From Rhizobium sp. CB3090 (GTDB lineage Bacteria; Pseudomonadota; Alphaproteobacteria; Rhizobiales; Rhizobiaceae): a stretch of DNA of 64,000 bases. Numbering within the stretch: the first letter of the stretch is position 1; each line of letters opens with the position of its first letter. Positions 1-64,000 of this stretch are shown here, piece after piece. The stretch is taken from assembly GCF_029714285.1 (NCBI RefSeq), contig NZ_CP121662.1, forward strand, positions 2,046,001-2,110,000, given 5' to 3'. The notes beneath the pieces are model-generated. The model saw nothing but the letters and a program-made list of their open reading frames with translations. It ran no database searches and was not told the origin of the DNA. The translations under genes and the position numbers were made by a program.

Positions 1-151
1 CAAAGGAAACGACGCAGCGATTGCTTTCGTTGCTTAATCAGTTGCTATCCAAGAGAGCCAAGTGGACGTTTCCAATCGATTGGGTGCCCAGCTCCACTTG
101 TGCGCGCAATATCTTTCCCCTAAGACTGTTTCAACAACCTTTGGGGGCAAC
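1..151. other. Window edge and leader of first gene
   Basis: No gene is supported here. A longer reading of the first gene from a GTG at 62 is open, but its first 30 codons do not look like a protein start. The ATG at 152 begins a typical signal peptide. Confidence 0.4.
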
Positions 152-538
152 ATGCGTCGATTAATTTTCGCGACTTTCATGTGCACGATTAGCAGCATTG
201 CTGTCGCTGGCGACGACCAAAAACTCGAAGAACTAACGACCGCGTTTATTAATGCCAGTTACGCCAGCCTGAGTGCCGCCTATTTCTGCCGGGATGGCAT
301 CGGCGTTGATTCATATCTAAAGGTGCGCAAGGCAGTTGAAGCGGGATTGGTCAATATAACCGGAAACGCCGACGTTGCGCGCAAGATTATGGATGAATGG
401 GAAAAAAAGATGGCGCGCGATCCACTTTACAAGAATCCCAAGGTCACAGTTGATAAGTGCAGTGATTTACTGATGGAGCGATATCACAAACTGGATGCGG
501 CTTTCGACGCTATTGCAAATAGACAAAATACACACTGA
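152..538 (+). CDS. Small secreted protein of unknown function
   Basis: A 128-residue protein. Residues 1-19 form a signal peptide (MRRLIF, a hydrophobic core, then SIAVAG), so it should be exported to the periplasm. The mature part is helical and charged, with two cysteines (in YFCRDG and in DKCSDL) that could form a disulfide. I chose the ATG at 152 over the upstream GTG at 62 because only the shorter form begins with a signal peptide. It is the first of three plus-strand genes for exported or membrane-anchored proteins that converge on the end of the prophage. I do not recognise the family. A small Rap1a-like periplasmic or immunity-type fold is possible, but this is only an impression. Confidence 0.6.
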   Translation: MRRLIFATFMCTISSIAVAGDDQKLEELTTAFINASYASLSAAYFCRDGIGVDSYLKVRKAVEAGLVNITGNADVARKIMDEWEKKMARDPLYKNPKVTVDKCSDLLMERYHKLDAAFDAIANRQNTH

Positions 539-667
539 CACTTTGATGAACGCCTGAAAGTACAATAGTTATGCGGTTCTCAAGCTCGCAGAACTTGCAA
601 CATCTGTCACTGGCATACCTTTTCAAAACATGCGAAATACAACCCTGCGCTTTGAATGGGGGATTTC

Positions 668-1111
668 GTGATTAGATTGTGGAGATTGGTCAGCGTAGCT
701 TTTTTGCTGCCAGCCATTGGCGGCTGCAATTTTTCTGAATCGAAACTGGTGACCGTGTGCGAAGAAGTTTTGAAATTGAGACTTTTGGCGCCGTCGGGAT
801 ACAAGCGGATCGAAATCAAAGAATCCGAAGAACCTCTCAGCCGCGCTGACTACAAACGCTATCTGGCCAGGGACGAATATGGGCCGCTCATCCAGGGAGC
901 CATGATGAAGGATTTTGACCGAGGCCGTGTAAAACCTCGCATGTTTGAGGTTCTTATAACTTACGATGCTCCTAACGCCTATGGCACACCAATTCGCGGC
1001 ACCACCATATGTCAGTATCCAACTGACAATGAAAACACCTCCAGAGCGGACCGTCTCTACGTAATGGTTGACGGCAAAACGAACGCGGAGTGGTTAGAGA
1101 CGCAGCGCTAA
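668..1111 (+). CDS. Putative lipoprotein of unknown function
   Basis: A 147-residue protein whose N-terminus is a lipoprotein signal: Arg-containing n-region, hydrophobic stretch and lipobox AIGGC, so the mature protein should be lipid-anchored at Cys. An ATG 12 bases upstream (656) is also open, but the GTG at 668 has a GGGGGA ribosome site at good distance. The region from VCEEVLKLRL to the C-terminus matches the C-terminal half of the gene at 1263-2069: CE..LK.RL, an aromatic-rich middle, FD.G...P..F.V, then a late Cys-Tyr pair. The two are therefore paralogous or share a domain. No function is known to me. The domain may be exported in both cases. Confidence 0.6.
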   Translation: MIRLWRLVSVAFLLPAIGGCNFSESKLVTVCEEVLKLRLLAPSGYKRIEIKESEEPLSRADYKRYLARDEYGPLIQGAMMKDFDRGRVKPRMFEVLITYDAPNAYGTPIRGTTICQYPTDNENTSRADRLYVMVDGKTNAEWLETQR

Positions 1112-1262
1112 GAAAAGCGGGCGACTATGAGGTTTCAGCTACTTCTGACTGCATTCTCCCTGTGCCCCCTATACGGGATGAGTTCGCGACACATTCAGAC
1201 GGCCGTTCAGCTGAAGTAACGGCATCCGCATTGGCACTCCTTAAAATTTCTGAGAGACACTT

Positions 1263-2069
1263 ATGGACGTTTGGCTAAAGGCTTTGATCGCAACTGCATG
1301 CATAGTGGTAATCGCGAGCGCCGCGATTGTCGGCGGTGTTGTTGGCTGGCAATACTACCAGGCATGGCAGGAGGAGAAGGCTGCCAAGCTTGCCGAACGA
1401 AAATTCAAATGCACTGATGCATTGAGAGAAGAAGTCCGTGCGAAAGCAGGAGAAAAGACGTACGGTTCACTAGCTCTCATGGTTGCTGAAGCAGATAGTT
1501 GCCGAGCGGAGTTTCCTGATATTCGAGCCTCGTTCTGCTTTCGTCTCTGGAAAGACGTAAAGCTATTCAATGCGGGGGCAACTACCGACTTTTTCGACAA
1601 AATGACCTCTGCGGCGGTCAAAGAGGTTGACGCGTGCAACCAAGAATTTGGCTACGCTGAGCCAGAAAAGAAGCCTCTTCCTCAAAACACGAGTGAGTGG
1701 AAAGCGGCCACACCATCAAAACCTGCGGCGGCGTTAACAATGGTGGCAACCTGTGAAGCCGCACTGAAATTCCGCCTTGGTTCATCAGCTACCTACACGC
1801 AAGTTGATCATTCCAAAGCCCAATTTCCAATGGGTCGCAGTTCGTTCGCAAGCTACCTTGAAAAGACCGACGACAGCCCTTCGATGCGGGAAGAGAAGCT
1901 GAAGCAATTCGATCAAGGCGTTCTGAGACCGGTAGAGTTTTATGTCTACTTGAGCACAAACGCCATCGTCCAAAGCCGATATCAGCGGATTGAAGCGGCC
2001 TGCAGCTACGTCGGCATACAAGGTACTGACGCCGGCGCTGCCGTAGACAATGTGAGACTTACCTACTGA
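1263..2069 (+). CDS. Membrane-anchored two-domain protein, unknown
   Basis: A 268-residue protein. Residues 6-32 form one transmembrane helix (LIATACIVVIASAAIVGG), followed by a short charged coil (WQEEKAAKLAERK). The rest, about 235 residues, is probably periplasmic. Residues about 40-130 are Cys-containing and helical. Residues from about 160 (TCEAALKFRL) to the end repeat the domain of the lipoprotein at 668-1111. The ATG at 1263 has a GAGAGA ribosome site. The gene ends 20 bases before the stop codon of the last prophage gene on the other strand, so the chromosome/prophage junction lies in 2070-2088. Function unknown. Confidence 0.6.
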   Translation: MDVWLKALIATACIVVIASAAIVGGVVGWQYYQAWQEEKAAKLAERKFKCTDALREEVRAKAGEKTYGSLALMVAEADSCRAEFPDIRASFCFRLWKDVKLFNAGATTDFFDKMTSAAVKEVDACNQEFGYAEPEKKPLPQNTSEWKAATPSKPAAALTMVATCEAALKFRLGSSATYTQVDHSKAQFPMGRSSFASYLEKTDDSPSMREEKLKQFDQGVLRPVEFYVYLSTNAIVQSRYQRIEAACSYVGIQGTDAGAAVDNVRLTY

Positions 2070-2088
2070 AATTCTATGGCAAACCCCT

Positions 2089-2819
2089 CTAGCCCGCCTC
2101 CCGCGCCCTGATCGCCTCCGTCTCCTCCTCCACCGCCTGGCAATAGCGCCCATCCATCGCCTTTAGCACGACGATGTCCTCGCGGCGCAGTAGGTTGCCG
2201 GTCAGCTGCAGCCAGGCGAGCATTTCTTGGTGGGAGAGCGGCGCCGGGCCGGAAAAGCCGGGGGCCTGCGCCGAACGCAGGTCCCAGAACCAGTCCCAGA
2301 GCGCATGGCCGGCCTCCGGCACCTCGGCCTCCGGGCTGACAAGCTCGAAGGCCTCGTTGCGTTCCCGCCGGGTCTCGCCGTTTGCATCGCGCACGCAATC
2401 ATAGCGTGCGACGATCCTTACGGCTTCTGAAAGCCCTTCGGCAAGCTCTTCATAAAATTTGCGCGGTCCTCCGAGGCGCCGGCCACCTGATCGTAGATCC
2501 AGCCGGCTTCCTCGACGACTTCGCGGGCCTTCTCGAAGGAGAGCACCGGCTGCTCGCCCTTCCACTGCTGCTCGCCCCAGCTCCAGGAGGCGATGGCGGC
2601 GGCCGCCTTATCGAGATATTCGGCCTCGACCTTGCTGGTGGTCAGCTTCTTCTTGCGGCTGGCGAGGAAGCGGTCGCTATGCTGGCGAACGATCTTCTTC
2701 ACCTCGTTGCTCTCGGCCGAGCGGATCATGAAGGAGATGCCGAGCGGCTCCTCGGTGGCCGGATGCAGGAGCTGCAGCTCGAAGAGATCTTCGGAATTGA
2801 CGAGACTGGAGATATCCAA
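2089..2819 (-). CDS. Tail assembly chaperone GT (via -1 frameshift)
   Basis: Predicted 243-residue frameshift product. Reading starts at 2819 as the short chaperone, slips back one base at the heptamer at 2454-2460, and continues from RANF into YEELAEGLSE down to the stop at 2089. The downstream frame has no convincing start of its own, yet reads as a normal protein (EAVRIVARYDCV, LAWLQLTGNLLRR). In long-tailed phages the G/GT pair keeps the tape measure protein soluble and recruits tail tube subunits, and GT is made by exactly this kind of slip. The next gene should be the tape measure, but the phage sequence stops here. Confidence 0.75.
2418..2819 (-). CDS. Tail assembly chaperone, short form (G-like)
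   Basis: A 133-residue protein starting at a TTG (2819); an in-frame stop lies a few codons upstream and no ATG is near. It reads as a phage tail assembly chaperone: acidic N-terminus, an LHP motif, then a Lys-rich helical centre (SRKKKLTTSKVEAEYLDKAA), ending KGFQKP. It lies directly after the tail tube gene, the standard position of this protein in siphophages. Its last 14 codons overlap the extension frame, and the slippery heptamer lies at codons 120-122. The family call rests on position, size and the frameshift more than on a strong motif. Confidence 0.7.
   Translation of the reverse strand: MDISSLVNSEDLFELQLLHPATEEPLGISFMIRSAESNEVKKIVRQHSDRFLASRKKKLTTSKVEAEYLDKAAAAIASWSWGEQQWKGEQPVLSFEKAREVVEEAGWIYDQVAGASEDRANFMKSLPKGFQKP
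2454..2460 (-). promoter_or_regulatory. Canonical -1 slippery heptamer A AAT TTT
   Basis: On the minus strand the bases read A AAT TTT in the chaperone frame, followed by ATG. This fits the X XXY YYZ rule for -1 ribosomal frameshifting (X=A, Y=T, Z=T). The new frame stays open for 121 more codons, while the zero frame stops 12 codons after the heptamer. Confidence 0.8.
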
Positions 2820-2899
2820 GGGAACACCTTATCGGTTGGAACATGTGGGAGTGGCCGCGCGCCGCAGGAGAGCGACGCGCAAGATCGGTAAGATGGTGC

Positions 2900-3385
2900 T
2901 TACGGCGTGGTGACGGGGTCGACGCGGATCGGCAGCTGGTTGAGGCCGATCTTGAACTTCTCCAGATCGAAATCGTCGGAGCCGCCGCCGGGATAGAGCG
3001 GGCCGGAAACGACGCCGCGCGAATAGAACACCGTGTTGGTCTTGCCCTGCGGCGCGTCGTTGCGCTCGACCTTGATCGCCATGTTGTTGACGTTAAGCGG
3101 ATCGCCGAAAACGCGCAGGATGTCCTGACCCGGATCGTCGGCGATGGAGGCAACTTCGAGCTCCGGATCGCCGGCGTTGGAAACGCCCTTTTGCTTCTGC
3201 TGCACCGGTTCATCCAGCGTATCGTAGTGGTTGATGGTGGAGTCCGAGCCGAAATCGCCGACCTTGCCGACCTTGCCGACCTGCACCCAGGTCAGCGCGG
3301 CATAGGCGCTGGCCGTCAGGTCGGTATTCTGGGGCGTCTCGCATACGTAGACTTTCGAGCCCTTCTTCGTGCTTTTGTTCGCCAT
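2900..3385 (-). CDS. Phage major tail tube protein
   Basis: A 161-residue protein that starts MANKSTKKGSKVYV and is rich in beta strands and Gly/Asp turns (VGKVGDFGSDSTINHYDTLDEP), with the look of siphophage tube subunits, which stack as hexamers around the tape measure. It lies between the tail terminator gene (ends at 3389, three bases away) and the tail assembly chaperone, the usual place for the tube gene. Full length appears intact. I see no Ig-like C-terminal extension. The call rests on gene order and fold impression. No catalytic residues are expected. Confidence 0.7.
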   Translation of the reverse strand: MANKSTKKGSKVYVCETPQNTDLTASAYAALTWVQVGKVGKVGDFGSDSTINHYDTLDEPVQQKQKGVSNAGDPELEVASIADDPGQDILRVFGDPLNVNNMAIKVERNDAPQGKTNTVFYSRGVVSGPLYPGGGSDDFDLEKFKIGLNQLPIRVDPVTTP

Positions 3386-3388
3386 GGA

Positions 3389-3820
3389 TCATGTCTCCGG
3401 TTCAAAGGCGGTGTAGGGAATGGTGACCGGTATCTGCACCCGGTCATCCTCTTGGATCGGGCCTGTGGCCCACGGCTCGCCACTGATCGTGATCTTCACG
3501 CCAGAGGCGAACAGCGTCTTGTTGTTGAAATGGTCGATGACCTGGCCGGCGGCATCGAGTGGCTTGATCAGCCCGCCGCCGGCCTTCCAATAGACGGAAA
3601 CCTGCAGAAGCCCGAGCTTCTGCTGCGGATCGTCGCCCAGCGTTACCTGCCGGGGACGGTTGGGCAGGTAGCTGACGGCCAGATAGTTATCCGGCTTTTC
3701 TTGCCCCGCCGGCGGGAAGGCAATGCCCGGCTGCGCCACCGGCAATGGCGGCTGGAATTGGAGTGCGGCCAGATGGTCCAGCAGCGCAGCCAGAATGAGA
3801 GCGTCCGTTGCCGTCGCCAT
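3389..3820 (-). CDS. Phage tail terminator-like protein
   Basis: A 143-residue protein (MATATDALILAALLDHL) with a helix at the start and a beta-rich body containing YLAVSYLPNRPRQ and VSVYWKAGGG, typical of the small tail-completion or terminator proteins that cap the tail tube and join it to the head. It lies immediately upstream of the tube gene and after the gp10-like gene, in the standard order. The long stretch of Pro, Gln and Ala near residues 20-45 looks like a loop. The exact family is not certain; alternatives are other minor tail or connector proteins. Confidence 0.6.
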   Translation of the reverse strand: MATATDALILAALLDHLAALQFQPPLPVAQPGIAFPPAGQEKPDNYLAVSYLPNRPRQVTLGDDPQQKLGLLQVSVYWKAGGGLIKPLDAAGQVIDHFNNKTLFASGVKITISGEPWATGPIQEDDRVQIPVTIPYTAFEPET

Positions 3821-3856
3821 GCGTCACCTTGTCTAGATTGTTGAGATTTCGGGGGA

Positions 3857-4249
3857 TCAGTCCGCCGTGTCGCGCGCGGCGCGCTCGACGATGTCAGGCC
3901 ACTGGCGCGCCGCAAGCCGCACCATGCCCTGCCCCGCCTGCCCATCCTTGCCATACTCGACTGCGGCGGCGTGCGGCGCGGTGAAACCCATATGGATCAT
4001 GCCGCCCAACGGCACGCCTAGACCGGCCAGATTGACCGGCTGGCCTTCATTAGATTTCTCCGTATCCCCGCTTTGTCGCGGCGAGGCGGAGACCCGGAAG
4101 GAATTGACAAGTTCGCCGGAGGCTACCGGCGTTGCCTCGACGATCGCCTCAGCCAGCCGCTGTACGGAGAGGTTCACCACCTCTTCCATGCGGCGCTTGG
4201 TCCGCTCGGCCCAGGCGGCAATATCGGTGGAAAAATTAGAGGAAGCCAT
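3857..4249 (-). CDS. HK97 gp10-like head-tail joining protein
   Basis: A 130-residue protein. The N-terminal helix (IAAWAERTKRRMEEVVNLSVQRLAEAIVEATPVASGELVNSF) and the later HAAAVEYG motif are the signature layout of the HK97 gp10 family: an amphipathic helix, a T.V..G.L..S element, then a Y-G element. Members help attach the tail to the completed head. It sits between the head-closure genes and the tail terminator gene. Length is normal for the family, with no visible defect. Confidence 0.75.
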   Translation of the reverse strand: MASSNFSTDIAAWAERTKRRMEEVVNLSVQRLAEAIVEATPVASGELVNSFRVSASPRQSGDTEKSNEGQPVNLAGLGVPLGGMIHMGFTAPHAAAVEYGKDGQAGQGMVRLAARQWPDIVERAARDTAD

Positions 4250-4270
4250 GTCGATTGCCCCTTGATAGGG

Positions 4271-4498
4271 TTATGCACCATCGGCGGCGTCGCCCGGTGA
4301 AGAGCCACGCCGCTCGAAATTCAAAAGGGTAAGATGGCCGTAACGGGCGCGAACGGCAGGTTTGGTCGTTCGAGATTCGCCCTTCGCCCCGCCACTCCTC
4401 TCAATTCCCGGCAACGGTGAAACCCGATTGAGCAGCAGGATGACACGCGCCAACAGCCAAAGCGTCAGGATCGTCTTGAAACGCACCAGCACCTTCAT
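4271..4498 (-). CDS. Small membrane-type phage protein, unknown
   Basis: A 75-residue reading frame starting MKVLVRFKTILTLWLLARVILLLN, a single hydrophobic helix with basic residues, followed by a basic, Gly/Arg-rich tail. Its ATG (4496-4498) overlaps the stop of the upstream joining gene (4495-4497) in an ATGA arrangement, which suggests translational coupling and supports it as a real gene. No function is recognised. A small inner-membrane protein is not usual between two head-tail connector genes, so a chance frame in GC-rich DNA is possible. Confidence 0.4.
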   Translation of the reverse strand: MKVLVRFKTILTLWLLARVILLLNRVSPLPGIERSGGAKGESRTTKPAVRARYGHLTLLNFERRGSSPGDAADGA

Positions 4499-4854
4499 CG
4501 CCGCACCTGCAGCTGCCAAAAGACAACCGTCCCGCCCGGCGACAGCGGCTGGATATCGATGATCGCATGCTCGATGCCGCCGATCAGCACCTTGTCGGCC
4601 AATGTCGGCGTGATCGACAGTCCCTCGATCGAGAGATAGACCATGCGATCCCCGCGCTGGATCAGCGTATCGGCGATATACGACTGACTCTGATCGAGAT
4701 CGACAAGCGAGCAGGCAAAGTCCTCGCTCGTCTGCACCGGATCATAGTCCGGCCCCGTATTCGTGATGCGACGCAGACTGCCCTTCTGGCCGAACTTGGC
4801 GATCAGCCGCGCGGCAGTCGCGCGGGTTTTGGCATAGTCGAAAGCGGCCATCAC
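4495..4854 (-). CDS. Phage head closure/neck protein
   Basis: A 119-residue protein: basic N-terminal helix (YAKTRATAARLIAKFGQKGSLRR), then beta strands (SCSL-type centre, GDRMVYLSIEG, DKVLIGGIEHAIIDIQPLSPGGTVVFWQLQVRR). This is the fold outline of head-closure proteins, small barrels that plug the head after packaging. It overlaps the upstream adaptor gene by four bases (ATGA) and the downstream small gene by the same arrangement, so the three are probably translated together. Identification is by order and architecture. Confidence 0.6.
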   Translation of the reverse strand: MMAAFDYAKTRATAARLIAKFGQKGSLRRITNTGPDYDPVQTSEDFACSLVDLDQSQSYIADTLIQRGDRMVYLSIEGLSITPTLADKVLIGGIEHAIIDIQPLSPGGTVVFWQLQVRR

Positions 4855-5348
4855 ACCACCAGGATGCCCGGCAGAACCGGACGCAAGAAGGGATAGAGCA
4901 AACCGTCAAGAATGGTCATGACTGGCCTTGCCGAGGAAATGATGTCGGCGGGCGAACCGGCCGCAACATATTCCGTCTCCAGCGGCCCGACCTTTTCGCG
5001 TTTGACGGTCTGCGCTGCAGTGACCACTGGGTTCAGGCTGCCGGGTTCGGCAAGCTCGACAGCGGCCGCCTCATAGGCAGCGTAAGTAATCGGCAATGGC
5101 ACGATATCTTCGGGAATGGCCTCGCCATTGGCCGTCATGGCCGCCTTGCGCGGCCACGACAGAGCCTGGTCATAACCACCGGCGCGAAAGCCGGGAAAAC
5201 GCGGCTCGTACAAGCCGTCTACGACCTGAGAGCCGCGTACCAGGGCTGCCGTGCGCTCATCTTCTCCGGCGGCCCCCCAGGCTGCGCTGCCCCGATCGAC
5301 AAAATAGGTATTGGCAGCATCGAGCGTGCCATAGAAAGCTGCGGACAT
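4851..5348 (-). CDS. Phage head-tail adaptor, DnaT-like family
   Basis: A 165-residue protein beginning MSAAFYGTLDAANTYFVDRG. The pattern of early LDAANTYF, then W...AAL.RG, then a central WPR motif (LSWPRKAAM) and P..I..A..EAA is the usual layout of the DnaT-like adaptor proteins that bind under the portal in siphophages. I chose the ATG at 5348 rather than an open start at 5411, because the upstream part (SLSPFGGERAPPP) does not look structured and the family begins near MSAA. It follows the major capsid gene and overlaps the closure gene by four bases. Confidence 0.65.
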   Translation of the reverse strand: MSAAFYGTLDAANTYFVDRGSAAWGAAGEDERTAALVRGSQVVDGLYEPRFPGFRAGGYDQALSWPRKAAMTANGEAIPEDIVPLPITYAAYEAAAVELAEPGSLNPVVTAAQTVKREKVGPLETEYVAAGSPADIISSARPVMTILDGLLYPFLRPVLPGILVV

Positions 5349-5417
5349 GAAAACTCCGGCGGTAAATGAGGGCGGCGGAGCCCTCTCCCCGCCAAACGGA
5401 GAGAGGGACAATCAAAG

Positions 5418-6389
5418 TCACGCCGCAGCCGTGATCTCGTCGCCATAGGCCATGGCGGCCGGCAGGCGAACTTCGGTGCCGCCGGTGCGGGCGATGATGC
5501 CGGTTTCGAAGCTCATGATGGATTTCTGGCGCGGCTGCAGCACGCGCCGCGGCATCGGCAGATGGAAGCGCAGCACTTCCGGATCGCGACGGTAGACGAC
5601 CATGCGGCCGCCGCCATCCTGGGATGCCGTCGCAAGCTCGCGCAGCGGCTGGATGTCCAACGGCTGGCCGGTTTCGGCGGTATAGACATTCCCCTGCCGC
5701 AGGAAATCCAGCACGGTGATGTAGCCGTCGCCATCGGCAAGCCGCTTGGTGGCAATCAGCCGGAACGCCTCCGGCGGCAGGCGCAGGCTGTCCACCCATT
5801 CGACTTCGCCGGTGCGTTCGCGCACGCCGCCGATGAGATCGTTGACATCGCGCAGGATCTGATCGGCGGTCTTGGCAGACCACAAGGTCGAGGAGCCCGT
5901 ACCGTCAGCAGCGACATCGACGCGCGAGACATTGGGATCGTTGACGAAACCGGTCCAGCCCTTCTCCGTGGAGCCGATCATGGCGACGGAGTTGAGCAGG
6001 CGCTCGATTTTATCAGCGGCGAAGATGGCGTTGGAGGCGTTGAGATCGAGATTGTAGAGTGCTGCCTGATTGACCTCCTCCAGATTCCATTCCCAGCCGG
6101 AGCCGACCATTGCGAAATCATGGCTGGCGCTGTCACGCGTCGACTGATTGAAGGGCATATCCGTGCCCGCGCCGGAAAGGAACTTCGCCTCGCCCGCGCT
6201 ATCGACGGTGAAGAAGGTCGTACCCGCGGCCCATTCATTGCCCTCGGTGACGACAGGCACATGCAGGCCATAATTGAGCGTGGGATAGCGCCGCTGATAG
6301 ATGCGGGTCTCGATATTGCGGCCCTGCGCTATGACGAAGGAATAGGCTGCCTGCGCGTCGGCGAAATGCTGTCGAACGAATTGGTTCAT
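5418..6389 (-). CDS. Phage major capsid protein (DUF2184 type)
   Basis: A 323-residue protein that reads as the DUF2184 class of major capsid proteins, an HK97-fold shell subunit. Visible features: an N-terminal arm (VRQHFADAQAAYSFVIAQGRNIETRIYQRRYP), a conserved-type stretch LNYGLHVPVVTEGNEWA near residues 40-55, a mid-protein helix, and a C-terminal strand region RRVLQPRQKSIMSFETG followed by TEVRLPAAMAYGD. It lies between the cement protein gene (three bases upstream) and the adaptor gene. Length is normal and the frame is intact, so the capsid module looks undamaged although the tail module is cut off. Confidence 0.8.
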   Translation of the reverse strand: MNQFVRQHFADAQAAYSFVIAQGRNIETRIYQRRYPTLNYGLHVPVVTEGNEWAAGTTFFTVDSAGEAKFLSGAGTDMPFNQSTRDSASHDFAMVGSGWEWNLEEVNQAALYNLDLNASNAIFAADKIERLLNSVAMIGSTEKGWTGFVNDPNVSRVDVAADGTGSSTLWSAKTADQILRDVNDLIGGVRERTGEVEWVDSLRLPPEAFRLIATKRLADGDGYITVLDFLRQGNVYTAETGQPLDIQPLRELATASQDGGGRMVVYRRDPEVLRFHLPMPRRVLQPRQKSIMSFETGIIARTGGTEVRLPAAMAYGDEITAAA

Positions 6390-6392
6390 GGA

Positions 6393-6863
6393 TTAGGCGC
6401 TCCTGTGCTTGAGCGAGATTTCGACGATATCGCCGTTGCCGCCGCTCGTGTCGAAGAAACAATCGGGAATGGGGCCGACGATGCCGGTACCAGCCGCGTT
6501 GACATAGGCATTGGTGGTCGGGTTGTAATAGACGGCGTCGCCGTCAGCGACTGCGCCGCCCGCCCGCACATACATCTGGCCGGAGGTCAGAAAGGCGCCG
6601 GTGATGAACTGCGCATAGCCGTCCACCTGCGTAGCACCGGGCAGCACGGTCGGCGTCAGCACTGCGATGCCGAGAAACTTGCCGCCGGCGGCATAGGGCG
6701 CAACGCCGTGATCGGCGAGACCGCGCTGGGCCGGCTGGCCGAACTTGATGCCGGCGGCGTTTTCCACCGTGCGGCTGATCTTGTTGGATTTTTCCTCCGA
6801 AGCGATCTGCCCGTGCAGGCCCTTCTGAGGAGCGTTTCCATAGGTGGTCTGATAAGTCGCCAT
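6393..6863 (-). CDS. Phage capsid cement/decoration protein (Gp24-like)
   Basis: A 156-residue protein starting MATYQTTYGNAPQKGLHGQIA. The order of elements (an early G..GQIA, a middle FGQPAQRG followed by G.L.GIAVL, then GAFLTSGQMYVRAGGAV..GDAVYYN and a C-terminal VEISL) matches the structural cement proteins that bind capsid three-fold sites and stabilise the shell. It precedes the major capsid gene by three bases and follows the protease/scaffold gene, as usual in this phage group. Confidence 0.7.
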   Translation of the reverse strand: MATYQTTYGNAPQKGLHGQIASEEKSNKISRTVENAAGIKFGQPAQRGLADHGVAPYAAGGKFLGIAVLTPTVLPGATQVDGYAQFITGAFLTSGQMYVRAGGAVADGDAVYYNPTTNAYVNAAGTGIVGPIPDCFFDTSGGNGDIVEISLKHRSA

Positions 6864-6890
6864 TGAAGCGTCTCCTTTTCGTTGACCTGG

Positions 6891-8006
6891 TTAGACGGGA
6901 TTGGCCGGCAGGTGGGCGGATTGCAGGTCACGCACCATGGCGGCATAGGCGGTGAACGCGGCGGACATCGATGCCTGCTCGGTGGTGATACCGTCCTTGA
7001 CCGCGGCGGCGAAAAGATCCGTGGTCTCGCGAATGGCCTCTGCCAGCATGTCGAAACGCGCGTCGATATAGGCGTCCGACCTGCCCTCGACAGCACTCTC
7101 GCCGACCTTAGCGAGAACGACCGCCTTGCGGATCGCCGTATCGGTAAGACCTGCTGTTTTCACATTGCCAACGATCGCCTTGGCAAGCCCGATGAGATCG
7201 GCGCGAGCCTCGGCTCGCCGTTCGATTTCGGCATCGGACAAGAGCCCGGCCTTGACGACATCCAGCTCGGCATCGCGAACGGCGATGGCCTTCTGGTATG
7301 CGATGTCGGCGTCCCCGAGCCGTTGCTGCAACGTCGCAATAAGCTCAGCAGCCTGATCGTTGACCTCGATCCTGACGCCATCGACGGTAATTGTCTTTGT
7401 GGACATCATTCCTTCCTTGTTCAGATGATGATCGGAATTAGGGCGTGGGGCTGCGAGAGGAGCGCAGCCCCACGGTGCTGCCACATCGCCGATGCGGACT
7501 TTCGATCCCGCACGGCCACGGCGCACAATGGCGATATGATTGATGCGAATATTCTTCTGGACCGCGTCATAGGCCTCACCGGCGGGCGTCACGCCTGCAG
7601 TGAAATCGAGATCGCAGACATAGCCGGCCGACAGTTCCTGCTTGCCGCTCTCGATGTCCTGAATAGCCGCCTCGTCGCTGACCATCAGCGGCACCCGAAT
7701 GAAGATGCCCTCACCGGCGATCTCATCGCCGGTCTGGCCGACGGAATATGTCTTCCAGTTTGCCGACGTGACCATTTCCGGCGGATGCTCATTTGTCACC
7801 GGTCGGTGAGCGGCACTCTTCAGCGTGTCTTCGGAGAAGACTTCCGCACCGGGGCGATAAACCCGCACGGTGCGCATTTCCGGCCTGCCGACCTCCGCAC
7901 CGAGATAGTTCTGAATACCCGTGCGGGCGATCCGAGCGTCGGCCACAAGATAGCCGTCGCCAGTCCGCCGCGTCCCCGCGACGGTGACAATGTCTGTAAA
8001 ATTCAT
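6891..8006 (-). CDS. Phage prohead protease/scaffold (DUF2213 type)
   Basis: A 371-residue protein. Residues 1-170 read as the DUF2213 domain, a head-maturation protease relative, with the conserved-type HRPVTNEHPPEMV (candidate catalytic His) and KQELSAGY (candidate nucleophile Ser). Residues from about 200 onward are helical, acidic and Ala-rich, as expected for a scaffolding part (DQAAELIATLQQRLGDADI). I chose the ATG at 8006; frames open further upstream, but that part is Arg/Pro-rich and translates the opposite-strand face of the portal gene. A fused protease-scaffold gene between portal and capsid genes is common. Confidence 0.75.
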   Translation of the reverse strand: MNFTDIVTVAGTRRTGDGYLVADARIARTGIQNYLGAEVGRPEMRTVRVYRPGAEVFSEDTLKSAAHRPVTNEHPPEMVTSANWKTYSVGQTGDEIAGEGIFIRVPLMVSDEAAIQDIESGKQELSAGYVCDLDFTAGVTPAGEAYDAVQKNIRINHIAIVRRGRAGSKVRIGDVAAPWGCAPLAAPRPNSDHHLNKEGMMSTKTITVDGVRIEVNDQAAELIATLQQRLGDADIAYQKAIAVRDAELDVVKAGLLSDAEIERRAEARADLIGLAKAIVGNVKTAGLTDTAIRKAVVLAKVGESAVEGRSDAYIDARFDMLAEAIRETTDLFAAAVKDGITTEQASMSAAFTAYAAMVRDLQSAHLPANPV

Positions 8007-8055
8007 GAGTGGGTGTCCCTTGGTCGGAATCGACTTTGGCGGATGATGCCGCCGT

Positions 8056-9441
8056 CTATGACGAGGCGGTATTTGCTGCAGATGCCGGAGGTTGTTCTTC
8101 GCTCGGAGGAGTGGCTTCCTCGGACATGCCCTCTTGCCGAGCCCCGGTAAAAGCCTCGATCGCCGCCTCCAGTCCGGGCAACGCCCCATCCTCGACAAAG
8201 GTGTTCACCAGTGCCTCCGACAAGGCTTGTCGCGGGATGATTTCTTGACCGGAAGACGAGCCGACTAAGGCCCGCGCAGCATCGGCCTTGGTCTTGAAGA
8301 TGTCGGCCTTCTCCTTCTCGCTCATCTGCTCCAAAGGCGCCCATGTGGCGTAGATCTCGGGATCGCGGGCGCCGGTGGCGGAGCGAATGAGGCATTCGTC
8401 CAGCCGGGACATGGCGGGCGTGAAGTCGAGTTCCTGAATTGCTTGGATGCGGTCGTGATAATTCTTCATGTCGCCATCGCCGGTAGCGTTGAGGCCGGCG
8501 GGGGATTGGCCAAGCAGGCGCGTGACCGGAATATCGGCGGCACCGGAGACGATCTGCATGAAAGCCATGAGGATATCCGTCAGTCCTGCCAGCGGCGCGC
8601 TCTTGCTATCGTACTCTTCCTCACTGTCGAGGATCAGCGTGCCGTTGACGCCCTTGATGGTGTTGGCCAGCGTGTAGCGGCGCAGCACGGCATCCTCGTA
8701 GGCCTGATTACCGATATTGGCCGAAAATTGGGGTACCTTGATAATGTCGATCTTCGCCTCGAAAATGAGACTGGCGATATTGGCTGCCGTGCTGTCGGCA
8801 TTCTTGATGGCATCGAAGGCTGCTGTGAGCACGCTCTCACCCCAGCCGGCCTGCCCAAGCGCTCCGCCAAAATCCTCGTCCGGCGCCATCGCGCCGTTGA
8901 AGATCACCAGTCGCGACGGATGGATGGCAACCTGCGCTCCGTTGACGCCCGTCAGCGTGTAAAACTTCGGCCTGCCATACCATTCCGACGTCGGGTCGCG
9001 CTCGATCTCGCCCGCGGCAAGTTGCCGGCGCGTCAGTACGGTCAGATGCTTCAGCCCGCCTTTGCCGACGCGTTCGGCATCGAGCGGTCGCGAGGGATCG
9101 GCGTCACCCGTGCCGATGAACAAAGCCGCACCGCCGAAGAGCCGCCCTTTCTTAGCGGCTTCCAGCACTTTGCCGCGCAGGTTCAGCCGGCGCTCCTCGG
9201 CCTCGATTGCCCCGATCTGATCGCTCCCGGCCTGCCAGTTGCGCCATTTGCGACAACTGTCCAGCGCCGGGATATCGACGATCTTGCGCGGCAGCCAAGA
9301 GCCGCGATAGGCGGCAATGATTTGTTCGTCGGTCAGGATCGGCTGGGCATAGAAGACCGATGCCGCCTTGTCGCGCTCCGTCCCCATGCGAGACGCAAGG
9401 CTCATCAGCCCATCGCGAACCATCGAGAGTACGTGTCCCAT
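8056..9441 (-). CDS. Phage portal protein (DUF1073 / Acb1-like N domain family)
   Basis: A 461-residue protein of the DUF1073 family. Typical elements are present: SWLPRKIVDIPALDSCRKWR near residues 47-66, KVLEAAKKGRLFGGAALFIG near 91-111, a QAGWGESVL element, and RLLGQSPAGLNATGDGDMKNYHD. The portal is the ring at one capsid vertex through which DNA passes. Databases sometimes call this family anti-CBASS Acb1-like because the viral 2H phosphodiesterase can be fused to it. I see no HxT/HxS pair here, so I read this protein as a plain portal. It lies between the terminase large subunit and protease genes. The tail SEEATPPSEEQPPASAANTASS is disordered. Confidence 0.8.
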   Translation of the reverse strand: MGHVLSMVRDGLMSLASRMGTERDKAASVFYAQPILTDEQIIAAYRGSWLPRKIVDIPALDSCRKWRNWQAGSDQIGAIEAEERRLNLRGKVLEAAKKGRLFGGAALFIGTGDADPSRPLDAERVGKGGLKHLTVLTRRQLAAGEIERDPTSEWYGRPKFYTLTGVNGAQVAIHPSRLVIFNGAMAPDEDFGGALGQAGWGESVLTAAFDAIKNADSTAANIASLIFEAKIDIIKVPQFSANIGNQAYEDAVLRRYTLANTIKGVNGTLILDSEEEYDSKSAPLAGLTDILMAFMQIVSGAADIPVTRLLGQSPAGLNATGDGDMKNYHDRIQAIQELDFTPAMSRLDECLIRSATGARDPEIYATWAPLEQMSEKEKADIFKTKADAARALVGSSSGQEIIPRQALSEALVNTFVEDGALPGLEAAIEAFTGARQEGMSEEATPPSEEQPPASAANTASS

Positions 9442-9490
9442 GGATTATCCTTTGGCATCTATGTGAAGGAGAGACCCTGTTCGCAGGGTC

Positions 9491-11032
9491 CTAGAAATTC
9501 TCAAAGCTGAAGGAGGAACCCAATGCCAGCTCGTTCAGCGCATCGGCAAAGGCATCCACCTGATCGTCGAATTGCGCATTCGGAAAGGCGCAGACCTCAT
9601 CGAGAAACACCTCGTTCCAATCGCCGCGCAATAATTTGACATTTCCAGCCTCCGCCTGCGCGGAAGCCGGCTTGGCGCGCGTCGCCTTGTCACCGGTAAT
9701 GGACAAGGCTTTTACTGGAAAACCGGCAAGCAGCTTGATCTTCGTCTCTGCATCGGCTTTGCCGGCGGCACCGGGGTCCTGCGGCATGCGGATCATCACC
9801 GTCGGCCCGTCCTGCGTCGCCATGTTCTTCAGATTGCGCTCGACCTCCGCCGGCGACCAGCGACCGCGGGTGATGGTCTCCACATAGAAGATGCCGTTGG
9901 CCTGCGCCATGCGCAGACCGACAGTCCAATCCGGCTGGCGACCGGGACGCTCCTTCGAGGCCGCAAAGTCCCAGGCACGGCAGCGCTTCGCGCCTGCCGG
10001 CACGGCATCGACGATTTCGAAATCGCCACGCTGGAACAAGCCGCCCGAGCGTGGCGATGGCCGCTGCTGAAATTGGCCGGCGACAGCGTAGGAGCCGAGC
10101 GGCACCTTGTCCCGCTCCACCACCGCACGCGGAAAGCGTTCGGGAAAGAGCAACTCGCCCTCTTCCCTTCGCGGGTCTTCAAAACCGATCGACGTTCGGC
10201 ATCGGCGCTCCGGCTCGAATTCCATCGGCAGCATCAGATGCTCATAGCCGAGCCCAAGCGCCAGGATCGTGCCGGAGACATCCGCCTCGTGCAATCGCTG
10301 CATAATCACGACAATCGCCGAGCGCTGCGGATCGTTGAGCCGCGTCGGTACAGATTCGCGGAAGGTGCGAATGGTCGACAGACGCTCTGCTTCCGATTCG
10401 GCGCCATCGACCGAATGCGGATCGTCGATGATCACTCGATCGCCACGCCCACCTGTCAGTCTCGAAAATGGCACGCCCTGGCGAAAGCCGGTGCGCGTAT
10501 TGGCAAAGGCCATTTCCCCGGTCCGCGTCAGCTTCACCCGGTCGCCCCAGAGCGTCTGATACCACTCCGAAGCGACGAGGTCGCGCATGCGCCTATTGTC
10601 GCGTTTGGCATAGTGTTCCGAATAGGACGAGCCGAGATAGCGCATCTCCGCCATGCTCTTCGGCCCCCATTCCCAGGCCGGCCAGAAGACTCCGCAGAGC
10701 AGCGACTTCATCGTGCCAGGCGGCACGTTGATCAGCAATCGCGTGATCTCGCCTGACGTCACCGCCTCGAGATGTCGGCAGATGGCATCGATATGCCAAC
10801 CATAGACATAGCCGACCGAAGGCTCGACAACGTGCCAGGCCTCCCGGACAAAACCGACAAGCGACTGACAACGCTCCCGAATGCCCTCGGCATCCTCGGC
10901 AATCTGCCGGGCGAGTTCCGCCCGCTCCGCCTCAGCTTTCCGTCTCGTCTTCTCCTCGCGTATCGCGGCCATCATCGCCGCCGGATCCGGCAAGCGGACC
11001 GAAGAGGGTTTCGAGTGTCGCAAGCTGCTCAT
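9491..11032 (-). CDS. Phage terminase large subunit
   Basis: A 513-residue DNA-packaging motor. Walker A-like segment PPGTMKS at residues 104-110, Walker B VIIDDPHS at about 200-207, a coupling-type motif near IVVIMQRLHEADVSG, and the C-terminal RNase H-like nuclease with AWDFAAS (Asp355) and a late acidic motif in DDQVDAFADALNEL. It cuts concatemeric DNA and drives it into the prohead through the portal. The ATG at 11032 gives a 101-base overlap with the small subunit gene. Two ATG codons at 10970-10975 would shorten the overlap and cannot be excluded. The frame is intact. Confidence 0.85.
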   Translation of the reverse strand: MSSLRHSKPSSVRLPDPAAMMAAIREEKTRRKAEAERAELARQIAEDAEGIRERCQSLVGFVREAWHVVEPSVGYVYGWHIDAICRHLEAVTSGEITRLLINVPPGTMKSLLCGVFWPAWEWGPKSMAEMRYLGSSYSEHYAKRDNRRMRDLVASEWYQTLWGDRVKLTRTGEMAFANTRTGFRQGVPFSRLTGGRGDRVIIDDPHSVDGAESEAERLSTIRTFRESVPTRLNDPQRSAIVVIMQRLHEADVSGTILALGLGYEHLMLPMEFEPERRCRTSIGFEDPRREEGELLFPERFPRAVVERDKVPLGSYAVAGQFQQRPSPRSGGLFQRGDFEIVDAVPAGAKRCRAWDFAASKERPGRQPDWTVGLRMAQANGIFYVETITRGRWSPAEVERNLKNMATQDGPTVMIRMPQDPGAAGKADAETKIKLLAGFPVKALSITGDKATRAKPASAQAEAGNVKLLRGDWNEVFLDEVCAFPNAQFDDQVDAFADALNELALGSSFSFENF

Positions 11033-11279
11033 CCGTAGCGTTGGTTAAATCGATCGTGAAACTCTGGCCGCTTTTGGCGCCGCTACTCTGGCGTTCGCTC
11101 GGTTTCTGGTGAACATAGGATGCGGCGATCTTCGCCATTTCATCCCGCCGCTTCTGATCCGCCTCGTCATCGCGCATGACTTTGAGCATATAGTCGAGCG
11201 GCGTATCGCCGCCGGACGCGGTTTTTCGCCGGCGCGTACGCGGCTTGCGCGGCACGACAGGCTTGTCGGCAGTGGACAT
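10932..11279 (-). CDS. Putative terminase small subunit
   Basis: A 115-residue protein starting MSTADKPVVPRKPRTRRRKT, very basic at the N-terminus, then GDTPLDYMLKVMRDDEADQKRRDEMAKIAASYVHQKPSERQ, a helical DNA-binding type segment seen in small terminase or terminase-like packaging proteins, and an acidic end. The start at 11279 was chosen over the open upstream ATG at 11393 because the family usually begins just before the basic region. It precedes and overlaps the large subunit gene, as terS genes do. It should recognise phage DNA for packaging. Confidence 0.65.
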   Translation of the reverse strand: MSTADKPVVPRKPRTRRRKTASGGDTPLDYMLKVMRDDEADQKRRDEMAKIAASYVHQKPSERQSSGAKSGQSFTIDLTNATDEQLATLETLFGPLAGSGGDDGRDTRGEDETES

Positions 11280-11572
11280 GCTTTGGAATTCCGATGGAAC
11301 GTTGAAAGGAAACAAGCGGCCGATAGTCGAGCCGCTTGCGGTCAACAGTGCGTCGCTGCAACTGTTCTCATCATGCCAAAACCAATACCCCAATTCGGCG
11401 CAGTTGGCGACACCCTTGATCGATAAGGCGGCTGCAAGGATTGCGAAATCTTTGATGATATCACAGATAATTACTTGAAATTACACTCGAATATCACACT
11501 TTATTGTCCGACGATCAGAGCAAAGTTGCTTCCTTTTCCCTCTCAAAGGGCTTCAGCGCCAGACAAAACGAA

Positions 11573-12280
11573 ATGACCAACAAACAGCCCGATCAAAATC
11601 ATGCGAAGATCGCCGCGGCTCGGGATTTCATCTCTGCCAATCTCCCCATCGCGCTTGTCCCTTCAATTCCAGAGATTCGCCTGTATAAGGCCGGACCGCA
11701 AAGCGGCTTGTGGCGGCTTGCCGAGCAGGATCAGGAATTTGGCTCACCCTACTGGGCGCATCATTGGGGTGGAGGATTGGTGCTGGCGCGATATCTTCTC
11801 GATCGGCCTGACGCCGCTGCCGGCCGCCGCGTACTCGATCTCGGCGCAGGCTCCGGCATTGTCGGCATAGCAGCGGCAAAGGCGGGTGCGGCGGAGGTGA
11901 TTGCTGCCGACGTGGATCCCTATGCTATCGCAGCAATAGGGCTGAATGCTGCCGTCAATGGGGTGACAATTTTGCCTGTTCTCACCGACCTGACGAAAGG
12001 CGAGCCTCCCGCTACGGACATCGTCTGCGTCGGCGATCTCTTTTATGAAACCGCGCTTGCCAAGCGTGTTACGGCATTTCTTGACCTTTGCCTGGCAAGA
12101 GGTATCGAGATCCTGATCGGAGACCCTTGGCGTGCCCACCTTCCGCAATCGCGGCTGCGGCTGCTGGCGGAATATGTTGTGCCGGATTTTGGCGCCGCCA
12201 CCAGCTCGAGGCCGAGTGCGGTCTTTGCGTTTGAACGCAAAACGCCCCGGCAAAGCCGAGGCGATGAAGATCAATCCTGA
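11573..12280 (+). CDS. SAM-dependent methyltransferase (ETFB lysine MTase-like)
   Basis: A 235-residue class I methyltransferase. Motif I VLDLGAGSGIVGIAAAKAGA at about residues 88-107, acidic motif II AADVDPYA, motif IV-like VCVGDLFYE. Upstream, PYWAHHWGGGLVLARYL is typical of the PrmA-like group that includes the electron transfer flavoprotein beta-subunit lysine methyltransferase, for which an Agrobacterium enzyme is known. Substrate cannot be read from sequence; ribosomal L11 or another protein is possible. It lies on the plus strand inside the otherwise minus-strand prophage operon and reads as a host-type gene. The start ATG at 11573 was preferred to an upstream TTG at 11504. Confidence 0.7.
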   Translation: MTNKQPDQNHAKIAAARDFISANLPIALVPSIPEIRLYKAGPQSGLWRLAEQDQEFGSPYWAHHWGGGLVLARYLLDRPDAAAGRRVLDLGAGSGIVGIAAAKAGAAEVIAADVDPYAIAAIGLNAAVNGVTILPVLTDLTKGEPPATDIVCVGDLFYETALAKRVTAFLDLCLARGIEILIGDPWRAHLPQSRLRLLAEYVVPDFGAATSSRPSAVFAFERKTPRQSRGDEDQS

Positions 12281-12319
12281 CGACGAAGTCCTGGGTTTGA
12301 ACCAGGGCCGATAGTGAAC

Positions 12320-12988
12320 CTAAGCTTTCATCTTTGCACGCCGCCGGTTCTCTCGCTCCAGCCGTTTTGCCAACGCCGCCAGCTCGGGGCTCGCCGCATC
12401 GAACACCGGCTTTGAATCTTCCGGCAGCCAATGCGTCTCGTGCTTTACGGGCGGAGTTTTCACTCGCTCAAAACCCCCTGCCGAATTCGGCATCATCGGC
12501 GATATGCGCGACCAATCGGGCTCCTGCAACGAGGGCGAAATCGTGAGCAGTGCATTGGCAACGTTTTGAAATTCGCTCTGAATGCGCCGTTCCGCCGTTC
12601 GTCTCACCCGGCCGGTCCTCCCGCAGAAATCACGGAAAGAACCGACAATGTGAGGCGCGGCAAGACAGACTGACCACCGGGAAAGCAGGATGCGGCGCTC
12701 CTGGTCTCTGACATGGATCAGCAACCAATCCTGCAGCACTTCTTCCGCGCGGCTGATAGCCGCTGCATTCGGACGATAACGGATGCGGGTATCTGCATGA
12801 TCGGTCGGTCCGGGGAGAACATCCGGCCAAAGCGTGCGCACCCGATCCGGGCGCACGCCGCGCACATCGAGATGAATCATCGTGTCGGCAGCTTCGACGA
12901 AGCGGGCACGAACGATGACGCTTAGATCGGCGATCTCGGCCGCGCGTTCGGAAAGATCGTCAAACTGCAAGGCGCTGTGGTGCATCAA
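12320..12988 (-). CDS. Phage-associated protein of unknown function (DUF6362-like)
   Basis: A 222-residue protein. Its first half contains ERAAEIADLSVIVRARFVEAADTMIHLDVRGVRPDRVRTLWPDV, then RAEEVLQDWLLIHVRDQERRILLSRW, and FCGRTGRVRRTAERR, a basic helical part. The layout recalls proteins annotated DUF6362 in prophages of alphaproteobacteria, where they lie upstream of terminase genes. No enzymatic motif is seen. A helix-turn-helix like role is conceivable because of the late basic helix. It overlaps the upstream gene by 29 bases and converges with the methyltransferase gene. Confidence 0.5.
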   Translation of the reverse strand: MMHHSALQFDDLSERAAEIADLSVIVRARFVEAADTMIHLDVRGVRPDRVRTLWPDVLPGPTDHADTRIRYRPNAAAISRAEEVLQDWLLIHVRDQERRILLSRWSVCLAAPHIVGSFRDFCGRTGRVRRTAERRIQSEFQNVANALLTISPSLQEPDWSRISPMMPNSAGGFERVKTPPVKHETHWLPEDSKPVFDAASPELAALAKRLERENRRRAKMKA

Positions 12989-13382
12989 GTCGCTTCTCCA
13001 ATTCCCGATAGATCAAAATCCGAAGCGTGGCACGCACCGGCCATGGGCGCCGTGCCACTGCGTCGGCGCGCAAAGCGCCAAGCGCGATATCGTCGAAGGC
13101 GGCCAGCAGATCACCGGGCCGATGCAGCGCCCAATCCTGGCGCTGGACCAGGATATCGGAAACGGCTCCGATCGTGTCCGACCATAGTTCATCGCGGTTG
13201 TTGCCGGTCTGGCGAATGCAGCGCAATACGAAGACCAGATGTCCATCGCCGTGCTGCCCTCGAATTTCCTGCATCGTGCCGCGGGCGTGGCTTTGCGCCG
13301 GCGCACGGCGGCGATGAACAGGCACGAGCTTGATGCCGAGGCCGTCAAGAAGAGTGTCAAGCCTGCCTTTGCTCATGAGCAT
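12960..13382 (-). CDS. Phage protein of unknown function
   Basis: A 140-residue protein. The N-terminal part (KLVPVHRRRAPAQSHARGTMQEIRG) is basic. The centre (GHLVFVLRCIRQTGNNRDELWSDTIGAVSDILVQR) and the end (VRATLRILIYRELEKRLD) look like helices of a folded domain. It overlaps the next gene by 29 bases and follows a small gene on the same strand, so it belongs to the prophage operon. I recognise no family. Since it lies between regulator and packaging genes, a role in DNA metabolism is a guess only. Confidence 0.5.
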   Translation of the reverse strand: MLMSKGRLDTLLDGLGIKLVPVHRRRAPAQSHARGTMQEIRGQHGDGHLVFVLRCIRQTGNNRDELWSDTIGAVSDILVQRQDWALHRPGDLLAAFDDIALGALRADAVARRPWPVRATLRILIYRELEKRLDAPQRLAV

Positions 13383-13434
13383 GTCGCCTCCCCTCCAGAA
13401 GAAAAAATGAATGCAATCAATGGCGACCGCTTAA

Positions 13435-13725
13435 TCACGCGACCTTTCCGTTCACTGCACCGGCGTCGGCAAATGGATGCCTCGGCTTGAACAGGGCTTC
13501 CGCCTTTGACATCACCTCCACTCGCGCCCCGTCGCGCAGCATCGGCGTATTGAGATAGGCAACCATCGCTTCGCCGGCCGCCGCCTTGGCCGCATCCTGG
13601 GTCGGGAAGACGATAGGCTCGCCGCGATGATTCCGAAGGACTTCGTTCGTGGCGCGGTGGACCTTGCGGATCCAGCCGAGATGACCTCCGGCGACAGCTT
13701 CGGTACCGATTTGAAATTCATTCAT
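13435..13725 (-). CDS. Small phage protein of unknown function
   Basis: A 96-residue protein, MNEFQIGTEAVAGGHLGWIRKVHR at the start, then a strand-rich middle (PIVFPTQDAAKAAAGEAMVAYLN) that resembles small DUF-type proteins in which phage or plasmid coding regions use a beta-hairpin plus a helix. The start at 13725 is preceded by a GGAGG ribosome site. It belongs to the minus-strand prophage genes between the immunity region and the packaging genes. No function can be read. Confidence 0.55.
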   Translation of the reverse strand: MNEFQIGTEAVAGGHLGWIRKVHRATNEVLRNHRGEPIVFPTQDAAKAAAGEAMVAYLNTPMLRDGARVEVMSKAEALFKPRHPFADAGAVNGKVA

Positions 13726-13814
13726 GGAAACCTCCTCTGGCCAGTTCGGACCAGGTCTTCGAATTAAGTTTTTGAAATTGGTTCAACGCCTGGCAGCAAG
13801 CCGCTTGCGCCGTG

Positions 13815-14057
13815 TCAGCGAGCGCGAAATCTCGAGCGCAACCAAGGTCCTCGAAGCCTGCTTCGATTAGGCTCTGACTGAAATTCGTCCTTGATCATCC
13901 GGAAGTGAACCAGATCCCCCTCCGGAGCGCCGCTGGCGTCATCCTCCGAACCGGCAAGCCTCGAAGACGAAATGATCGGCTCGAGAGCAGCAAGAACACA
14001 GAGGAAGAAAAGCGCAGCGCCGAGACAGGCAAGAAGACCTTGAATCATCTCGCTCAT
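13815..14057 (-). CDS. Small single-pass membrane protein, unknown
   Basis: An 80-residue protein with one strong transmembrane helix near residues 6-29 (GLLACLGAALFFLCVLAALEPI) and a polar, basic C-terminal tail. Its ATG overlaps the stop of the upstream zinc-ribbon gene (ATGA at 14054-14057), so the two are probably translationally coupled. It lies close to the repressor on the late/minus side. A membrane protein in this place could act in superinfection exclusion, but nothing in the sequence proves that. Confidence 0.5.
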   Translation of the reverse strand: MSEMIQGLLACLGAALFFLCVLAALEPIISSSRLAGSEDDASGAPEGDLVHFRMIKDEFQSEPNRSRLRGPWLRSRFRAR

Positions 14058-14260
14058 ATCGTTTTCTCCGCACCGGGCTCGCTCCCGATCGAACCAGGAT
14101 CAGATATTTCCGTTGGCTCGACATGCTCATCGCAAGTCTCACAATGCCGCTCGATCACCTCCCCGATCGACAATGTCCGGCCGCAGCCGGGGCAGCCCCA
14201 GAAGAAGTCGAAATAACGTGAGCTCAAACCCACCCTTGTGCCCTTCCTAGTCGAGATCAT
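14054..14260 (-). CDS. Small zinc-ribbon protein, phage-associated
   Basis: A 68-residue protein with two cysteine pairs, CPGC and CETC (in GCPGCGRTLSIGEVIERHCETCDEH), about 18 residues apart, typical of a small zinc ribbon. I chose the ATG at 14260, which has a GGGGAG ribosome site eight bases upstream, over an upstream ATG at 14281. It is transcribed away from the repressor gene. The 160-base gap between the two starts carries two operator-like palindromes, so it is likely to be repressed by the S24 protein. Its partner (nucleic acid or protein) is unknown. Confidence 0.55.
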   Translation of the reverse strand: MISTRKGTRVGLSSRYFDFFWGCPGCGRTLSIGEVIERHCETCDEHVEPTEISDPGSIGSEPGAEKTI

Positions 14261-14348
14261 ACGATCACTCCCCAAAATCATTCTTCGCCGGACGATCTTC
14301 GCCCCAGCACTTCAGCCTGCAGCGAATTTCACTGCCGACATCTTGATA

Positions 14349-14396
14349 GACACAAAATATGTTGTTATTAATGTCGATGTCAACATGATTTATGTT
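14349..14396. promoter_or_regulatory. Two operator-like palindromes (left of repressor)
   Basis: Two 15-base sites fit NACAYRNNNYRTGTT: 14349-14363 (gacacaaaatatgtt) and 14382-14396 (aacatgatttatgtt). Centres are 33 bases apart, about three helical turns. They lie between the divergent zinc-ribbon gene and the repressor gene. A third and fourth copy lie on the other side of the repressor gene. Likely operators of the S24 repressor. Confidence 0.6.
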
Positions 14397-14419
14397 AATT
14401 ATTTTGCGAGTGTTGGATC

Positions 14420-15211
14420 ATGCAGAAATCCATGGGCGAACGACTGAAGGCGGCGCGCGAAGCCGCAAATTATCCCTCGGCGACAAAGGCGGCGGAGGCG
14501 CTTGGCATCGGCTTATCCACCTACCGAGCGCACGAAAACGGCCAGAACGAATTCGGCCCCGAGATTGCCGACCGCTATGCCAAGAAGTTCGGCACCACAG
14601 CCGGCTATCTCCTGACCGGTGAAGGGCCAAGGAAAGTGGAGCGGCCGGGGCCGCGTATGGTGGTCACCTCCTTCGATCCCGATGAACAATACAATGAAGG
14701 GTTTGCCGAAGGTGGCGAGGACTTCAGCTACAGTCGGGAACATTGGCAACCGAAGATCGAAGGCGCGACGCCGGAGGTGGACGTCAAACTCGGCGCCGGC
14801 AGCGGCATTGTCGGCGAAGTCATCAACCTGCCTGTTGGAGCAGGCAATGTCGCCGGCCATAAGATCGTCGCGGAATGGCTGATTCCTTCGGGCTATTTGC
14901 GCAACGAGGCAAAGGCATCGCCGAACCACACCATCATCATGGAAGTGATCGGTGATTCCATGCAGCCCACCTACATGCCCGGCGACCGCGTCGTCGTCGA
15001 TCTCTCACAGAACCAGATGGCGACCGATACGGTCTATGCCATCAGCGACGGCTATTCAGAGCCACAGATCAAGCGCCTTCAGCGTGTTCCCTTCACCCAG
15101 CCCAGTCAGGTGAAGATCATTTCCGACAATCCCGCGCTTGAAACCTTCACAGTGGAGTTGGCGCGGCTGACGATCATCGGGCGCATCTGCGGGCATATCG
15201 CAAGAAAATAA
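14420..15211 (+). CDS. Phage repressor, Xre HTH plus S24 peptidase (LexA/CI-like)
   Basis: A 263-residue regulator. Residues 4-60 form a helix-turn-helix of Xre type (RLKAAREAANYPSATKAAEALGIGLSTYRAHENG). Residues about 145-255 form the LexA/CI S24 domain with nucleophile Ser180 in GDSMQPTYMPGD and the expected general base Lys218 in PQIKRLQR. Such proteins bind operators as dimers, hold phage lytic genes silent and cleave themselves after RecA activation. The gene lies between two pairs of similar palindromes, like an immunity region, and should silence both the minus-strand and plus-strand units. Self-cleavage residues are intact, so it may still be SOS responsive. Confidence 0.85.
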   Translation: MQKSMGERLKAAREAANYPSATKAAEALGIGLSTYRAHENGQNEFGPEIADRYAKKFGTTAGYLLTGEGPRKVERPGPRMVVTSFDPDEQYNEGFAEGGEDFSYSREHWQPKIEGATPEVDVKLGAGSGIVGEVINLPVGAGNVAGHKIVAEWLIPSGYLRNEAKASPNHTIIMEVIGDSMQPTYMPGDRVVVDLSQNQMATDTVYAISDGYSEPQIKRLQRVPFTQPSQVKIISDNPALETFTVELARLTIIGRICGHIARK

Positions 15212-15294
15212 AACCGCCCCCTCTTCCTTGCCCTATCAGCCATTCAGTTCAAGCCTGGACTGGACACAAAGGCTATGCTTGGCTGAATTCATTA

Positions 15295-15339
15295 AACATG
15301 CATCGTGTTTAAATGCAATCGTAACACACAAATCATGTT
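15295..15339. promoter_or_regulatory. Two operator-like palindromes (right of repressor)
   Basis: 15295-15309 (aacatgcatcgtgtt) and 15325-15339 (cacacaaatcatgtt) fit the same NACAYRNNNYRTGTT pattern as the pair at 14349-14396. Centres are 30 bases apart. A TTGACA hexamer at 15338-15343 overlaps the second site, so a bound repressor could block a rightward promoter for the plus-strand early genes. Confidence 0.55.
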
Positions 15340-15497
15340 GACACACATCATGCCATATGACAGCTTGCCTTTTGCGAGCCGATCGGCCGAGACGGAATGA
15401 GCCCACGCAAGTCCAGAGATCTTGCGTGAAGTCAGCGAAACCGGATCGGCAGCCGGATGAAGATAAATACTGCAGCCGCTGGGTGCAGAAAGGGAAG

Positions 15498-15839
15498 ATG
15501 CCGTTCATGCCTGCGAGATCCGATGTCATGACTACCGCCTGGATGCTCTATCGCCGCGACACGCGGTTGCGCCGGCCTTCGACCGCGGCCGCCCGGCGTA
15601 GATGGTTCGCCCGCGCCCTCTCGACGGCTTGGACATGGGAACGCCAACAAGCAACCGATGCGACCAAAACCGAAGCCCAGAGTCGCGCCGAGCGAATTGC
15701 AAATTTGAGACTGGAACTGCTGCGCATCGACGCCCGGCCATTTGGAATGTCGATTGCCAGGGATCGGGCGATGCTGACGGAAGAGATTCTTCACCTGTCG
15801 GCCACATCACTTGCGTCCATTGCGCAAATGGCCGCTTGA
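15498..15839 (+). CDS. Phage early-region protein of unknown function
   Basis: A 113-residue basic protein beginning MPFMPARSDVMTTAWMLYRRD. The ATG at 15498 has a clear GAAAGGGA ribosome site; an ATG at 15528 is an alternative. The middle is Arg/Ala-rich and helical (ARALSTAWTWERQQATDATKTEAQSRAERIANLRLELLRIDARPF). It is the first gene to the right of the repressor, and its stop overlaps the start of the next gene (TGATG). The role is unknown. Position suggests early lytic or DNA-binding function. Confidence 0.5.
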   Translation: MPFMPARSDVMTTAWMLYRRDTRLRRPSTAAARRRWFARALSTAWTWERQQATDATKTEAQSRAERIANLRLELLRIDARPFGMSIARDRAMLTEEILHLSATSLASIAQMAA

Positions 15840-16219
15840 TGTCCGCTGACGTTTTCTCCTGTGAATATTCATTCGATGAACTCACCATTAACCTCTGCGA
15901 TCGTTGGGAGACGGGCCTCCTCCTCTACGGCCGCGCCGAATTGACATCGGCGGGAGATGGCTATGACGGCGAGTTTTACGTCTCGGCGATCCGATTGGAT
16001 GGTGGCGCGCGATTGCCGCGACCGCATCCCCTCGGCAACGCGGGCGGTTTCGAGGCCGAGCTGTTCCGCCGCATCGCAGCGGTGATCGAAAACGACAGGA
16101 CACCCGCCGGTCGCCACGCCGCCGAGCTGTTTGCCGATCAACTGGAACAGTCTAAGGAGACCGATTGCGATATAGTTCGCGAAATCGAACAGGAAAGGAG
16201 ATTGGAGCCGATGGCTTGA
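15839..16219 (+). CDS. Phage early-region protein of unknown function
   Basis: A 126-residue acidic protein that starts MSADVFSCEYSFDELTINLCDRWETG and is rich in aromatic and Gly residues in the first half (GDGYDGEFYVSAIRLDG), with a helical second half (EAELFRRIAAVIENDRTPAGRHAAELFADQLEQ). It starts one base into the stop of the upstream gene, so the two are coupled. Similar short early proteins are common in rhizobial prophages, and I do not know a function. It is the last clear prophage gene on this side, apart from a methyltransferase fragment near 17.5 kb. Confidence 0.5.
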   Translation: MSADVFSCEYSFDELTINLCDRWETGLLLYGRAELTSAGDGYDGEFYVSAIRLDGGARLPRPHPLGNAGGFEAELFRRIAAVIENDRTPAGRHAAELFADQLEQSKETDCDIVREIEQERRLEPMA

Positions 16220-16330
16220 TATCCCTGCCGATTCCCCCTTGAAGCAAAATGCGGATTAACAACCTGAACTTCCGTTAGTGCGAGGCGGAGAAGCCGTTAT
16301 CCTCACGACCGGCGCTGCAGCCGATCCGGC

Positions 16331-16801
16331 CTACACATCCTTCCATTTCGAAAATGTCGCCGCCTGCCCCCGCCGATTTCCCTCTCGGTCGATGAGCTGC
16401 CAGACAATGCCGTCTTCCATCCAGAAGCGCCGTCCCGACTTTGTGATCCGCAATCCGCGATAACCCGAGATAAAGCCGTCCCGCGTCACCGCATCTAACA
16501 ATTGCTGACGTTCGGCCCGATTGGGCAGCTCTGCTGAAAGACGGGACGGTAAAGTGACGAATTCGTCCCAAGCGTATTCGAAACAAGCCTGGGCAGCTTT
16601 ATTGGCATAGATGAAGCGCGGATCGGCGTCGGTATTATGCGCTACGACCACGAAAGGAGCGTCATTGTAAAGCCAACTCGGCCCCAGCCCCTCGCCGATA
16701 AGAGGCGTCCCAACGATATGCGCATAACTTCCAGTGAGCAGATCGAAGAACTCAGGGTCGACCCACAAATCGGAAGCATTGTGTTCAGGACTAATGGCCA
16801 T
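16331..16801 (-). CDS. MEKHLA (PAS-like) domain protein
   Basis: A 156-residue protein that is almost entirely one MEKHLA/PAS-like domain: LLTGSYAHIVGTPLIGEG near the start, APFVVVAHNTDADPRFIYANKAAQACFEYAWDEFVTLPSRLSAE in the centre and ITKSGRRFWMEDGIVWQLIDREG at the end. PAS-like folds sense ligands, redox state or light. No output domain (HTH, kinase, GGDEF) is attached, so it may act with another protein. An ATG 21 bases upstream (16822) lies in a hairpin, and the ATG at 16801 has an AGGAAAG ribosome site. Confidence 0.7.
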   Translation of the reverse strand: MAISPEHNASDLWVDPEFFDLLTGSYAHIVGTPLIGEGLGPSWLYNDAPFVVVAHNTDADPRFIYANKAAQACFEYAWDEFVTLPSRLSAELPNRAERQQLLDAVTRDGFISGYRGLRITKSGRRFWMEDGIVWQLIDREGNRRGQAATFSKWKDV

Positions 16802-16818
16802 GGAATCTTTCCTGTTGA

Positions 16819-16850
16819 GCACATCCGGCCTTTCTTTAGGCCGGATGTGC
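16819..16850. promoter_or_regulatory. Perfect 13-bp stem-loop in MEKHLA leader
   Basis: gcacatccggcct (16819-16831) and its exact complement (16838-16850) enclose a six-base loop. It lies 18 bases upstream of the MEKHLA start. There is no T-tract, so it may be a translational or mRNA-stability element, or a protein-binding site, rather than a terminator. Confidence 0.5.
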
Positions 16851-17004
16851 CGGAAACCAAACAGGAAATCTCGCTATGAATTGGTCAGGCGTATAAGTTC
16901 AAAAGACGGTGAGCCCAAGAGGCAAACCATACCAGCGAAAATCAGTGATTTAGACGTAAGCGAGACCGGAAAACCGTCCGCAGATAATCTCGATCGCCGC
17001 TTGC

Positions 17005-17415
17005 CTATTGATAGTCGTCGTCTCGCGACGAGGACCGCCGCCCTTCAAGCCTGTCCAGAATTTGGTTTAGCTCGTCCGCACATGCCTTCATTGGTTCGTC
17101 CTCGGCACATTTGATGTCTATCTTGACATCACCGTTCTCGATGCGAAAACGAGCGGCCTTGGACATCATCGGACGATGACCCATGAAGCCCCGATGCCAA
17201 TCACCCTTCATCATTGCGTCGTCATCGGGCCGGTGCTGCCCCATTGCCGGTGGTTGCGGCGAGTTTGCTGGTGGTGCGGTTTCGGTCTGAGCTGGCGGCT
17301 GGGCCGGCGGCTGCGCCGGCTGTGTCGGCGTCGCAGTATCCGGAGCTTGCTGAGCGAAAGCGGCGCCAGCCGAAAGCGATAGCGTCAGGGCAGCGATAGA
17401 CAGGATCGTTTTCAT
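17005..17415 (-). CDS. Secreted Pro/Gln-rich acidic protein
   Basis: A 136-residue protein with a clear signal peptide (MKTILSIAALTLSLSAGAAFA|QQ). The mature part begins with a Pro/Gln/Thr-rich linker (about residues 22-55), followed by a His/Met-rich stretch (MKGDWHRGFMGHRPMM) that could bind metal, and a short domain with two Cys (CAEDEPMKACADEL) near the C-terminus. Many rhizobia have such periplasmic proteins. I do not know a function. The ribosome site AGGAGGACC lies before the ATG. Confidence 0.65.
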   Translation of the reverse strand: MKTILSIAALTLSLSAGAAFAQQAPDTATPTQPAQPPAQPPAQTETAPPANSPQPPAMGQHRPDDDAMMKGDWHRGFMGHRPMMSKAARFRIENGDVKIDIKCAEDEPMKACADELNQILDRLEGRRSSSRDDDYQ

Positions 17416-17528
17416 TCCTTGGTCCTCCTCTAGACTCTGTGAAGAACACGCGAACTGGAGGATGGTTGCTAGGATGTGCGAAAATTTGAGCTCACGTAGT
17501 TTGTGGCGATATCAACGAGTGATGAAGG

Positions 17529-17780
17529 ATGCGGAGCTCGGCCGACAACGCCGTTTCGCTTCCCTTATTCCCGCCCCCTCCATCTCACTTTGAACGCTGG
17601 GCCGAGATCCTCGATCAACGACCTTACCTTCAACCCGAACTTTTCGGACTGGATAGTGGGATGGCCGATCGGGTTGACCGATCCGATGCAGCCGGTAACG
17701 GGGTGGTCAGTCTGGCTGCGGCGTATGCGTGGCGAACTCTCAAAGATGCCCACTTTGAAAGGTCTTCAAACGGGCTTTGA
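17529..17780 (+). pseudogene. C-terminal fragment of a phage C5 cytosine methyltransferase
   Basis: An 83-codon remnant. The segment GMADRVDR..AAGNGVVSLAAAYAWRTL carries the motif X signature (GN-V) that closes C5 DNA methyltransferases, in the form I know from phage-type enzymes. All catalytic motifs (I, IV with PC, VI, VIII) are absent; a TGA precedes the fragment in frame (17523-17525), and no ribosome site is evident. Another frame over the same bases (17503-17790) is also open but is best read as a shadow. It lies on the same strand as the prophage early genes and probably marks the old right arm. Its end overlaps the opposite gene at 17740. Confidence 0.5.
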
Positions 17781-18657
17781 AGCGCCCTAAAAGACCCATC
17801 AGTGATCGGAAGGTCTTTCGAGTAATGGGCTGGCCCTCAAAGCTGCTGAGCCAGCTCGCGTAGTTGCTTTCGTCGGGCAACAGTTGCTGTTCCCGCAGAC
17901 TCGACCAATCAGCAGCCGGCAATTTCGGAAGCGCCCTTGTTAGCGGGCCACTATGCTTTTTTCGGAACGCCTTGCCATATTCGGCTAAGTCGGCAGCGAC
18001 GATCTGGGAGAAAAAAATACAGTCATTTGTGTGTGAGTCGATCGCCTCGACAGAGTCGGGATATCGCGAGTCGGTGCCTCGATCCGAGACTGGAGATCCC
18101 AAATACAAACTTACAAGCTCCTTGGCGGGCAGATTTCGAGCTTTGATATCGAGTATCAATTCCTCACGAAACGCGATGGCGCTATTTAGACTATCAACTG
18201 CATTCATCAAGGCGATGAAGGCGATTGGTCCGCGGCCCCGCATTGCAATTTTCTCGAAGACTAGCTTTTCTAGAAGTTCGATGGGCGCTCTTGGCCGAGG
18301 AATTGTCCGAAAATCAAACGTCAACTCTAAGGGACGACGCAGGGGACCTCGCAAATTCTTATTTTTCTCGTCAATCAACCGCCGCTGCTCTCGCGCATCT
18401 TCGACGGACTTGGAGAGCGGGCGGACGTGCTGCGCTTTTAGACTGGCATAGGTGTTACATATCGAGAAGCACAGACCCAAAGCTGCGCTTATATTGTTCA
18501 GTTCAGCCACGACCGACTGTCTTCGCTGCCCCCTGCTGATTATCGCTTGAGCGCCCCATGCACCAAAAAAGGCGCCAAAGGCGCCGGTGCTTAGATTGTT
18601 GAAAGCGGGAGACTGGATAGAATCGGCTATCCAATTCATTGCTTCGTGTAGTTCCAT
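17740..18657 (-). CDS. Unknown membrane-associated protein
   Basis: A 305-residue protein. Residues about 22-42 form a weak hydrophobic Gly/Ala-rich helix (LSTGAFGAFFGAWGAQAI), then a second hydrophobic part near 52-70 (LNNISAALGLCFSICNTYASL). The remainder is polar and helical, with no motif I recognise. Codon choice is less GC-biased than in the neighbours, which hints at foreign origin. It lies alone between the methyltransferase fragment and the tRNA gene. A role in phage defence or effector biology would be pure guess. Confidence 0.55.
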   Translation of the reverse strand: MELHEAMNWIADSIQSPAFNNLSTGAFGAFFGAWGAQAIISRGQRRQSVVAELNNISAALGLCFSICNTYASLKAQHVRPLSKSVEDAREQRRLIDEKNKNLRGPLRRPLELTFDFRTIPRPRAPIELLEKLVFEKIAMRGRGPIAFIALMNAVDSLNSAIAFREELILDIKARNLPAKELVSLYLGSPVSDRGTDSRYPDSVEAIDSHTNDCIFFSQIVAADLAEYGKAFRKKHSGPLTRALPKLPAADWSSLREQQLLPDESNYASWLSSFEGQPITRKTFRSLMGLLGRFKARLKTFQSGHL

Positions 18658-19008
18658 GCAATCACCTCTCGGACACCCTAAACCAGAGCTCGACTCAGTC
18701 GGAGATACCTACACGCAATAATCACGAGAGATCGGACCGATAGGCAAGGATGAAAATGGAAACTGGCAACTACGGGAGCTTGCAAAATGGCGCCACCGGC
18801 CATGGCCTTTGAAAACTCAAATTTTGCAAAAGCCGCTGACAAAATGGCAAAAAAGCGATCGGCTACAGCCAGCCTACAACGCCACAGTACAGAAAATGGC
18901 TTTTCCGATTTCTCGTGTCAAAATTCCGGAAAGTCGCGTCCGGCTACACTGATATAGTTTAGGGGCTCAGAAGAGCACCATCGGCGGCTGCAGCCAGCAA
19001 GGATAAAT
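18658..19008. other. Intergenic stretch without a gene
   Basis: No coding frame, tRNA or strong hairpin is seen. The stretch is rich in short A-runs (tttgcaaaag, aaaatggcaaaaaag). It separates the unknown gene from the tRNA and may contain the old integration border of the accessory region, but I find no direct repeat of the tRNA end. Confidence 0.4.
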
Positions 19009-19084
19009 TGGTGGGCCCGGAGGGACTCGAACCCCCAACCAAGCGGTTATGAGCCGCCGGCTCTAACCATTGAGCTACAGGCCC
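19009..19084 (-). tRNA. tRNA with anticodon CAU (probably Ile2)
   Basis: A 76-base tRNA with encoded CCA. The acceptor stem GGGCCTG pairs with CGGGCCC (one G-U). D arm, anticodon stem GGCGG/CCGCT with loop CTCATAA, and T arm GGGGG-TTCGAGT-CCCTC are complete. The body (GGTTAGAGC, CTCATAACCGCTTGG) resembles bacterial tRNA-Ile2, in which C34 is changed to lysidine to read AUA. A methionine elongator tRNA is the alternative. It is transcribed toward the accessory region. Confidence 0.85.
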
Positions 19085-19247
19085 GGCACGATGAAAAATG
19101 ATCGTGCTGCAGCCCCGGAGCAATGGTTCCCCGGGAGCCGACTTGGCTCTAGCCCAATTCGTCTTTCCCCACAAGGGACTGCCGCAATACCTTCACAATC
19201 AATCCGCAAAAGCGAACCTCAAGGAAACACCAACCAAGGAATGAGCC

Positions 19248-19988
19248 ATGCCCATGACGAAAACCAGAGATTTTGTTTTTGCCGCTTTTCTCGGCACGAC
19301 TCTCCTCGTGCCCGCTACCCATAGTTTCGCAGAGGAAGCGAAACCGCGCGAGGCAACCATCACGGTCACCGGCGAGGGACATTCCGCAATCGCGCCGGAT
19401 ATGGCCGTTGTAACGCTCTCGGTCGTCAAACAGGCAAAAGCCGCGCAGGATGCGCTCGATCAGAACAACAAGGCGATGGGGGCGGTGCTGGCGACGCTGA
19501 AGGACAGAGGCATTGCCGAGCGCGATCTTCAAACATCGGGCTTCGCGATCCAGCCGCAATATGTCTATCAGAACGACAAGAACGGCCAGTCCCTACCGCC
19601 GACGCTGACCGGCTATCAGGTGACCAACGGGCTGACGGTGCGCGTGCGGGATCTCTCCAAGCTCGGCGCCCTCCTCGATCAGGCCGTCAATCTCGGCATC
19701 AACCAGGGCGGCGATATTCAGTTTACCAACGACAAGCCGGACGCTGCGCTGGAAGAGGCCCGCAAGAACGCCGTGGCCGATGCCGCAGCGAAAGCAAAAA
19801 CTTTGACCGATGCAGCGGGCGTCAAGCTCGGCCACGTCCTTTCGATCAGCGAGGGCGCCATCGTCATGCCGCCGCAGCCACTTATGCGTCAATCGATGGC
19901 GATGGCTGCTGAGAAGGCGGTGCCGGTGGCGAGCGGCGAAAACACCTATAACGCCTCGGTCAGCATCACCTACGCAATCCAGCAATAG
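19248..19988 (+). CDS. SIMPL-domain (DUF541, BP26/Omp28-type) periplasmic protein
   Basis: A 246-residue protein with a signal peptide (MPMTKTRDFVFAAFLGTTLLVPATHSFA) and a SIMPL domain: TITVTGEGHSAIAPDMAVVTLSV at the start of the mature part, LKDRGIAERDLQTSGFAIQPQY, TGYQVTNGLTVRVRDLSKLGALLDQAV, and ALEEARKNAVADAAAKAKTL near the end. Brucella BP26/Omp28 belongs to this family and forms ring-like periplasmic oligomers; the role is poorly known. The protein ends INTYNASVSITYAIQQ-like, as family members do. A strong hairpin follows the stop codon. Confidence 0.85.
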   Translation: MPMTKTRDFVFAAFLGTTLLVPATHSFAEEAKPREATITVTGEGHSAIAPDMAVVTLSVVKQAKAAQDALDQNNKAMGAVLATLKDRGIAERDLQTSGFAIQPQYVYQNDKNGQSLPPTLTGYQVTNGLTVRVRDLSKLGALLDQAVNLGINQGGDIQFTNDKPDAALEEARKNAVADAAAKAKTLTDAAGVKLGHVLSISEGAIVMPPQPLMRQSMAMAAEKAVPVASGENTYNASVSITYAIQQ

Positions 19989-19998
19989 CCAAAAACAA

Positions 19999-20043
19999 AA
20001 CCGCCCTTCGCTCAGGTCCGACAGGACCGAGCAAAGGGCGGTT
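19999..20043. terminator. Terminator hairpin after SIMPL gene
   Basis: The left arm aaccgcccttcgctcaggtcc and a right arm ggaccgagcaaagggcggtt pair with small mismatches around a four-base loop. It starts 10 bases after the SIMPL stop codon. Confidence 0.7.
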
Positions 20044-20099
20044 TCGCGGCCCCCGCCGATAAAGCGAAAGCGTCAAGCGGCGACCGCCGGGCGCAACTA

Positions 20100-20204
20100 A
20101 AGCATGTCGCGCAAAAGTGTGAGGCGGTTTTGCGATAACGACATGCGCAAAATCAACAGCCTAAAGCGCAACGAGCGAATCTGAAAGATCGCGACACGCT
20201 TTAG
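20100..20204. repeat. RIME-like rhizobial intergenic palindromic repeat, copy 1
   Basis: Nested inverted repeats: GCATGTCG (20102-20109) with CGACATGC (20139-20146), and inside it CGCAAAA with TTTTGCG. The bases AAAAGTGTGAGGCGGTTTT and ATGCGCAAA recur with small changes at 45951-46050. The form resembles the mosaic intergenic repeats (RIME) described in rhizobia. The name is from memory. Confidence 0.55.
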
Positions 20205-20220
20205 GCGTTTGCAGATGATA

Positions 20221-20559
20221 TCAGCGGCCTATCAACGGGCAGCCGCGAACATTGGCGAACATCATCGTGTCCGGACCACGGCGGCCGAAACCATCGACGA
20301 TGACGCGGCGCGGCGTCACGTCAACCACGCGAGCGCGGTGCAGGCCGTAGCTGCGGGCAACATCCATGGCTTCGCGCGGGTCACAGCCACGGCGCTCGTA
20401 GCGCGGCGGTGGGATATCGTAATCCGGCGGTGGCGGCCGGTGCCGGCCCGGGCCAATGTAAATGTCTACGCCTTGGGCGGAAGCATATCCCGTAGTCCCC
20501 GACAGCGCGGTAACGGTGATCGCGGCAGCGATCCCCAACTTTGCCAGCAATTGTTTCAT
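20221..20559 (-). CDS. Small secreted protein, paralogue of the next gene
   Basis: A 112-residue protein with a signal peptide (MKQLLAKLGIAAAITVTALSGTTGYASA), a short Pro-rich linker (GRHRPPPPDYDIPPPRYERR) and a 55-residue domain: CDPREAMDVARSYGLHRARVVDVTPRRVIVDGFGRRGPD and FANVRGCPLIGR. The domain is closely repeated in the gene at 20844-21149 (C..A...AR..GL.RA.....TPRRV.V.GFGR.GPD...FANV.GCPLI.R). Two cysteines could form a disulfide. Such short secreted domains are frequent in Rhizobiales. Function unknown to me. Confidence 0.65.
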   Translation of the reverse strand: MKQLLAKLGIAAAITVTALSGTTGYASAQGVDIYIGPGRHRPPPPDYDIPPPRYERRGCDPREAMDVARSYGLHRARVVDVTPRRVIVDGFGRRGPDTMMFANVRGCPLIGR

Positions 20560-20738
20560 TTATCCTCCATAGAGCAAATGGCTTTCCCTCATGTGCTTGC
20601 CGCCTCTCCTGAGGGAATATCTTGGGAGTAACGACACGATACTGAACAAGTTCAGAATCAACCGTTCATGCGCTATTCAGGTACAATGAAAGCAAAAGCG
20701 AGGCCAGTGGCAGGGTCGCCGCACAAGAGAATATAAAT

Positions 20739-20762
20739 GCCGCCCTCATTTATGAGGACGGC
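20739..20762 (-). terminator. Hairpin after the 20844 gene
   Basis: gccgccctcat (20739-20749) pairs with atgaggacggc (20752-20762) with one mismatch and a two-base loop. On the minus strand it lies 80 bases after the stop of the 20844-21149 gene, and the next bases are AT-rich (atttat). Confidence 0.5.
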
Positions 20763-20843
20763 TCTCCTGATCTTGGAAACACCACCGCGGCAGCGCGATC
20801 GTAGTCATAAACGGCGACGCCATCCGCCCGCGGCTGTCTGACA

Positions 20844-21149
20844 TCAGCGGCGAATGAGCGGACAACCCGGCACATTGGCGAAAACGATGCGGTCCGGGCC
20901 GTGGCGGCCAAAGCCTTCAACAACGACGCGGCGCGGCGTGATATTCTGGATTTGAGCGCGGCGCAGGCCCATGGCGCGAGCCTTCTGAACGGCTGCTATC
21001 GGTGAGCAGATGCGGCCGCGATGCGGGTCGTAACGCACCTGATGAATATGGCCCGGAAGATCGTTGGCCGAGGCGGCGGAAACGGTGGCGGAAACGGCGC
21101 CGAGTGTGATGAGGGCCGCAATGCCTGCCTTGGCGAAAATGCCGATCAT
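20844..21149 (-). CDS. Small secreted protein, paralogue of 20221 gene
   Basis: A 101-residue protein with signal peptide MIGIFAKAGIAALITLGAVSATVSAASA and the same C-terminal domain as its neighbour: CSPIAAVQKARAMGLRRAQIQNITPRRVVVEGFGRHGPD, then FANVPGCPLIRR. The upstream ATG at 21254 is open, but the start at 21149 begins the signal peptide. The two genes lie in tandem with 285 bases between them and separate terminators, so they look like a recent duplication with divergence of the linker. Function unknown. Confidence 0.65.
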   Translation of the reverse strand: MIGIFAKAGIAALITLGAVSATVSAASANDLPGHIHQVRYDPHRGRICSPIAAVQKARAMGLRRAQIQNITPRRVVVEGFGRHGPDRIVFANVPGCPLIRR

Positions 21150-21306
21150 GGGTGTTTCTCCTTCAAGTCCTTGCTGCGGATCGGTGCAATCCCGATGCCT
21201 CGGGATTGAAGCCACACTAGGCGAGCCAAGCTGAACCGAATGCGAACTACCCATTCAGATTGTATTCAGCACAATCAAAGACCGGCTTACGGGAACTTCC
21301 GCCGCG

Positions 21307-21744
21307 TCAGACGGAAAGATGCAGCACGATTTCGCGCCGGTGCGGTCGGTCGCGATGCTCGAAAAGATAGATGCCTTGCCATGTACCAAGTGCCAGACCG
21401 CCGCGAGTCACGGGGATACCGATCGACACCTGCGTCAACGCCGCCTTGATATGTGCCGGCATATCGTCCGGCCCCTCCGTCGTATGCACGATCCAGCGCA
21501 TCGAAGGGTCGGAAGAAGGTGGCACGAGCCGGCGGAAGAAGGCATTGAGATCCGTCTGCACGTCGGGATCGGCATTCTCCTGGATCAGCAGTGAACAGGA
21601 AGTATGACGGACGAAGACGGTCAACAGCCCGTCACTCGATGCTGAGCCTCCCGAACTAGCTGCACGGACGAATTCCGCTGCGTGGTCTGTGAACTCGTAA
21701 AGTCCCTGGCCATGGGTGGACAGAGTGATGACGGTCTGCGGCAT
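21307..21744 (-). CDS. YjbQ/UPF0047 family protein
   Basis: A 145-residue protein of the YjbQ family. Typical blocks are present: LSTHGQGLYEFTDHAAEFV near the N-terminus, LLTVFVRHTSCSLLIQENADPDVQ, WIVHTTEGPDDMPAHIKAAL with conserved His/Glu/Asp positions, and LGTWQGIYLFEHRDRPHRR. Members act as weak secondary thiamine-phosphate synthases in E. coli. The real biochemical role is unclear. The start at 21744 was chosen because the family begins with MPQTVITLSTHGQ-type sequence; a longer form from 21825 has no homology-like start. It lies in a minus-strand pair with the DUF1428 gene. Confidence 0.85.
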   Translation of the reverse strand: MPQTVITLSTHGQGLYEFTDHAAEFVRAASSGGSASSDGLLTVFVRHTSCSLLIQENADPDVQTDLNAFFRRLVPPSSDPSMRWIVHTTEGPDDMPAHIKAALTQVSIGIPVTRGGLALGTWQGIYLFEHRDRPHRREIVLHLSV

Positions 21745-21831
21745 GGCATCTCCGATAGTGATCGCGGCGATGCGCTTGAGGTCGGGCGCAGCGGCCGGAA
21801 AGTCAAGCCCGGCCGCCAGACCCAAAGGAGA

Positions 21832-22185
21832 TTAGAGCTGTAGAAAGATATCGAAGCCGCCGTAGATCATGCGCTTGCCATCGAAGGGCATATTCGCCAT
21901 CTCGTCCTTAAGCCGCGGATCGGCCATGACCTTTTCCATCACAGCGTCGCGATGCTGGCGAGACTCATAGGTGATCCAGGAAAAGATCACGACCTCGTCT
22001 TCCTTGGCCAAAACGGAACGGGGAAAGGATGTCAGCTCGCCATAGGGCACGTCGTCCCCGACAGACTCCACGTAGCTCAGCGCTCCGTATTCCTTCCAGA
22101 CATCGCCGGACTTGCGTGCCAATGTCTTGTAGATCTCGATCTTGTCTTTCGGAACGGCGATAACAAACCCATCCACATAAGGCAT
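21832..22185 (-). CDS. DUF1428 family protein
   Basis: A 117-residue protein. MPYVDGFVIAVPKDKIEIYKTLARKSGDVWKEYGAL, FPRSVLAKEDEVVIFSWITYESR, and MANMPFDGKRMIYGGFDIFLQL match the layout of the DUF1428 (dimeric alpha-beta barrel, ABM-like) family. An ATG at 22218 is possible, but the conserved N-terminus begins at MPYVDGF, so 22185 is the likely start. Function unknown. It ends seven bases before a TTG-region and precedes the YjbQ gene by 87 bases. Confidence 0.8.
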   Translation of the reverse strand: MPYVDGFVIAVPKDKIEIYKTLARKSGDVWKEYGALSYVESVGDDVPYGELTSFPRSVLAKEDEVVIFSWITYESRQHRDAVMEKVMADPRLKDEMANMPFDGKRMIYGGFDIFLQL

Positions 22186-22362
22186 GGCAATCTCCTCTGT
22201 TTTGTTTCCACCCCCCAAAGACGATTAACTATAGCGCGATCCGACACGTGATGCACTTTTCCATTCCAATTGCTGGATATTACTTGCCTTATGGATCCGT
22301 TGCGTCTGCTCTCCTTGCGGATAAGCTTGGCATTGCAGTTTCGTCAAAACGAGAGGAAGGTC

Positions 22363-22755
22363 ATGACGATCGAATTCAGGATCGATCCCTATCCTGACAA
22401 CAACGCACTGAACGCCTTGTGGGCGACGGCGTGGAACGAAGTCGCCGTGCGCGACTTCTCATCGATTCTGTCGAGAAGCCTCGCCCATATCGGCGCCTTC
22501 GACGGAGCGCACCTGATAGGCTTCGTCAACGTGGCCTCGGATGGTGGCATACACGCCTTTGTCCTCGACACCTGCGTCGCCCCGGAATTCCGTCGGCAGG
22601 GAATAGCGACCAGGCTCGTCGAAATAGCAACGAATGTTGCGCGTGAACGCGGCGCAGAATGGCTGCATGTCGATTTCGAACCGCATCTCACCGGCTTCTA
22701 TCAGAGCCTGGGCTTTGCAGCGACGGAGGCCGGCTTGATCAGGTTGCGCGGTTGA
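22363..22755 (+). CDS. GNAT family N-acetyltransferase
   Basis: A 130-residue single-domain GNAT. The acetyl-CoA site is TCVAPEFRRQGIATRLVEIATN (Q/R-x-x-G-x-A), the beta4 strand is FVLD, and the C-terminal region EWLHVDFEPHLTGFYQSLGF is the usual motif B with the beta5-alpha4 area. Substrate cannot be predicted. The ATG at 22363 follows a strong GAGAGGAAGG ribosome site; an upstream reading from 22270 has no signal. It converges with the LysR pseudogene, with 13 bases between stops. Confidence 0.8.
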   Translation: MTIEFRIDPYPDNNALNALWATAWNEVAVRDFSSILSRSLAHIGAFDGAHLIGFVNVASDGGIHAFVLDTCVAPEFRRQGIATRLVEIATNVARERGAEWLHVDFEPHLTGFYQSLGFAATEAGLIRLRG

Positions 22756-22768
22756 CGGCGACCGTCTC

Positions 22769-23695
22769 TCAAGCGATTGCGTTGACCTGCGATATCAACC
22801 ACGCACGAAACAATGCCGCTGAAGGGTTTTGCAGAGCATTCGGTGGGTAAAGCAGATTGTAGCTGACAGCTGACGGCTGAACCTCCACGAAACAGCGCAC
22901 CAACTGCCCCTCCGCAATGTCCTTCGCCACAAGAGAACTACGAACGAGCGCAAAGCCAAGGCTGTCTCGGCATGCTGCAAGCATATCGGCAAAGGATTCA
23001 AATAAAGGTCCGTTCTCGACCGCCTGGCCAATATTGAACTCGGCCATTTCGTCCCCAACGTCATGATCAAGCACTTGTTCGTACCAGCGCTGCCAATCGA
23101 GCACAGTATGCCGCATGCCGGTGTAACGCAGCAGGGGCGCGGCCTTTATGGCGTAGCGCTTCGGCAGCCGCTTGGACAATGTTGGCGAGCTGACGACAAA
23201 CTCCTCGTCCATCAGCAATTCTTCCATGACGAGACCGACTTCGGCTCGCCCGAGCCAGATCGCGAGATCAACACCGTTAGGCCCGAAATCGGGCCGCTGA
23301 TAGCCAACGATCATCTTCAGTTCGATGTCGGGATAGCGCTGACAGAAATCTTCCAATTGCGAAGCTAACCACTGACTGGAAAATTCCGGCGTTACCGACA
23401 GCGTCAGCGCGCGAACCGACACACTAGCCCGCGCCTGATACAGCGCTGTCTCCAATTGAGAGATCGTATCGACGATTGTCGGATGAAGACGCGCACCCAG
23501 CGGCGTCAATCTTGCGCCTGACCGTCCCCTATCGAAAAGTTTGCCGCCGATCCAGCCTTCAAGCTGCGAAAGCTGGTGGCTGACCGCGGTCTACGTCAAC
23601 CCCATCCGCTCGGCCGCACGGCCAAAACCGCCGGTTTCGACGATGGCGCAAAATGTCTGCAACACGGCCAACGGCGGAAGCGGTCTCTTTCCCAT
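22769..23695 (-). pseudogene. LysR-type regulator, internal amber stop (GcvA-like)
   Basis: A full-length LysR gene (308 codons) interrupted at codon 35 by TAG (23591-23593). The N-terminal HTH reads MGKRPLPPLAVLQTFCAIVETGGFG, then RMGLT, stop, TAVSHQLSQLEGWIGGKLF. The stop replaces the Gln expected in LTQTAVSHQ, one base change from CAG. The remaining 273 codons are intact, including the substrate-binding domain (LSVTPEFSSQWL, PDIELKMIVGY). The open part would start at 23509 but lacks the HTH, so the gene is probably inactive unless the amber is suppressed. It is divergent from a DUF1127 gene that it may once have regulated. Confidence 0.85.
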
Positions 23696-23791
23696 GAAAA
23701 TCCTTCATGCATGATCGATGGAGGCTTCATTATACATGGGAAATACTCGGGTGCATTCCTCTACGTCATAAGATCATGGAGCTTATGACGG

Positions 23792-23977
23792 ATGAGAAAC
23801 ATTCATGCATTCACTCTGATGCGCCGTACCCAAGGGTGGACCAGCCGGCTGCTCCGGGCATTTGCCTGTGTCCGAAAGCAGCGTGCCGAAAGGAAGGCTG
23901 GACGCGAAAGTATCTCCTCAGTCAATGCCCACCTTCGACGAGACATCGGGCTGGATAAGATTCCTGACGATCGATGA
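23792..23977 (+). CDS. DUF1127 family small basic protein
   Basis: A 61-residue basic protein (MRNIHAFTLMRRTQGWTSRL...) ending in the DUF1127-type core: basic helix RKQRAERKAG then HLRRDIGLD, the YjiS-like signature. DUF1127 proteins in alphaproteobacteria are short Arg-rich proteins tied to RNA metabolism, phosphate/carbon status and, in several species, controlled by LysR regulators such as VtlR. It is divergently placed from a disabled LysR gene and converges with the MFS gene (11 bases). The start is likely but not certain. Confidence 0.6.
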   Translation: MRNIHAFTLMRRTQGWTSRLLRAFACVRKQRAERKAGRESISSVNAHLRRDIGLDKIPDDR

Positions 23978-23988
23978 GCGAAGCCGCC

Positions 23989-25218
23989 TCATCCCTTGAG
24001 AGTCTTCACCTTGGTCAAATCGGGAAAAATCCGCATCCAGAGCAGCACGACCGCGATTGTGCCGATGCCGCCGACGATGCCGGTGAGAACCGGGCCAAGC
24101 GCGCTGGCGAGCATGCCGGATTCGAATTCGCCGAGCTGGTTGGACGTGCCGATGAACAGGGAATTCACGGCATTGACGCGGCCGCGCATATTGTCCGGCG
24201 TCAGGAGCTGCACCAACGAACTGCGCACGACGACGCTGACCGTATCCGACGCGCCGACGACAAGCAGCGCAGCGACGGAGAGGATGATGTTGGTCGACAG
24301 CGCGAAAATGACGGTCGCGATCCCGAAAACGAAAACCGCAAGCAGCATTTTCTTGCCGACATCCGTCTGCAGGGGCCGGCGCGCCAGCCAGATCGACATG
24401 ACCAAAGCACCGATTGCAGGTGCGGCGCGCAGAAGCCCGAGCCCCCATGGTCCGGCATGCAAGATATCGCGCGCGAACATCGGCAGCAGCGCCGTGGCGC
24501 CGCCGAGCAGCACGGCGAAGAGATCGAGCGAAATCGTGCCCATCATCACCGGCCTGCTCCGGATGAACGAGACGCCGGCGAAGACTGAACTTAGTGTTAC
24601 GGGCTCCCGCGACGACGACTGCTGTCGTTCGACGCGAATCGAAATGACATTGAGGCTCGCGATGACATACAGCACCGCCGACATCGCGAAAGGCGCGATC
24701 GGGCTGACGCCATAGAGCAGGCCGCCGAGCGACGGGCCAATGATGAAGGCGGTCTGCATCATCGACGTGGAGGTAGCGATCGCCATCTGCAACATCGACG
24801 GCGGCACGATATTCGGCAACAGAGCAGCCATGGTCGGGCGCTCAAAGGCGGTGGCGGCGCCCATGACGGCGACCGCAGCGAGGATGCCGGCCGGGCCGAT
24901 CCAGTGCTGCCAGACGGCGACGGCAAGCACCAGCGCCGTCAAGGCTTCGATCAATTGGCAGACAAGGCCGATGCGCCGGCGGTCGAACCGATCGGCAACA
25001 TGGCCGACGATGAAGGTCAGGATGACCATCGGCAAAAATTGGCAGAAGCCGACCAGGCCGAGAAAGAAGGCGCTATGCGTCTGATCGTAGATCATCCAGC
25101 CCATAGCGACGGTGACCGACTGGAAACCGATCGAGGAAAAGACGCGAGAGGCAGCGAAGGAACGATATCCGGGATGGCCGAGCACGCTGGCCCGGTCTTG
25201 GCTCTGCAGGGTGTCCAT
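23989..25218 (-). CDS. MFS exporter (EntS/MFS_3-like)
   Basis: A 409-residue protein with about 12 transmembrane helices. N-terminus DTLQSQDRASVLGHPGYRSFAASRVFSSIG, then GWMIYDQTHSAFFLG, and the MFS motif A-like GHVADRFDRRRI between helices 2 and 3. The sequence is of the MFS_3/EntS group, which exports siderophores or drugs. I chose the ATG at 25218; a longer frame from 25365 adds a non-membrane stretch and lies near the IS. The IS701-like element is inserted 142 bases upstream of this start and may carry or disrupt its promoter. Confidence 0.8.
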   Translation of the reverse strand: MDTLQSQDRASVLGHPGYRSFAASRVFSSIGFQSVTVAMGWMIYDQTHSAFFLGLVGFCQFLPMVILTFIVGHVADRFDRRRIGLVCQLIEALTALVLAVAVWQHWIGPAGILAAVAVMGAATAFERPTMAALLPNIVPPSMLQMAIATSTSMMQTAFIIGPSLGGLLYGVSPIAPFAMSAVLYVIASLNVISIRVERQQSSSREPVTLSSVFAGVSFIRSRPVMMGTISLDLFAVLLGGATALLPMFARDILHAGPWGLGLLRAAPAIGALVMSIWLARRPLQTDVGKKMLLAVFVFGIATVIFALSTNIILSVAALLVVGASDTVSVVVRSSLVQLLTPDNMRGRVNAVNSLFIGTSNQLGEFESGMLASALGPVLTGIVGGIGTIAVVLLWMRIFPDLTKVKTLKG

Positions 25219-25360
25219 ATGTCTTTCTTCGGCTCCGGACGTCACGCCCGGAGCAAGATTTATGAGCAATATGAAATGTCTATCGAGTTCCTGCTCTGCC
25301 CGAATGCCGCGCTTGTCAACCGCATTTTTGTTTCTGATCGGCAATTTGCCGGCAAGCACT

Positions 25361-26777
25361 AGCACTACTTTGGCAGATTAACCGGCCATTTACGATGATG
25401 GGCCATCTTGGGCACTTTCACAGGGGTGCGCGAGATGGCGGAACTGGATGTTGCACTGGCGGATTGGCTGAAGCCGTTTGTTGAGAAGCTCGGTCACAAG
25501 AAGCGGCGGCAGATGTGCCCGGTCTATATTTCGGGCCTTATCGGACCTGGTGATCGCAAGAGTATCGAGCCGATGGCGGAACGGCTTGCGCTTGATCGCT
25601 ACGACCGCCTGCATCATTTCATCTCGGATGGGATTTGGGATGCCGGTCCTCTTGAGGCGGAACTGGCGGTGCGGGCCGACAGGATTGTCGGGGCTTCAGA
25701 TGCTTTTCTGGTGATCGATGACACGGCTATTCCGAAGAAGGGCGACCATTCCGTTGGGGTCGCCCCGCAGTATGCGTCGATGCTCGGCAAGCGCGCCAAT
25801 TGCCAGACGCTAGTGTCGTTGACGCTGGCCCGCGACGAGGTTCCTGTTCCCGTTGGCCTGCGGCTGTTCCTGCCCGAGAGCTGGACTAGTGATCAGGATC
25901 GGATGGCGAAGGCCGGCATTCCCGAGGAGATGCGCCGATCCCGCACCAAACCGGAGATCGCGCTCGACGAGATCGATCGGCTGATGGCTGCAGGCGTGCG
26001 GTTTGGTACTGTCCTTGCCGACGCCGGCTATGGTCTGTCGGCTGCGTTTCGCCAGGGGCTCAGTGCACGCAATCTCACCTGGGCCGTCGGCATTCCCAAG
26101 CATCAGAAGGTTTATCCTCATGATGTCGCATTGATCTTTCCTGTCGCCGGCCATGGAAGACCGCGCAAGCATTCGATCCCCGATACGCTGTCGACCGCAG
26201 CCGAAGCGATCCTGGAAGGAGCGACCTGGAAGAAGGTCAGTTGGCGTCATGGCACCAAAGCTCGACTGACCGCACGCTTCGCGGCCCTACGCATTCGGAT
26301 TGCTGATGGCAACCCGCAACGCATCCTCGACAAGGGACAGCAGCACATGCCGGGCGAAGAAGCGTGGCTCGTTGGTGAATGGCGTTCAAACGACGAGCGC
26401 AAATATTATCTCTCCAATCTGCCGGCCGAGGCGACCTTGAAAGCTCTCGCGGCCGCCATCAAAGCAAGATGGGTCTGCGAGCAGGCCCATCAGCAGATGA
26501 AGGAAGAACTCGGCCTCGATCACTTTGAAGGCCGATCGTGGCAGGGCCTACACCGACACGCGTTGATGACGATGATTGCCTATGCCTTTCTTCAACATCA
26601 ACGCCTCAACAAGGCAAAGCGGGAAAAAAAGGAAGAGGCACGGTCCGCCTAAGCCGACACTGCCGGCCATCCGGCGCGCTGTGATAGCGCTCTCAAACCA
26701 CCATCCACCACAACGATGTCCTCACTGCCGTATCAGGTTCCAAATGACCCCAAATTCAATTCTGCCAAAGTAGTGCT
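25361..26777 (+). mobile_element. IS701-like insertion sequence
   Basis: A 1417-base element with perfect 17-base terminal inverted repeats: agcactactttggcaga at 25361-25377 and its complement at 26761-26777. It carries one transposase gene in the direction of the plus strand. No clean target duplication is seen: if the repeats begin three bases in, the flanks read ctag and ctaa, a near match to a YTAR target. It lies just after the stop codon of the B3/4 gene and upstream of the MFS gene. Confidence 0.85.
25435..26652 (+). CDS. IS701-like transposase (DDE)
   Basis: A 405-residue DDE transposase. The first Asp pair is in VIDDTAIPKKG and the second catalytic Asp in VLADAGYG. The catalytic Glu region near the end reads QMKEELGLDHFEGRSW, as in IS701/IS4-type enzymes. 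The ATG at 25435 was preferred to an upstream TTG at 25408. The reading frame ends KREKKEEARSA shortly after a run of seven A (26624-26630). In the +1 frame the sequence continues RKRHGPPKPTLPAIRRAV...PQRCPHC, a C-terminus familiar from intact relatives, so one extra A has probably cut the tail, or slippage restores it. Confidence 0.85.
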   Translation: MAELDVALADWLKPFVEKLGHKKRRQMCPVYISGLIGPGDRKSIEPMAERLALDRYDRLHHFISDGIWDAGPLEAELAVRADRIVGASDAFLVIDDTAIPKKGDHSVGVAPQYASMLGKRANCQTLVSLTLARDEVPVPVGLRLFLPESWTSDQDRMAKAGIPEEMRRSRTKPEIALDEIDRLMAAGVRFGTVLADAGYGLSAAFRQGLSARNLTWAVGIPKHQKVYPHDVALIFPVAGHGRPRKHSIPDTLSTAAEAILEGATWKKVSWRHGTKARLTARFAALRIRIADGNPQRILDKGQQHMPGEEAWLVGEWRSNDERKYYLSNLPAEATLKALAAAIKARWVCEQAHQQMKEELGLDHFEGRSWQGLHRHALMTMIAYAFLQHQRLNKAKREKKEEARSA

Positions 26778-26782
26778 AAGAT

Positions 26783-27475
26783 CTACAGATCAAATCGCGG
26801 TGAAGAGCAACTGAGCACCTTGGTCTTGGCCTGAGCGGACCAAACGGTGGCAAGTTCAGCGGCCAGGGCCGCGATCAATTTCGGCACATCACCGCTGGCC
26901 GCCTCGTGCATGGCTTCGGCGACGACCAGCACGGATCGCGTATCCTCACGAACGGCGGAGAGACCGCTTTGACGGTTGGTCCAGCGCCGCGCATGCGCCC
27001 GGCCGGCACCATCGGCAAAGATCACCTCGCGCGGCTCCGGATGCTCCGTTTCGCCGGCGAAGGTCAGATAGGTCTCTTTGCCGGTCGCGTGCCTGACTTC
27101 GAGCTCGCCGGAAATTTTCGCAAGATCGAAGACGGCGACAGGAATGGCGAAAGCGATCGAGATGGCGTTGCAGAGATCGACGAGCGGATGCAGTTGCGGC
27201 AGCGATTTTTCCTGGCGGAAGCGCCTGAGCAAAGCTTCGGAGGCGCAGCGATATTGCGTCGGCTTCAGCCCCATTTTCGAGAAGGTGCGCCGCCAGGCTT
27301 GGATCTCGGGCATTTCACCTTCCGAACTGCTCTCCAGCCGTTCTTCGGCTATCGCATGAAACGTCGCAAGACGATCAGTAACGGCAACATCCGCGGTGAT
27401 CCCGTCCACCAAGAGGACGCCGGGGACCAGTTCGGGGAATTCGCTCCACATTTCATTCGAATGGCGAAAATACAT
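26783..27475 (-). CDS. Stand-alone B3/B4 tRNA-binding-domain protein
   Basis: A 230-residue protein composed of the B3/4 domain known from the phenylalanyl-tRNA synthetase beta chain: MGLKPTQYRCASEALLRR near 72-89, LPQLHPLVDLCNAISIAFAIPVAVFDL near 95-121 and a late FADGAGRAHARRWTNRQS. Free-standing copies are thought to edit or bind aminoacyl-tRNA; the exact substrate is not certain. The ATG at 27475 was chosen since the upstream part is not domain-like. It follows the AraC and GST genes on the same strand. The IS ends five bases after its stop codon. Confidence 0.8.
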   Translation of the reverse strand: MYFRHSNEMWSEFPELVPGVLLVDGITADVAVTDRLATFHAIAEERLESSSEGEMPEIQAWRRTFSKMGLKPTQYRCASEALLRRFRQEKSLPQLHPLVDLCNAISIAFAIPVAVFDLAKISGELEVRHATGKETYLTFAGETEHPEPREVIFADGAGRAHARRWTNRQSGLSAVREDTRSVLVVAEAMHEAASGDVPKLIAALAAELATVWSAQAKTKVLSCSSPRFDL

Positions 27476-27560
27476 GGCTTTTCCTTCTGCACAATCCTGA
27501 TTTGGAGCCGAAGAAAACCTCGAAGCCGGCGGCCGGTCTTGAACGAAATTGCAGATGCTT

Positions 27561-28370
27561 TCAGCGCTTGGTGTCGGCATAGACGCGCGGCGACACACCG
27601 AAATTGCGCACGAAGATCCGTGTCATGTGGCTTTGATCGGCAAAGCCACTGGCAAACGCCGCTTCAGCCAGCGACATACCCCCGGCAATCAGCCGCCGCG
27701 CTCGAAGGATGCGACGCTGAAGCAGGTAGGCGTGCGGTGTCAGCCCAGTTGCCTTGGCAAAACCGCGCAGGAGCTGGAAACGGCTGAGCCCGCTTGCCTC
27801 CGCGAGATCGGCCAGCGTTATCGATGCTGCCGGATCGTCATCGATGAGGTCGCGGGCGCGTATGATCGCGGCGGGAGCATTGGTACCCTCATCCGCTTGC
27901 CGCTGCTCGCGCATCGCGTCCGCAACAAGTGATAACAACAGTCCATCTCGCTGCAGCGCTGCGTCCAGGCCGTCATGGCTGGTCACCGTCGAAAACAGTG
28001 CCTTGAATCGCGCCGCGGTTTGTCCGTTTCGAATGACAGGTGAAGGAAGCTCCTTCGCGCCGAAGGCACCTTCACCGACGTCGTCCAGAAGATCTGCCAT
28101 CAGCCGCGGATCGAAATAGAGCATTGACCAGGCCCGGCTCTCGCCAACCGGCATGCCGTCATGCACCTCATTCGGATTGAGGGTGATGACATCGCCGGCT
28201 TCAGCCCGCACCACGCCGCGCCCGCTCAGCGATACCTGCGCGCCGCGCTCGATGACACCGATGCCGAACTGATCATGCGTATGCTTGGGAAAGCTGTGTC
28301 CCGTCTCCGCCGCCACGGCTTCGATGCCGGCAATGGACGAGCGAAACATCCTGAACTGGCCAGGCTTCAT
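27561..28370 (-). CDS. AraC family transcriptional regulator
   Basis: A 269-residue regulator with an N-terminal cupin (FPKHTHDQFGIGVIERGAQ, GDVITLNPNEVHDG) that senses a small molecule and a C-terminal AraC double helix-turn-helix: ITLADLAEASGLSRFQLLRGFAKATGLTPHAYLLQRRI, then GMSLAEAAFASGFADQSHMTRIFVRNFGVSPRVY. The ATG at 28370 overlaps the GST stop codon (ATGA), so the two are coupled. The downstream B3/4 gene may be in the same transcript. Its ligand and targets are unknown. Confidence 0.85.
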   Translation of the reverse strand: MKPGQFRMFRSSIAGIEAVAAETGHSFPKHTHDQFGIGVIERGAQVSLSGRGVVRAEAGDVITLNPNEVHDGMPVGESRAWSMLYFDPRLMADLLDDVGEGAFGAKELPSPVIRNGQTAARFKALFSTVTSHDGLDAALQRDGLLLSLVADAMREQRQADEGTNAPAAIIRARDLIDDDPAASITLADLAEASGLSRFQLLRGFAKATGLTPHAYLLQRRILRARRLIAGGMSLAEAAFASGFADQSHMTRIFVRNFGVSPRVYADTKR

Positions 28371-29023
28371 GCGTGTCGCTCTTGCAGTTTGCTGAAATCC
28401 GTCATCCCGACACTGGGCCGGGCAGCGATATGCGCCCACCAGGATTCCAGATTCGGATGATGCCCGATCATCTCTCGTCCCTCAGGCGTCATAAGAAAAT
28501 AGTCGAACATCGGCGCCACATAGAGATCGGCAAGCGTCAGCTCCGGGCCGCAAAACCAGGGAGCGTCGCCGATCAGATCGGAAAGGGCGGCAAGGCTGAT
28601 TGCGGCCTTGGACAGGCTGGCGGCAATCCGCTCTTCGTCGGCGGCAATACCCGTTGCCGGCTTCGAGACCCGTTCGACATAAATGCCCCACACCAGATGA
28701 GGATAGAGATATCCGTCGGCAATGCTGACGATCTGGTTCATCCGCGCCCACCGCCGAGGCGCAACAGGCTGCAGGCGCGGCCCGTCGAATGCCTCATCGA
28801 CATAGCGTGTAATTGCAGCCGTCTCATAGAGCCGAAAATCATCGTGCTCGAAGGCCGGAATCCGGCCGAATGGATGCCGCTCCAGATAGGACGCCGACGG
28901 CCCGCCCTCAGCAAAAATGTCGATCGGCACCCTCTTGTGCTCGACGCCTTTCTCAAGCAGCGCCAGTCGCGCAATTCGCACATAAACACTATAGTCTGCG
29001 CCAAAGAGGCAAGGCTTTTCCAT
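28367..29023 (-). CDS. Glutathione S-transferase family protein
   Basis: A 218-residue soluble protein. Thioredoxin-like N-domain MEKPCLFGADYSVYVRIARLALLEKGVEHKRVPID with the cis-Pro motif FGRIPAF, and an all-helical C-domain (RYVDEAFDG, LSDLIGDAPWFCGPELTLADLYVAPMFDYF). A Ser/Tyr at residue 9-11 is a candidate for the glutathione-activating residue. The reaction (conjugation, peroxide reduction or isomerisation) cannot be told. First gene of a GST-araC-B3/4 row. Confidence 0.85.
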   Translation of the reverse strand: MEKPCLFGADYSVYVRIARLALLEKGVEHKRVPIDIFAEGGPSASYLERHPFGRIPAFEHDDFRLYETAAITRYVDEAFDGPRLQPVAPRRWARMNQIVSIADGYLYPHLVWGIYVERVSKPATGIAADEERIAASLSKAAISLAALSDLIGDAPWFCGPELTLADLYVAPMFDYFLMTPEGREMIGHHPNLESWWAHIAARPSVGMTDFSKLQERHA

Positions 29024-29169
29024 GTCTCAACGCCACCATTCCATTCATCAGCCGACATCTTTTCGAAGTCGGCCGCCGCGGTCAATGGTGACACGATGGG
29101 CCAAATCTTCCATCTACCCGGTCAGCCGCCGCTGACCGGGTTTCGACAGTGGCAAGATCGCCCCCAACA

Positions 29170-29463
29170 CTATCCTAAGGACGCGATGATTTCGCGATAA
29201 GCCGCCTCGGGAAAAGCCTTCAGCGTACGCGAGCGCACGTTGCCGCCCATCCCAAGCGTCAAGGCGAAGCGCGCCATCACCGCGTCATCGGGCGCCTCGC
29301 AGACGGCGACCATGTCGTAATCGCCCATGGTCAGGAAAAACTGCTTGAACGAACCGCCCATCTCCTGCAACTGCTTCTTGGCGGCGTCCAGTCGTCGCGG
29401 CGATTCCTTCACGCCACGCACACCCTGTTCGGTCCAATTGAGCAGAACGATATAAGTGGTCAT
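29170..29463 (-). CDS. GYD-domain protein
   Basis: A 97-residue alpha-beta protein: MTTYIVLLNWTEQGVRGVKESPRRLDAAKKQLQEMGGSFKQFFLTMGDYDMVAVCEAPDDAVMARF, which contains the GDYD motif of the GYD family, followed by LGMGGNVRSRTLKAF. Members are small ferredoxin-like folded proteins of unknown role. It has its own ribosome site (GGAGGTGTGAG) and lies alone, with 146 bases to the GST gene and 256 to the next gene. Confidence 0.85.
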   Translation of the reverse strand: MTTYIVLLNWTEQGVRGVKESPRRLDAAKKQLQEMGGSFKQFFLTMGDYDMVAVCEAPDDAVMARFALTLGMGGNVRSRTLKAFPEAAYREIIASLG

Positions 29464-29719
29464 CTCACACCTCCTCCGCTGCGTCGCGCGTCCCTTGAGA
29501 CGAGCAGGCAGATGACGCAGTAACGGTTTGGTTCACACGTAAGCCGCTCGGAAAACCATCTTGGTTTTCGGAATTACGCGCCGCCTCCCCGGTGTTTCGG
29601 GCCCCGTCCAGTCAATGCAGGTCGCGCCAAATAACCATAGGCTTATCACCTGATGGCGGCAATAAACCTAATCCCCATTCATTCGGGTGACGAGATAGTG
29701 GGATCGCAGGCGAGGCACA

Positions 29720-30685
29720 TCATCTATCTGATGTCTCGGCCGCGAAGGCGCCTTGGGTGTTGGCGGCAACAACGGCCGCCGGCAAGGGTGTGCCGCGTTT
29801 GCGCTCGCGCGCCAGCGTCAGCAGGCCAGAGAAGATGATGAGGACGATGCCGAGCGCCATCGCAAGGTCGATGCTGTCATTGAACAGCAGATAGCCGAAG
29901 CCGATCGCCCAAATCATTTGGCTGTATTGCGGCGGCGCGACGAGATTGGCCGGCGCCAACTGCGCTGCTCTCATCAGCAGAACGGTACCGGCGGCGCCGA
30001 GAAGACCGTAGCTCGCGAGGAATATCCATTGCCATGCCGCTGGCCACGTCATCTCCTGCAGCATCAGCAATCCACTCACGATGAGCGTGCCGAACAACAC
30101 CGCACCATAAAGCGAGATGCGCTTCTCCTTCGAGCCGAGCGCGCGATTGATGACGATCGAGACGGCCCCGCTCAAGCCGCCGATCGCCGCGCAGAGATGG
30201 CCGATCGAAAGCTCGCGAAAGCCTGGCCGCAGCACGACAAGTACGCCGACGAAGCCGAGGACGACCGCCGTCCAACGCTGCCAGCGCACATCTTCCTTGA
30301 GGAAGACCACGGAAAGAATAGTGACGAAGGAAGGCAGCAGGAACAGGAGCGCGAAAGCCTCTGCCATTGTCAGCTTGGTGAAAGCTGCGATCGAACATAT
30401 GGTGCCGATCGCGCCACAAACGAAGCGCAGCATCCACAACGGCCGGTTCGTCGTCTTGACGATATCCAGCCAATCATCTCCTCGCCTCTTCAGGAACGGA
30501 ATGGCCACGAAGCCAAACAGCGAGCCGATGAAGGCCACCTGATAGGACGGCAGCGTCCCATGCAATAGCTTGATCGACGCGTCACTGAACGCGTAAACGG
30601 CATAGGATGCGAATGCCACAAGGACGCCACGCAGCGTTGAATGGCCAGCGGCCATGGAATTGGAATCGGCGGTGATGGATGTCAT
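29720..30685 (-). CDS. EamA/DMT family transporter
   Basis: A 321-residue inner-membrane protein with ten hydrophobic helices in two EamA halves. RGVLVAFASYAVYAFSDASIKLLHG opens the first half; the second contains GGLSGAVSIVINRALGSKEKR. DMT transporters of this type export amino acids or metabolites; the substrate is not readable. I took the ATG at 30685, six codons after a first ATG, because it has the better ribosome context. The C-terminal tail is cytoplasmic and basic. Confidence 0.8.
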   Translation of the reverse strand: MTSITADSNSMAAGHSTLRGVLVAFASYAVYAFSDASIKLLHGTLPSYQVAFIGSLFGFVAIPFLKRRGDDWLDIVKTTNRPLWMLRFVCGAIGTICSIAAFTKLTMAEAFALLFLLPSFVTILSVVFLKEDVRWQRWTAVVLGFVGVLVVLRPGFRELSIGHLCAAIGGLSGAVSIVINRALGSKEKRISLYGAVLFGTLIVSGLLMLQEMTWPAAWQWIFLASYGLLGAAGTVLLMRAAQLAPANLVAPPQYSQMIWAIGFGYLLFNDSIDLAMALGIVLIIFSGLLTLARERKRGTPLPAAVVAANTQGAFAAETSDR

Positions 30686-30819
30686 TGGAGTTGTGCGATG
30701 CAAAGGGAGGATATTGAATCAGATAGAGACAGTGAATTGTATGATGAAATGAGCCGAATTTCGATCGGGCATGGGAATAAACTATTGTTTCAAATGCGTT
30801 AGATATGCGCCTCGTTGGA

Positions 30820-32364
30820 TTAGTTCGTTGGAAGATTGAGACTCTTCCATTGATCCTGCGGAATTGAGCCGCCAAGGCGATACGCAAAGGAAGTCACCTT
30901 CATAGCCGCAGCATCGACGCCGCATTTTACACCCACATAGTAATAGCCATCCGAAGTTCGATATACAGCCTTGTCTGTCTCTATGTTCCGGTTTGCATTT
31001 CGGCTGCCGGAAACACTCGGTAGGCCGAAACGAAGCACATGTAGGCCGGCAGCATTAAGTTGAGCGGCACCCTCGGCGTTGCAAAGCTGGCTCATCCGCA
31101 TCTGTACGGGAAGCTCCCTCCATTGCGCCATGAAGCCTTTTGGTAATCGAGCAAGCTCCTTCGCTGAATAAAATTGCTTAGCTTGAATAAATGGTGCTGC
31201 AGGAGCACTCACCCCTCTGAATCCCGCAACTGCTGTCTTTTGGCCTTCTTCCACGGGCCTAGAAGGGCGCATGGTAGAGGTCTGCTGCTGCTGAGGTGTT
31301 GGCTCAACAACCAATCCCGTCCCGCCCGGTTCGCTCGCGTTCACGGGAACATCCTTCTGGGCAGCTTGAGGCTGCTGGGAAGCCGTGATGCCCGGTATAG
31401 CGACCTTTGGAGTGTCACCGTCGGGAATAGCCTTGGTTTCTGCTTGAGCTCCCGCAGCCTTCTGATCAGGCGGCGGTTTATCCGGTTGATTGATTTTAGT
31501 TTCTGATGGTGAGTCTGTCGCAAGCAGTTCCGGTCGCGACATCGACGCCGTATTGTCTGACGGGTCGGAGTTCGACGAAGCTGCGCTTGACTGATTGGGC
31601 TTATCTTCAGATTCAGCTTTTGCCGTTGAGGTTAAATTTTGTGTTTGAGAATCCGAATCGGTTTCAGGGGATATCGAATCCGCCCGCTGCAAGGTTGTGT
31701 CATTTTCCGCTGCTTGTTCGGCGGCAGATGACACGTTGTTATCCGCGGTCGCCGATGTTGTGGCCTCCTCCAAGGAGCGGCTATCTTTTACTTTAGGAGA
31801 CAGAGTAGCGTTTTTCACGGTGGGCGCATCTGCTTCCTTCGATGATGAGGAAGCCTCCTTGCTCGGCTCTTCTTCTTTGGAATTAGCTGGTGGCGAAGTC
31901 GGATCGTCGGTTGCCGGATTGGCTTTAAGACTCGAGGATTGCGGGTCCGCAGGTTTTTCCGTAACAGAAGCCTGTTTCTCCGATTTTGGGCCATCTTTGT
32001 CATTCGCCTCGTCAGCGGATGGCTTTGCATTGTCGGCCTTTGCGCCGCCCTTTATCTGCACATCTGTATCTGACTTCGCTTGCTCGGCTGGCTGCTTGGC
32101 TTCGGCCATTTGCTGTTGCGGCTTCTCATCAGGTTTAGGCGTCGGCAAACGGCCGGATCGCTCCTCTGGCTTCGCAGCGTTTTGTGCCTGCTCCTTGGGT
32201 TGCGGCACCATCTCGACATTGATGCTGTCTTCCGGCTGCGGTATCGGCACGGCCACCACCGGCAGCAGGAAAAGCGCAGCGAACAACAGGATATGCAGCA
32301 GGATGGAAGGGATCAGTCCCCATCGACGCTCATCCTGCTTCCGCTGTTCGGCGACGCGCTCCAT
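30820..32364 (-). CDS. DUF930 protein with long low-complexity linker
   Basis: A 514-residue protein. Residues 17-37 are one transmembrane helix (IPSILLHILLFAALFLLPVVAV) after a basic cytoplasmic N-terminus, as in TonB-like proteins. Residues about 50-370 are a low-complexity Lys/Ser/Pro/Gln linker (PKEQAQNAAKPEERS...). The last 125 residues, starting ELARLPKGFMAQWRELPVQ, form a DUF930 domain (Gly-Leu-rich, with CNAEGAAQLNAAG). The layout suggests a periplasm-spanning anchor. Function unknown. Confidence 0.75.
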   Translation of the reverse strand: MERVAEQRKQDERRWGLIPSILLHILLFAALFLLPVVAVPIPQPEDSINVEMVPQPKEQAQNAAKPEERSGRLPTPKPDEKPQQQMAEAKQPAEQAKSDTDVQIKGGAKADNAKPSADEANDKDGPKSEKQASVTEKPADPQSSSLKANPATDDPTSPPANSKEEEPSKEASSSSKEADAPTVKNATLSPKVKDSRSLEEATTSATADNNVSSAAEQAAENDTTLQRADSISPETDSDSQTQNLTSTAKAESEDKPNQSSAASSNSDPSDNTASMSRPELLATDSPSETKINQPDKPPPDQKAAGAQAETKAIPDGDTPKVAIPGITASQQPQAAQKDVPVNASEPGGTGLVVEPTPQQQQTSTMRPSRPVEEGQKTAVAGFRGVSAPAAPFIQAKQFYSAKELARLPKGFMAQWRELPVQMRMSQLCNAEGAAQLNAAGLHVLRFGLPSVSGSRNANRNIETDKAVYRTSDGYYYVGVKCGVDAAAMKVTSFAYRLGGSIPQDQWKSLNLPTN

Positions 32365-32733
32365 CGGTCAGCGGCCGCAAGGCTGACGACGCAGGGCAGA
32401 CGGAGAAGCGCTCGACAATTTCATCCAAACCCTTACCGAACAAATGACATCCCACGATGCCTGGATTCCCGACATATGGTGTTAAACATCAAGGCTAGAA
32501 AGAGGCAGCCCGGAAATTGCAGACCGTCAATCTGACCACAGCTCCGCAATGCCCGGAAAACAAACCTGCATGATTCCAGGCAAAATCGCAGGAAGACCCT
32601 CGCCAACACGCTAACATACAACGCGGCCCTTTTAGAAGAACGCGTCGGAAAACCGGTCGTGCCGGCATCTTCAAAACTAAAAACCCGGCTCGCTTCCACG
32701 AACCGGGTTCTGATTTCATAACAGCGCAACGGC
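32365..32733. other. rpoD 3' region
   Basis: No gene is supported. It holds the rpoD terminator near its right end and otherwise non-coding bases. An antisense frame at 32433-32729 has no protein-like features. Confidence 0.5.
32676..32709 (-). terminator. rpoD terminator
   Basis: On the minus strand the arms aacccgg and ccgggtt close a 14-base loop, and the next bases are a T-tract (ttttag). It lies 25 bases after the rpoD stop codon. Confidence 0.75.
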
Positions 32734-34794
<2,061 letters not shown>

Positions 34795-35241
34795 CTCTAT
34801 ATCGTCGCTTTCCCTGACGCTTAAAACTTACTCGCGGTGAATGACCGCTCTGGCCCGGCACGTCTCGCGCCAGACTCGAATCACCAACAAACACCTAACG
34901 GAATGACCTTTAATGCCTGATTAACCACGATCACCGGCTCCGGGCTGCAAAGCTGGATTGCGTTTGGAATTCCGGCCATGGTATGTGTGATCCGCCTGAC
35001 CCAGTTCACCGTTTTTCCGAAGGACAAACGGTGATTCCTACAATTTTTGCTCTCGTCAAGCTTTTCCAGCAAAAAAGCCTGTTAAAATCGTGAAAAAGCC
35101 TTATCCACAGGCCCAACACGCCCACAAACAATTGCATCCCGTATTTAGGAAGTCCCCGCGCGATGACAAGGGCAGGTCCATGAAACCGTCAGCATTTCCG
35201 CAGTTGGCGGTAATGCTGACGTGATCGGGCCACTAATTTGC
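34795..35241. other. rpoD upstream region with one DnaA-box-like site
   Basis: No gene. 35101-35109 reads ttatccaca, a match to the DnaA-box consensus TTATNCACA. It may be coincidence. The promoter(s) of rpoD should lie here; I do not assign them from sequence. Confidence 0.35.
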
Positions 35242-36279
35242 TCAAATCCAGTCCATCACCACCTTGCCGGAATTACCGGAACGCATAGCTTCGAAGCCGT
35301 CGCGGAAATCATCGATTTTGATGCGGTGAGTAATGACGGGCGAGACGTCGAGGCCGCCTTGAACGAATGCGATCATCTTATACCAGGTCTCGAACATCTC
35401 GCGTCCGTAGATGCCCTTCAGATTAAGCATCTTGAAAATCACCTTGTTCCAGTCGATCTCGAAGCCGGCCGGCGCGATGCCGAGAATGGCGATCTTGCCG
35501 CCATTGTTCATCTTGTCGATCATGTCGCGGAAGGCGGGCGCCGCACCCGACATTTCCAGACCGACATCAAAACCTTCGGTCATGCCGATGGACTTCATCA
35601 CATCGGCAAGATTTTCTTTTGAGGCATCGACGACATGCTCGATGCCGAGCTTGCGGGCGAGCGCCAGCCGGTTGGGATTGATATCTGTGATGACCACCTT
35701 GCGCGCGCCGGAACGCTTGGCGACCATGGCGCCCATGATACCAATCGGCCCCGCGCCCGTGACCAGCACGTCCTCGCCCACGAGATCGAAGGAAAGCGCG
35801 GTATGCACTGCATTACCGAAGGGATCGAAGATCGCCGCGACTTCATCCGGAATATCGTCGGGGATCTGCACGACATTGGATTCCGGAATGCAGACGAATT
35901 CGCCGAAAGAACCGGGACGATTGACCCCAACGCCCTGCGTATTGCGGCAGAGATGCCCCCTGCCCGCCCGGCAGTTACGGCACTTGCCGCAGACGATATG
36001 TCCCTCGCCGGAGACACGCTCACCGACATGATATTTCGTGACCGCCGAGCCGATCTCGGCAATTTCGCCGCAGAATTCATGGCCGACGACCATTGGCACC
36101 GGAATCGTCTTCTGCGCCCATTGGTCCCAATTCCAAATATGAACATCCGTCCCGCAGATCGCCGATTTCCGGACCCGGATCAGCACATCGTTCGGCCCGA
36201 CCTCCGGAACCGGAACATGCTCCATCCACAGCCCGACTTCCGGCTTCGATTTGACCAGGGCCTTCATCATGTTCGACAT
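35242..36279 (-). CDS. tdh: L-threonine 3-dehydrogenase
   Basis: A 345-residue zinc-dependent medium-chain dehydrogenase: NAD oxidises L-threonine to 2-amino-3-ketobutyrate. The catalytic zinc site has Cys42 (ICGTDVH) and His67-Glu68 (GHEFCGE), the structural zinc site has Cys97, Cys100, Cys103 and Cys111, and the NAD fold has GAGPIGIMG. It lies 21 bases after kbl on the same strand; kbl then splits the product to glycine and acetyl-CoA, so the pair makes a threonine catabolism operon. The length matches E. coli Tdh. Confidence 0.95.
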
Positions 36280-36300
36280 GAGCTGTCGTCTCCAACCGAT

Positions 36301-37488
<1,188 letters not shown>

Positions 37489-37594
37489 GATGAACGCGCT
37501 TTCTCGAAAAGAGATGGAACCATCTTACGACGACATCATCGAATTAGCACATCTCGCATTGGTGACATACAGATATGCAAGGGGAGAGATATCG

Positions 37595-37840
37595 ATGGCA
37601 CTTTATATTCGTGATGCGGAAGTGAACTCTTTAGCCAACGAAATTCGAAAATTGACAAAAGCGCCCACGAAAACGGAGGCGGTTCGCCAAGCGCTGAAAC
37701 ACGAGCTTGCACGCGTACGGCAGGAGCTTCCTCTGCACGACCGACTTACGCGTGCCAAAGCAATGGCCGATGCACTAGGCCCCAATGACCCTAGTTTCGA
37801 TATGAAGGCGTTTGCTGATGAAATGTGGGACGATGCCTGA
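37595..37840 (+). CDS. VapB-type (Rv0623-like) antitoxin, apparently orphan
   Basis: An 81-residue protein, MALYIRDAEVNSLANEIRKLTKAPTKTEAVRQAL, the Rv0623/PSK-type ribbon-helix-helix antitoxin layout, with a C-terminal toxin-binding tail ([15 protein letters not shown]). VapB proteins neutralise PIN-domain RNase toxins (VapC) and repress their operon. I chose the ATG at 37595 because it has an AGGGGAGAG ribosome site and matches the family start; a longer frame from 37472 is not family-like. No vapC follows: the bases after the stop do not encode a PIN domain, and only a short frame lies there. It may be a leftover or a partner for a toxin elsewhere. Confidence 0.7.
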   Translation: MALYIRDAEVNSLANEIRKLTKAPTKTEAVRQALKHELARVRQELPLHDRLTRAKAMADALGPNDPSFDMKAFADEMWDDA

Positions 37841-38045
37841 TGCTTTTCTCGGAGCTTCGTGGACACGCCCCGAAAAGCAGGAAGAGCAGTCCAACAAAGA
37901 TAGTGGCCGCGTCGGGTAAGATGCGATAGAAGTTGAATACGCCTGCGCCAAGACCCTGAATGTGGGCTTGCTCTACAAGGGCAATGATTTCGCTCTCAAC
38001 GATATCGGTTAACGGAAAACGCGCCCGCCGCTCATCCTTCTTCAA
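37791..38045 (-). CDS. Uncertain small ORF after recQ
   Basis: An 84-codon frame starting inside the end of recQ (ATG at 38045, 14 bases before the recQ stop), reading [19 protein letters not shown] then a hydrophobic stretch ([13 protein letters not shown]) and overlapping the end of the antitoxin gene on the other strand. It could be translated by coupling with recQ, but nothing else supports it, so I mark it as uncertain. Confidence 0.25.
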
Positions 38046-39912
38046 ACGCTCGGATCACCTTCAAGAACGCATCTCCATAGCGCTCTAACTTCGACTGTCC
38101 CACACCCGAAATTCCCAATAGAGTATCGCGGCTCGTCGGCCGCTCCGTGGCAAAGGCAATCAGCGTCGTATCCGGGAAAACGACGTAGGGCGGCACGCTG
38201 AGCGCCTTGGCGATCCTGGCGCGCTCGCTTCTCAACGCCTCGAACAGCGGCTGGACCTCGCTCGACAGGCTTGACTGTCGCTTCTCGATCCGCGCCGCCT
38301 TTTTGGTGCGACGGCCTGCTTCGGGCCTATCCTTGCGGAAGAAAACCTGGCGCTCGCGTTTGAACACCGCCCGCGCCTCCGGCTCCAGCTTCATCGCGCC
38401 GAAAGCAGCATGATCGATGCTGACAAAGCCGCTTGCCAGCAATTGACGGAAGACGGACTGCCAGGTGCGGGCGGGAATATCTTTGCCGGCTCCGAAAACC
38501 GGCATGTTCACATGACCGAAACGCTCGGTCTTCTCATTGACCGTCCCCATCAGCACGTCGATGACATGGCCGGTGCCGAAACGCTCGCCCGTACGGTAGA
38601 CCGCGGCAAGCGCCTTGATCGCCGCTTCCGTGCCGTCCCAGGTCTCGACCGGTTTCAAACAGGTGTCGCAATTGCCGCAGCCACTGCCATGCCCCTCGCC
38701 AAAATGCGCAAGGATCGCCTGGCGCCGGCAGCCGGTCGTCTCACAGATTGCGAGCAATGCGTTGAGCTTGGCGCGTTCCACACGCTTGATCTCTTCAGCC
38801 GCATTGCCCTCGTCGATCATCCGCCGCCGCTGGATAACGTCGGCCATGCCATAGGCCATCCAGACTTCGGACGGTAAGCCGTCACGCCCCGCGCGTCCCG
38901 TCTCCTGATAATAGGCTTCGACGGAACCGGGCAGATCGAGATGGGCGACATAGCGCACGTTCGGCTTGTCTATGCCCATTCCGAAGGCCACCGTCGCCAC
39001 AAGGCAAAGATCCTCTTCCTTCAAGAAGGCATCCTGATTGGCATCGCGGACCGACCGATCCATGCCGGCATGATAGGCAAGCGCGCGAATGCCCTGCCCG
39101 TTCAACCACGCCGCCGTATCCTCGACCTTCGCCCGCGACAGGCAGTAGACGATACCGCTATCGCCGCGATGACCTTCGAGGAAACGCAGCAATTGCTGGC
39201 GCGGCTGATCGCGCTCGACGATCTCATAGGTGATGTTCGGCCGGTCGAAGCTGGTGGTAAAAACCTTGGCGTTATCGAGCGCCAGCCTCTCGATGATATC
39301 GTCGCGCGTGTGCGGATCGGCCGTCGCCGTCAAGGCGATGCGCGGCACGTCGGGAAAGAGCTCCGCAAGCCGGCCGAGATCACGGTATTCCGGCCGGAAA
39401 TCATGTCCCCATTGCGAGACGCAATGCGCCTCGTCGATGGCGAACAAGGCGATCTTCGCCCTGGCGATCATCTGGCCGAAGCCATCGGTCAAGATGCGTT
39501 CGGGCGTGACATAGAGCAGATCGAGCGTGCCGCTGGAGATGGCGCGATAGACCTCACTTGCTTCTTCGCGCGACAAAGACGAATTCAACGCCGCCGCGCG
39601 GATGCCAAGCTGCTTCATCGCTTCGACCTGGTCGCGCATCAGGGCGATCAATGGCGAAACGACGATGCCGACGCCGTCGCGGCACAAGGCCGGAATCTGG
39701 AAGCAAAGGGATTTGCCGGCGCCGGTCGGAAACAGCACGACCGCATCGCCGCCGGAAACCACATGGTCGACCACTTGCTGCTGCTTGCCGCGAAAAGCGG
39801 AATAGCCATAGACCCGCTTGAGGATGTCGAGGGGTGCGGCTCCCGAATTGTCTCTCCCGAACAGCGCATCATCGGCGGAAAACCGCGGCTCCTGTCGATC
39901 TGGCTGTGACAT
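38032..39912 (-). CDS. recQ: ATP-dependent DNA helicase RecQ
   Basis: A 626-residue helicase. Q-motif region, Walker A GAGKS at 64-68, DEAH at 160-163, ATP motif ALTATAD, HQ-type RQC zinc region with four cysteines (CETTGCRRQ...CGNCDTC), and a C-terminal HRDC domain ([24 protein letters not shown]). It unwinds recombination and replication intermediates in the RecF pathway. It begins six bases after dnaG on the same strand, which suggests dnaG-recQ co-transcription. Frame intact. Confidence 0.95.
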
Positions 39913-39918
39913 CTATCC

Positions 39919-41913
39919 CTATTTCCCCGCGGCCCCTTTGATGCGGCCGGAAAGCACACCAAAGCCATCGATGATCGCCTCCTGGTTTTCCAGGCGTAAA
40001 GCTTCAAGCTGCACTTCCTGCAAAGCGCGCATCAACTGTTCGATAAGGTCGCCGTCGCCCTCCTCCGTTGCCTCCGCGATCGCGCTTTGCAGCTCTATCT
40101 TATGCCAACGCAGCGCTTTCGAGCGCTTGTGGAGCGCAAGCGCTTGGCGATAGCCCTCGCGTGCATCTTCGGTGGCGGCTTCCTCGGTCGCCGTCCAGAG
40201 GCGGGCGTTGCGCACCTGCTGGTCGAGGCTCTTCAGCAATGCGGCGAAACCCTGCTCCTCCAGGGCCTCGAGCAGCCGCTCGCGATTGAGCTGCGGACCG
40301 GCCATGGCTGCTGCCGTACCAAGCATGGCGGACCACAGACGCTGCAATTCGCGGCTTTCGTAATCGATCGCGGCGATCTCATCATATTCGTCCTGCAGCA
40401 GCGCCGGATGATTGACGATGGTCAACGCCAAAACGCTCTCGCGCAGTCCCGGTATATCTTGATGACCCTTGATCATCCCCGACCGCATCAAGCGATCGGT
40501 CGCCTTGGTGTTGGTGCCCGGTTGCCGATCTCGGCCCGGCCCGCCGCGGCCACCGAAATTGCGGCCGTTGCCGTCGCGGGAAAAACCGCGCCCCTGCTGA
40601 TTGCCGCCGCCACGCTGAAACTGTGGCTGGAACAGCCCGTTCAGCCGATCGCGCATGTCCTGCTGATAATGCCGGCGGACATTCTCGTCCGATATGACCG
40701 AAACCATCTGCTTCAGCCGCGCCTCAAGCTCGGCGCGCGCCTCGGGAGTGTCGAAGGTGCCGATGCCCGCTTCGCGGCTCCAGATCATTTCCGCCAACGG
40801 CTTTGCCTGCGCCATCACCTTGTCGAAGGGCGCGCGACCGTCGTGGCGAACGAGATCGTCCGGATCCTTGCCGTCGGGCAGCAGCGCGAAGCGCACGGTG
40901 CGGCCCGGCTTGATATGCGGTAGCGCCAGATCGGCGGCGCGATTGGCAGCGCGAATGCCGGCGCCGTCGCCGTCGAAGCAGAGCACCGGCTGGGGTGTCA
41001 TCTTCCACAGCAGTTCGAGCTGGTTTTCCGTCAGCGCCGTGCCGAGCGGCGCGACCGCGTTCTCGACGCCAGCCTGATGCAGCGCGATGACGTCCATATA
41101 GCCTTCGACGGCGATGATCGTCCCGGCGCCGTCATTCCCCTGGGCGGCACGGCGCGCACGCGTGAAATTATAGAGCACATTGCCCTTGTGAAAGAGTTCG
41201 GTCTCATTGGAATTGAGATATTTGGCCGGCGCATCCGGCGACATGGCACGGCCGCCGAAGGCGATCACCTTTTCACGCGAAGACAGGATCGGGAACATGA
41301 TGCGGTCGCGGAAACGGTCGTAGGAGACTGGCACATTCTCGTGCACGACCAGGCCACAAGCTTCCATCTGCTCTTTCAACACGCCCTTGCCGGCTAAGAA
41401 CTCCTTGAGCGCATTGCGGCTGTCCGGCGAGTAGCCGAGGCGGAAAGTCTCGATAGTGCGGCCGGTCAGACCCCGGTCGCGCAGATAGGCACGCGCCCTC
41501 GCCCCGTTTGCCGCCTGGAGCTGATCTTGAAAGAACTGCGTCGCCATTTCCATGACGTCGAGCAGGGATGTGCGTTCCTTTTGCCGCTTGGCCTCCATAG
41601 GATCGGCGACCGGCATGGGAACGCCCGCCATATCGGCAATCTGCTGCACCGCTTCGGGAAAGCTGAGCCCCTCGATCTCGGTCAGAAAACGGAAATGATC
41701 GCCTGTAACGCCGCAACCGAAACAGTGATAACGGCCCTTGCGGTCCTCGCAGTGGAAGCTCGGCGACTTTTCGCCATGGAACGGGCAGCAGGCCCAGTAA
41801 TCGCCGCGCGGCACATTGGTCTTGCGCCGATCCCAGGTCACGCGTCGACCGATCACGTCCGAAATGGGAACGCGGTCGCGAATCTCATCGAGAAACGTAT
41901 TGGAAAATCGCAT
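39919..41913 (-). CDS. dnaG: DNA primase
   Basis: A 664-residue primase. N-terminal CHC2 zinc finger with Cys43, His46, Cys64 and Cys67 (CCPFHGEKSPSFHC...RYHCFGC), the primase core KVIAFGGRAMSPDAPAKYLNS, and a Toprim domain (TIIAVEGYMDVIALHQAG, VLCFDGDGAG) with the metal-binding acidic residues. A Gly/Arg/Asn-rich stretch (GGGNQQGRGFSRDGNGRNFGGRGGPGRD) separates core and C-terminal helicase-binding domain. It makes RNA primers. The promoter should be in the 570-base gap to the right. Confidence 0.96.
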   Translation of the reverse strand: MRFSNTFLDEIRDRVPISDVIGRRVTWDRRKTNVPRGDYWACCPFHGEKSPSFHCEDRKGRYHCFGCGVTGDHFRFLTEIEGLSFPEAVQQIADMAGVPMPVADPMEAKRQKERTSLLDVMEMATQFFQDQLQAANGARARAYLRDRGLTGRTIETFRLGYSPDSRNALKEFLAGKGVLKEQMEACGLVVHENVPVSYDRFRDRIMFPILSSREKVIAFGGRAMSPDAPAKYLNSNETELFHKGNVLYNFTRARRAAQGNDGAGTIIAVEGYMDVIALHQAGVENAVAPLGTALTENQLELLWKMTPQPVLCFDGDGAGIRAANRAADLALPHIKPGRTVRFALLPDGKDPDDLVRHDGRAPFDKVMAQAKPLAEMIWSREAGIGTFDTPEARAELEARLKQMVSVISDENVRRHYQQDMRDRLNGLFQPQFQRGGGNQQGRGFSRDGNGRNFGGRGGPGRDRQPGTNTKATDRLMRSGMIKGHQDIPGLRESVLALTIVNHPALLQDEYDEIAAIDYESRELQRLWSAMLGTAAAMAGPQLNRERLLEALEEQGFAALLKSLDQQVRNARLWTATEEAATEDAREGYRQALALHKRSKALRWHKIELQSAIAEATEEGDGDLIEQLMRALQEVQLEALRLENQEAIIDGFGVLSGRIKGAAGK

Positions 41914-42483
41914 GACTACCTCTGGCTTGCCCCCATATAATCAGGAACGCGGCGCATTACCACGAGAACCAGCCACCACGCCCGCTATTCACAGCCCTCT
42001 TCGCTGTATGGCCGAATTCAACCTTTCCGATCACAACTCCGTGAAAACTTCGGCGTCGTTCATGTTCGCGCACCCATTTGAAAGTCGGTTTTGGCATGAT
42101 CTCAAGCAGGGTCCAGCCAAAAGCTTTGCAGCTTATATCTGCATCGCAGCAACCCGGCAGCACAGCCTGACCGTGCAAATAATCTCGCAAAAGCAAAGAG
42201 TTACTAAGAGGCAGATTGAATAATTAAGGGCATAAAGCGACAAAGGCAGCAATCATTGTCGGGATTCGAAGGCGCCCGGTCTCGCCTGCTGGTGGCGCTT
42301 TTGCGGCATAGTTCGTAAGCCAAACATTATTTTTTTGTAATTTGATTGTTGGTGTGCGGCGCAATAGCGTTCTTCTCACGGGACGAGACAAGCCGGCGAA
42401 CAAATGGTTCGCGACGCGACATGCCTAGACGTCCCGACGAACGGGAAGCCAGAGGTACAGGTTTCCAGTTTAGGAGAATCCGA
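41914..42483. other. Intergenic region upstream of dnaG
   Basis: No convincing gene. Short antisense and forward frames have no protein-like features. Promoters for dnaG (leftward) and for the small secreted protein (rightward) are expected here. Confidence 0.4.
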
Positions 42484-42720
42484 ATGCGCGTTCTGCTCGT
42501 ACCCTTCGCTGCCGCTGCCCTCTTCGCCACAGCTACCTATAGCTCGGCTACGACAACGCAGAGTGTAGCGCCGGCGGTGACGACGAGCGTGCTTTATGCT
42601 GGGGCCGACTATCAGGTGCCCATTGATATGAAAGTTCCGGCCCTCAAAGCCGGCATAAAGGTTCAGATGCTCTGGTCGCAGACACAAGACACGCCGCGGC
42701 AAATCAGGATCATCAGGTAA
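42484..42720 (+). CDS. Small secreted protein, unknown
   Basis: A 78-residue protein with a signal peptide (MRVLLVPFAAAALFATATYSSA) and a short mature part ending MLWSQTQDTPRQIRIIR. The ATG at 42484 has a TAGGAGAAT ribosome site; an upstream ATG at 42346 is possible but has no export signal there. No motif is recognised. Two hairpins follow it (about 42738-42780 and 42844-42877), so it is a separate transcript. Confidence 0.55.
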   Translation: MRVLLVPFAAAALFATATYSSATTTQSVAPAVTTSVLYAGADYQVPIDMKVPALKAGIKVQMLWSQTQDTPRQIRIIR

Positions 42721-42843
42721 AGTTCACCCCATACTCAGGTGAGGCACCATCCCTACCCCCGGCGCCGCCTCACCTGGGTGCCTTTGCAATAGACGTTTGA
42801 TTTTTGGGCCCCACCCTGCGTCATCAAACGGCTGCAAAGCGCA

Positions 42844-42877
42844 AGAAGGCAGGAGCTCCCCCCAGCTCCTGCCTTCT
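42844..42877. terminator. Perfect 14-bp hairpin after the small secreted gene
   Basis: agaaggcaggagct (42844-42857) and agctcctgccttct (42864-42877) are exact complements around six C. A second, weaker stem (caggtgaggc with gcctcacctg, about 42738-42777) lies just upstream. Likely terminator of the small gene and/or barrier before 43013. Confidence 0.65.
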
Positions 42878-43012
42878 CTATTTCATCAGTTCATCAAACT
42901 TCCTGCCACGGCAATATATTAGTAACTTTGATTTTATCCGGCACCATCCAAATTCAATTGACAATTGACATTGCAAAACTGATGAATTCCCCGGCTCATC
43001 GGAAATCTCCAT

Positions 43013-43915
43013 ATGTCATTCGCTGCAGAAGAACTTGCCTCTGATCTTGGCTTCTTCACAATTGTTCTCGGCTGCTCGCGTGAGATGGTCGCCGCATACG
43101 TCGGCAATCCGCGCATGAGCTTGGTTTTTGCTTCCCAGCAACGTTGGCTGATGGCCCAAGCCGGCCTCGGACTGTATTATGGCGGTATCGACGGAGAGCA
43201 GCCGGGCTTTTATGCCCGCCGCTTTGCCGCTTACATTCTCAAACATGAGATCGCCAGCCACAATACGGCGCTGAGCTTTATGCAGGAAATGCTGGCCTAT
43301 CGCTATATGCGCTATCTTCCCGATTCACCGGACAAGCGTCTGCGGCCAATCGAGCCGACCGAAGCGGCGGCGGAACAACTCTCGAAATGGCTTTATATCC
43401 ATCTACTGGCGCTTGACAGCCTGGATGGTGGCCAGCGGATTGCAACTTTTGTCGAACGACCGGAACTCGTTGCCGCGCTGCAGCCGGCAATCGCATCCAG
43501 AATCATAGTCAGCGATCGGGTCCGTCATCCCGGCGAGACCTTCGATCTCTTCACCTGGGCAAATTCCGGCGGCGTCATAATGGATTATCTGATGTCCCGC
43601 ATCGGGGCGATGGATCCGGCGGCAGCGAGAATGGACATCGGCCCAATTTCGTTCAGCGAGATCCGCGACCGATTCCTGATCTCCAGAACGCATGTGAAGC
43701 GGCTGATGGGCAAGGCATCGGCTATGGGAAGCGTGGGCTGGGTCGGCAGTCCGGGCAAGAGCAACTTCTGGCTCTTACGCGGCTTCATTCAGGAGTATTG
43801 GGATTACCAGGCCGAAAAATTCGCCATAATCGGCAATGTCTGGGAAGAAATCGTCGGCGCGCAGCCAGAGCCCGCGCCGACAGTGCAACAAAGGCTTACT
43901 TCAGCAGCTCTTTGA
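43013..43915 (+). CDS. Conserved-type protein of unknown function with winged-helix-like C-terminus
   Basis: A 300-residue protein. The N-terminal two thirds are helical and Tyr-rich (FTIVLGCSREMVAAYVGNPRMS, FMQEMLAYRYMRYLP). The last third, SFSEIRDRFLISRTHVKRLMGKASAMGSVGWVG, looks like a winged helix. There is no signal peptide. It converges with the GatB/YqeY gene; their 3' ends overlap by 20 bases. It stands alone between two hairpins on the left and that gene. I do not know the family. A transcriptional regulator is possible. Confidence 0.55.
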   Translation: MSFAAEELASDLGFFTIVLGCSREMVAAYVGNPRMSLVFASQQRWLMAQAGLGLYYGGIDGEQPGFYARRFAAYILKHEIASHNTALSFMQEMLAYRYMRYLPDSPDKRLRPIEPTEAAAEQLSKWLYIHLLALDSLDGGQRIATFVERPELVAALQPAIASRIIVSDRVRHPGETFDLFTWANSGGVIMDYLMSRIGAMDPAAARMDIGPISFSEIRDRFLISRTHVKRLMGKASAMGSVGWVGSPGKSNFWLLRGFIQEYWDYQAEKFAIIGNVWEEIVGAQPEPAPTVQQRLTSAAL

Positions 43916-44348
43916 GGATTCCCGAAGCCTTGGCGAAGTCCATCTGCCCGGCATAGCGCTCGCGCAGGGCGGCGACGCACTTACCCATGTCCTTTAGACC
44001 CTGGGCGCCGAGCTCGGCCACGACGGCGACACAGATCTCGCGCACCTTCTCGTCGGAAAGCTGCTCAGGCATGAAGCCCTGGATGACGGCGATTTCCTCG
44101 CGTTCCTTGTCGGCCAGCTCCGGACGTCCGCCATCGATATAGATCTTCACCGACTCTTCGCGCTGCTTGATCATCTTGGCGAGCAACTGCAGAATCTCAT
44201 CGTCGCTCGCCTGTTCCTTGCCGAGACCGCGATTGGAGATGTCCTTGTCCTTGATCGCGGCGAGGATGAGGCGCACGGTCGAAAGCCTCGCCGCGTCCTT
44301 GGCTTTCATGGCATCCTTCTGGGCGGTGGAAAGCGTTTCGCGGATCAT
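43896..44348 (-). CDS. GatB/YqeY domain protein
   Basis: A 150-residue helical protein (MIRETLSTAQKDAMKAKDAARLSTVRLILAAIKDKDI...), the stand-alone YqeY form of the GatB C-terminal domain, which binds tRNA-like elements. It has the usual motifs RGLGKEQASDDEILQLLAKMIKQREESVKIYIDGGR and EQLSDEKVREICVAVV, and is full length. The role is unknown. In many genomes it lies near dnaG, rpoD or carA. Confidence 0.85.
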   Translation of the reverse strand: MIRETLSTAQKDAMKAKDAARLSTVRLILAAIKDKDISNRGLGKEQASDDEILQLLAKMIKQREESVKIYIDGGRPELADKEREEIAVIQGFMPEQLSDEKVREICVAVVAELGAQGLKDMGKCVAALRERYAGQMDFAKASGILKELLK

Positions 44349-44650
44349 GTCTTAAACTCCTTAAGCAGGCCGGCGACGATCGCCTGGCCTCTCTTTTCAC
44401 GTTGCCAGTCTCATAGACCATCAGCAGCAATCAATGCAATTACATCAGGTCGTCTCGAAAGCCGGCGAATTCCTTGGCGGGAAACGAACGGGGCGCATTG
44501 ACCGACACGCCTTGTTTGGCTATGTCCAGCACCTGCACATTAGATCGATATGAAGGTCTCAAGCCGCGACACACGTCGCCGGCTGCAATCTGCACAAACA
44601 TGGCGGAAGCCCACGGTCTTTTCAAGGCCGCGCACGACGCCGGAAACGGG
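44349..44650. other. Region between yqeY and carA
   Basis: The gap of about 300 bases holds the carA leader. Forward frames that extend carA upstream to 44474 exist but lack a family-like N-terminus. I see no clear attenuator. Confidence 0.4.
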
Positions 44651-45865
44651 ATGACAATGACCGCGACAGCCCCATGGACAACTGAAAAGCCGAGTGCCCT
44701 GCTCGTCCTCGCCGACGGCACCGTAATCGAAGGCAAAGGTATCGGCGCGACCGGCAAGGTCCAGGCCGAAGTCTGCTTCAACACGGCGCTGACCGGTTAC
44801 GAGGAGATCCTGACCGATCCTTCCTATCTCGGCCAGATCGTTACCTTCACCTTCCCCCATATCGGCAATGTCGGCACTAATGACGAAGACATCGAAGATC
44901 TGACGCCTGCCGCCCGGCACGGCGCCGTCGGCGTCATCTTCAAGGCCGATATCACCGATCCCTCGAACTACCGCGCTGCAAAGCATCTCGACCAGTGGCT
45001 GAAGGCTCGCGGCATCATCGGCATGTGCGGCATCGACACCCGCGCGCTGACCGCCTGGATCCGCGAGAACGGCATGCCTAACGGCGTTATCGCCCATGAT
45101 CCGAACGGCGTCTTCGATATCGAGCAGTTGAAGGCGGATGCGAAGTCCTGGAGCGGCCTGGAAGGCCTCGACCTCGCCAAGGTCGCCACGTCAGGACAAT
45201 CGTCGCAATGGTCGCAGACGCCCTGGATCTGGAACGAAGGCTACGGCGAACTTAACGCCGACGATGCCAAATATCACGTCGTCTGCCTCGATTACGGCGT
45301 CAAGCGCAATATCCTGCGCCTCTTCTCCGGCCTCGATTGCAAGGTTACCGTATTGCCGGCAACCGCATCTACCGATGATGTGCTGGCGTTGAAGCCGGAC
45401 GGCATTTTCCTGTCCAATGGCCCCGGCGACCCGGCGGCAACCGGCGAATATGCCGTTCCTGTCATCAAGGACCTGCTGAAAACCGAAATCCCGTTGTTCG
45501 GCATCTGCCTCGGCCACCAGATGCTCGGCCTGGCGCTCGGCGCCAAGACGGCGAAGATGCATCAGGGCCATCACGGCGCCAACCACCCGGTCAAGGATCA
45601 CACCACCGGCAAGGTTGAGATCGTCTCGATGAACCATGGCTTCGCAGTCGACTCGAACTCGCTTCCGCAGGGCGTTGAGGAGACTCACGTTTCGCTCTTC
45701 GACGGCAGCAATTGCGGCCTACGCGTTTCCGGCAAGCCAGTCTTTTCCGTGCAGCATCACCCGGAAGCGTCTCCGGGCCCGCAGGATAGCCATTACCTCT
45801 TCCGCCGCTTCGTCAGTCTCGTGCGCGAGAAGAAGGGCGAAGCAGCTTTGGCCGAGCGCGCCTGA
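44651..45865 (+). CDS. carA: Carbamoyl-phosphate synthase small subunit
   Basis: A 404-residue glutamine amidotransferase subunit. Catalytic Cys286 in FGICLGHQ, His370 and Glu372 in HHPEA. N-terminal domain with SALLVLADGTVIEGKGIGATG and ITGYEEILTDPSY-like NTALTGYEEILTDPSY. It hydrolyses glutamine and passes ammonia to CarB for arginine and pyrimidine synthesis. ATG at 44651 chosen (GGAAACGGG ribosome site); a longer frame to 44474 is unlikely. carB lies 7 kb away on the same strand, separated from it by several genes, as in other Rhizobiales. Confidence 0.97.
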   Translation: MTMTATAPWTTEKPSALLVLADGTVIEGKGIGATGKVQAEVCFNTALTGYEEILTDPSYLGQIVTFTFPHIGNVGTNDEDIEDLTPAARHGAVGVIFKADITDPSNYRAAKHLDQWLKARGIIGMCGIDTRALTAWIRENGMPNGVIAHDPNGVFDIEQLKADAKSWSGLEGLDLAKVATSGQSSQWSQTPWIWNEGYGELNADDAKYHVVCLDYGVKRNILRLFSGLDCKVTVLPATASTDDVLALKPDGIFLSNGPGDPAATGEYAVPVIKDLLKTEIPLFGICLGHQMLGLALGAKTAKMHQGHHGANHPVKDHTTGKVEIVSMNHGFAVDSNSLPQGVEETHVSLFDGSNCGLRVSGKPVFSVQHHPEASPGPQDSHYLFRRFVSLVREKKGEAALAERA

Positions 45866-45889
45866 GTGCATCAGCCGCATAACCGCATA

Positions 45890-45932
45890 AGAAAGCCTCG
45901 GATTGGCAATCAATCCGAGGCTTTCTTTTTTG
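45890..45932 (+). terminator. carA terminator
   Basis: agaaagcctcggatt (45890-45904) pairs perfectly with aatccgaggctttct (45912-45926) around seven bases, followed by a T-tract. It lies 24 bases after the carA stop codon. Confidence 0.85.
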
Positions 45933-45950
45933 CGTCAAGTTGGGAGGTAT

Positions 45951-46050
45951 AGAGCACTTCCAGGAAAAGTGCGCAGCGGTTTTCCGTCCGGATGCGCAAA
46001 CACAAAGGGAAAGAGCGGGAAAGCGATTCCGTGAAACGCTGAACCGCTCC
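45951..46050. repeat. RIME-like rhizobial repeat, copy 2
   Basis: Shares AAAAGTGCGCAGCGGTTTT and ATGCGCAAA with the repeat at 20100-20204. The order and spacing of these boxes are similar. It lies between carA and the EVE gene. Confidence 0.5.
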
Positions 46051-46066
46051 ATATCTTCACATCGGC

Positions 46067-46639
46067 TTACGCCTGCAGGCGACGCTGCTTCACGACTTCC
46101 AGCTCGCTCGTCATGATCTCCTGCAGGAACTCGAAATCGGACTGTCCGAAGTCGACGAGCCCGAATCTCAATCTGTAGCCCCAGTTCTTGTCCTGGGTGA
46201 AATCCAGCCAACCCAGCAAGGGACGAAGCGGCTGTTCGGGCGCATCGAGCCAATCGACATCGCGCCGATAGGCTTTTCCACAATCCATCTGCGCCCGATA
46301 AACCTCGCCCTCACGGACATAGCCGATGGCCGTGAAGCTCTGGAAGCCATCCCGGCCTCCCATCGTCAGCGATGGCGAATAATAGACGATGCCGTCACCC
46401 GGCTTGATGCGCTTCAGCGGACCCGGCTTGCCGTGGCAAACCTGCATGAAGCCATGTTCCCGCCCGAGGCGAACGTGTTCGGCTGAAGCCACCGCCAGCC
46501 AATAGGATTTCGCGGCAGGCTTGGGTCCTTCGCGAGATACATTGGCATGCGGCAAGAGGCGTACCGTTGCACCCTCACTGATCGTTTCTTCCCGCGGGAA
46601 CAGCGCGGCATCATTACGATTGCTTGCCTTGAAAATCAT
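46067..46639 (-). CDS. EVE-domain protein
   Basis: A 190-residue protein. An N-terminal basic extension precedes an EVE (PUA-like) domain: KSYWLAVASAEHVRLGREHGFMQVCHGKPGPLKRIKPGDGIVYYSP, with typical W/Y residues and a G-rich turn, then SFTAIGYVREGEVY and the end YRLRFGLVDFGQSDFEFL. EVE proteins are linked to modified bases or RNA. I chose the ATG at 46639 (MIFKASNRN), the first with a good distance to a ribosome site. It is adjacent to the MATE gene (same strand) but likely independent. Confidence 0.7.
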   Translation of the reverse strand: MIFKASNRNDAALFPREETISEGATVRLLPHANVSREGPKPAAKSYWLAVASAEHVRLGREHGFMQVCHGKPGPLKRIKPGDGIVYYSPSLTMGGRDGFQSFTAIGYVREGEVYRAQMDCGKAYRRDVDWLDAPEQPLRPLLGWLDFTQDKNWGYRLRFGLVDFGQSDFEFLQEIMTSELEVVKQRRLQA

Positions 46640-46734
46640 GATCGTCTCCCGTCGTTGGTATGAGACCAATATAGACGACCATGCTGTCAATTTTTGTCAG
46701 CAGTCTTGCAGATCAGACGTCAAACTGGCCGGCG

Positions 46735-48132
46735 TCAGCCGGCCAGTTTCTCCGAACGCACCAGGAAGTAGAACCGCGTGCAAAGCATCGTCGCAGCCGA
46801 GGCCAAACCCAGAAGAAAGCCGAACCAGATGCCTATCCCACCGAAGCCGAGCGGAAAGGCAAGGAGCCATGCCAGGAAGAAACCGATCGGCCAATAGGCG
46901 ATCAATGCCATGATCATCGGCACGCGTGCGTCCTTCAGACCGCGCAGCAGTCCGCTGGCGATTGCCTGCAGTCCATCGACGAGCTGGAACAAGCCCGCTA
47001 CGACGATCAGCGGCGCTGCATAGGCGAGCACCTGCGGCGCCTCGGCCGACTTGACGTCAAGAAACCAGCTTCCCAGCCACGATGGCACGGTCGCGAACAG
47101 GATGCTGCCGCAGAGCGCAATGCAGCTCGAAACGATGATCGCCACGATTGCCGCGCGCTTCAGGCCGAGATGATCACCCTGCCCGTGCGCGACACCCACC
47201 CGCACGGTCGCCGCCTGGCTGAGGCCGAGCGGGATCATGAAGGCGATCGACGCCCATTGCAGCGCGATACCATGCGCTGCAAGCTCGATCGTGCCGATCT
47301 GCCCCATGAGCAACGATGCTGCGGTGAAGAGGCTGACTTCGGCCAGCACCGTGACGCTGATCGGAAAGCCGAGACGGACGACATCCCACAGGGCATGCCA
47401 GTCCGGGCGCCAAAAGCGGACGAAAATCTCATAACGGCGCGTTTCTTCATGGCTCTGAACATAGCCGAGAATGAACAGGAATCCCGCCGTCTGCACCGCA
47501 ACGGAGACGATAGCCGCACCGTGTAGCCCGAGGGCCGGCATGCCGAAATGGCCGAGCACCAGGCAATAGGCGAGCACGGCATTCATTACCAGCATGGCAA
47601 TGGTGACCTTGAGTATGATGCCGGCGTGGCCGATGGCGCTGACCAGGGCGCGAATGACGTTGTAAAGCAGCCCCGGCAGCACGGCGAAGTGGCCGATCGC
47701 AATATAACCGCTCGCGAGCTTCGCAACATCCGGCTTTTGCCCGGCCGCAAGAAGGATCTGCTCCGAATAAAGAAAGGCCGGCTGCGCCACCAGCCAATAG
47801 ACCGTGACGACCCATAGACCCATGCGCAACGCACGGCGCACCGAAGCCACATCGCCCTTGCCATAAGCCTGAGCCACCAGCGGCACGACGGCGATGGAGA
47901 AGCCCGAGCCGAAAATCAGAATCGTGAAGAGAAATTGCGCAGAGAGCACCATCGCCGCCAGTTGCTCGGCTCCGAGACGGCCGACGATCATCACATCCGT
48001 AGTGTTGATGCCAAGCTGCGCCAGTTGCGCACCGATCAGCGGTATGCCGAGCGCCAGGGTGGCGCGGACATGCGCAGACCACGAATTATTATTGTCGTGC
48101 GCGAAGGAGCGCGCAGCTACCGGCGTATCCAT
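46735..48132 (-). CDS. MATE family multidrug efflux transporter
   Basis: A 465-residue membrane protein with about 12 helices in two homologous halves: LALGIPLIGAQLAQLGINTTDVMIVGRLG at the start, GSGFSIAVVPLVAQAYGKGD with the MATE-typical Gly-Lys region, and in the second half LAEVSLFTAASLLMGQIGTIELAAHGIALQ. Na+ or H+ driven export of drugs or cationic compounds is the family role. The ATG at 48132 (MDTPVAARS) was preferred to 48228. No regulator is directly adjacent. Confidence 0.85.
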   Translation of the reverse strand: MDTPVAARSFAHDNNNSWSAHVRATLALGIPLIGAQLAQLGINTTDVMIVGRLGAEQLAAMVLSAQFLFTILIFGSGFSIAVVPLVAQAYGKGDVASVRRALRMGLWVVTVYWLVAQPAFLYSEQILLAAGQKPDVAKLASGYIAIGHFAVLPGLLYNVIRALVSAIGHAGIILKVTIAMLVMNAVLAYCLVLGHFGMPALGLHGAAIVSVAVQTAGFLFILGYVQSHEETRRYEIFVRFWRPDWHALWDVVRLGFPISVTVLAEVSLFTAASLLMGQIGTIELAAHGIALQWASIAFMIPLGLSQAATVRVGVAHGQGDHLGLKRAAIVAIIVSSCIALCGSILFATVPSWLGSWFLDVKSAEAPQVLAYAAPLIVVAGLFQLVDGLQAIASGLLRGLKDARVPMIMALIAYWPIGFFLAWLLAFPLGFGGIGIWFGFLLGLASAATMLCTRFYFLVRSEKLAG

Positions 48133-48278
48133 CTTGAAAACTCGATTTAAGAAAGCGCGGACCCACCTACCCAGGGGTGCGCAAGCCAATCGGCTTAGCG
48201 CAACTTGGCCCAAAAAGCCAGCCGTCAAAACTCCGGCGCTGAAGAATTCATCATATCATCAAAATATCTGATGAATAT

Positions 48279-49535
48279 TTAGGCCACTTCCTGAACGGCC
48301 GGTTCCATCACGGCTTTCGGTTCATTCTTGTGTACCTTGGCGACGAAAAGGATCACCGCAGCCGCAATCAGCAACGCCGACATGATGAACGGGGCGCCGG
48401 CGAAAACGAGAGGCGCCGACGGTGCGGTAAAATAGCGAAACAGGTAGGGAAACAGCACAGGCCCGATGATGGCGGTAATGCTGGTCAAGCTGCCGAGAGC
48501 GCCTTGCAGCTCGCCCTGTGCCGATGGCGGCACTTTGCTGGCTGCGATGGAGCGCAGCGGCGCGTCCGCGACGTTCTCGATCACGGTGACGATGATCACG
48601 GCATAGACCATCCAGCCCTGCCAAGCGAAAGCATATCCCAGCAAGCCGACGCCGGAAAAGACGAGCCCGAACACCACGGTCTTCCATTCGCCGAACACCG
48701 GCACGATGCGAGGCAAAGCAAACCCCATCACCAGCGCCATGCCGATGCCGTAGGTGCCCAGCGACAGGCCGATTTCCAACGAGGTCCATCCATAACGATA
48801 GGAACTGACGAAGGACCAGACCGCCGGAAAGACGCCATGCGCCAGCCAGTTGAAGAACATGACGACGAAGACCCAACCGAGGCCCTGATAGCGGCGCACT
48901 TGCCGCAATGCGCCGAGCGGGCTGGCGCGCCAAAATTCGAACCGGCGGCGGTTCCTCGCTTCCAGCGTTTCCGGCAGGAGGAAATAGGCGCCGATAAAGT
49001 TCAGGAGCGACAGCGCTGCTGCACCATAAAAGGGCGCGCGCGGGCCGAATTCGCCCAGGAAGCCGCCGATCACAGGCCCGAGCACGAAGCCGACGCCAAA
49101 GGCCATGCCGATCAGCCCGAAATTTTTAGCCCGGTTCTCGTCATTGCTGATGTCGGCGATATAGGCGGAGCATGTCGAGAAACTCGCCCCACTGACACCG
49201 GCCAGGATGCGGCCGGCGAACAATATCCAGTAGCTTCCGGCAATGGCGCAGATGAAATTGTCGATCGCGAAGGTCAGCACGGATGCGAGCAGGATCGGAC
49301 GGCGGCCGAAACGGTCGCTCAAATTGCCAATCAACGGCGAGAACAGGAATTGCATCGCGGCATAGGCAAGCAACAGCCAGCCGCCATCCGTGGCCGCCTC
49401 GCTGACCGAAGCGCCCGTCAGTTCTTCGAGATATTTCGGCATGACCGGCATGATGATGGCAATGCCGATAACGTCGAGGAAGAGAATGACAAAGACGAGG
49501 AAAAGACCGCGACGTACAAATTTCTGATCGATCAT
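48279..49535 (-). CDS. MFS efflux protein, Tet-like (TCR/Tet family)
   Basis: A 418-residue 12-helix transporter. [23 protein letters not shown] in helix 1 and the motif [15 protein letters not shown], plus motif C-like [16 protein letters not shown] in helix 5, which marks antiporters of the Tet group. Second half has IVPVFGEWK and [24 protein letters not shown]. Probable H+-coupled drug or metabolite export; the substrate is not readable. No adjacent TetR gene is present. Confidence 0.85.
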
Positions 49536-49698
49536 GGAGTTTGCCTATTGGTGGCCCCATCTCCATGAAGAGACAGAACGTGAACGAAAAATCAAAGCGT
49601 CCCCATACCTAAAGATTTTGCCGGAAACAATCCGTGAACGCTTCAATCTTCTTGAATTGCCGAGCGATTTTTTTGATCTTCGGCGTAAAGATGACAGC

Positions 49699-50610
49699 CT
49701 ATCCTTCGTGCTTGCGCCGCTGTTCCAATTTCAGAAAATCGACGAAGGCTCGAAGCGGCGCCGGCATATGGCGGCGGCTGGCATAATAGAGAAAAGGACC
49801 CGGAAAGGCAGTATCCCAGTCTTCGAGAATCGGCACCAGATCACCGCTTGCAATTTGCGGCGCGACGAATTCGCTGAAGGTCCGGATGATGCCGAGGCCC
49901 TCCACGGCGGCACTGCGTTCGATATCCACGGAATTGGCGGCGAGAACCATGGGCGGCGAGATGACGATCGTCTCGCCTTCCCTTTCGAACTCCCAGGGAA
50001 AGGCCGAACTGCCGAGGAAACGGTGCCGGATGCAGCGATGATCGAGAATGTCGCGCGGGTGACGAGGCGTACCATTCGCCGCAAGATAGGCCGGCGACGC
50101 GGCGGTGACGTAGCATTGCTGCCGTGGTCCGATCGGCACGGCGATCATATCCTTTTCCAGCCGCTCGTCGTAACGGATGCCGGCATCATAGCCGCCCGCC
50201 AGCACGTCGATAAAACTGTCTTCGGCGACGATTTCGACCGAGATGCCCGGATAGGCCTTTAGAAAGCGGTTGATGATTCCCGGCATGATGACGATAGCGG
50301 CCACCGTCGGTACATTGAGCCGCAGGGTCCCCCCAGGACTATCGCGGAATGTGTTGATCTCATCGAGCGCGGTGGCGATCTCGCCCATCGCCGGTGCCAG
50401 CCGCTCGATCAGCCGCGCGCCGGCCTCGGTCGGCGTGACGCTGCGGGTGGTACGGTTGAGCAGACGCACACCGAGCCTTTCCTCAAGCCGCCGCAGTGCC
50501 TCGCTTAATGATGATGCGGAGACATGGCGCTTACGCGCCGCCTCACGAAAACTGCGCTCGCGGGCAACGGCGGCAAAGGCATCGAGATCGGCAAGCGGCA
50601 AATCACTCAT
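49699..50610 (-). CDS. LysR family regulator (divergent from aldo-keto reductase)
   Basis: A 303-residue LysR protein. HTH in residues 1-60 (LADLDAFAAVARERSFREAARKRHVSASSLSEALRRLEERLGVRLLNRTTRSV), then a substrate-binding domain with a typical ISVEIVAEDSFIDVLAGGYDAGIRYD. ATG at 50610 chosen over 50625 for better fit. It is divergent from the aldo-keto reductase gene at 50728, so it probably controls it. Effector unknown. Confidence 0.9.
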   Translation of the reverse strand: MSDLPLADLDAFAAVARERSFREAARKRHVSASSLSEALRRLEERLGVRLLNRTTRSVTPTEAGARLIERLAPAMGEIATALDEINTFRDSPGGTLRLNVPTVAAIVIMPGIINRFLKAYPGISVEIVAEDSFIDVLAGGYDAGIRYDERLEKDMIAVPIGPRQQCYVTAASPAYLAANGTPRHPRDILDHRCIRHRFLGSSAFPWEFEREGETIVISPPMVLAANSVDIERSAAVEGLGIIRTFSEFVAPQIASGDLVPILEDWDTAFPGPFLYYASRRHMPAPLRAFVDFLKLEQRRKHEG

Positions 50611-50727
50611 TATGCGAAATTCCAAACAACCTGTTTCGACTTAGGCGGATTATCGCACAACAATCGATGGAGTAAACCAATATCGAAGACGCCTCTTGGA
50701 GAGCGCCGCTGATGAAGGAGAACTGAA

Positions 50728-51720
<993 letters not shown>

Positions 51721-51729
51721 GCAACGATC

Positions 51730-51756
51730 ACCTTCTCCCCCCTGCAGGGAGAAGGT
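51730..51756. terminator. Terminator-like hairpin between convergent genes
   Basis: accttctccc (51730-51739) pairs exactly with gggagaaggt (51747-51756). It lies between the aldo-keto reductase gene and the convergent metallopeptidase gene, so it may serve both. Confidence 0.6.
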
Positions 51757-51764
51757 ATTTCCTT

Positions 51765-52697
51765 CTAAACCGGATTGTTCAGCGTATCGCAATCACTGAG
51801 CTTTCCGGATTGGAAGCCCTGCTTGAACCATTTCACACGCTGAGCCGAAGTGCCGTGGTTGAAGCTATCCGGAACGACATAGCCCTGGCTGCGCTTCTGC
51901 AGCGTATCGTCGCCGATCTGCTGTGCGGCATTCAGCGCCTCTTCGAGGTCGCCTTCCTGCAAAATCCCTTTCTGCTGGGTGAATTTACCCCAGACGCCAG
52001 CGAAGCAATCGGCTTGCAGCTCGATGCGTACCGACATCTTGTTGGCGTCCGCCTCGCTCATGGTTTGGCGAGCCTGGTTGAACTTTGGCAGAATACCAAG
52101 GAGATCCTGAACATGATGGCCGACCTCGTGCGCGATCACATAGGCCTGCGCGAAATCGCCGGATGCGCCGAATTGATCCTTCATCTGCTGGAAGAACGCC
52201 ATGTCGAGATAGACCTTCTGGTCACTCGGGCAATAGAAAGGCCCGGTCGCAGCCGAAGCCGTGCCGCAGGCTGACGGGAAACGGCCCGAGAACAGCACCA
52301 GCTTCGGATCGGTGTAGGTCTTGCCCATCGACTTGAAGATGCCGGTCCATGTGTCTTCCGTATCGGCAAGCACCGTTGCGACGAACTGCTTCATCTCGTC
52401 GTTGGCCGGGGCATTGCCGCCGCGGGAATCGCTCTGCTGGTAACCTGGCCCACCGTCCAAGGCGCCGCTCTGCTGCAGGAGTCCGATGACATCGACGCCC
52501 ATGGCCTTCAGCACCAGGAAAATCACCACCAGAATGATGATGGTGCTGACGCTCAAACCGCCGCCGCGCCGCATGCCGCCGCCGGGAAAGCCCATGCCGC
52601 CACCGCCGAAGGGACCGCCTCCCGAGCCGCCGTCCATCGGCGATGAACCGCGCTCATCCTCGATATTGTCGGATTGCCGACGCCCTTTCCAATCCAT
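51765..52697 (-). CDS. YpfJ family zinc metallopeptidase
   Basis: A 310-residue protein. N-terminal Gly/Met-rich, basic cytoplasmic region, then a transmembrane helix near residues 51-67 (STIIILVVIFLVLKA), and a periplasmic zincin domain with HEVGHH (His190, Glu191, His194) plus a later Glu-rich third ligand region (EADANKMSVRIELQADCFAGVWG). Family members are neutral zinc metallopeptidases; the physiological substrate is unknown. Lies between the aldo-keto reductase gene and carB, which is transcribed the other way. Confidence 0.85.
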   Translation of the reverse strand: MDWKGRRQSDNIEDERGSSPMDGGSGGGPFGGGGMGFPGGGMRRGGGLSVSTIIILVVIFLVLKAMGVDVIGLLQQSGALDGGPGYQQSDSRGGNAPANDEMKQFVATVLADTEDTWTGIFKSMGKTYTDPKLVLFSGRFPSACGTASAATGPFYCPSDQKVYLDMAFFQQMKDQFGASGDFAQAYVIAHEVGHHVQDLLGILPKFNQARQTMSEADANKMSVRIELQADCFAGVWGKFTQQKGILQEGDLEEALNAAQQIGDDTLQKRSQGYVVPDSFNHGTSAQRVKWFKQGFQSGKLSDCDTLNNPV

Positions 52698-52992
52698 GAT
52701 TGTACCTCCCAGCGATGCACCGATTCAATGTTCCCTGATCCCCTTATATATCCGCGAAGGTGCGCAGCACCAGTTGCTCGTGAGGATAGAATCTGAACTT
52801 GCACGGGAATATCGGGAAGCAGCTCCGGCGTCCGTTTCCGGATTCCTGTCGATTCCGTGATTTATGGGGTTCCGTTTGCAAATACATTTGCCTATAAGCC
52901 GCTTCTAGCCTGAAAAGACTTGCCCATGCGCCCCGGCCGGTGATCTCCCACCCTGGCCGGTTTTTCGCGCAACCAAAAACGGATGAGAGCCC

Positions 52993-56478
<3,486 letters not shown>

Positions 56479-56895
56479 GAGCTGTTTCAGAACGACGGAG
56501 CCTACTCGGGGCTTCGTCATCATCTGCGCCGATGTTCCGCTTCGCTCGTCTGAGCGGACGGGCATGCCACGACTATACCGGCAAGAAGGATTGCCGCGCC
56601 GACCCAGACGTTGGGGCAACCGCCTATTCTTCCAAACGATGCAGGGCAAATCCGCGGCGGCTGATATCGTCCGTCGCCGCCAACCTGCCGGTCGATGTGT
56701 GTATGGAAACACGCGTCAGAGAGGATCGGCCAAGATCAGCACGGTCATAAGTCACCGAATTTTCTGGAAATCGGCTGTCGCAATCTGCTATAGATGACAG
56801 AATAATGGCTCTGTATGGTTCCGAAGTACCGCTTCGGGACCTGTTTTCTTTTTGTGTCTGCGACAGAGCAACGCAGGGAGTGAAGGACAAGAAAA
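56479..56895. other. carB-greA gap with a weak hairpin
   Basis: No gene. A nine-base stem (gacggagcc at 56494-56502, ggcttcgtc at 56510-56518, one G-U) lies 16 bases after carB, without a T-tract. A greA promoter is expected further right. Confidence 0.4.
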
Positions 56896-57372
56896 ATGGT
56901 TGAAAAGGTACCGATGACGCAGAACGGGTTCGTCAAGCTGCAGGAAGAACTGCGCTGGCGTCAGCAGGAAGAGCGCCCGCGAATCATCGAGGCAATTTCG
57001 GAAGCACGTGCCCATGGCGATCTCTCCGAAAACGCCGAGTACCACGCCGCCAAGGAAGCCCAGAGCCACAATGAAGGCCGCATCACCGAGCTTGAAGATC
57101 TGACGGCGCGCGCCGAAGTCATCGACCTCTCGAAGATGTCCGGTTCGAAGATCAAGTTCGGCGCCAAGGTGAAGCTCGTCGACGAGGACACCGAGGAAGA
57201 GAAGATCTACCAGATCGTCGGCGACCAGGAAGCCGACGTGAAGGCAGGCCGCATCTCCATCTCTTCGCCGATCGCACGCGCTCTGATCGGCAAGGAAGTG
57301 GGCGATTCCATCGAGGTCAACGCGCCCGGCGGCGCGAAGGCCTATGAAATCCTCTCCGTCTCCTGGGGCTGA
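56896..57372 (+). CDS. greA: Transcription elongation factor GreA
   Basis: A 158-residue protein. N-terminal coiled coil ([42 protein letters not shown]) with the catalytic tip acidic residues in DLSENAEY, and a C-terminal FKBP-like domain ([35 protein letters not shown]). It stimulates cleavage of backtracked RNA in stalled RNA polymerase. The glycosyltransferase gene begins seven bases after its stop, so the two are cotranscribed. Confidence 0.96.
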
Positions 57373-57378
57373 TCGCCC

Positions 57379-58458
57379 GTGCGCGATCGTGACGTATCGC
57401 ATGCAAGCGACCTCAGCGAAATCGAGGTCATCGCGACGAACTTCAAACGCCGGCTTTCCGGCGTTACGTCAACGATCGTGCAATTGATCCCGAAACAGCT
57501 CGAACTCGGCTGCCATATCGCCACGCTCGGTCCGGGCTTGCCGGAAGACCTGCCGAAGCTCGGCTGGGCGCGGCTGCCCGGTCTCTGGACGAAGCCACGC
57601 CGCCACCGTGTTCGTGTCTGGCATGCCCGCCGCAACAATGAAATGCTGGTCGGGCTGTTGCTGCGCTCCGTGCTGCGTATGCCGCTGAAGCTGGTCTTCA
57701 CATCGGCTGCCCAGCGCCGCCACACCGCCTATACGCGTTGGCTGATCCGCCGCATGGACGCGGTGATCGCCACGAGCACGCGCTCCGGCAGCTTCCTGCA
57801 GGTGCCGCACACTGTCATCCAGCACGGCATCGACCTCAACATGTTTCATCCGCCGGAAGTGCCCAGCGATCGCATGGCCTCAACAGGCCTGCCCGGCACC
57901 TATCTGATCGGCTGCTTCGGCCGCGTCCGCCATCAGAAGGGGACGGATCTCTTCGTCAAGGCGATGATCGAGCTTCTGCCGCGCTATCCGGACTGGACCG
58001 CCGTCATCTGCGGCCGGGTAACCGCCGAGCATCGCGGCTTCGCGGACGAATTGGTAAAGATGGCGGCCGCGGCCGGCCTCACGGACCGCATCCGCTTTCT
58101 TGGAGAAGTCGACGATATCCGGCCTTGGTATCGTCGAGCGACCCTTTATGTCGCCCCTTCCCGCAATGAAGGTTTCGGACTGACGCCGCTGGAAGCCATG
58201 GCCTCGCGCACCGCCGTTGTCGCCTCCGACGCCGGCGCCTATGCCGAGCTGATTGTGCCTGGAGAAACCGGCGCGGTCGTACCCGCCGGCGATGGCGAGG
58301 CGCTGACGAAAGCGATTGCCTTCTATCTCGCCAATCCCGAAGAGGCGCTTAGCCAAGGTGAAAATGCGGTGCGACACGTACGCAGCGAATTCGCTTTGGA
58401 AAAAGAGGCGGCTGCGATCGGCGACATCTACCGGCAATTGCTCGGCGGCACCCGCTGA
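57379..58458 (+). CDS. lpsB: LPS core glycosyltransferase, LpsB-type (GT4)
   Basis: A 359-residue GT4 family transferase. The acceptor half has SGVTSTIVQLIPKQLELGCHIATLGPGLP, and the nucleotide-sugar half GCFGRVRHQKGTDLFVKAMIEL followed by VAPSRNEGFGLTPLEAMASRTAVVASDAGAYAELI, with the E-x7-E motif at the usual place. In Sinorhizobium meliloti lpsB adjacent to greA encodes a mannosyltransferase of the LPS core; I assign the symbol by this order and similarity. It starts at GTG 57379. The LPS genes that follow are on the opposite strand. Confidence 0.8.
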   Translation: MRDRDVSHASDLSEIEVIATNFKRRLSGVTSTIVQLIPKQLELGCHIATLGPGLPEDLPKLGWARLPGLWTKPRRHRVRVWHARRNNEMLVGLLLRSVLRMPLKLVFTSAAQRRHTAYTRWLIRRMDAVIATSTRSGSFLQVPHTVIQHGIDLNMFHPPEVPSDRMASTGLPGTYLIGCFGRVRHQKGTDLFVKAMIELLPRYPDWTAVICGRVTAEHRGFADELVKMAAAAGLTDRIRFLGEVDDIRPWYRRATLYVAPSRNEGFGLTPLEAMASRTAVVASDAGAYAELIVPGETGAVVPAGDGEALTKAIAFYLANPEEALSQGENAVRHVRSEFALEKEAAAIGDIYRQLLGGTR

Positions 58459-58467
58459 AACGACGGA

Positions 58468-59382
58468 TTACTGACCAAGATCGATCCCGTTGCGCTCGAT
58501 GAAATCGATCATCGCCCGATCCTCGACCAGATCCTCCTCGATGCTTTTGACGATCGACAGAACCTTGTCGCGGTACTTGGTCGGCGAGGCGTCGTAGGAC
58601 CATCCGCGCGTCAGCTTGGTCATCAGCTCTTCGCGGGATTTGGTGTAGTAGTGATTGAGCTGCAAGAATCGGTTCGAATAAAAATCCGCCGATTTCCGCG
58701 CGCGACGCGTGAAACGCTTTCCGGCATCGTTCGCAGTCAGATCGCCAAATGCGCGCGTCTGAAACTGATGCACGGTGACCTCCGTCACTTCGCAGGGGTC
58801 AACGATGCATTTGAAATTGCTTACATTTTCCTTGCGCGTCATCGGATCGGCACCGCGCATCGTATAGTTTAGCGTCAATGGCCCATCGGGGCGCTTCTCG
58901 TGACCGCTTGTCGCGAACATGTGCCACGGCAGCGAGACATTTGGAAAATCGCCAACCGCCTCCAGCGCCTGTTCGACCGTTCTCCCCTGCTTCGGCAGCA
59001 GGAACTCGTCCACGTCGATGAAGGCCATCCAGCGATATGCGCCGCCGAAATTGAGGATGGCATGGGCGAAGACAATGACTTGACCGTTGAGCGTCGCCTC
59101 AGTGGCAGCGTCTTTCATCCGGCCGGCCCAGGGAATGATCGTCAGCGTGTCGGCATCGAGGAAATCCCGCAGGATGGCGAGGGTTTCGTCCGTCGAGCCA
59201 TTGTCATAGATATAGAAGTGACGAATACCGACGGCCCGGTGAAACCGCACCCATTCCTCGATATAAGGCGCCTCATCCTTGACGCAGGCGGCGATCGCGA
59301 TGCCGTGCCGGCCCTCCTGCGGCTTCGGCGGCTCGATCGCAAGCCGCTTCGCATCAGATACCTTGGGCTTCAGCCAACCCAT
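58468..59382 (-). CDS. Glycosyltransferase (GT92-like), LPS core cluster
   Basis: A 304-residue protein of the GT92/DUF23-type, GT-A fold: IAIAACVKDEAPYIEEWVRFHRAVGIRHFYIYDNGSTDETLAILRDF, DxD-type AFIDVDEFLLPKQGR, then SLPWHMFATSGHEKRPDGPLTLNY and a late FYSNRFLQLNHYYTKSREEL. Acts probably on LPS core. In S. meliloti three genes (lpsE, lpsD, lpsC) stand here; this window has two. Which of these names fits is not clear to me, so no symbol is given. Last gene of the lrp unit. Confidence 0.75.
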   Translation of the reverse strand: MGWLKPKVSDAKRLAIEPPKPQEGRHGIAIAACVKDEAPYIEEWVRFHRAVGIRHFYIYDNGSTDETLAILRDFLDADTLTIIPWAGRMKDAATEATLNGQVIVFAHAILNFGGAYRWMAFIDVDEFLLPKQGRTVEQALEAVGDFPNVSLPWHMFATSGHEKRPDGPLTLNYTMRGADPMTRKENVSNFKCIVDPCEVTEVTVHQFQTRAFGDLTANDAGKRFTRRARKSADFYSNRFLQLNHYYTKSREELMTKLTRGWSYDASPTKYRDKVLSIVKSIEEDLVEDRAMIDFIERNGIDLGQ

Positions 59383-59400
59383 GCGTCCATTCCCCGCAAC

Positions 59401-60309
59401 TCAGATCATCGATACGGCGGCAAACCGCGCATCATAACCAAATCCATGCTTCAACAGCGCCGAAACCGGCGAATAATTGACGAACGTCACGCCTCGCTCC
59501 GAGGCGATTTCCTTTGCCAGAACGAAGTGTTCGAGGATGCGACCCTCGGCCTGAGCGATGCCGGAAAAGGCGGTCTCATCGCTGGTTTCGTAAAAGCGGG
59601 GCTCACCGGCGTTGGAAATGTCGATGCCCAGGAAGCCGATCGTTTTAGGCGAGCAATAAAGCGCGAACTGCAGTGCCGAGACCGCGACCGAGCCACCCTG
59701 GAAAACACCGCGATCCGGCGCGAAGGAAAAGCCGGCGGAACCCGTTGCATTGAGCCGTACGAAATCGAGCTTCCTGATATCATCCATGGAGCGTCGGCGC
59801 GCGCCGTAAGGCTTGCGGATATCGTCGATCAGAATGACGGTCTTGTCCGCCAGCCAGCGGCTGTCGAGTTCCGAGATCGCTCGGAGCACGGCGACCGAAA
59901 ACAGGCAAATCGTATCGGACTTGATCCTGCGCCGCATCATCTCGGAATGCCGCCAGACGAAACGTTCGTCCTCCACGGCGATGGCAAGCGGTTCGGCAAT
60001 CTGCTCGCCGATCAACCCGATAGCACCGTTCAGCAGGATGGCGCTGCCTTTCTCAAGCCCGGTCAGATCGCAGTCACGGATCGATGGGCCCGAGCCGACG
60101 ATATGGATGACTTGGCCGGACTTTTCACGCAAACGATCGATGGAAGAAAGGGCCGTGACCTTAGTGCGATGGTGATATACCTCGCCTACGCCGTTCGCCC
60201 GCACGATGTTAAGTCCCGGAAACCAATCCTGCGCATGGGCCCGCGAACCGCCGAGCAGCAGGCGTGCGCCCGTTTTGATTAGAGATCGGTGCCAGGGGCG
60301 GTCCGCCAT
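59401..60309 (-). CDS. LPS core biosynthesis protein (lrp unit), MptE-like N domain
   Basis: A 302-residue protein. After a short basic start it has HIVGSGPSIRDCDLTGLEKGSAILLNGAIGLIGEQIAEPLAIAVEDERFV, like the DUF115/MptE-like Rossmann-type domain found in sugar or lipid-linked glycan enzymes, and later SPKTIGFLGIDISNAGEPRFYET. In S. meliloti genes at this place are named lpsC/lpsD/lpsE. It lies after lrp by three bases and before the GT92 gene by 18. Role in LPS core is likely by context; the reaction is unknown. Confidence 0.6.
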   Translation of the reverse strand: MADRPWHRSLIKTGARLLLGGSRAHAQDWFPGLNIVRANGVGEVYHHRTKVTALSSIDRLREKSGQVIHIVGSGPSIRDCDLTGLEKGSAILLNGAIGLIGEQIAEPLAIAVEDERFVWRHSEMMRRRIKSDTICLFSVAVLRAISELDSRWLADKTVILIDDIRKPYGARRRSMDDIRKLDFVRLNATGSAGFSFAPDRGVFQGGSVAVSALQFALYCSPKTIGFLGIDISNAGEPRFYETSDETAFSGIAQAEGRILEHFVLAKEIASERGVTFVNYSPVSALLKHGFGYDARFAAVSMI

Positions 60310-60312
60310 ACC

Positions 60313-60780
60313 CTAGAGCTCCACCAGCCCGAGTTTCTTTACCTGCCGGATGGTCAGCATGGTGCGCACCGTATCGACATGCTCATTCGCAGTCAGCACC
60401 TCGATGACGAAATCCTGGAACCGGGTGAGGTTTTCAGCAACACAATGCAGCAGGAAATCGCTGTCGCCGGAAACCATCCATGCCTGGCGTACCAGCGGCC
60501 ACTCCGCTGTTACGGCGGCGAAAGCTTTGAGATTGGCTTCCGACTGATGCTTGAGGCCGACCATGCAGAAAGCGACAAGATCGAAGCCGAGCTTCGGGCT
60601 GTTCAGCATCGCATGATAGCCCTCGATGACGCCGGCCTCCTCCAGCTTGCGCACCCGGCGCAGGCAGGGCGGCGCGGAGATGCCGACACGATCTGCGAGT
60701 TCGACATTGGTCATGCGCCCGTCGCGCTGGAGTTCCCGCAAGATCTTGATATCGATGGCGTCGAGGTCAGCCCGCAGCAC
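60313..60780 (-). CDS. Lrp/AsnC family regulator
   Basis: A 155-residue Lrp-type protein. HTH IDIKILRELQRDGRMTNVELADRVGISAPPCLRRVRKLEEAGVI and a C-terminal RAM effector-binding domain (AFCMVGLKHQSEANLKAF, VSGDSDFLLHCVAENLTRFQDFVIEVL). It begins with a GTG or TTG-type start at 60780 and is divergent from trxB. First gene of the unit that also carries the two LPS genes. In S. meliloti the matching unit is lrp3-lpsCDE, which I recall as activated by LsrB. Not named here since numbering of lrp genes is strain-specific. Confidence 0.85.
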   Translation of the reverse strand: MLRADLDAIDIKILRELQRDGRMTNVELADRVGISAPPCLRRVRKLEEAGVIEGYHAMLNSPKLGFDLVAFCMVGLKHQSEANLKAFAAVTAEWPLVRQAWMVSGDSDFLLHCVAENLTRFQDFVIEVLTANEHVDTVRTMLTIRQVKKLGLVEL

Positions 60781-61020
60781 TTTTCTTGCCTTTCTTTAAT
60801 TCCCAACCGGCAGCTTCTATATAAAGCGGGAAAATACGCAAGAAAGTTTCCCACGCGTAACCGAATCTTACACAAAGCAGATTTGCTCTGTTAGTAATGC
60901 AAGGCTGCCCTTGAATAAATGCATGCGGCAATCATAAATGAGGCGGCGGATCGTGAAATCGCCTGCTTTTAACCGTTTGAAGCCGCGACTTCCGAAGCGC
61001 TTAGATTGAAAGGACTTCTT

Positions 61021-61995
61021 ATGCCTGCCCGCCATACCAAGGTGCTCATCATCGGTTCCGGTCCTGCCGGCTATACGGCCGCCGTCTATGCCGCGCGCGC
61101 TATGCTGAAGCCGGTTCTGATCGCCGGCCTTGAACAGGGCGGCCAGCTCATGATCACCACGGATGTCGAAAACTATCCAGGCTTCGCCGATCCGATCCAG
61201 GGCCCTTGGCTGATGGAGCAGATGCTGCTGCAGGCCCAGCATGTCGGCGCGGAGATCGTCAACGACCTCGTGACTGAGGTTGATACCACGCAGCGCCCCT
61301 TTGTCGCGCGCACCGACAGCGGTCAGGTCTGGACTGCCGACACGCTGATTATCGCGACCGGCGCCAAGGCCAAATGGCTGGGCATCGAGAGTGAACAGCA
61401 TTTCCAGGGCTTCGGCGTTTCCGCCTGCGCCACCTGCGACGGCTTCTTCTATCGCAACAAGGATGTGATCGTGGTCGGCGGCGGCAACAGCGCCGTCGAG
61501 GAAGCGCTCTATCTTTCCAATATCGCCAAGTCGGTGACCGTCGTGCATCGCCGCAATTCGTTCCGCGCCGAAAAGATCCTGCAGGAGCGCCTGTTCGCCA
61601 AGGCAAACGTCAAGGTTCTCTGGAATACCGAGGTTGCCGAAATCACCGGTGCGCCGGCCAAGCCGCCGATGCCGCCGTCGGTTTCCGGCGCACGCCTGCG
61701 CGACACCCTCACGGGCGTTGTCAGCGATGTGGCGATCGACGGCGTCTTTGTCGCCATCGGCCATGCACCGGCGATCGAGCTCTTCAAGGGCAAACTGAAG
61801 CTCAAGGACAATGGCTATCTCTGGACCGCGCCCGATTCGACGGCGACCAGCGTCGAAGGCATCTATGCCGCCGGCGACGTGACAGACGATACGTTCCGGC
61901 AGGCGATCACGGCAGCAGGGATGGGCTGCATGGCAGCGCTTGAAGCCGAACGTTATTTGACCGGGCATATGCCGGTCGCCGTGGCTGCGGAGTAA
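61021..61995 (+). CDS. trxB: Thioredoxin reductase
   Basis: A 324-residue FAD/NADPH disulfide reductase. FAD site GSGPAGYTAAVYAARA (12-27), the redox pair Cys136-Ala-Thr-Cys139 (SACATCDGFFYRN), NADPH site VVGGGNSAVEEALYL (152-166), and C-terminal FAD segment GIYAAGDVTDDTFRQ. It keeps thioredoxin reduced. The ATG at 61021 has a GAAAGGAC ribosome site; a TTG at 61006 is also open. The LysR gene follows with overlapping stop and start region. Confidence 0.97.
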   Translation: MPARHTKVLIIGSGPAGYTAAVYAARAMLKPVLIAGLEQGGQLMITTDVENYPGFADPIQGPWLMEQMLLQAQHVGAEIVNDLVTEVDTTQRPFVARTDSGQVWTADTLIIATGAKAKWLGIESEQHFQGFGVSACATCDGFFYRNKDVIVVGGGNSAVEEALYLSNIAKSVTVVHRRNSFRAEKILQERLFAKANVKVLWNTEVAEITGAPAKPPMPPSVSGARLRDTLTGVVSDVAIDGVFVAIGHAPAIELFKGKLKLKDNGYLWTAPDSTATSVEGIYAAGDVTDDTFRQAITAAGMGCMAALEAERYLTGHMPVAVAAE

Positions 61996-62018
61996 TGCAG
62001 CCGATGAGGGGAAACGGC

Positions 62019-62915
62019 ATGCCATTGGATTGGGATAAGCTGCGTATCTTTCACGCGGCTGCCGAAGCGGGCTCGTTCACGCACGCGGCGGATAAATTGC
62101 ATCTGTCCCAATCCGCCATCAGCCGCCAGGTCAGCGCCCTCGAGCAGGATGTCGGCATCAAGCTGTTCCATCGTCACGCCCGCGGCTTGATCCTGACCGA
62201 GCAGGGCGAATTGCTTTATCGCACCGCGCATGACGTTCTCTTGAAGCTTGAAACGGTCAAGATGCAATTGACCGAGACAACTGACAAGCCGAGCGGCAAA
62301 CTGCGCGTGACGACGACCGTCGGCCTCGGCCAGGGCTGGCTGACCGACAAGATCCAGGAATTCCTGCAGCTTTACCCTGATATGTCGATCCAGCTCATCC
62401 TCGACAATGAGGAGCTGGATGTGAACATGCGCCATGCGGATTGCGCCATCCGGCTGCGCCAGCCGCAGCAGTCGGACTTGATCCAGCGCAAGCTTTTCAC
62501 TGTGCATATGCATGTCTACGCCGCCCCCTCCTACATCAACCGCTATGGCGAACCGCAGTCGCTGGAGGCTCTGGACGAGCATCGCATCATCAGCTTCGGC
62601 GAGCCGGCGCCGAACTACTTGCTCGACGTCAACTGGCTGGAGATTGCCGGCCGCTCGTCGGATAACAAGCGTGTTCCGCATCTGCAGATCAACAGCCAGA
62701 CCTCCATCAAGCGAGCCTGCCTGCTCGGCATCGGCATCGCCGTTTTGCCGGACTATATCGTCGGCCGCGATCCGGGACTCATTCAGCTCGCTATCAATGC
62801 CGACGTACCGTCCTTCGACACCTATTTCTGCTACCCAGACGAAATGAAAAACGCCGCCAAGCTCAAGGTTTTTCGAGATTTTATCGTCGCCAAGGCGCGG
62901 AACTGGAACTTTTAG
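62019..62915 (+). CDS. lsrB: LysR regulator, LsrB/VtlR-type
   Basis: A 298-residue LysR protein, HTH DKLRIFHAAAEAGSFTHAADKLHLSQSAISRQVSALEQDVGIKLFHRHARGL. The substrate-binding domain has LRVTTTVGLGQGWLTDKIQEFLQLYPDMSIQLIL. The order trxB - this gene - two AbcR-type sRNAs - arsR matches the locus of S. meliloti lsrB (Brucella and Agrobacterium vtlR), a regulator of redox response, LPS genes and small RNAs. I chose ATG 62019 with the ribosome site AGGGGA over ATG 61995, which overlaps the trxB stop. The symbol is assigned by synteny and similarity. Confidence 0.8.
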   Translation: MPLDWDKLRIFHAAAEAGSFTHAADKLHLSQSAISRQVSALEQDVGIKLFHRHARGLILTEQGELLYRTAHDVLLKLETVKMQLTETTDKPSGKLRVTTTVGLGQGWLTDKIQEFLQLYPDMSIQLILDNEELDVNMRHADCAIRLRQPQQSDLIQRKLFTVHMHVYAAPSYINRYGEPQSLEALDEHRIISFGEPAPNYLLDVNWLEIAGRSSDNKRVPHLQINSQTSIKRACLLGIGIAVLPDYIVGRDPGLIQLAINADVPSFDTYFCYPDEMKNAAKLKVFRDFIVAKARNWNF

Positions 62916-62976
62916 TTGACCTAAGGCTCTGCGCCACAAGCATTTTTTGCCGTTATAAATTTGTCACGCGTATGAC

Positions 62977-62991
62977 GCATAGCTGATATGC
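62977..62991. promoter_or_regulatory. GCATA-N5-TATGC palindrome before sRNA copy 1
   Basis: gcatagctgatatgc, 11 bases upstream of the -35 hexamer TTGAAG at 63003-63008 (the -10 hexamer CCATAT is at 63025-63030, spacing 16). The same palindrome stands at the same distance before copy 2. A LysR-type activator such as the adjacent LsrB-like protein is the natural candidate. Confidence 0.6.
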
Positions 62992-63036
62992 GCAAATGAG
63001 AGTTGAAGCCTGCCCAATTAACTACCATATCGCACA

Positions 63037-63153
63037 TAGCTGATGCATATGGTGGCTTTTCCTCCCAGTTCCACCGCATTGGCTGTTCCCCTCTGGAGGT
63101 TTTTAACCTTCATACCTATAGGGCCCTGGTTGTTACCGGTGGCCCTTTTTTTT
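63037..63153 (+). ncRNA. abcR: AbcR-type small RNA, copy 1
   Basis: About 117 bases. The 5' part (agctgatgcatatggtggc, then ttttcctcccagttccacc) is almost identical to copy 2. The single-stranded-looking cctcccag is the anti-Shine-Dalgarno type of sequence known from AbcR RNAs. The RNA ends in a gggcc...ggccc hairpin and a run of T (63146-63153). Start is estimated from -10 CCATAT at 63025-63030. Rhizobial AbcR RNAs act with Hfq to lower ABC-transporter and nutrient-uptake mRNAs. The place, between lsrB and arsR, is that of the smrC15/smrC16 pair. Confidence 0.85.
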
Positions 63154-63179
63154 GCCTTTTTGCGCCAAAGGTCGCAAAT

Positions 63180-63194
63180 GCATAACTGCTATGC
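63180..63194. promoter_or_regulatory. GCATA-N5-TATGC palindrome before sRNA copy 2
   Basis: gcataactgctatgc, 11 bases upstream of the -35 hexamer TTGCGC at 63206-63211 (the -10 hexamer TCATAC is at 63228-63233, spacing 16). Same spacing as before copy 1. Confidence 0.6.
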
Positions 63195-63239
63195 ACAAAA
63201 AAGCATTGCGCACTGCACAAATTAGCATCATACCGCACT

Positions 63240-63355
63240 TAGCTGATGCATATGGTGGCTTTTCCTCCCAGTTCCACCGCAGCAGCTGTTCCCCTCTGGA
63301 GGTTTTGACCTTCACACCTATAGGGCCCCGGTTTTTCCGGCGGCCCTCTTTTTTT
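63240..63355 (+). ncRNA. abcR: AbcR-type small RNA, copy 2
   Basis: About 116 bases, tandem to copy 1. The first 45 bases and the block cccctctggaggttt are shared with copy 1; the centre differs (gcagcagctg against gcattggctg). It ends in the hairpin gggccccgg-ttttt-ccggcggccc with a T-tract (63346-63355). The start is estimated from -10 TCATAC. Which of the two is AbcR1 and which AbcR2 cannot be decided here. Confidence 0.85.
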
Positions 63356-63420
63356 GCCCAAATTCTGAGCATGCTGTCGTAGTGAATTGCGTAAAATAAT
63401 TTGCTGCGGCGCATCTTGAT

Positions 63421-63462
63421 ATATCGAAAATCAACGATACATAAATCGTCGGTTTTCGATAT
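63421..63462. promoter_or_regulatory. ArsR operator-like inverted repeat
   Basis: atatcgaaaatcaacgat (63421-63438) and atcgtcggttttcgatat (63445-63462) pair at 16 of 18 positions, separated by acataa. The repeat ends 16 bases before the ArsR start codon, so the protein could bind here and repress its own gene. Confidence 0.7.
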
Positions 63463-63478
63463 TCGCTTGGTGAGCATC

Positions 63479-63772
63479 ATGGACAGAACTGAGATATTGA
63501 AGGCGTTGGCCCATCCGGCCAGGCTCGAAATCCTCAATCAGCTCAAAGATCCGCACACACATTTTCCGACCCAGGAACACCCGCTGGAACTGGGCGTATG
63601 CGCCAGTCAGTTCGAGCGTTGCGGCCTGTCGCAATCCACCGTTTCCGCCCATCTCGGCACATTGCATCGCGCTGGGCTTGTGACCACCAAGCGCCTCGGC
63701 CAATGGATTTTCTATAAGCGCAACGAGGAAACCATCGCCGAATTCCTTGCGACCCTGCAAAAGGAACTTTGA
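63479..63772 (+). CDS. ArsR family regulator
   Basis: A 97-residue winged-helix repressor: MDRTEILKALAHPARLEILNQL, then GLSQSTVSAHLGTLHRAGLVTTKRLGQWIFYKRNEET, the ArsR/SmtB layout. Three Cys are absent or at most one pair (GVCAS, ERCGLS: Cys42 and Cys49), which could bind metal or a redox signal or electrophile. The operator-like repeat lies just upstream. The ene-reductase gene follows 136 bases after the stop, so electrophile sensing is plausible. Confidence 0.85.
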   Translation: MDRTEILKALAHPARLEILNQLKDPHTHFPTQEHPLELGVCASQFERCGLSQSTVSAHLGTLHRAGLVTTKRLGQWIFYKRNEETIAEFLATLQKEL

Positions 63773-63908
63773 CATGCCGCTTGCCGGTGTTGCCAAAGCG
63801 ATCGTTGATCTAGCCGCCTTCGCGACCGCCGGAGCGAAAAGAGCAGCGCCGCCGCCTCCCAAGCCTCTCTCTCAGCACTTCACCTCACACGACAAGAAAG
63901 GAATTTCC

Positions 63909-64000
63909 ATGAGCAAACTCTTTGAACCGACCAAGCTTGGCGATATCTCCCTCGCCAACCGGATCGTCATGGCACCGCTGACGCGCAATCGTTCTCCGAA
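63909..64000 (+). CDS. Old yellow enzyme/ene-reductase, N-terminal part (cut by window)
   Basis: Thirty codons are visible: MSKLFEPTKLGDISLANRIVMAPLTRNRSP, the start of an NADH:flavin oxidoreductase (NemA-like old yellow enzyme), with the typical APLTRNR motif that binds FMN. These enzymes reduce activated C=C bonds and nitro compounds. The ATG at 63909 has a GAAAGGAA ribosome site. A frame from 63774 is in phase but its first 45 residues are Pro-rich. Coupled to the arsR gene upstream. Confidence 0.8.
   Translation, partial: MSKLFEPTKLGDISLANRIVMAPLTRNRSP

Follow-up and report, generated by a model that had tools for sequence, protein, structure and literature searches.

Tail assembly chaperones of the lambda gpG/gpGT kind were reportedly treated by Xu, Hendrix and Duda in 2004. 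Lambda gpG/gpGT and related tail assembly chaperones are also the closest known counterparts of the locus described here (PMC5009743, PMC10885494). Ltp of phage TP-J34 and gp15 of HK97 block DNA entry, with the target or escape mapping to the gene for the tape measure protein (TMP) or to the tail tube and TMP genes; Ltp is a lipoprotein encoded in the lysogeny module (PMC10883804, PMC3952083). Tab, a moron product of 83 residues, acts by blocking assembly, and it maps to the C-terminal region of TMP (PMC10884400).

We analysed a 64,000-nucleotide stretch of Rhizobium sp. CB3090 (contig NZ_CP121662.1, positions 2,046,001 to 2,110,000), hereafter the window, in which a first-pass annotation had proposed a G/GT-type −1 frameshift in a prophage tail assembly chaperone (TAC). 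That proposal is strongly supported by protein families, by the invariance of the slip site, by a switch of reading frame in the pattern of variation, and by relatives that lack a usable start. The elements concerned are as follows.

2418..2819, minus strand: zero-frame open reading frame, G-type TAC, 133 aa, TTG start
2454..2460, minus strand: −1 slippery heptamer A AAT TTT, read from the sequence
2089..2460, minus strand: −1 frame extension (T-type domain), 123 codons from the slip codon AAA, plus stop

The minus strand reads AAATTTT at 2460-2454, phased GC[A AAT TTT] in the zero frame of the 2819-2418 reading frame, and is thus the in-phase −1 heptamer that had been reported. The stops were also as described: beyond the heptamer the zero frame has 11 sense codons followed by TAA at 2420-2418, and the −1 frame (AAA TTT TAT ...) runs for a further 121 codons to its stop at 2091-2089. 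The accompanying statement that the −1 frame lacks its own start held for the most part, in that no ATG or TTG start is present, but two GTG codons are. One lies 34 codons upstream, inside G, in the −1 frame reading frame 2089-2565, and the other at extension codon 23 (~2394), shortly 3' of the G stop; in a scan neither had a Shine-Dalgarno match. The genome carries a single copy of the extension.

The zero-frame product matches the tail assembly chaperone family phrog_313 (E 2e-12), with no Pfam match above cut-off. The extension matched PF23812 Phage_TAC_18 (E 4e-9, above cut-off) and phrog_20700 (E 3e-54). The overlapping frames sit between the genes for the major tail protein and TMP, with a 2.1-kb opposite-strand cassette intervening before the latter.

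2900-3385, minus strand: major tail protein gene (phrog_158), directly before the TAC gene
14420-15211: CI-like repressor

Upstream of TAC, the same strand encodes the major tail protein, tail terminator, connector genes, major capsid, cement protein, protease, portal and terminase. Within the window, the reading frame 4854-5348 is named 'DnaT-like' in Pfam, but PHROGs and its position identify it as a head-tail adaptor.

The locus had also been placed at the edge of a broken prophage, and this did not hold, as tail, fibre and endolysin genes continue beyond the window past the cassette. On the chromosome to the left of the window are TMP (801 aa, PHROGs tape measure families), whose start lies ~2.1 kb beyond TAC across the cassette, a distal tail protein, a tail protein, a 1984-aa fibre and an endolysin. 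Window positions 1-2069, despite resembling host DNA, carry three plus-strand genes between TAC and TMP, and in relatives this slot is occupied by opposite-strand genes too. The element extends over ~2033600-2061200 of the chromosome (G000:C1), spans ~28 kb from endolysin to repressor, and holds structural, lysis and repressor genes. Searching the genome with Phage_integrase PF00589 gave nine matches, none near the element, the closest on that contig being 0.9 Mb away; no replication gene was recognised among the element reading frames scanned, a subset of all of them.

Within the genus, the extension was found at E 1e-40 or better in 25 of 148 genomes. In six genomes (G000, G395, G409, G425, G437 and G439) the distance from TAC to an orthologous nitronate monooxygenase gene (at least 82% identity) on the same strand is 13-17 kb. 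Five others (G337, G397, G402, G411 and G433) have this TAC but no monooxygenase ortholog above 37% identity, and G396, which also has this TAC, is in short contigs. Three genomes (G405, G420 and G431) carry a terminase relative (88-96%) with no TAC match, the first of them with its monooxygenase (69%) on another contig; in G414 the host gene is present (91%) but the element is absent. Because no tyrosine integrase gene is nearby and the element sits next to one and the same host gene in all six testable genomes, the element may be a domesticated phage-like particle.

To follow the slip site among relatives, we collected 72 TAC loci including that of the window, 42 from viral contigs and 30 from a search of the family in which 52 of 394 genomes had a match, the places not made into loci being mostly the weaker ones. 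The match reaches the slip site in 64 loci, some of them near-identical, and stops short of it in eight, of which L065 and L067-L072 matched in the T domain only. At the slip site, 54 of the 64 loci (window included) have A AAT TTT, five have T TTT TTC and three T TTT TTT, the last two kinds belonging to eight diverged relatives in which the site is placed one codon later. A canonical in-phase X_XXY_YYZ site is thus present in the overlap of 62 of the 64 loci and absent from L050 and L052 (GAATTTT). L050 has a run of six T at the slip site and its extension in the +1 or −2 frame, which would reflect a shift of a different kind, decay of the copy or an error in sequencing. In L061 (G274), an apparent deletion has removed the slip site and left G and T domains in a single frame, and this locus is either a natural locked fusion or a decayed copy.

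Selection was examined in 47 loci of more than 56% identity with enough upstream sequence, which reduced to 40 distinct sequences, the window among them. All 40 have GCAAATTTT, although GCA, AAT and TTT account for only 6.9%, 12.8% and 8.5% of their own codon families in the upstream zero-frame stretches, and in-phase X_XXY_YYZ motifs occur elsewhere upstream in the zero frame at only 2 of 4360 codon positions; for these reasons the conservation of the heptamer exceeds chance. Nucleotide diversity before the heptamer is maximal at frame-0 third positions (0.27-0.41) and falls to 0.00 within the nine bases. In the overlap (+7 to +41), diversity is 0.35 at frame −1 third positions vs 0.10 and 0.12 at the others (p 0.0007, site permutation). 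From the zero-frame stop to the internal GTG (+41 to +66) the values are 0.46 vs 0.21 and 0.13 (p 0.0014); as the sequences are related, these p values serve as guides. Codon-position variation in the 40 sequences shows protein-level constraint on codons 3-22 of the −1 frame. Third-position variation switches from frame 0 to frame −1 exactly at the heptamer, so that translation of the extension starts upstream of the zero-frame stop. In 21 of the 64 loci, moreover, the stretch of the −1 frame from its last upstream stop to codon 45 is free of ATG, GTG and TTG. The ribosomes that translate the extension therefore come from G, and by this evolutionary signature the extension is a continuation of G.

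Several other explanations of the two frames were weighed against this one. The extension could be a separate protein begun at the internal GTG of codon 23 through translational coupling, with no frameshift, and indeed the position of this codon shortly after the G stop fits such coupling, as does the length of 6 of the 14 protein database matches to the extension, which are 101 aa long as expected from a start there. The codon-23 start is, however, confined to the close clade of the window (L001-L023 and L044) and lacks a Shine-Dalgarno match, the codons preceding it are constrained as protein, the 21 loci noted above offer no start codon as far as codon 45, and the invariant heptamer would be left unexplained; we consider a separate start highly improbable. 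We give equally little credence to a change of frame through slippage of RNA polymerase rather than the ribosome. Diverged relatives do have a run of at least six T at the site, but AAATTTT, present in the window and in 53 other loci, contains runs of just 3 A and 4 T, shorter than those usual in transcript slippage, and the 62 canonical sites preserve the phase needed for tandem slippage.

Least probable of all, and contradicted by the conservation, is that the pair represents a decayed gene that a chance mutation has split into two frames in a dying prophage. The apparent prophage edge would agree with decay, as would the few elements of the group that look interrupted (L094, L129 and L191), but the same arrangement recurs in 54 of 64 loci with third-position bias in both frames, and the tail and lysis genes are present past the edge of the window. 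We conclude that the two overlapping frames are almost certainly one gene expressed by programmed −1 ribosomal frameshifting.

A candidate stimulator of the frameshift lies just before the slip site.

2467..2472, minus strand: GGAGGA, Shine-Dalgarno-like, 6 nt upstream of the heptamer

GAGGA is kept in 39 of the 40 distinct sequences, and the Glu codon at GGAGGA has a synonymous diversity of 0.05 vs 0.15-0.47 in the seven other columns where Glu is commonest, although a Gln at −29 is equally low. From this pattern, GAGGA may act as an internal Shine-Dalgarno. A downstream stimulatory RNA structure is often, but not always, present at −1 frameshift sites, and folding of the RNA past the heptamer had been proposed as a check. 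Its outcome was divided: the window's own stretches fold well (z −2.7 for 70 nt and −4.7 for 100 nt), but no conserved structure was found 3' of the slip site, with consensus energies of −0.1 and −1.6 kcal/mol, a mean z of −0.11 for the 45 nt after the slip site over 51 sequences, and no support for the window's own fold from a consensus of 20 sequences.

In the proposed mechanism, most ribosomes would translate G (133 aa) and terminate at 2418, and a minority would slip back one base at A AAT TTT to produce a fusion of G with the T-type domain of 123 residues. If lambda is a guide, G and GT would coat TMP and recruit the tail tube protein, their ratio setting proper assembly. We infer the ribosomal nature of the frame change, its rate and the chaperone role. 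The TAC frameshift very probably exists and is an ordinary, clear example of a mechanism known from textbooks; it would settle the annotation of Rhizobium prophages and phages in which the extension is called a separate or truncated protein.

Most of the interest lies instead in the neighbouring cassette, which had been taken for the prophage edge. It occupies window positions 62-2069, on the strand opposite to TAC, and a corresponding cassette occupies 15551-17956 of L073. Its genes in the window are listed below, with approximate starts, as reading frames were called mechanically.

152..538, plus strand: cassette gene c1, next to TMP; small protein with an apparent signal peptide, superfamily SF2 (listed reading frame begins at 62)
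656..1111, plus strand: cassette gene c2; superfamily SF1, lipobox-like IGGC (read by eye)
1263..2069, plus strand: cassette gene c3; 268 aa, SF1 domain in the C-terminal part

The AlphaFold model of c1 is all-helical (mean pLDDT 84) and that of c2 has a mean pLDDT of 82; c3 matches Pfam TPR_21 below cut-off. Cassettes were compared among loci with a TAC of at least 85% identity. Ten of these had no TMP reading frame, mostly because the sequence ended; in L129, and in L191 of a later set, none was present in the 9-10 kb following TAC. Dropping nine exact duplicates left 23 loci; two were later added and the near-duplicates L085 and L116 removed, which again gave 23, the window included. Each of the 23 carries 1-5 opposite-strand genes, in 23 different family orders. 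The 76 cassette genes of 25 loci fall into SF1 (44), SF2 (22) and SF3 (9), with one outside these. By signal peptides and lipoboxes, read by eye in alignments, SF1 and SF2 proteins look secreted or lipid-anchored. They have no convincing Pfam match, the best being E 0.003 to DUF2780, matched by 2 of 18 SF2 members; PADLOC gave no match for eight cassette proteins, and the PDB yielded no sequence match below E 0.06 and weak structural matches only. SF3 occurs in nine loci, and its copy at L075:10582-11256, the sole one run against Pfam, matches an IS200-like (Y1) transposase; a gene of this family may drive cassette shuffling. In 19 distinct distant relatives (among L096-L108, L110-L114 and L139) the slot between TAC and TMP is likewise filled, by 491-4168 bp, and 17 of them have opposite-strand reading frames of at least 90 aa there.

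The first ~440 residues of TMP are hypervariable: among nine representatives, identity per 40-residue block is 13-38%, and at most 18% from 81 to 400, vs 59-99% in the remainder. Across the 23 loci, TMP N-terminal similarity follows the similarity of the adjacent cassette gene (Mantel r 0.83, p 0.0002), unchanged after removal of backbone similarity, and shows no correlation with the TAC-proximal gene (r −0.01, p 0.54), with the backbone (r −0.04; short backbone sequence in L140, L175 and L179) or with the distal tail protein, which itself varies little (r 0.03). When whole TMP was used earlier, with near-duplicates still included, the adjacent gene gave r 0.73 (p 0.0002) but a rank correlation of only 0.27, and the TAC-proximal gene also showed weak correlation (r 0.11, p 0.048). 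Similar TMPs are thus strongly linked to the adjacent gene, without a graded relation across all TMPs. Adjacent genes are of the same family in 16 of 21 pairs within TMP groups vs 9 of 232 between groups, and TAC-proximal genes in 1 of 21 vs 11 of 232; in two single-gene loci the gene was counted as adjacent and TAC-proximal alike. Exceptions to the pairing are L131, whose gene is of a different family from that of its TMP group, L076, with a distant relative (40%), and L094, whose TMP is short and apparently truncated.

Families paired with one TMP type also occur displaced. Of 41 non-adjacent SF1 and SF2 genes, 15 belong to families that are TMP-adjacent elsewhere, 12 of them now beside another TMP group, and 26 to families never found adjacent; in the window, c2, mid-cassette, represents the family that stands next to TMP in TMP group N1. 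The pairing could reflect physical linkage with recombination hot spots and no function, but the displaced copies favour function, without proving it. We tentatively propose a reading that we would sooner doubt than accept, suggested by sequence patterns: the TMP-adjacent gene, divergently oriented to TMP, would encode an envelope protein guarding its carrier against particles with a matching TMP N-terminal half, the other cassette genes would be orphan protectors from earlier TMP types, and gene and TMP half would be exchanged jointly as a specificity module. The element would perhaps be a domesticated phage-like killer particle with its specificity in TMP and not in the tail fibre. Hypothetically, an envelope location, if confirmed, would argue for a block to entry or for killing, and not for a block to assembly. 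If the TMP-paired genes work in self-exclusion, the eleven TMP groups would form a natural library, each with its candidate for a cognate protector, and the part of TMP that decides phage DNA entry, and its block in lysogens, would become directly testable by pair swaps.

Compared with lambda G/GT, in a comparison made without aligning the lambda sequences, the present locus differs in its slip site (A AAT TTT or T TTT TTT/C), in its families (phrog_313 and PF23812) and in the cassette that parts TAC from TMP. The isolated Rhizobium phages RHph_X2_24 and vB_RglS_P106B (Rigallicvirus) have a homologous extension (39% identity) overlapping a G-like reading frame, with T TTT TTC or T TTT TTT in the corresponding position. 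In both, however, the frameshift is unannotated and two hypothetical proteins are given, and no annotated opposite-strand gene lies between extension and TMP, where one has a homing endonuclease and the other a putative tail protein. Like Ltp, gp15 and Tab, the cassette genes are prophage-borne, and the one adjacent to TMP is statistically paired with the TMP N-terminal half. No relation to those proteins emerged, and they differ from the cassette, which is an array of 1-5 genes exchanged together with the TMP N-terminal half. In polymorphic toxin systems, orphan immunity arrays place an immunity gene beside the variable effector region and keep displaced copies elsewhere. The partner of the cassette would here be a phage TMP, and no toxin domain was seen, but the cassette resembles such arrays in having an immunity-like gene beside a variable region together with displaced copies.
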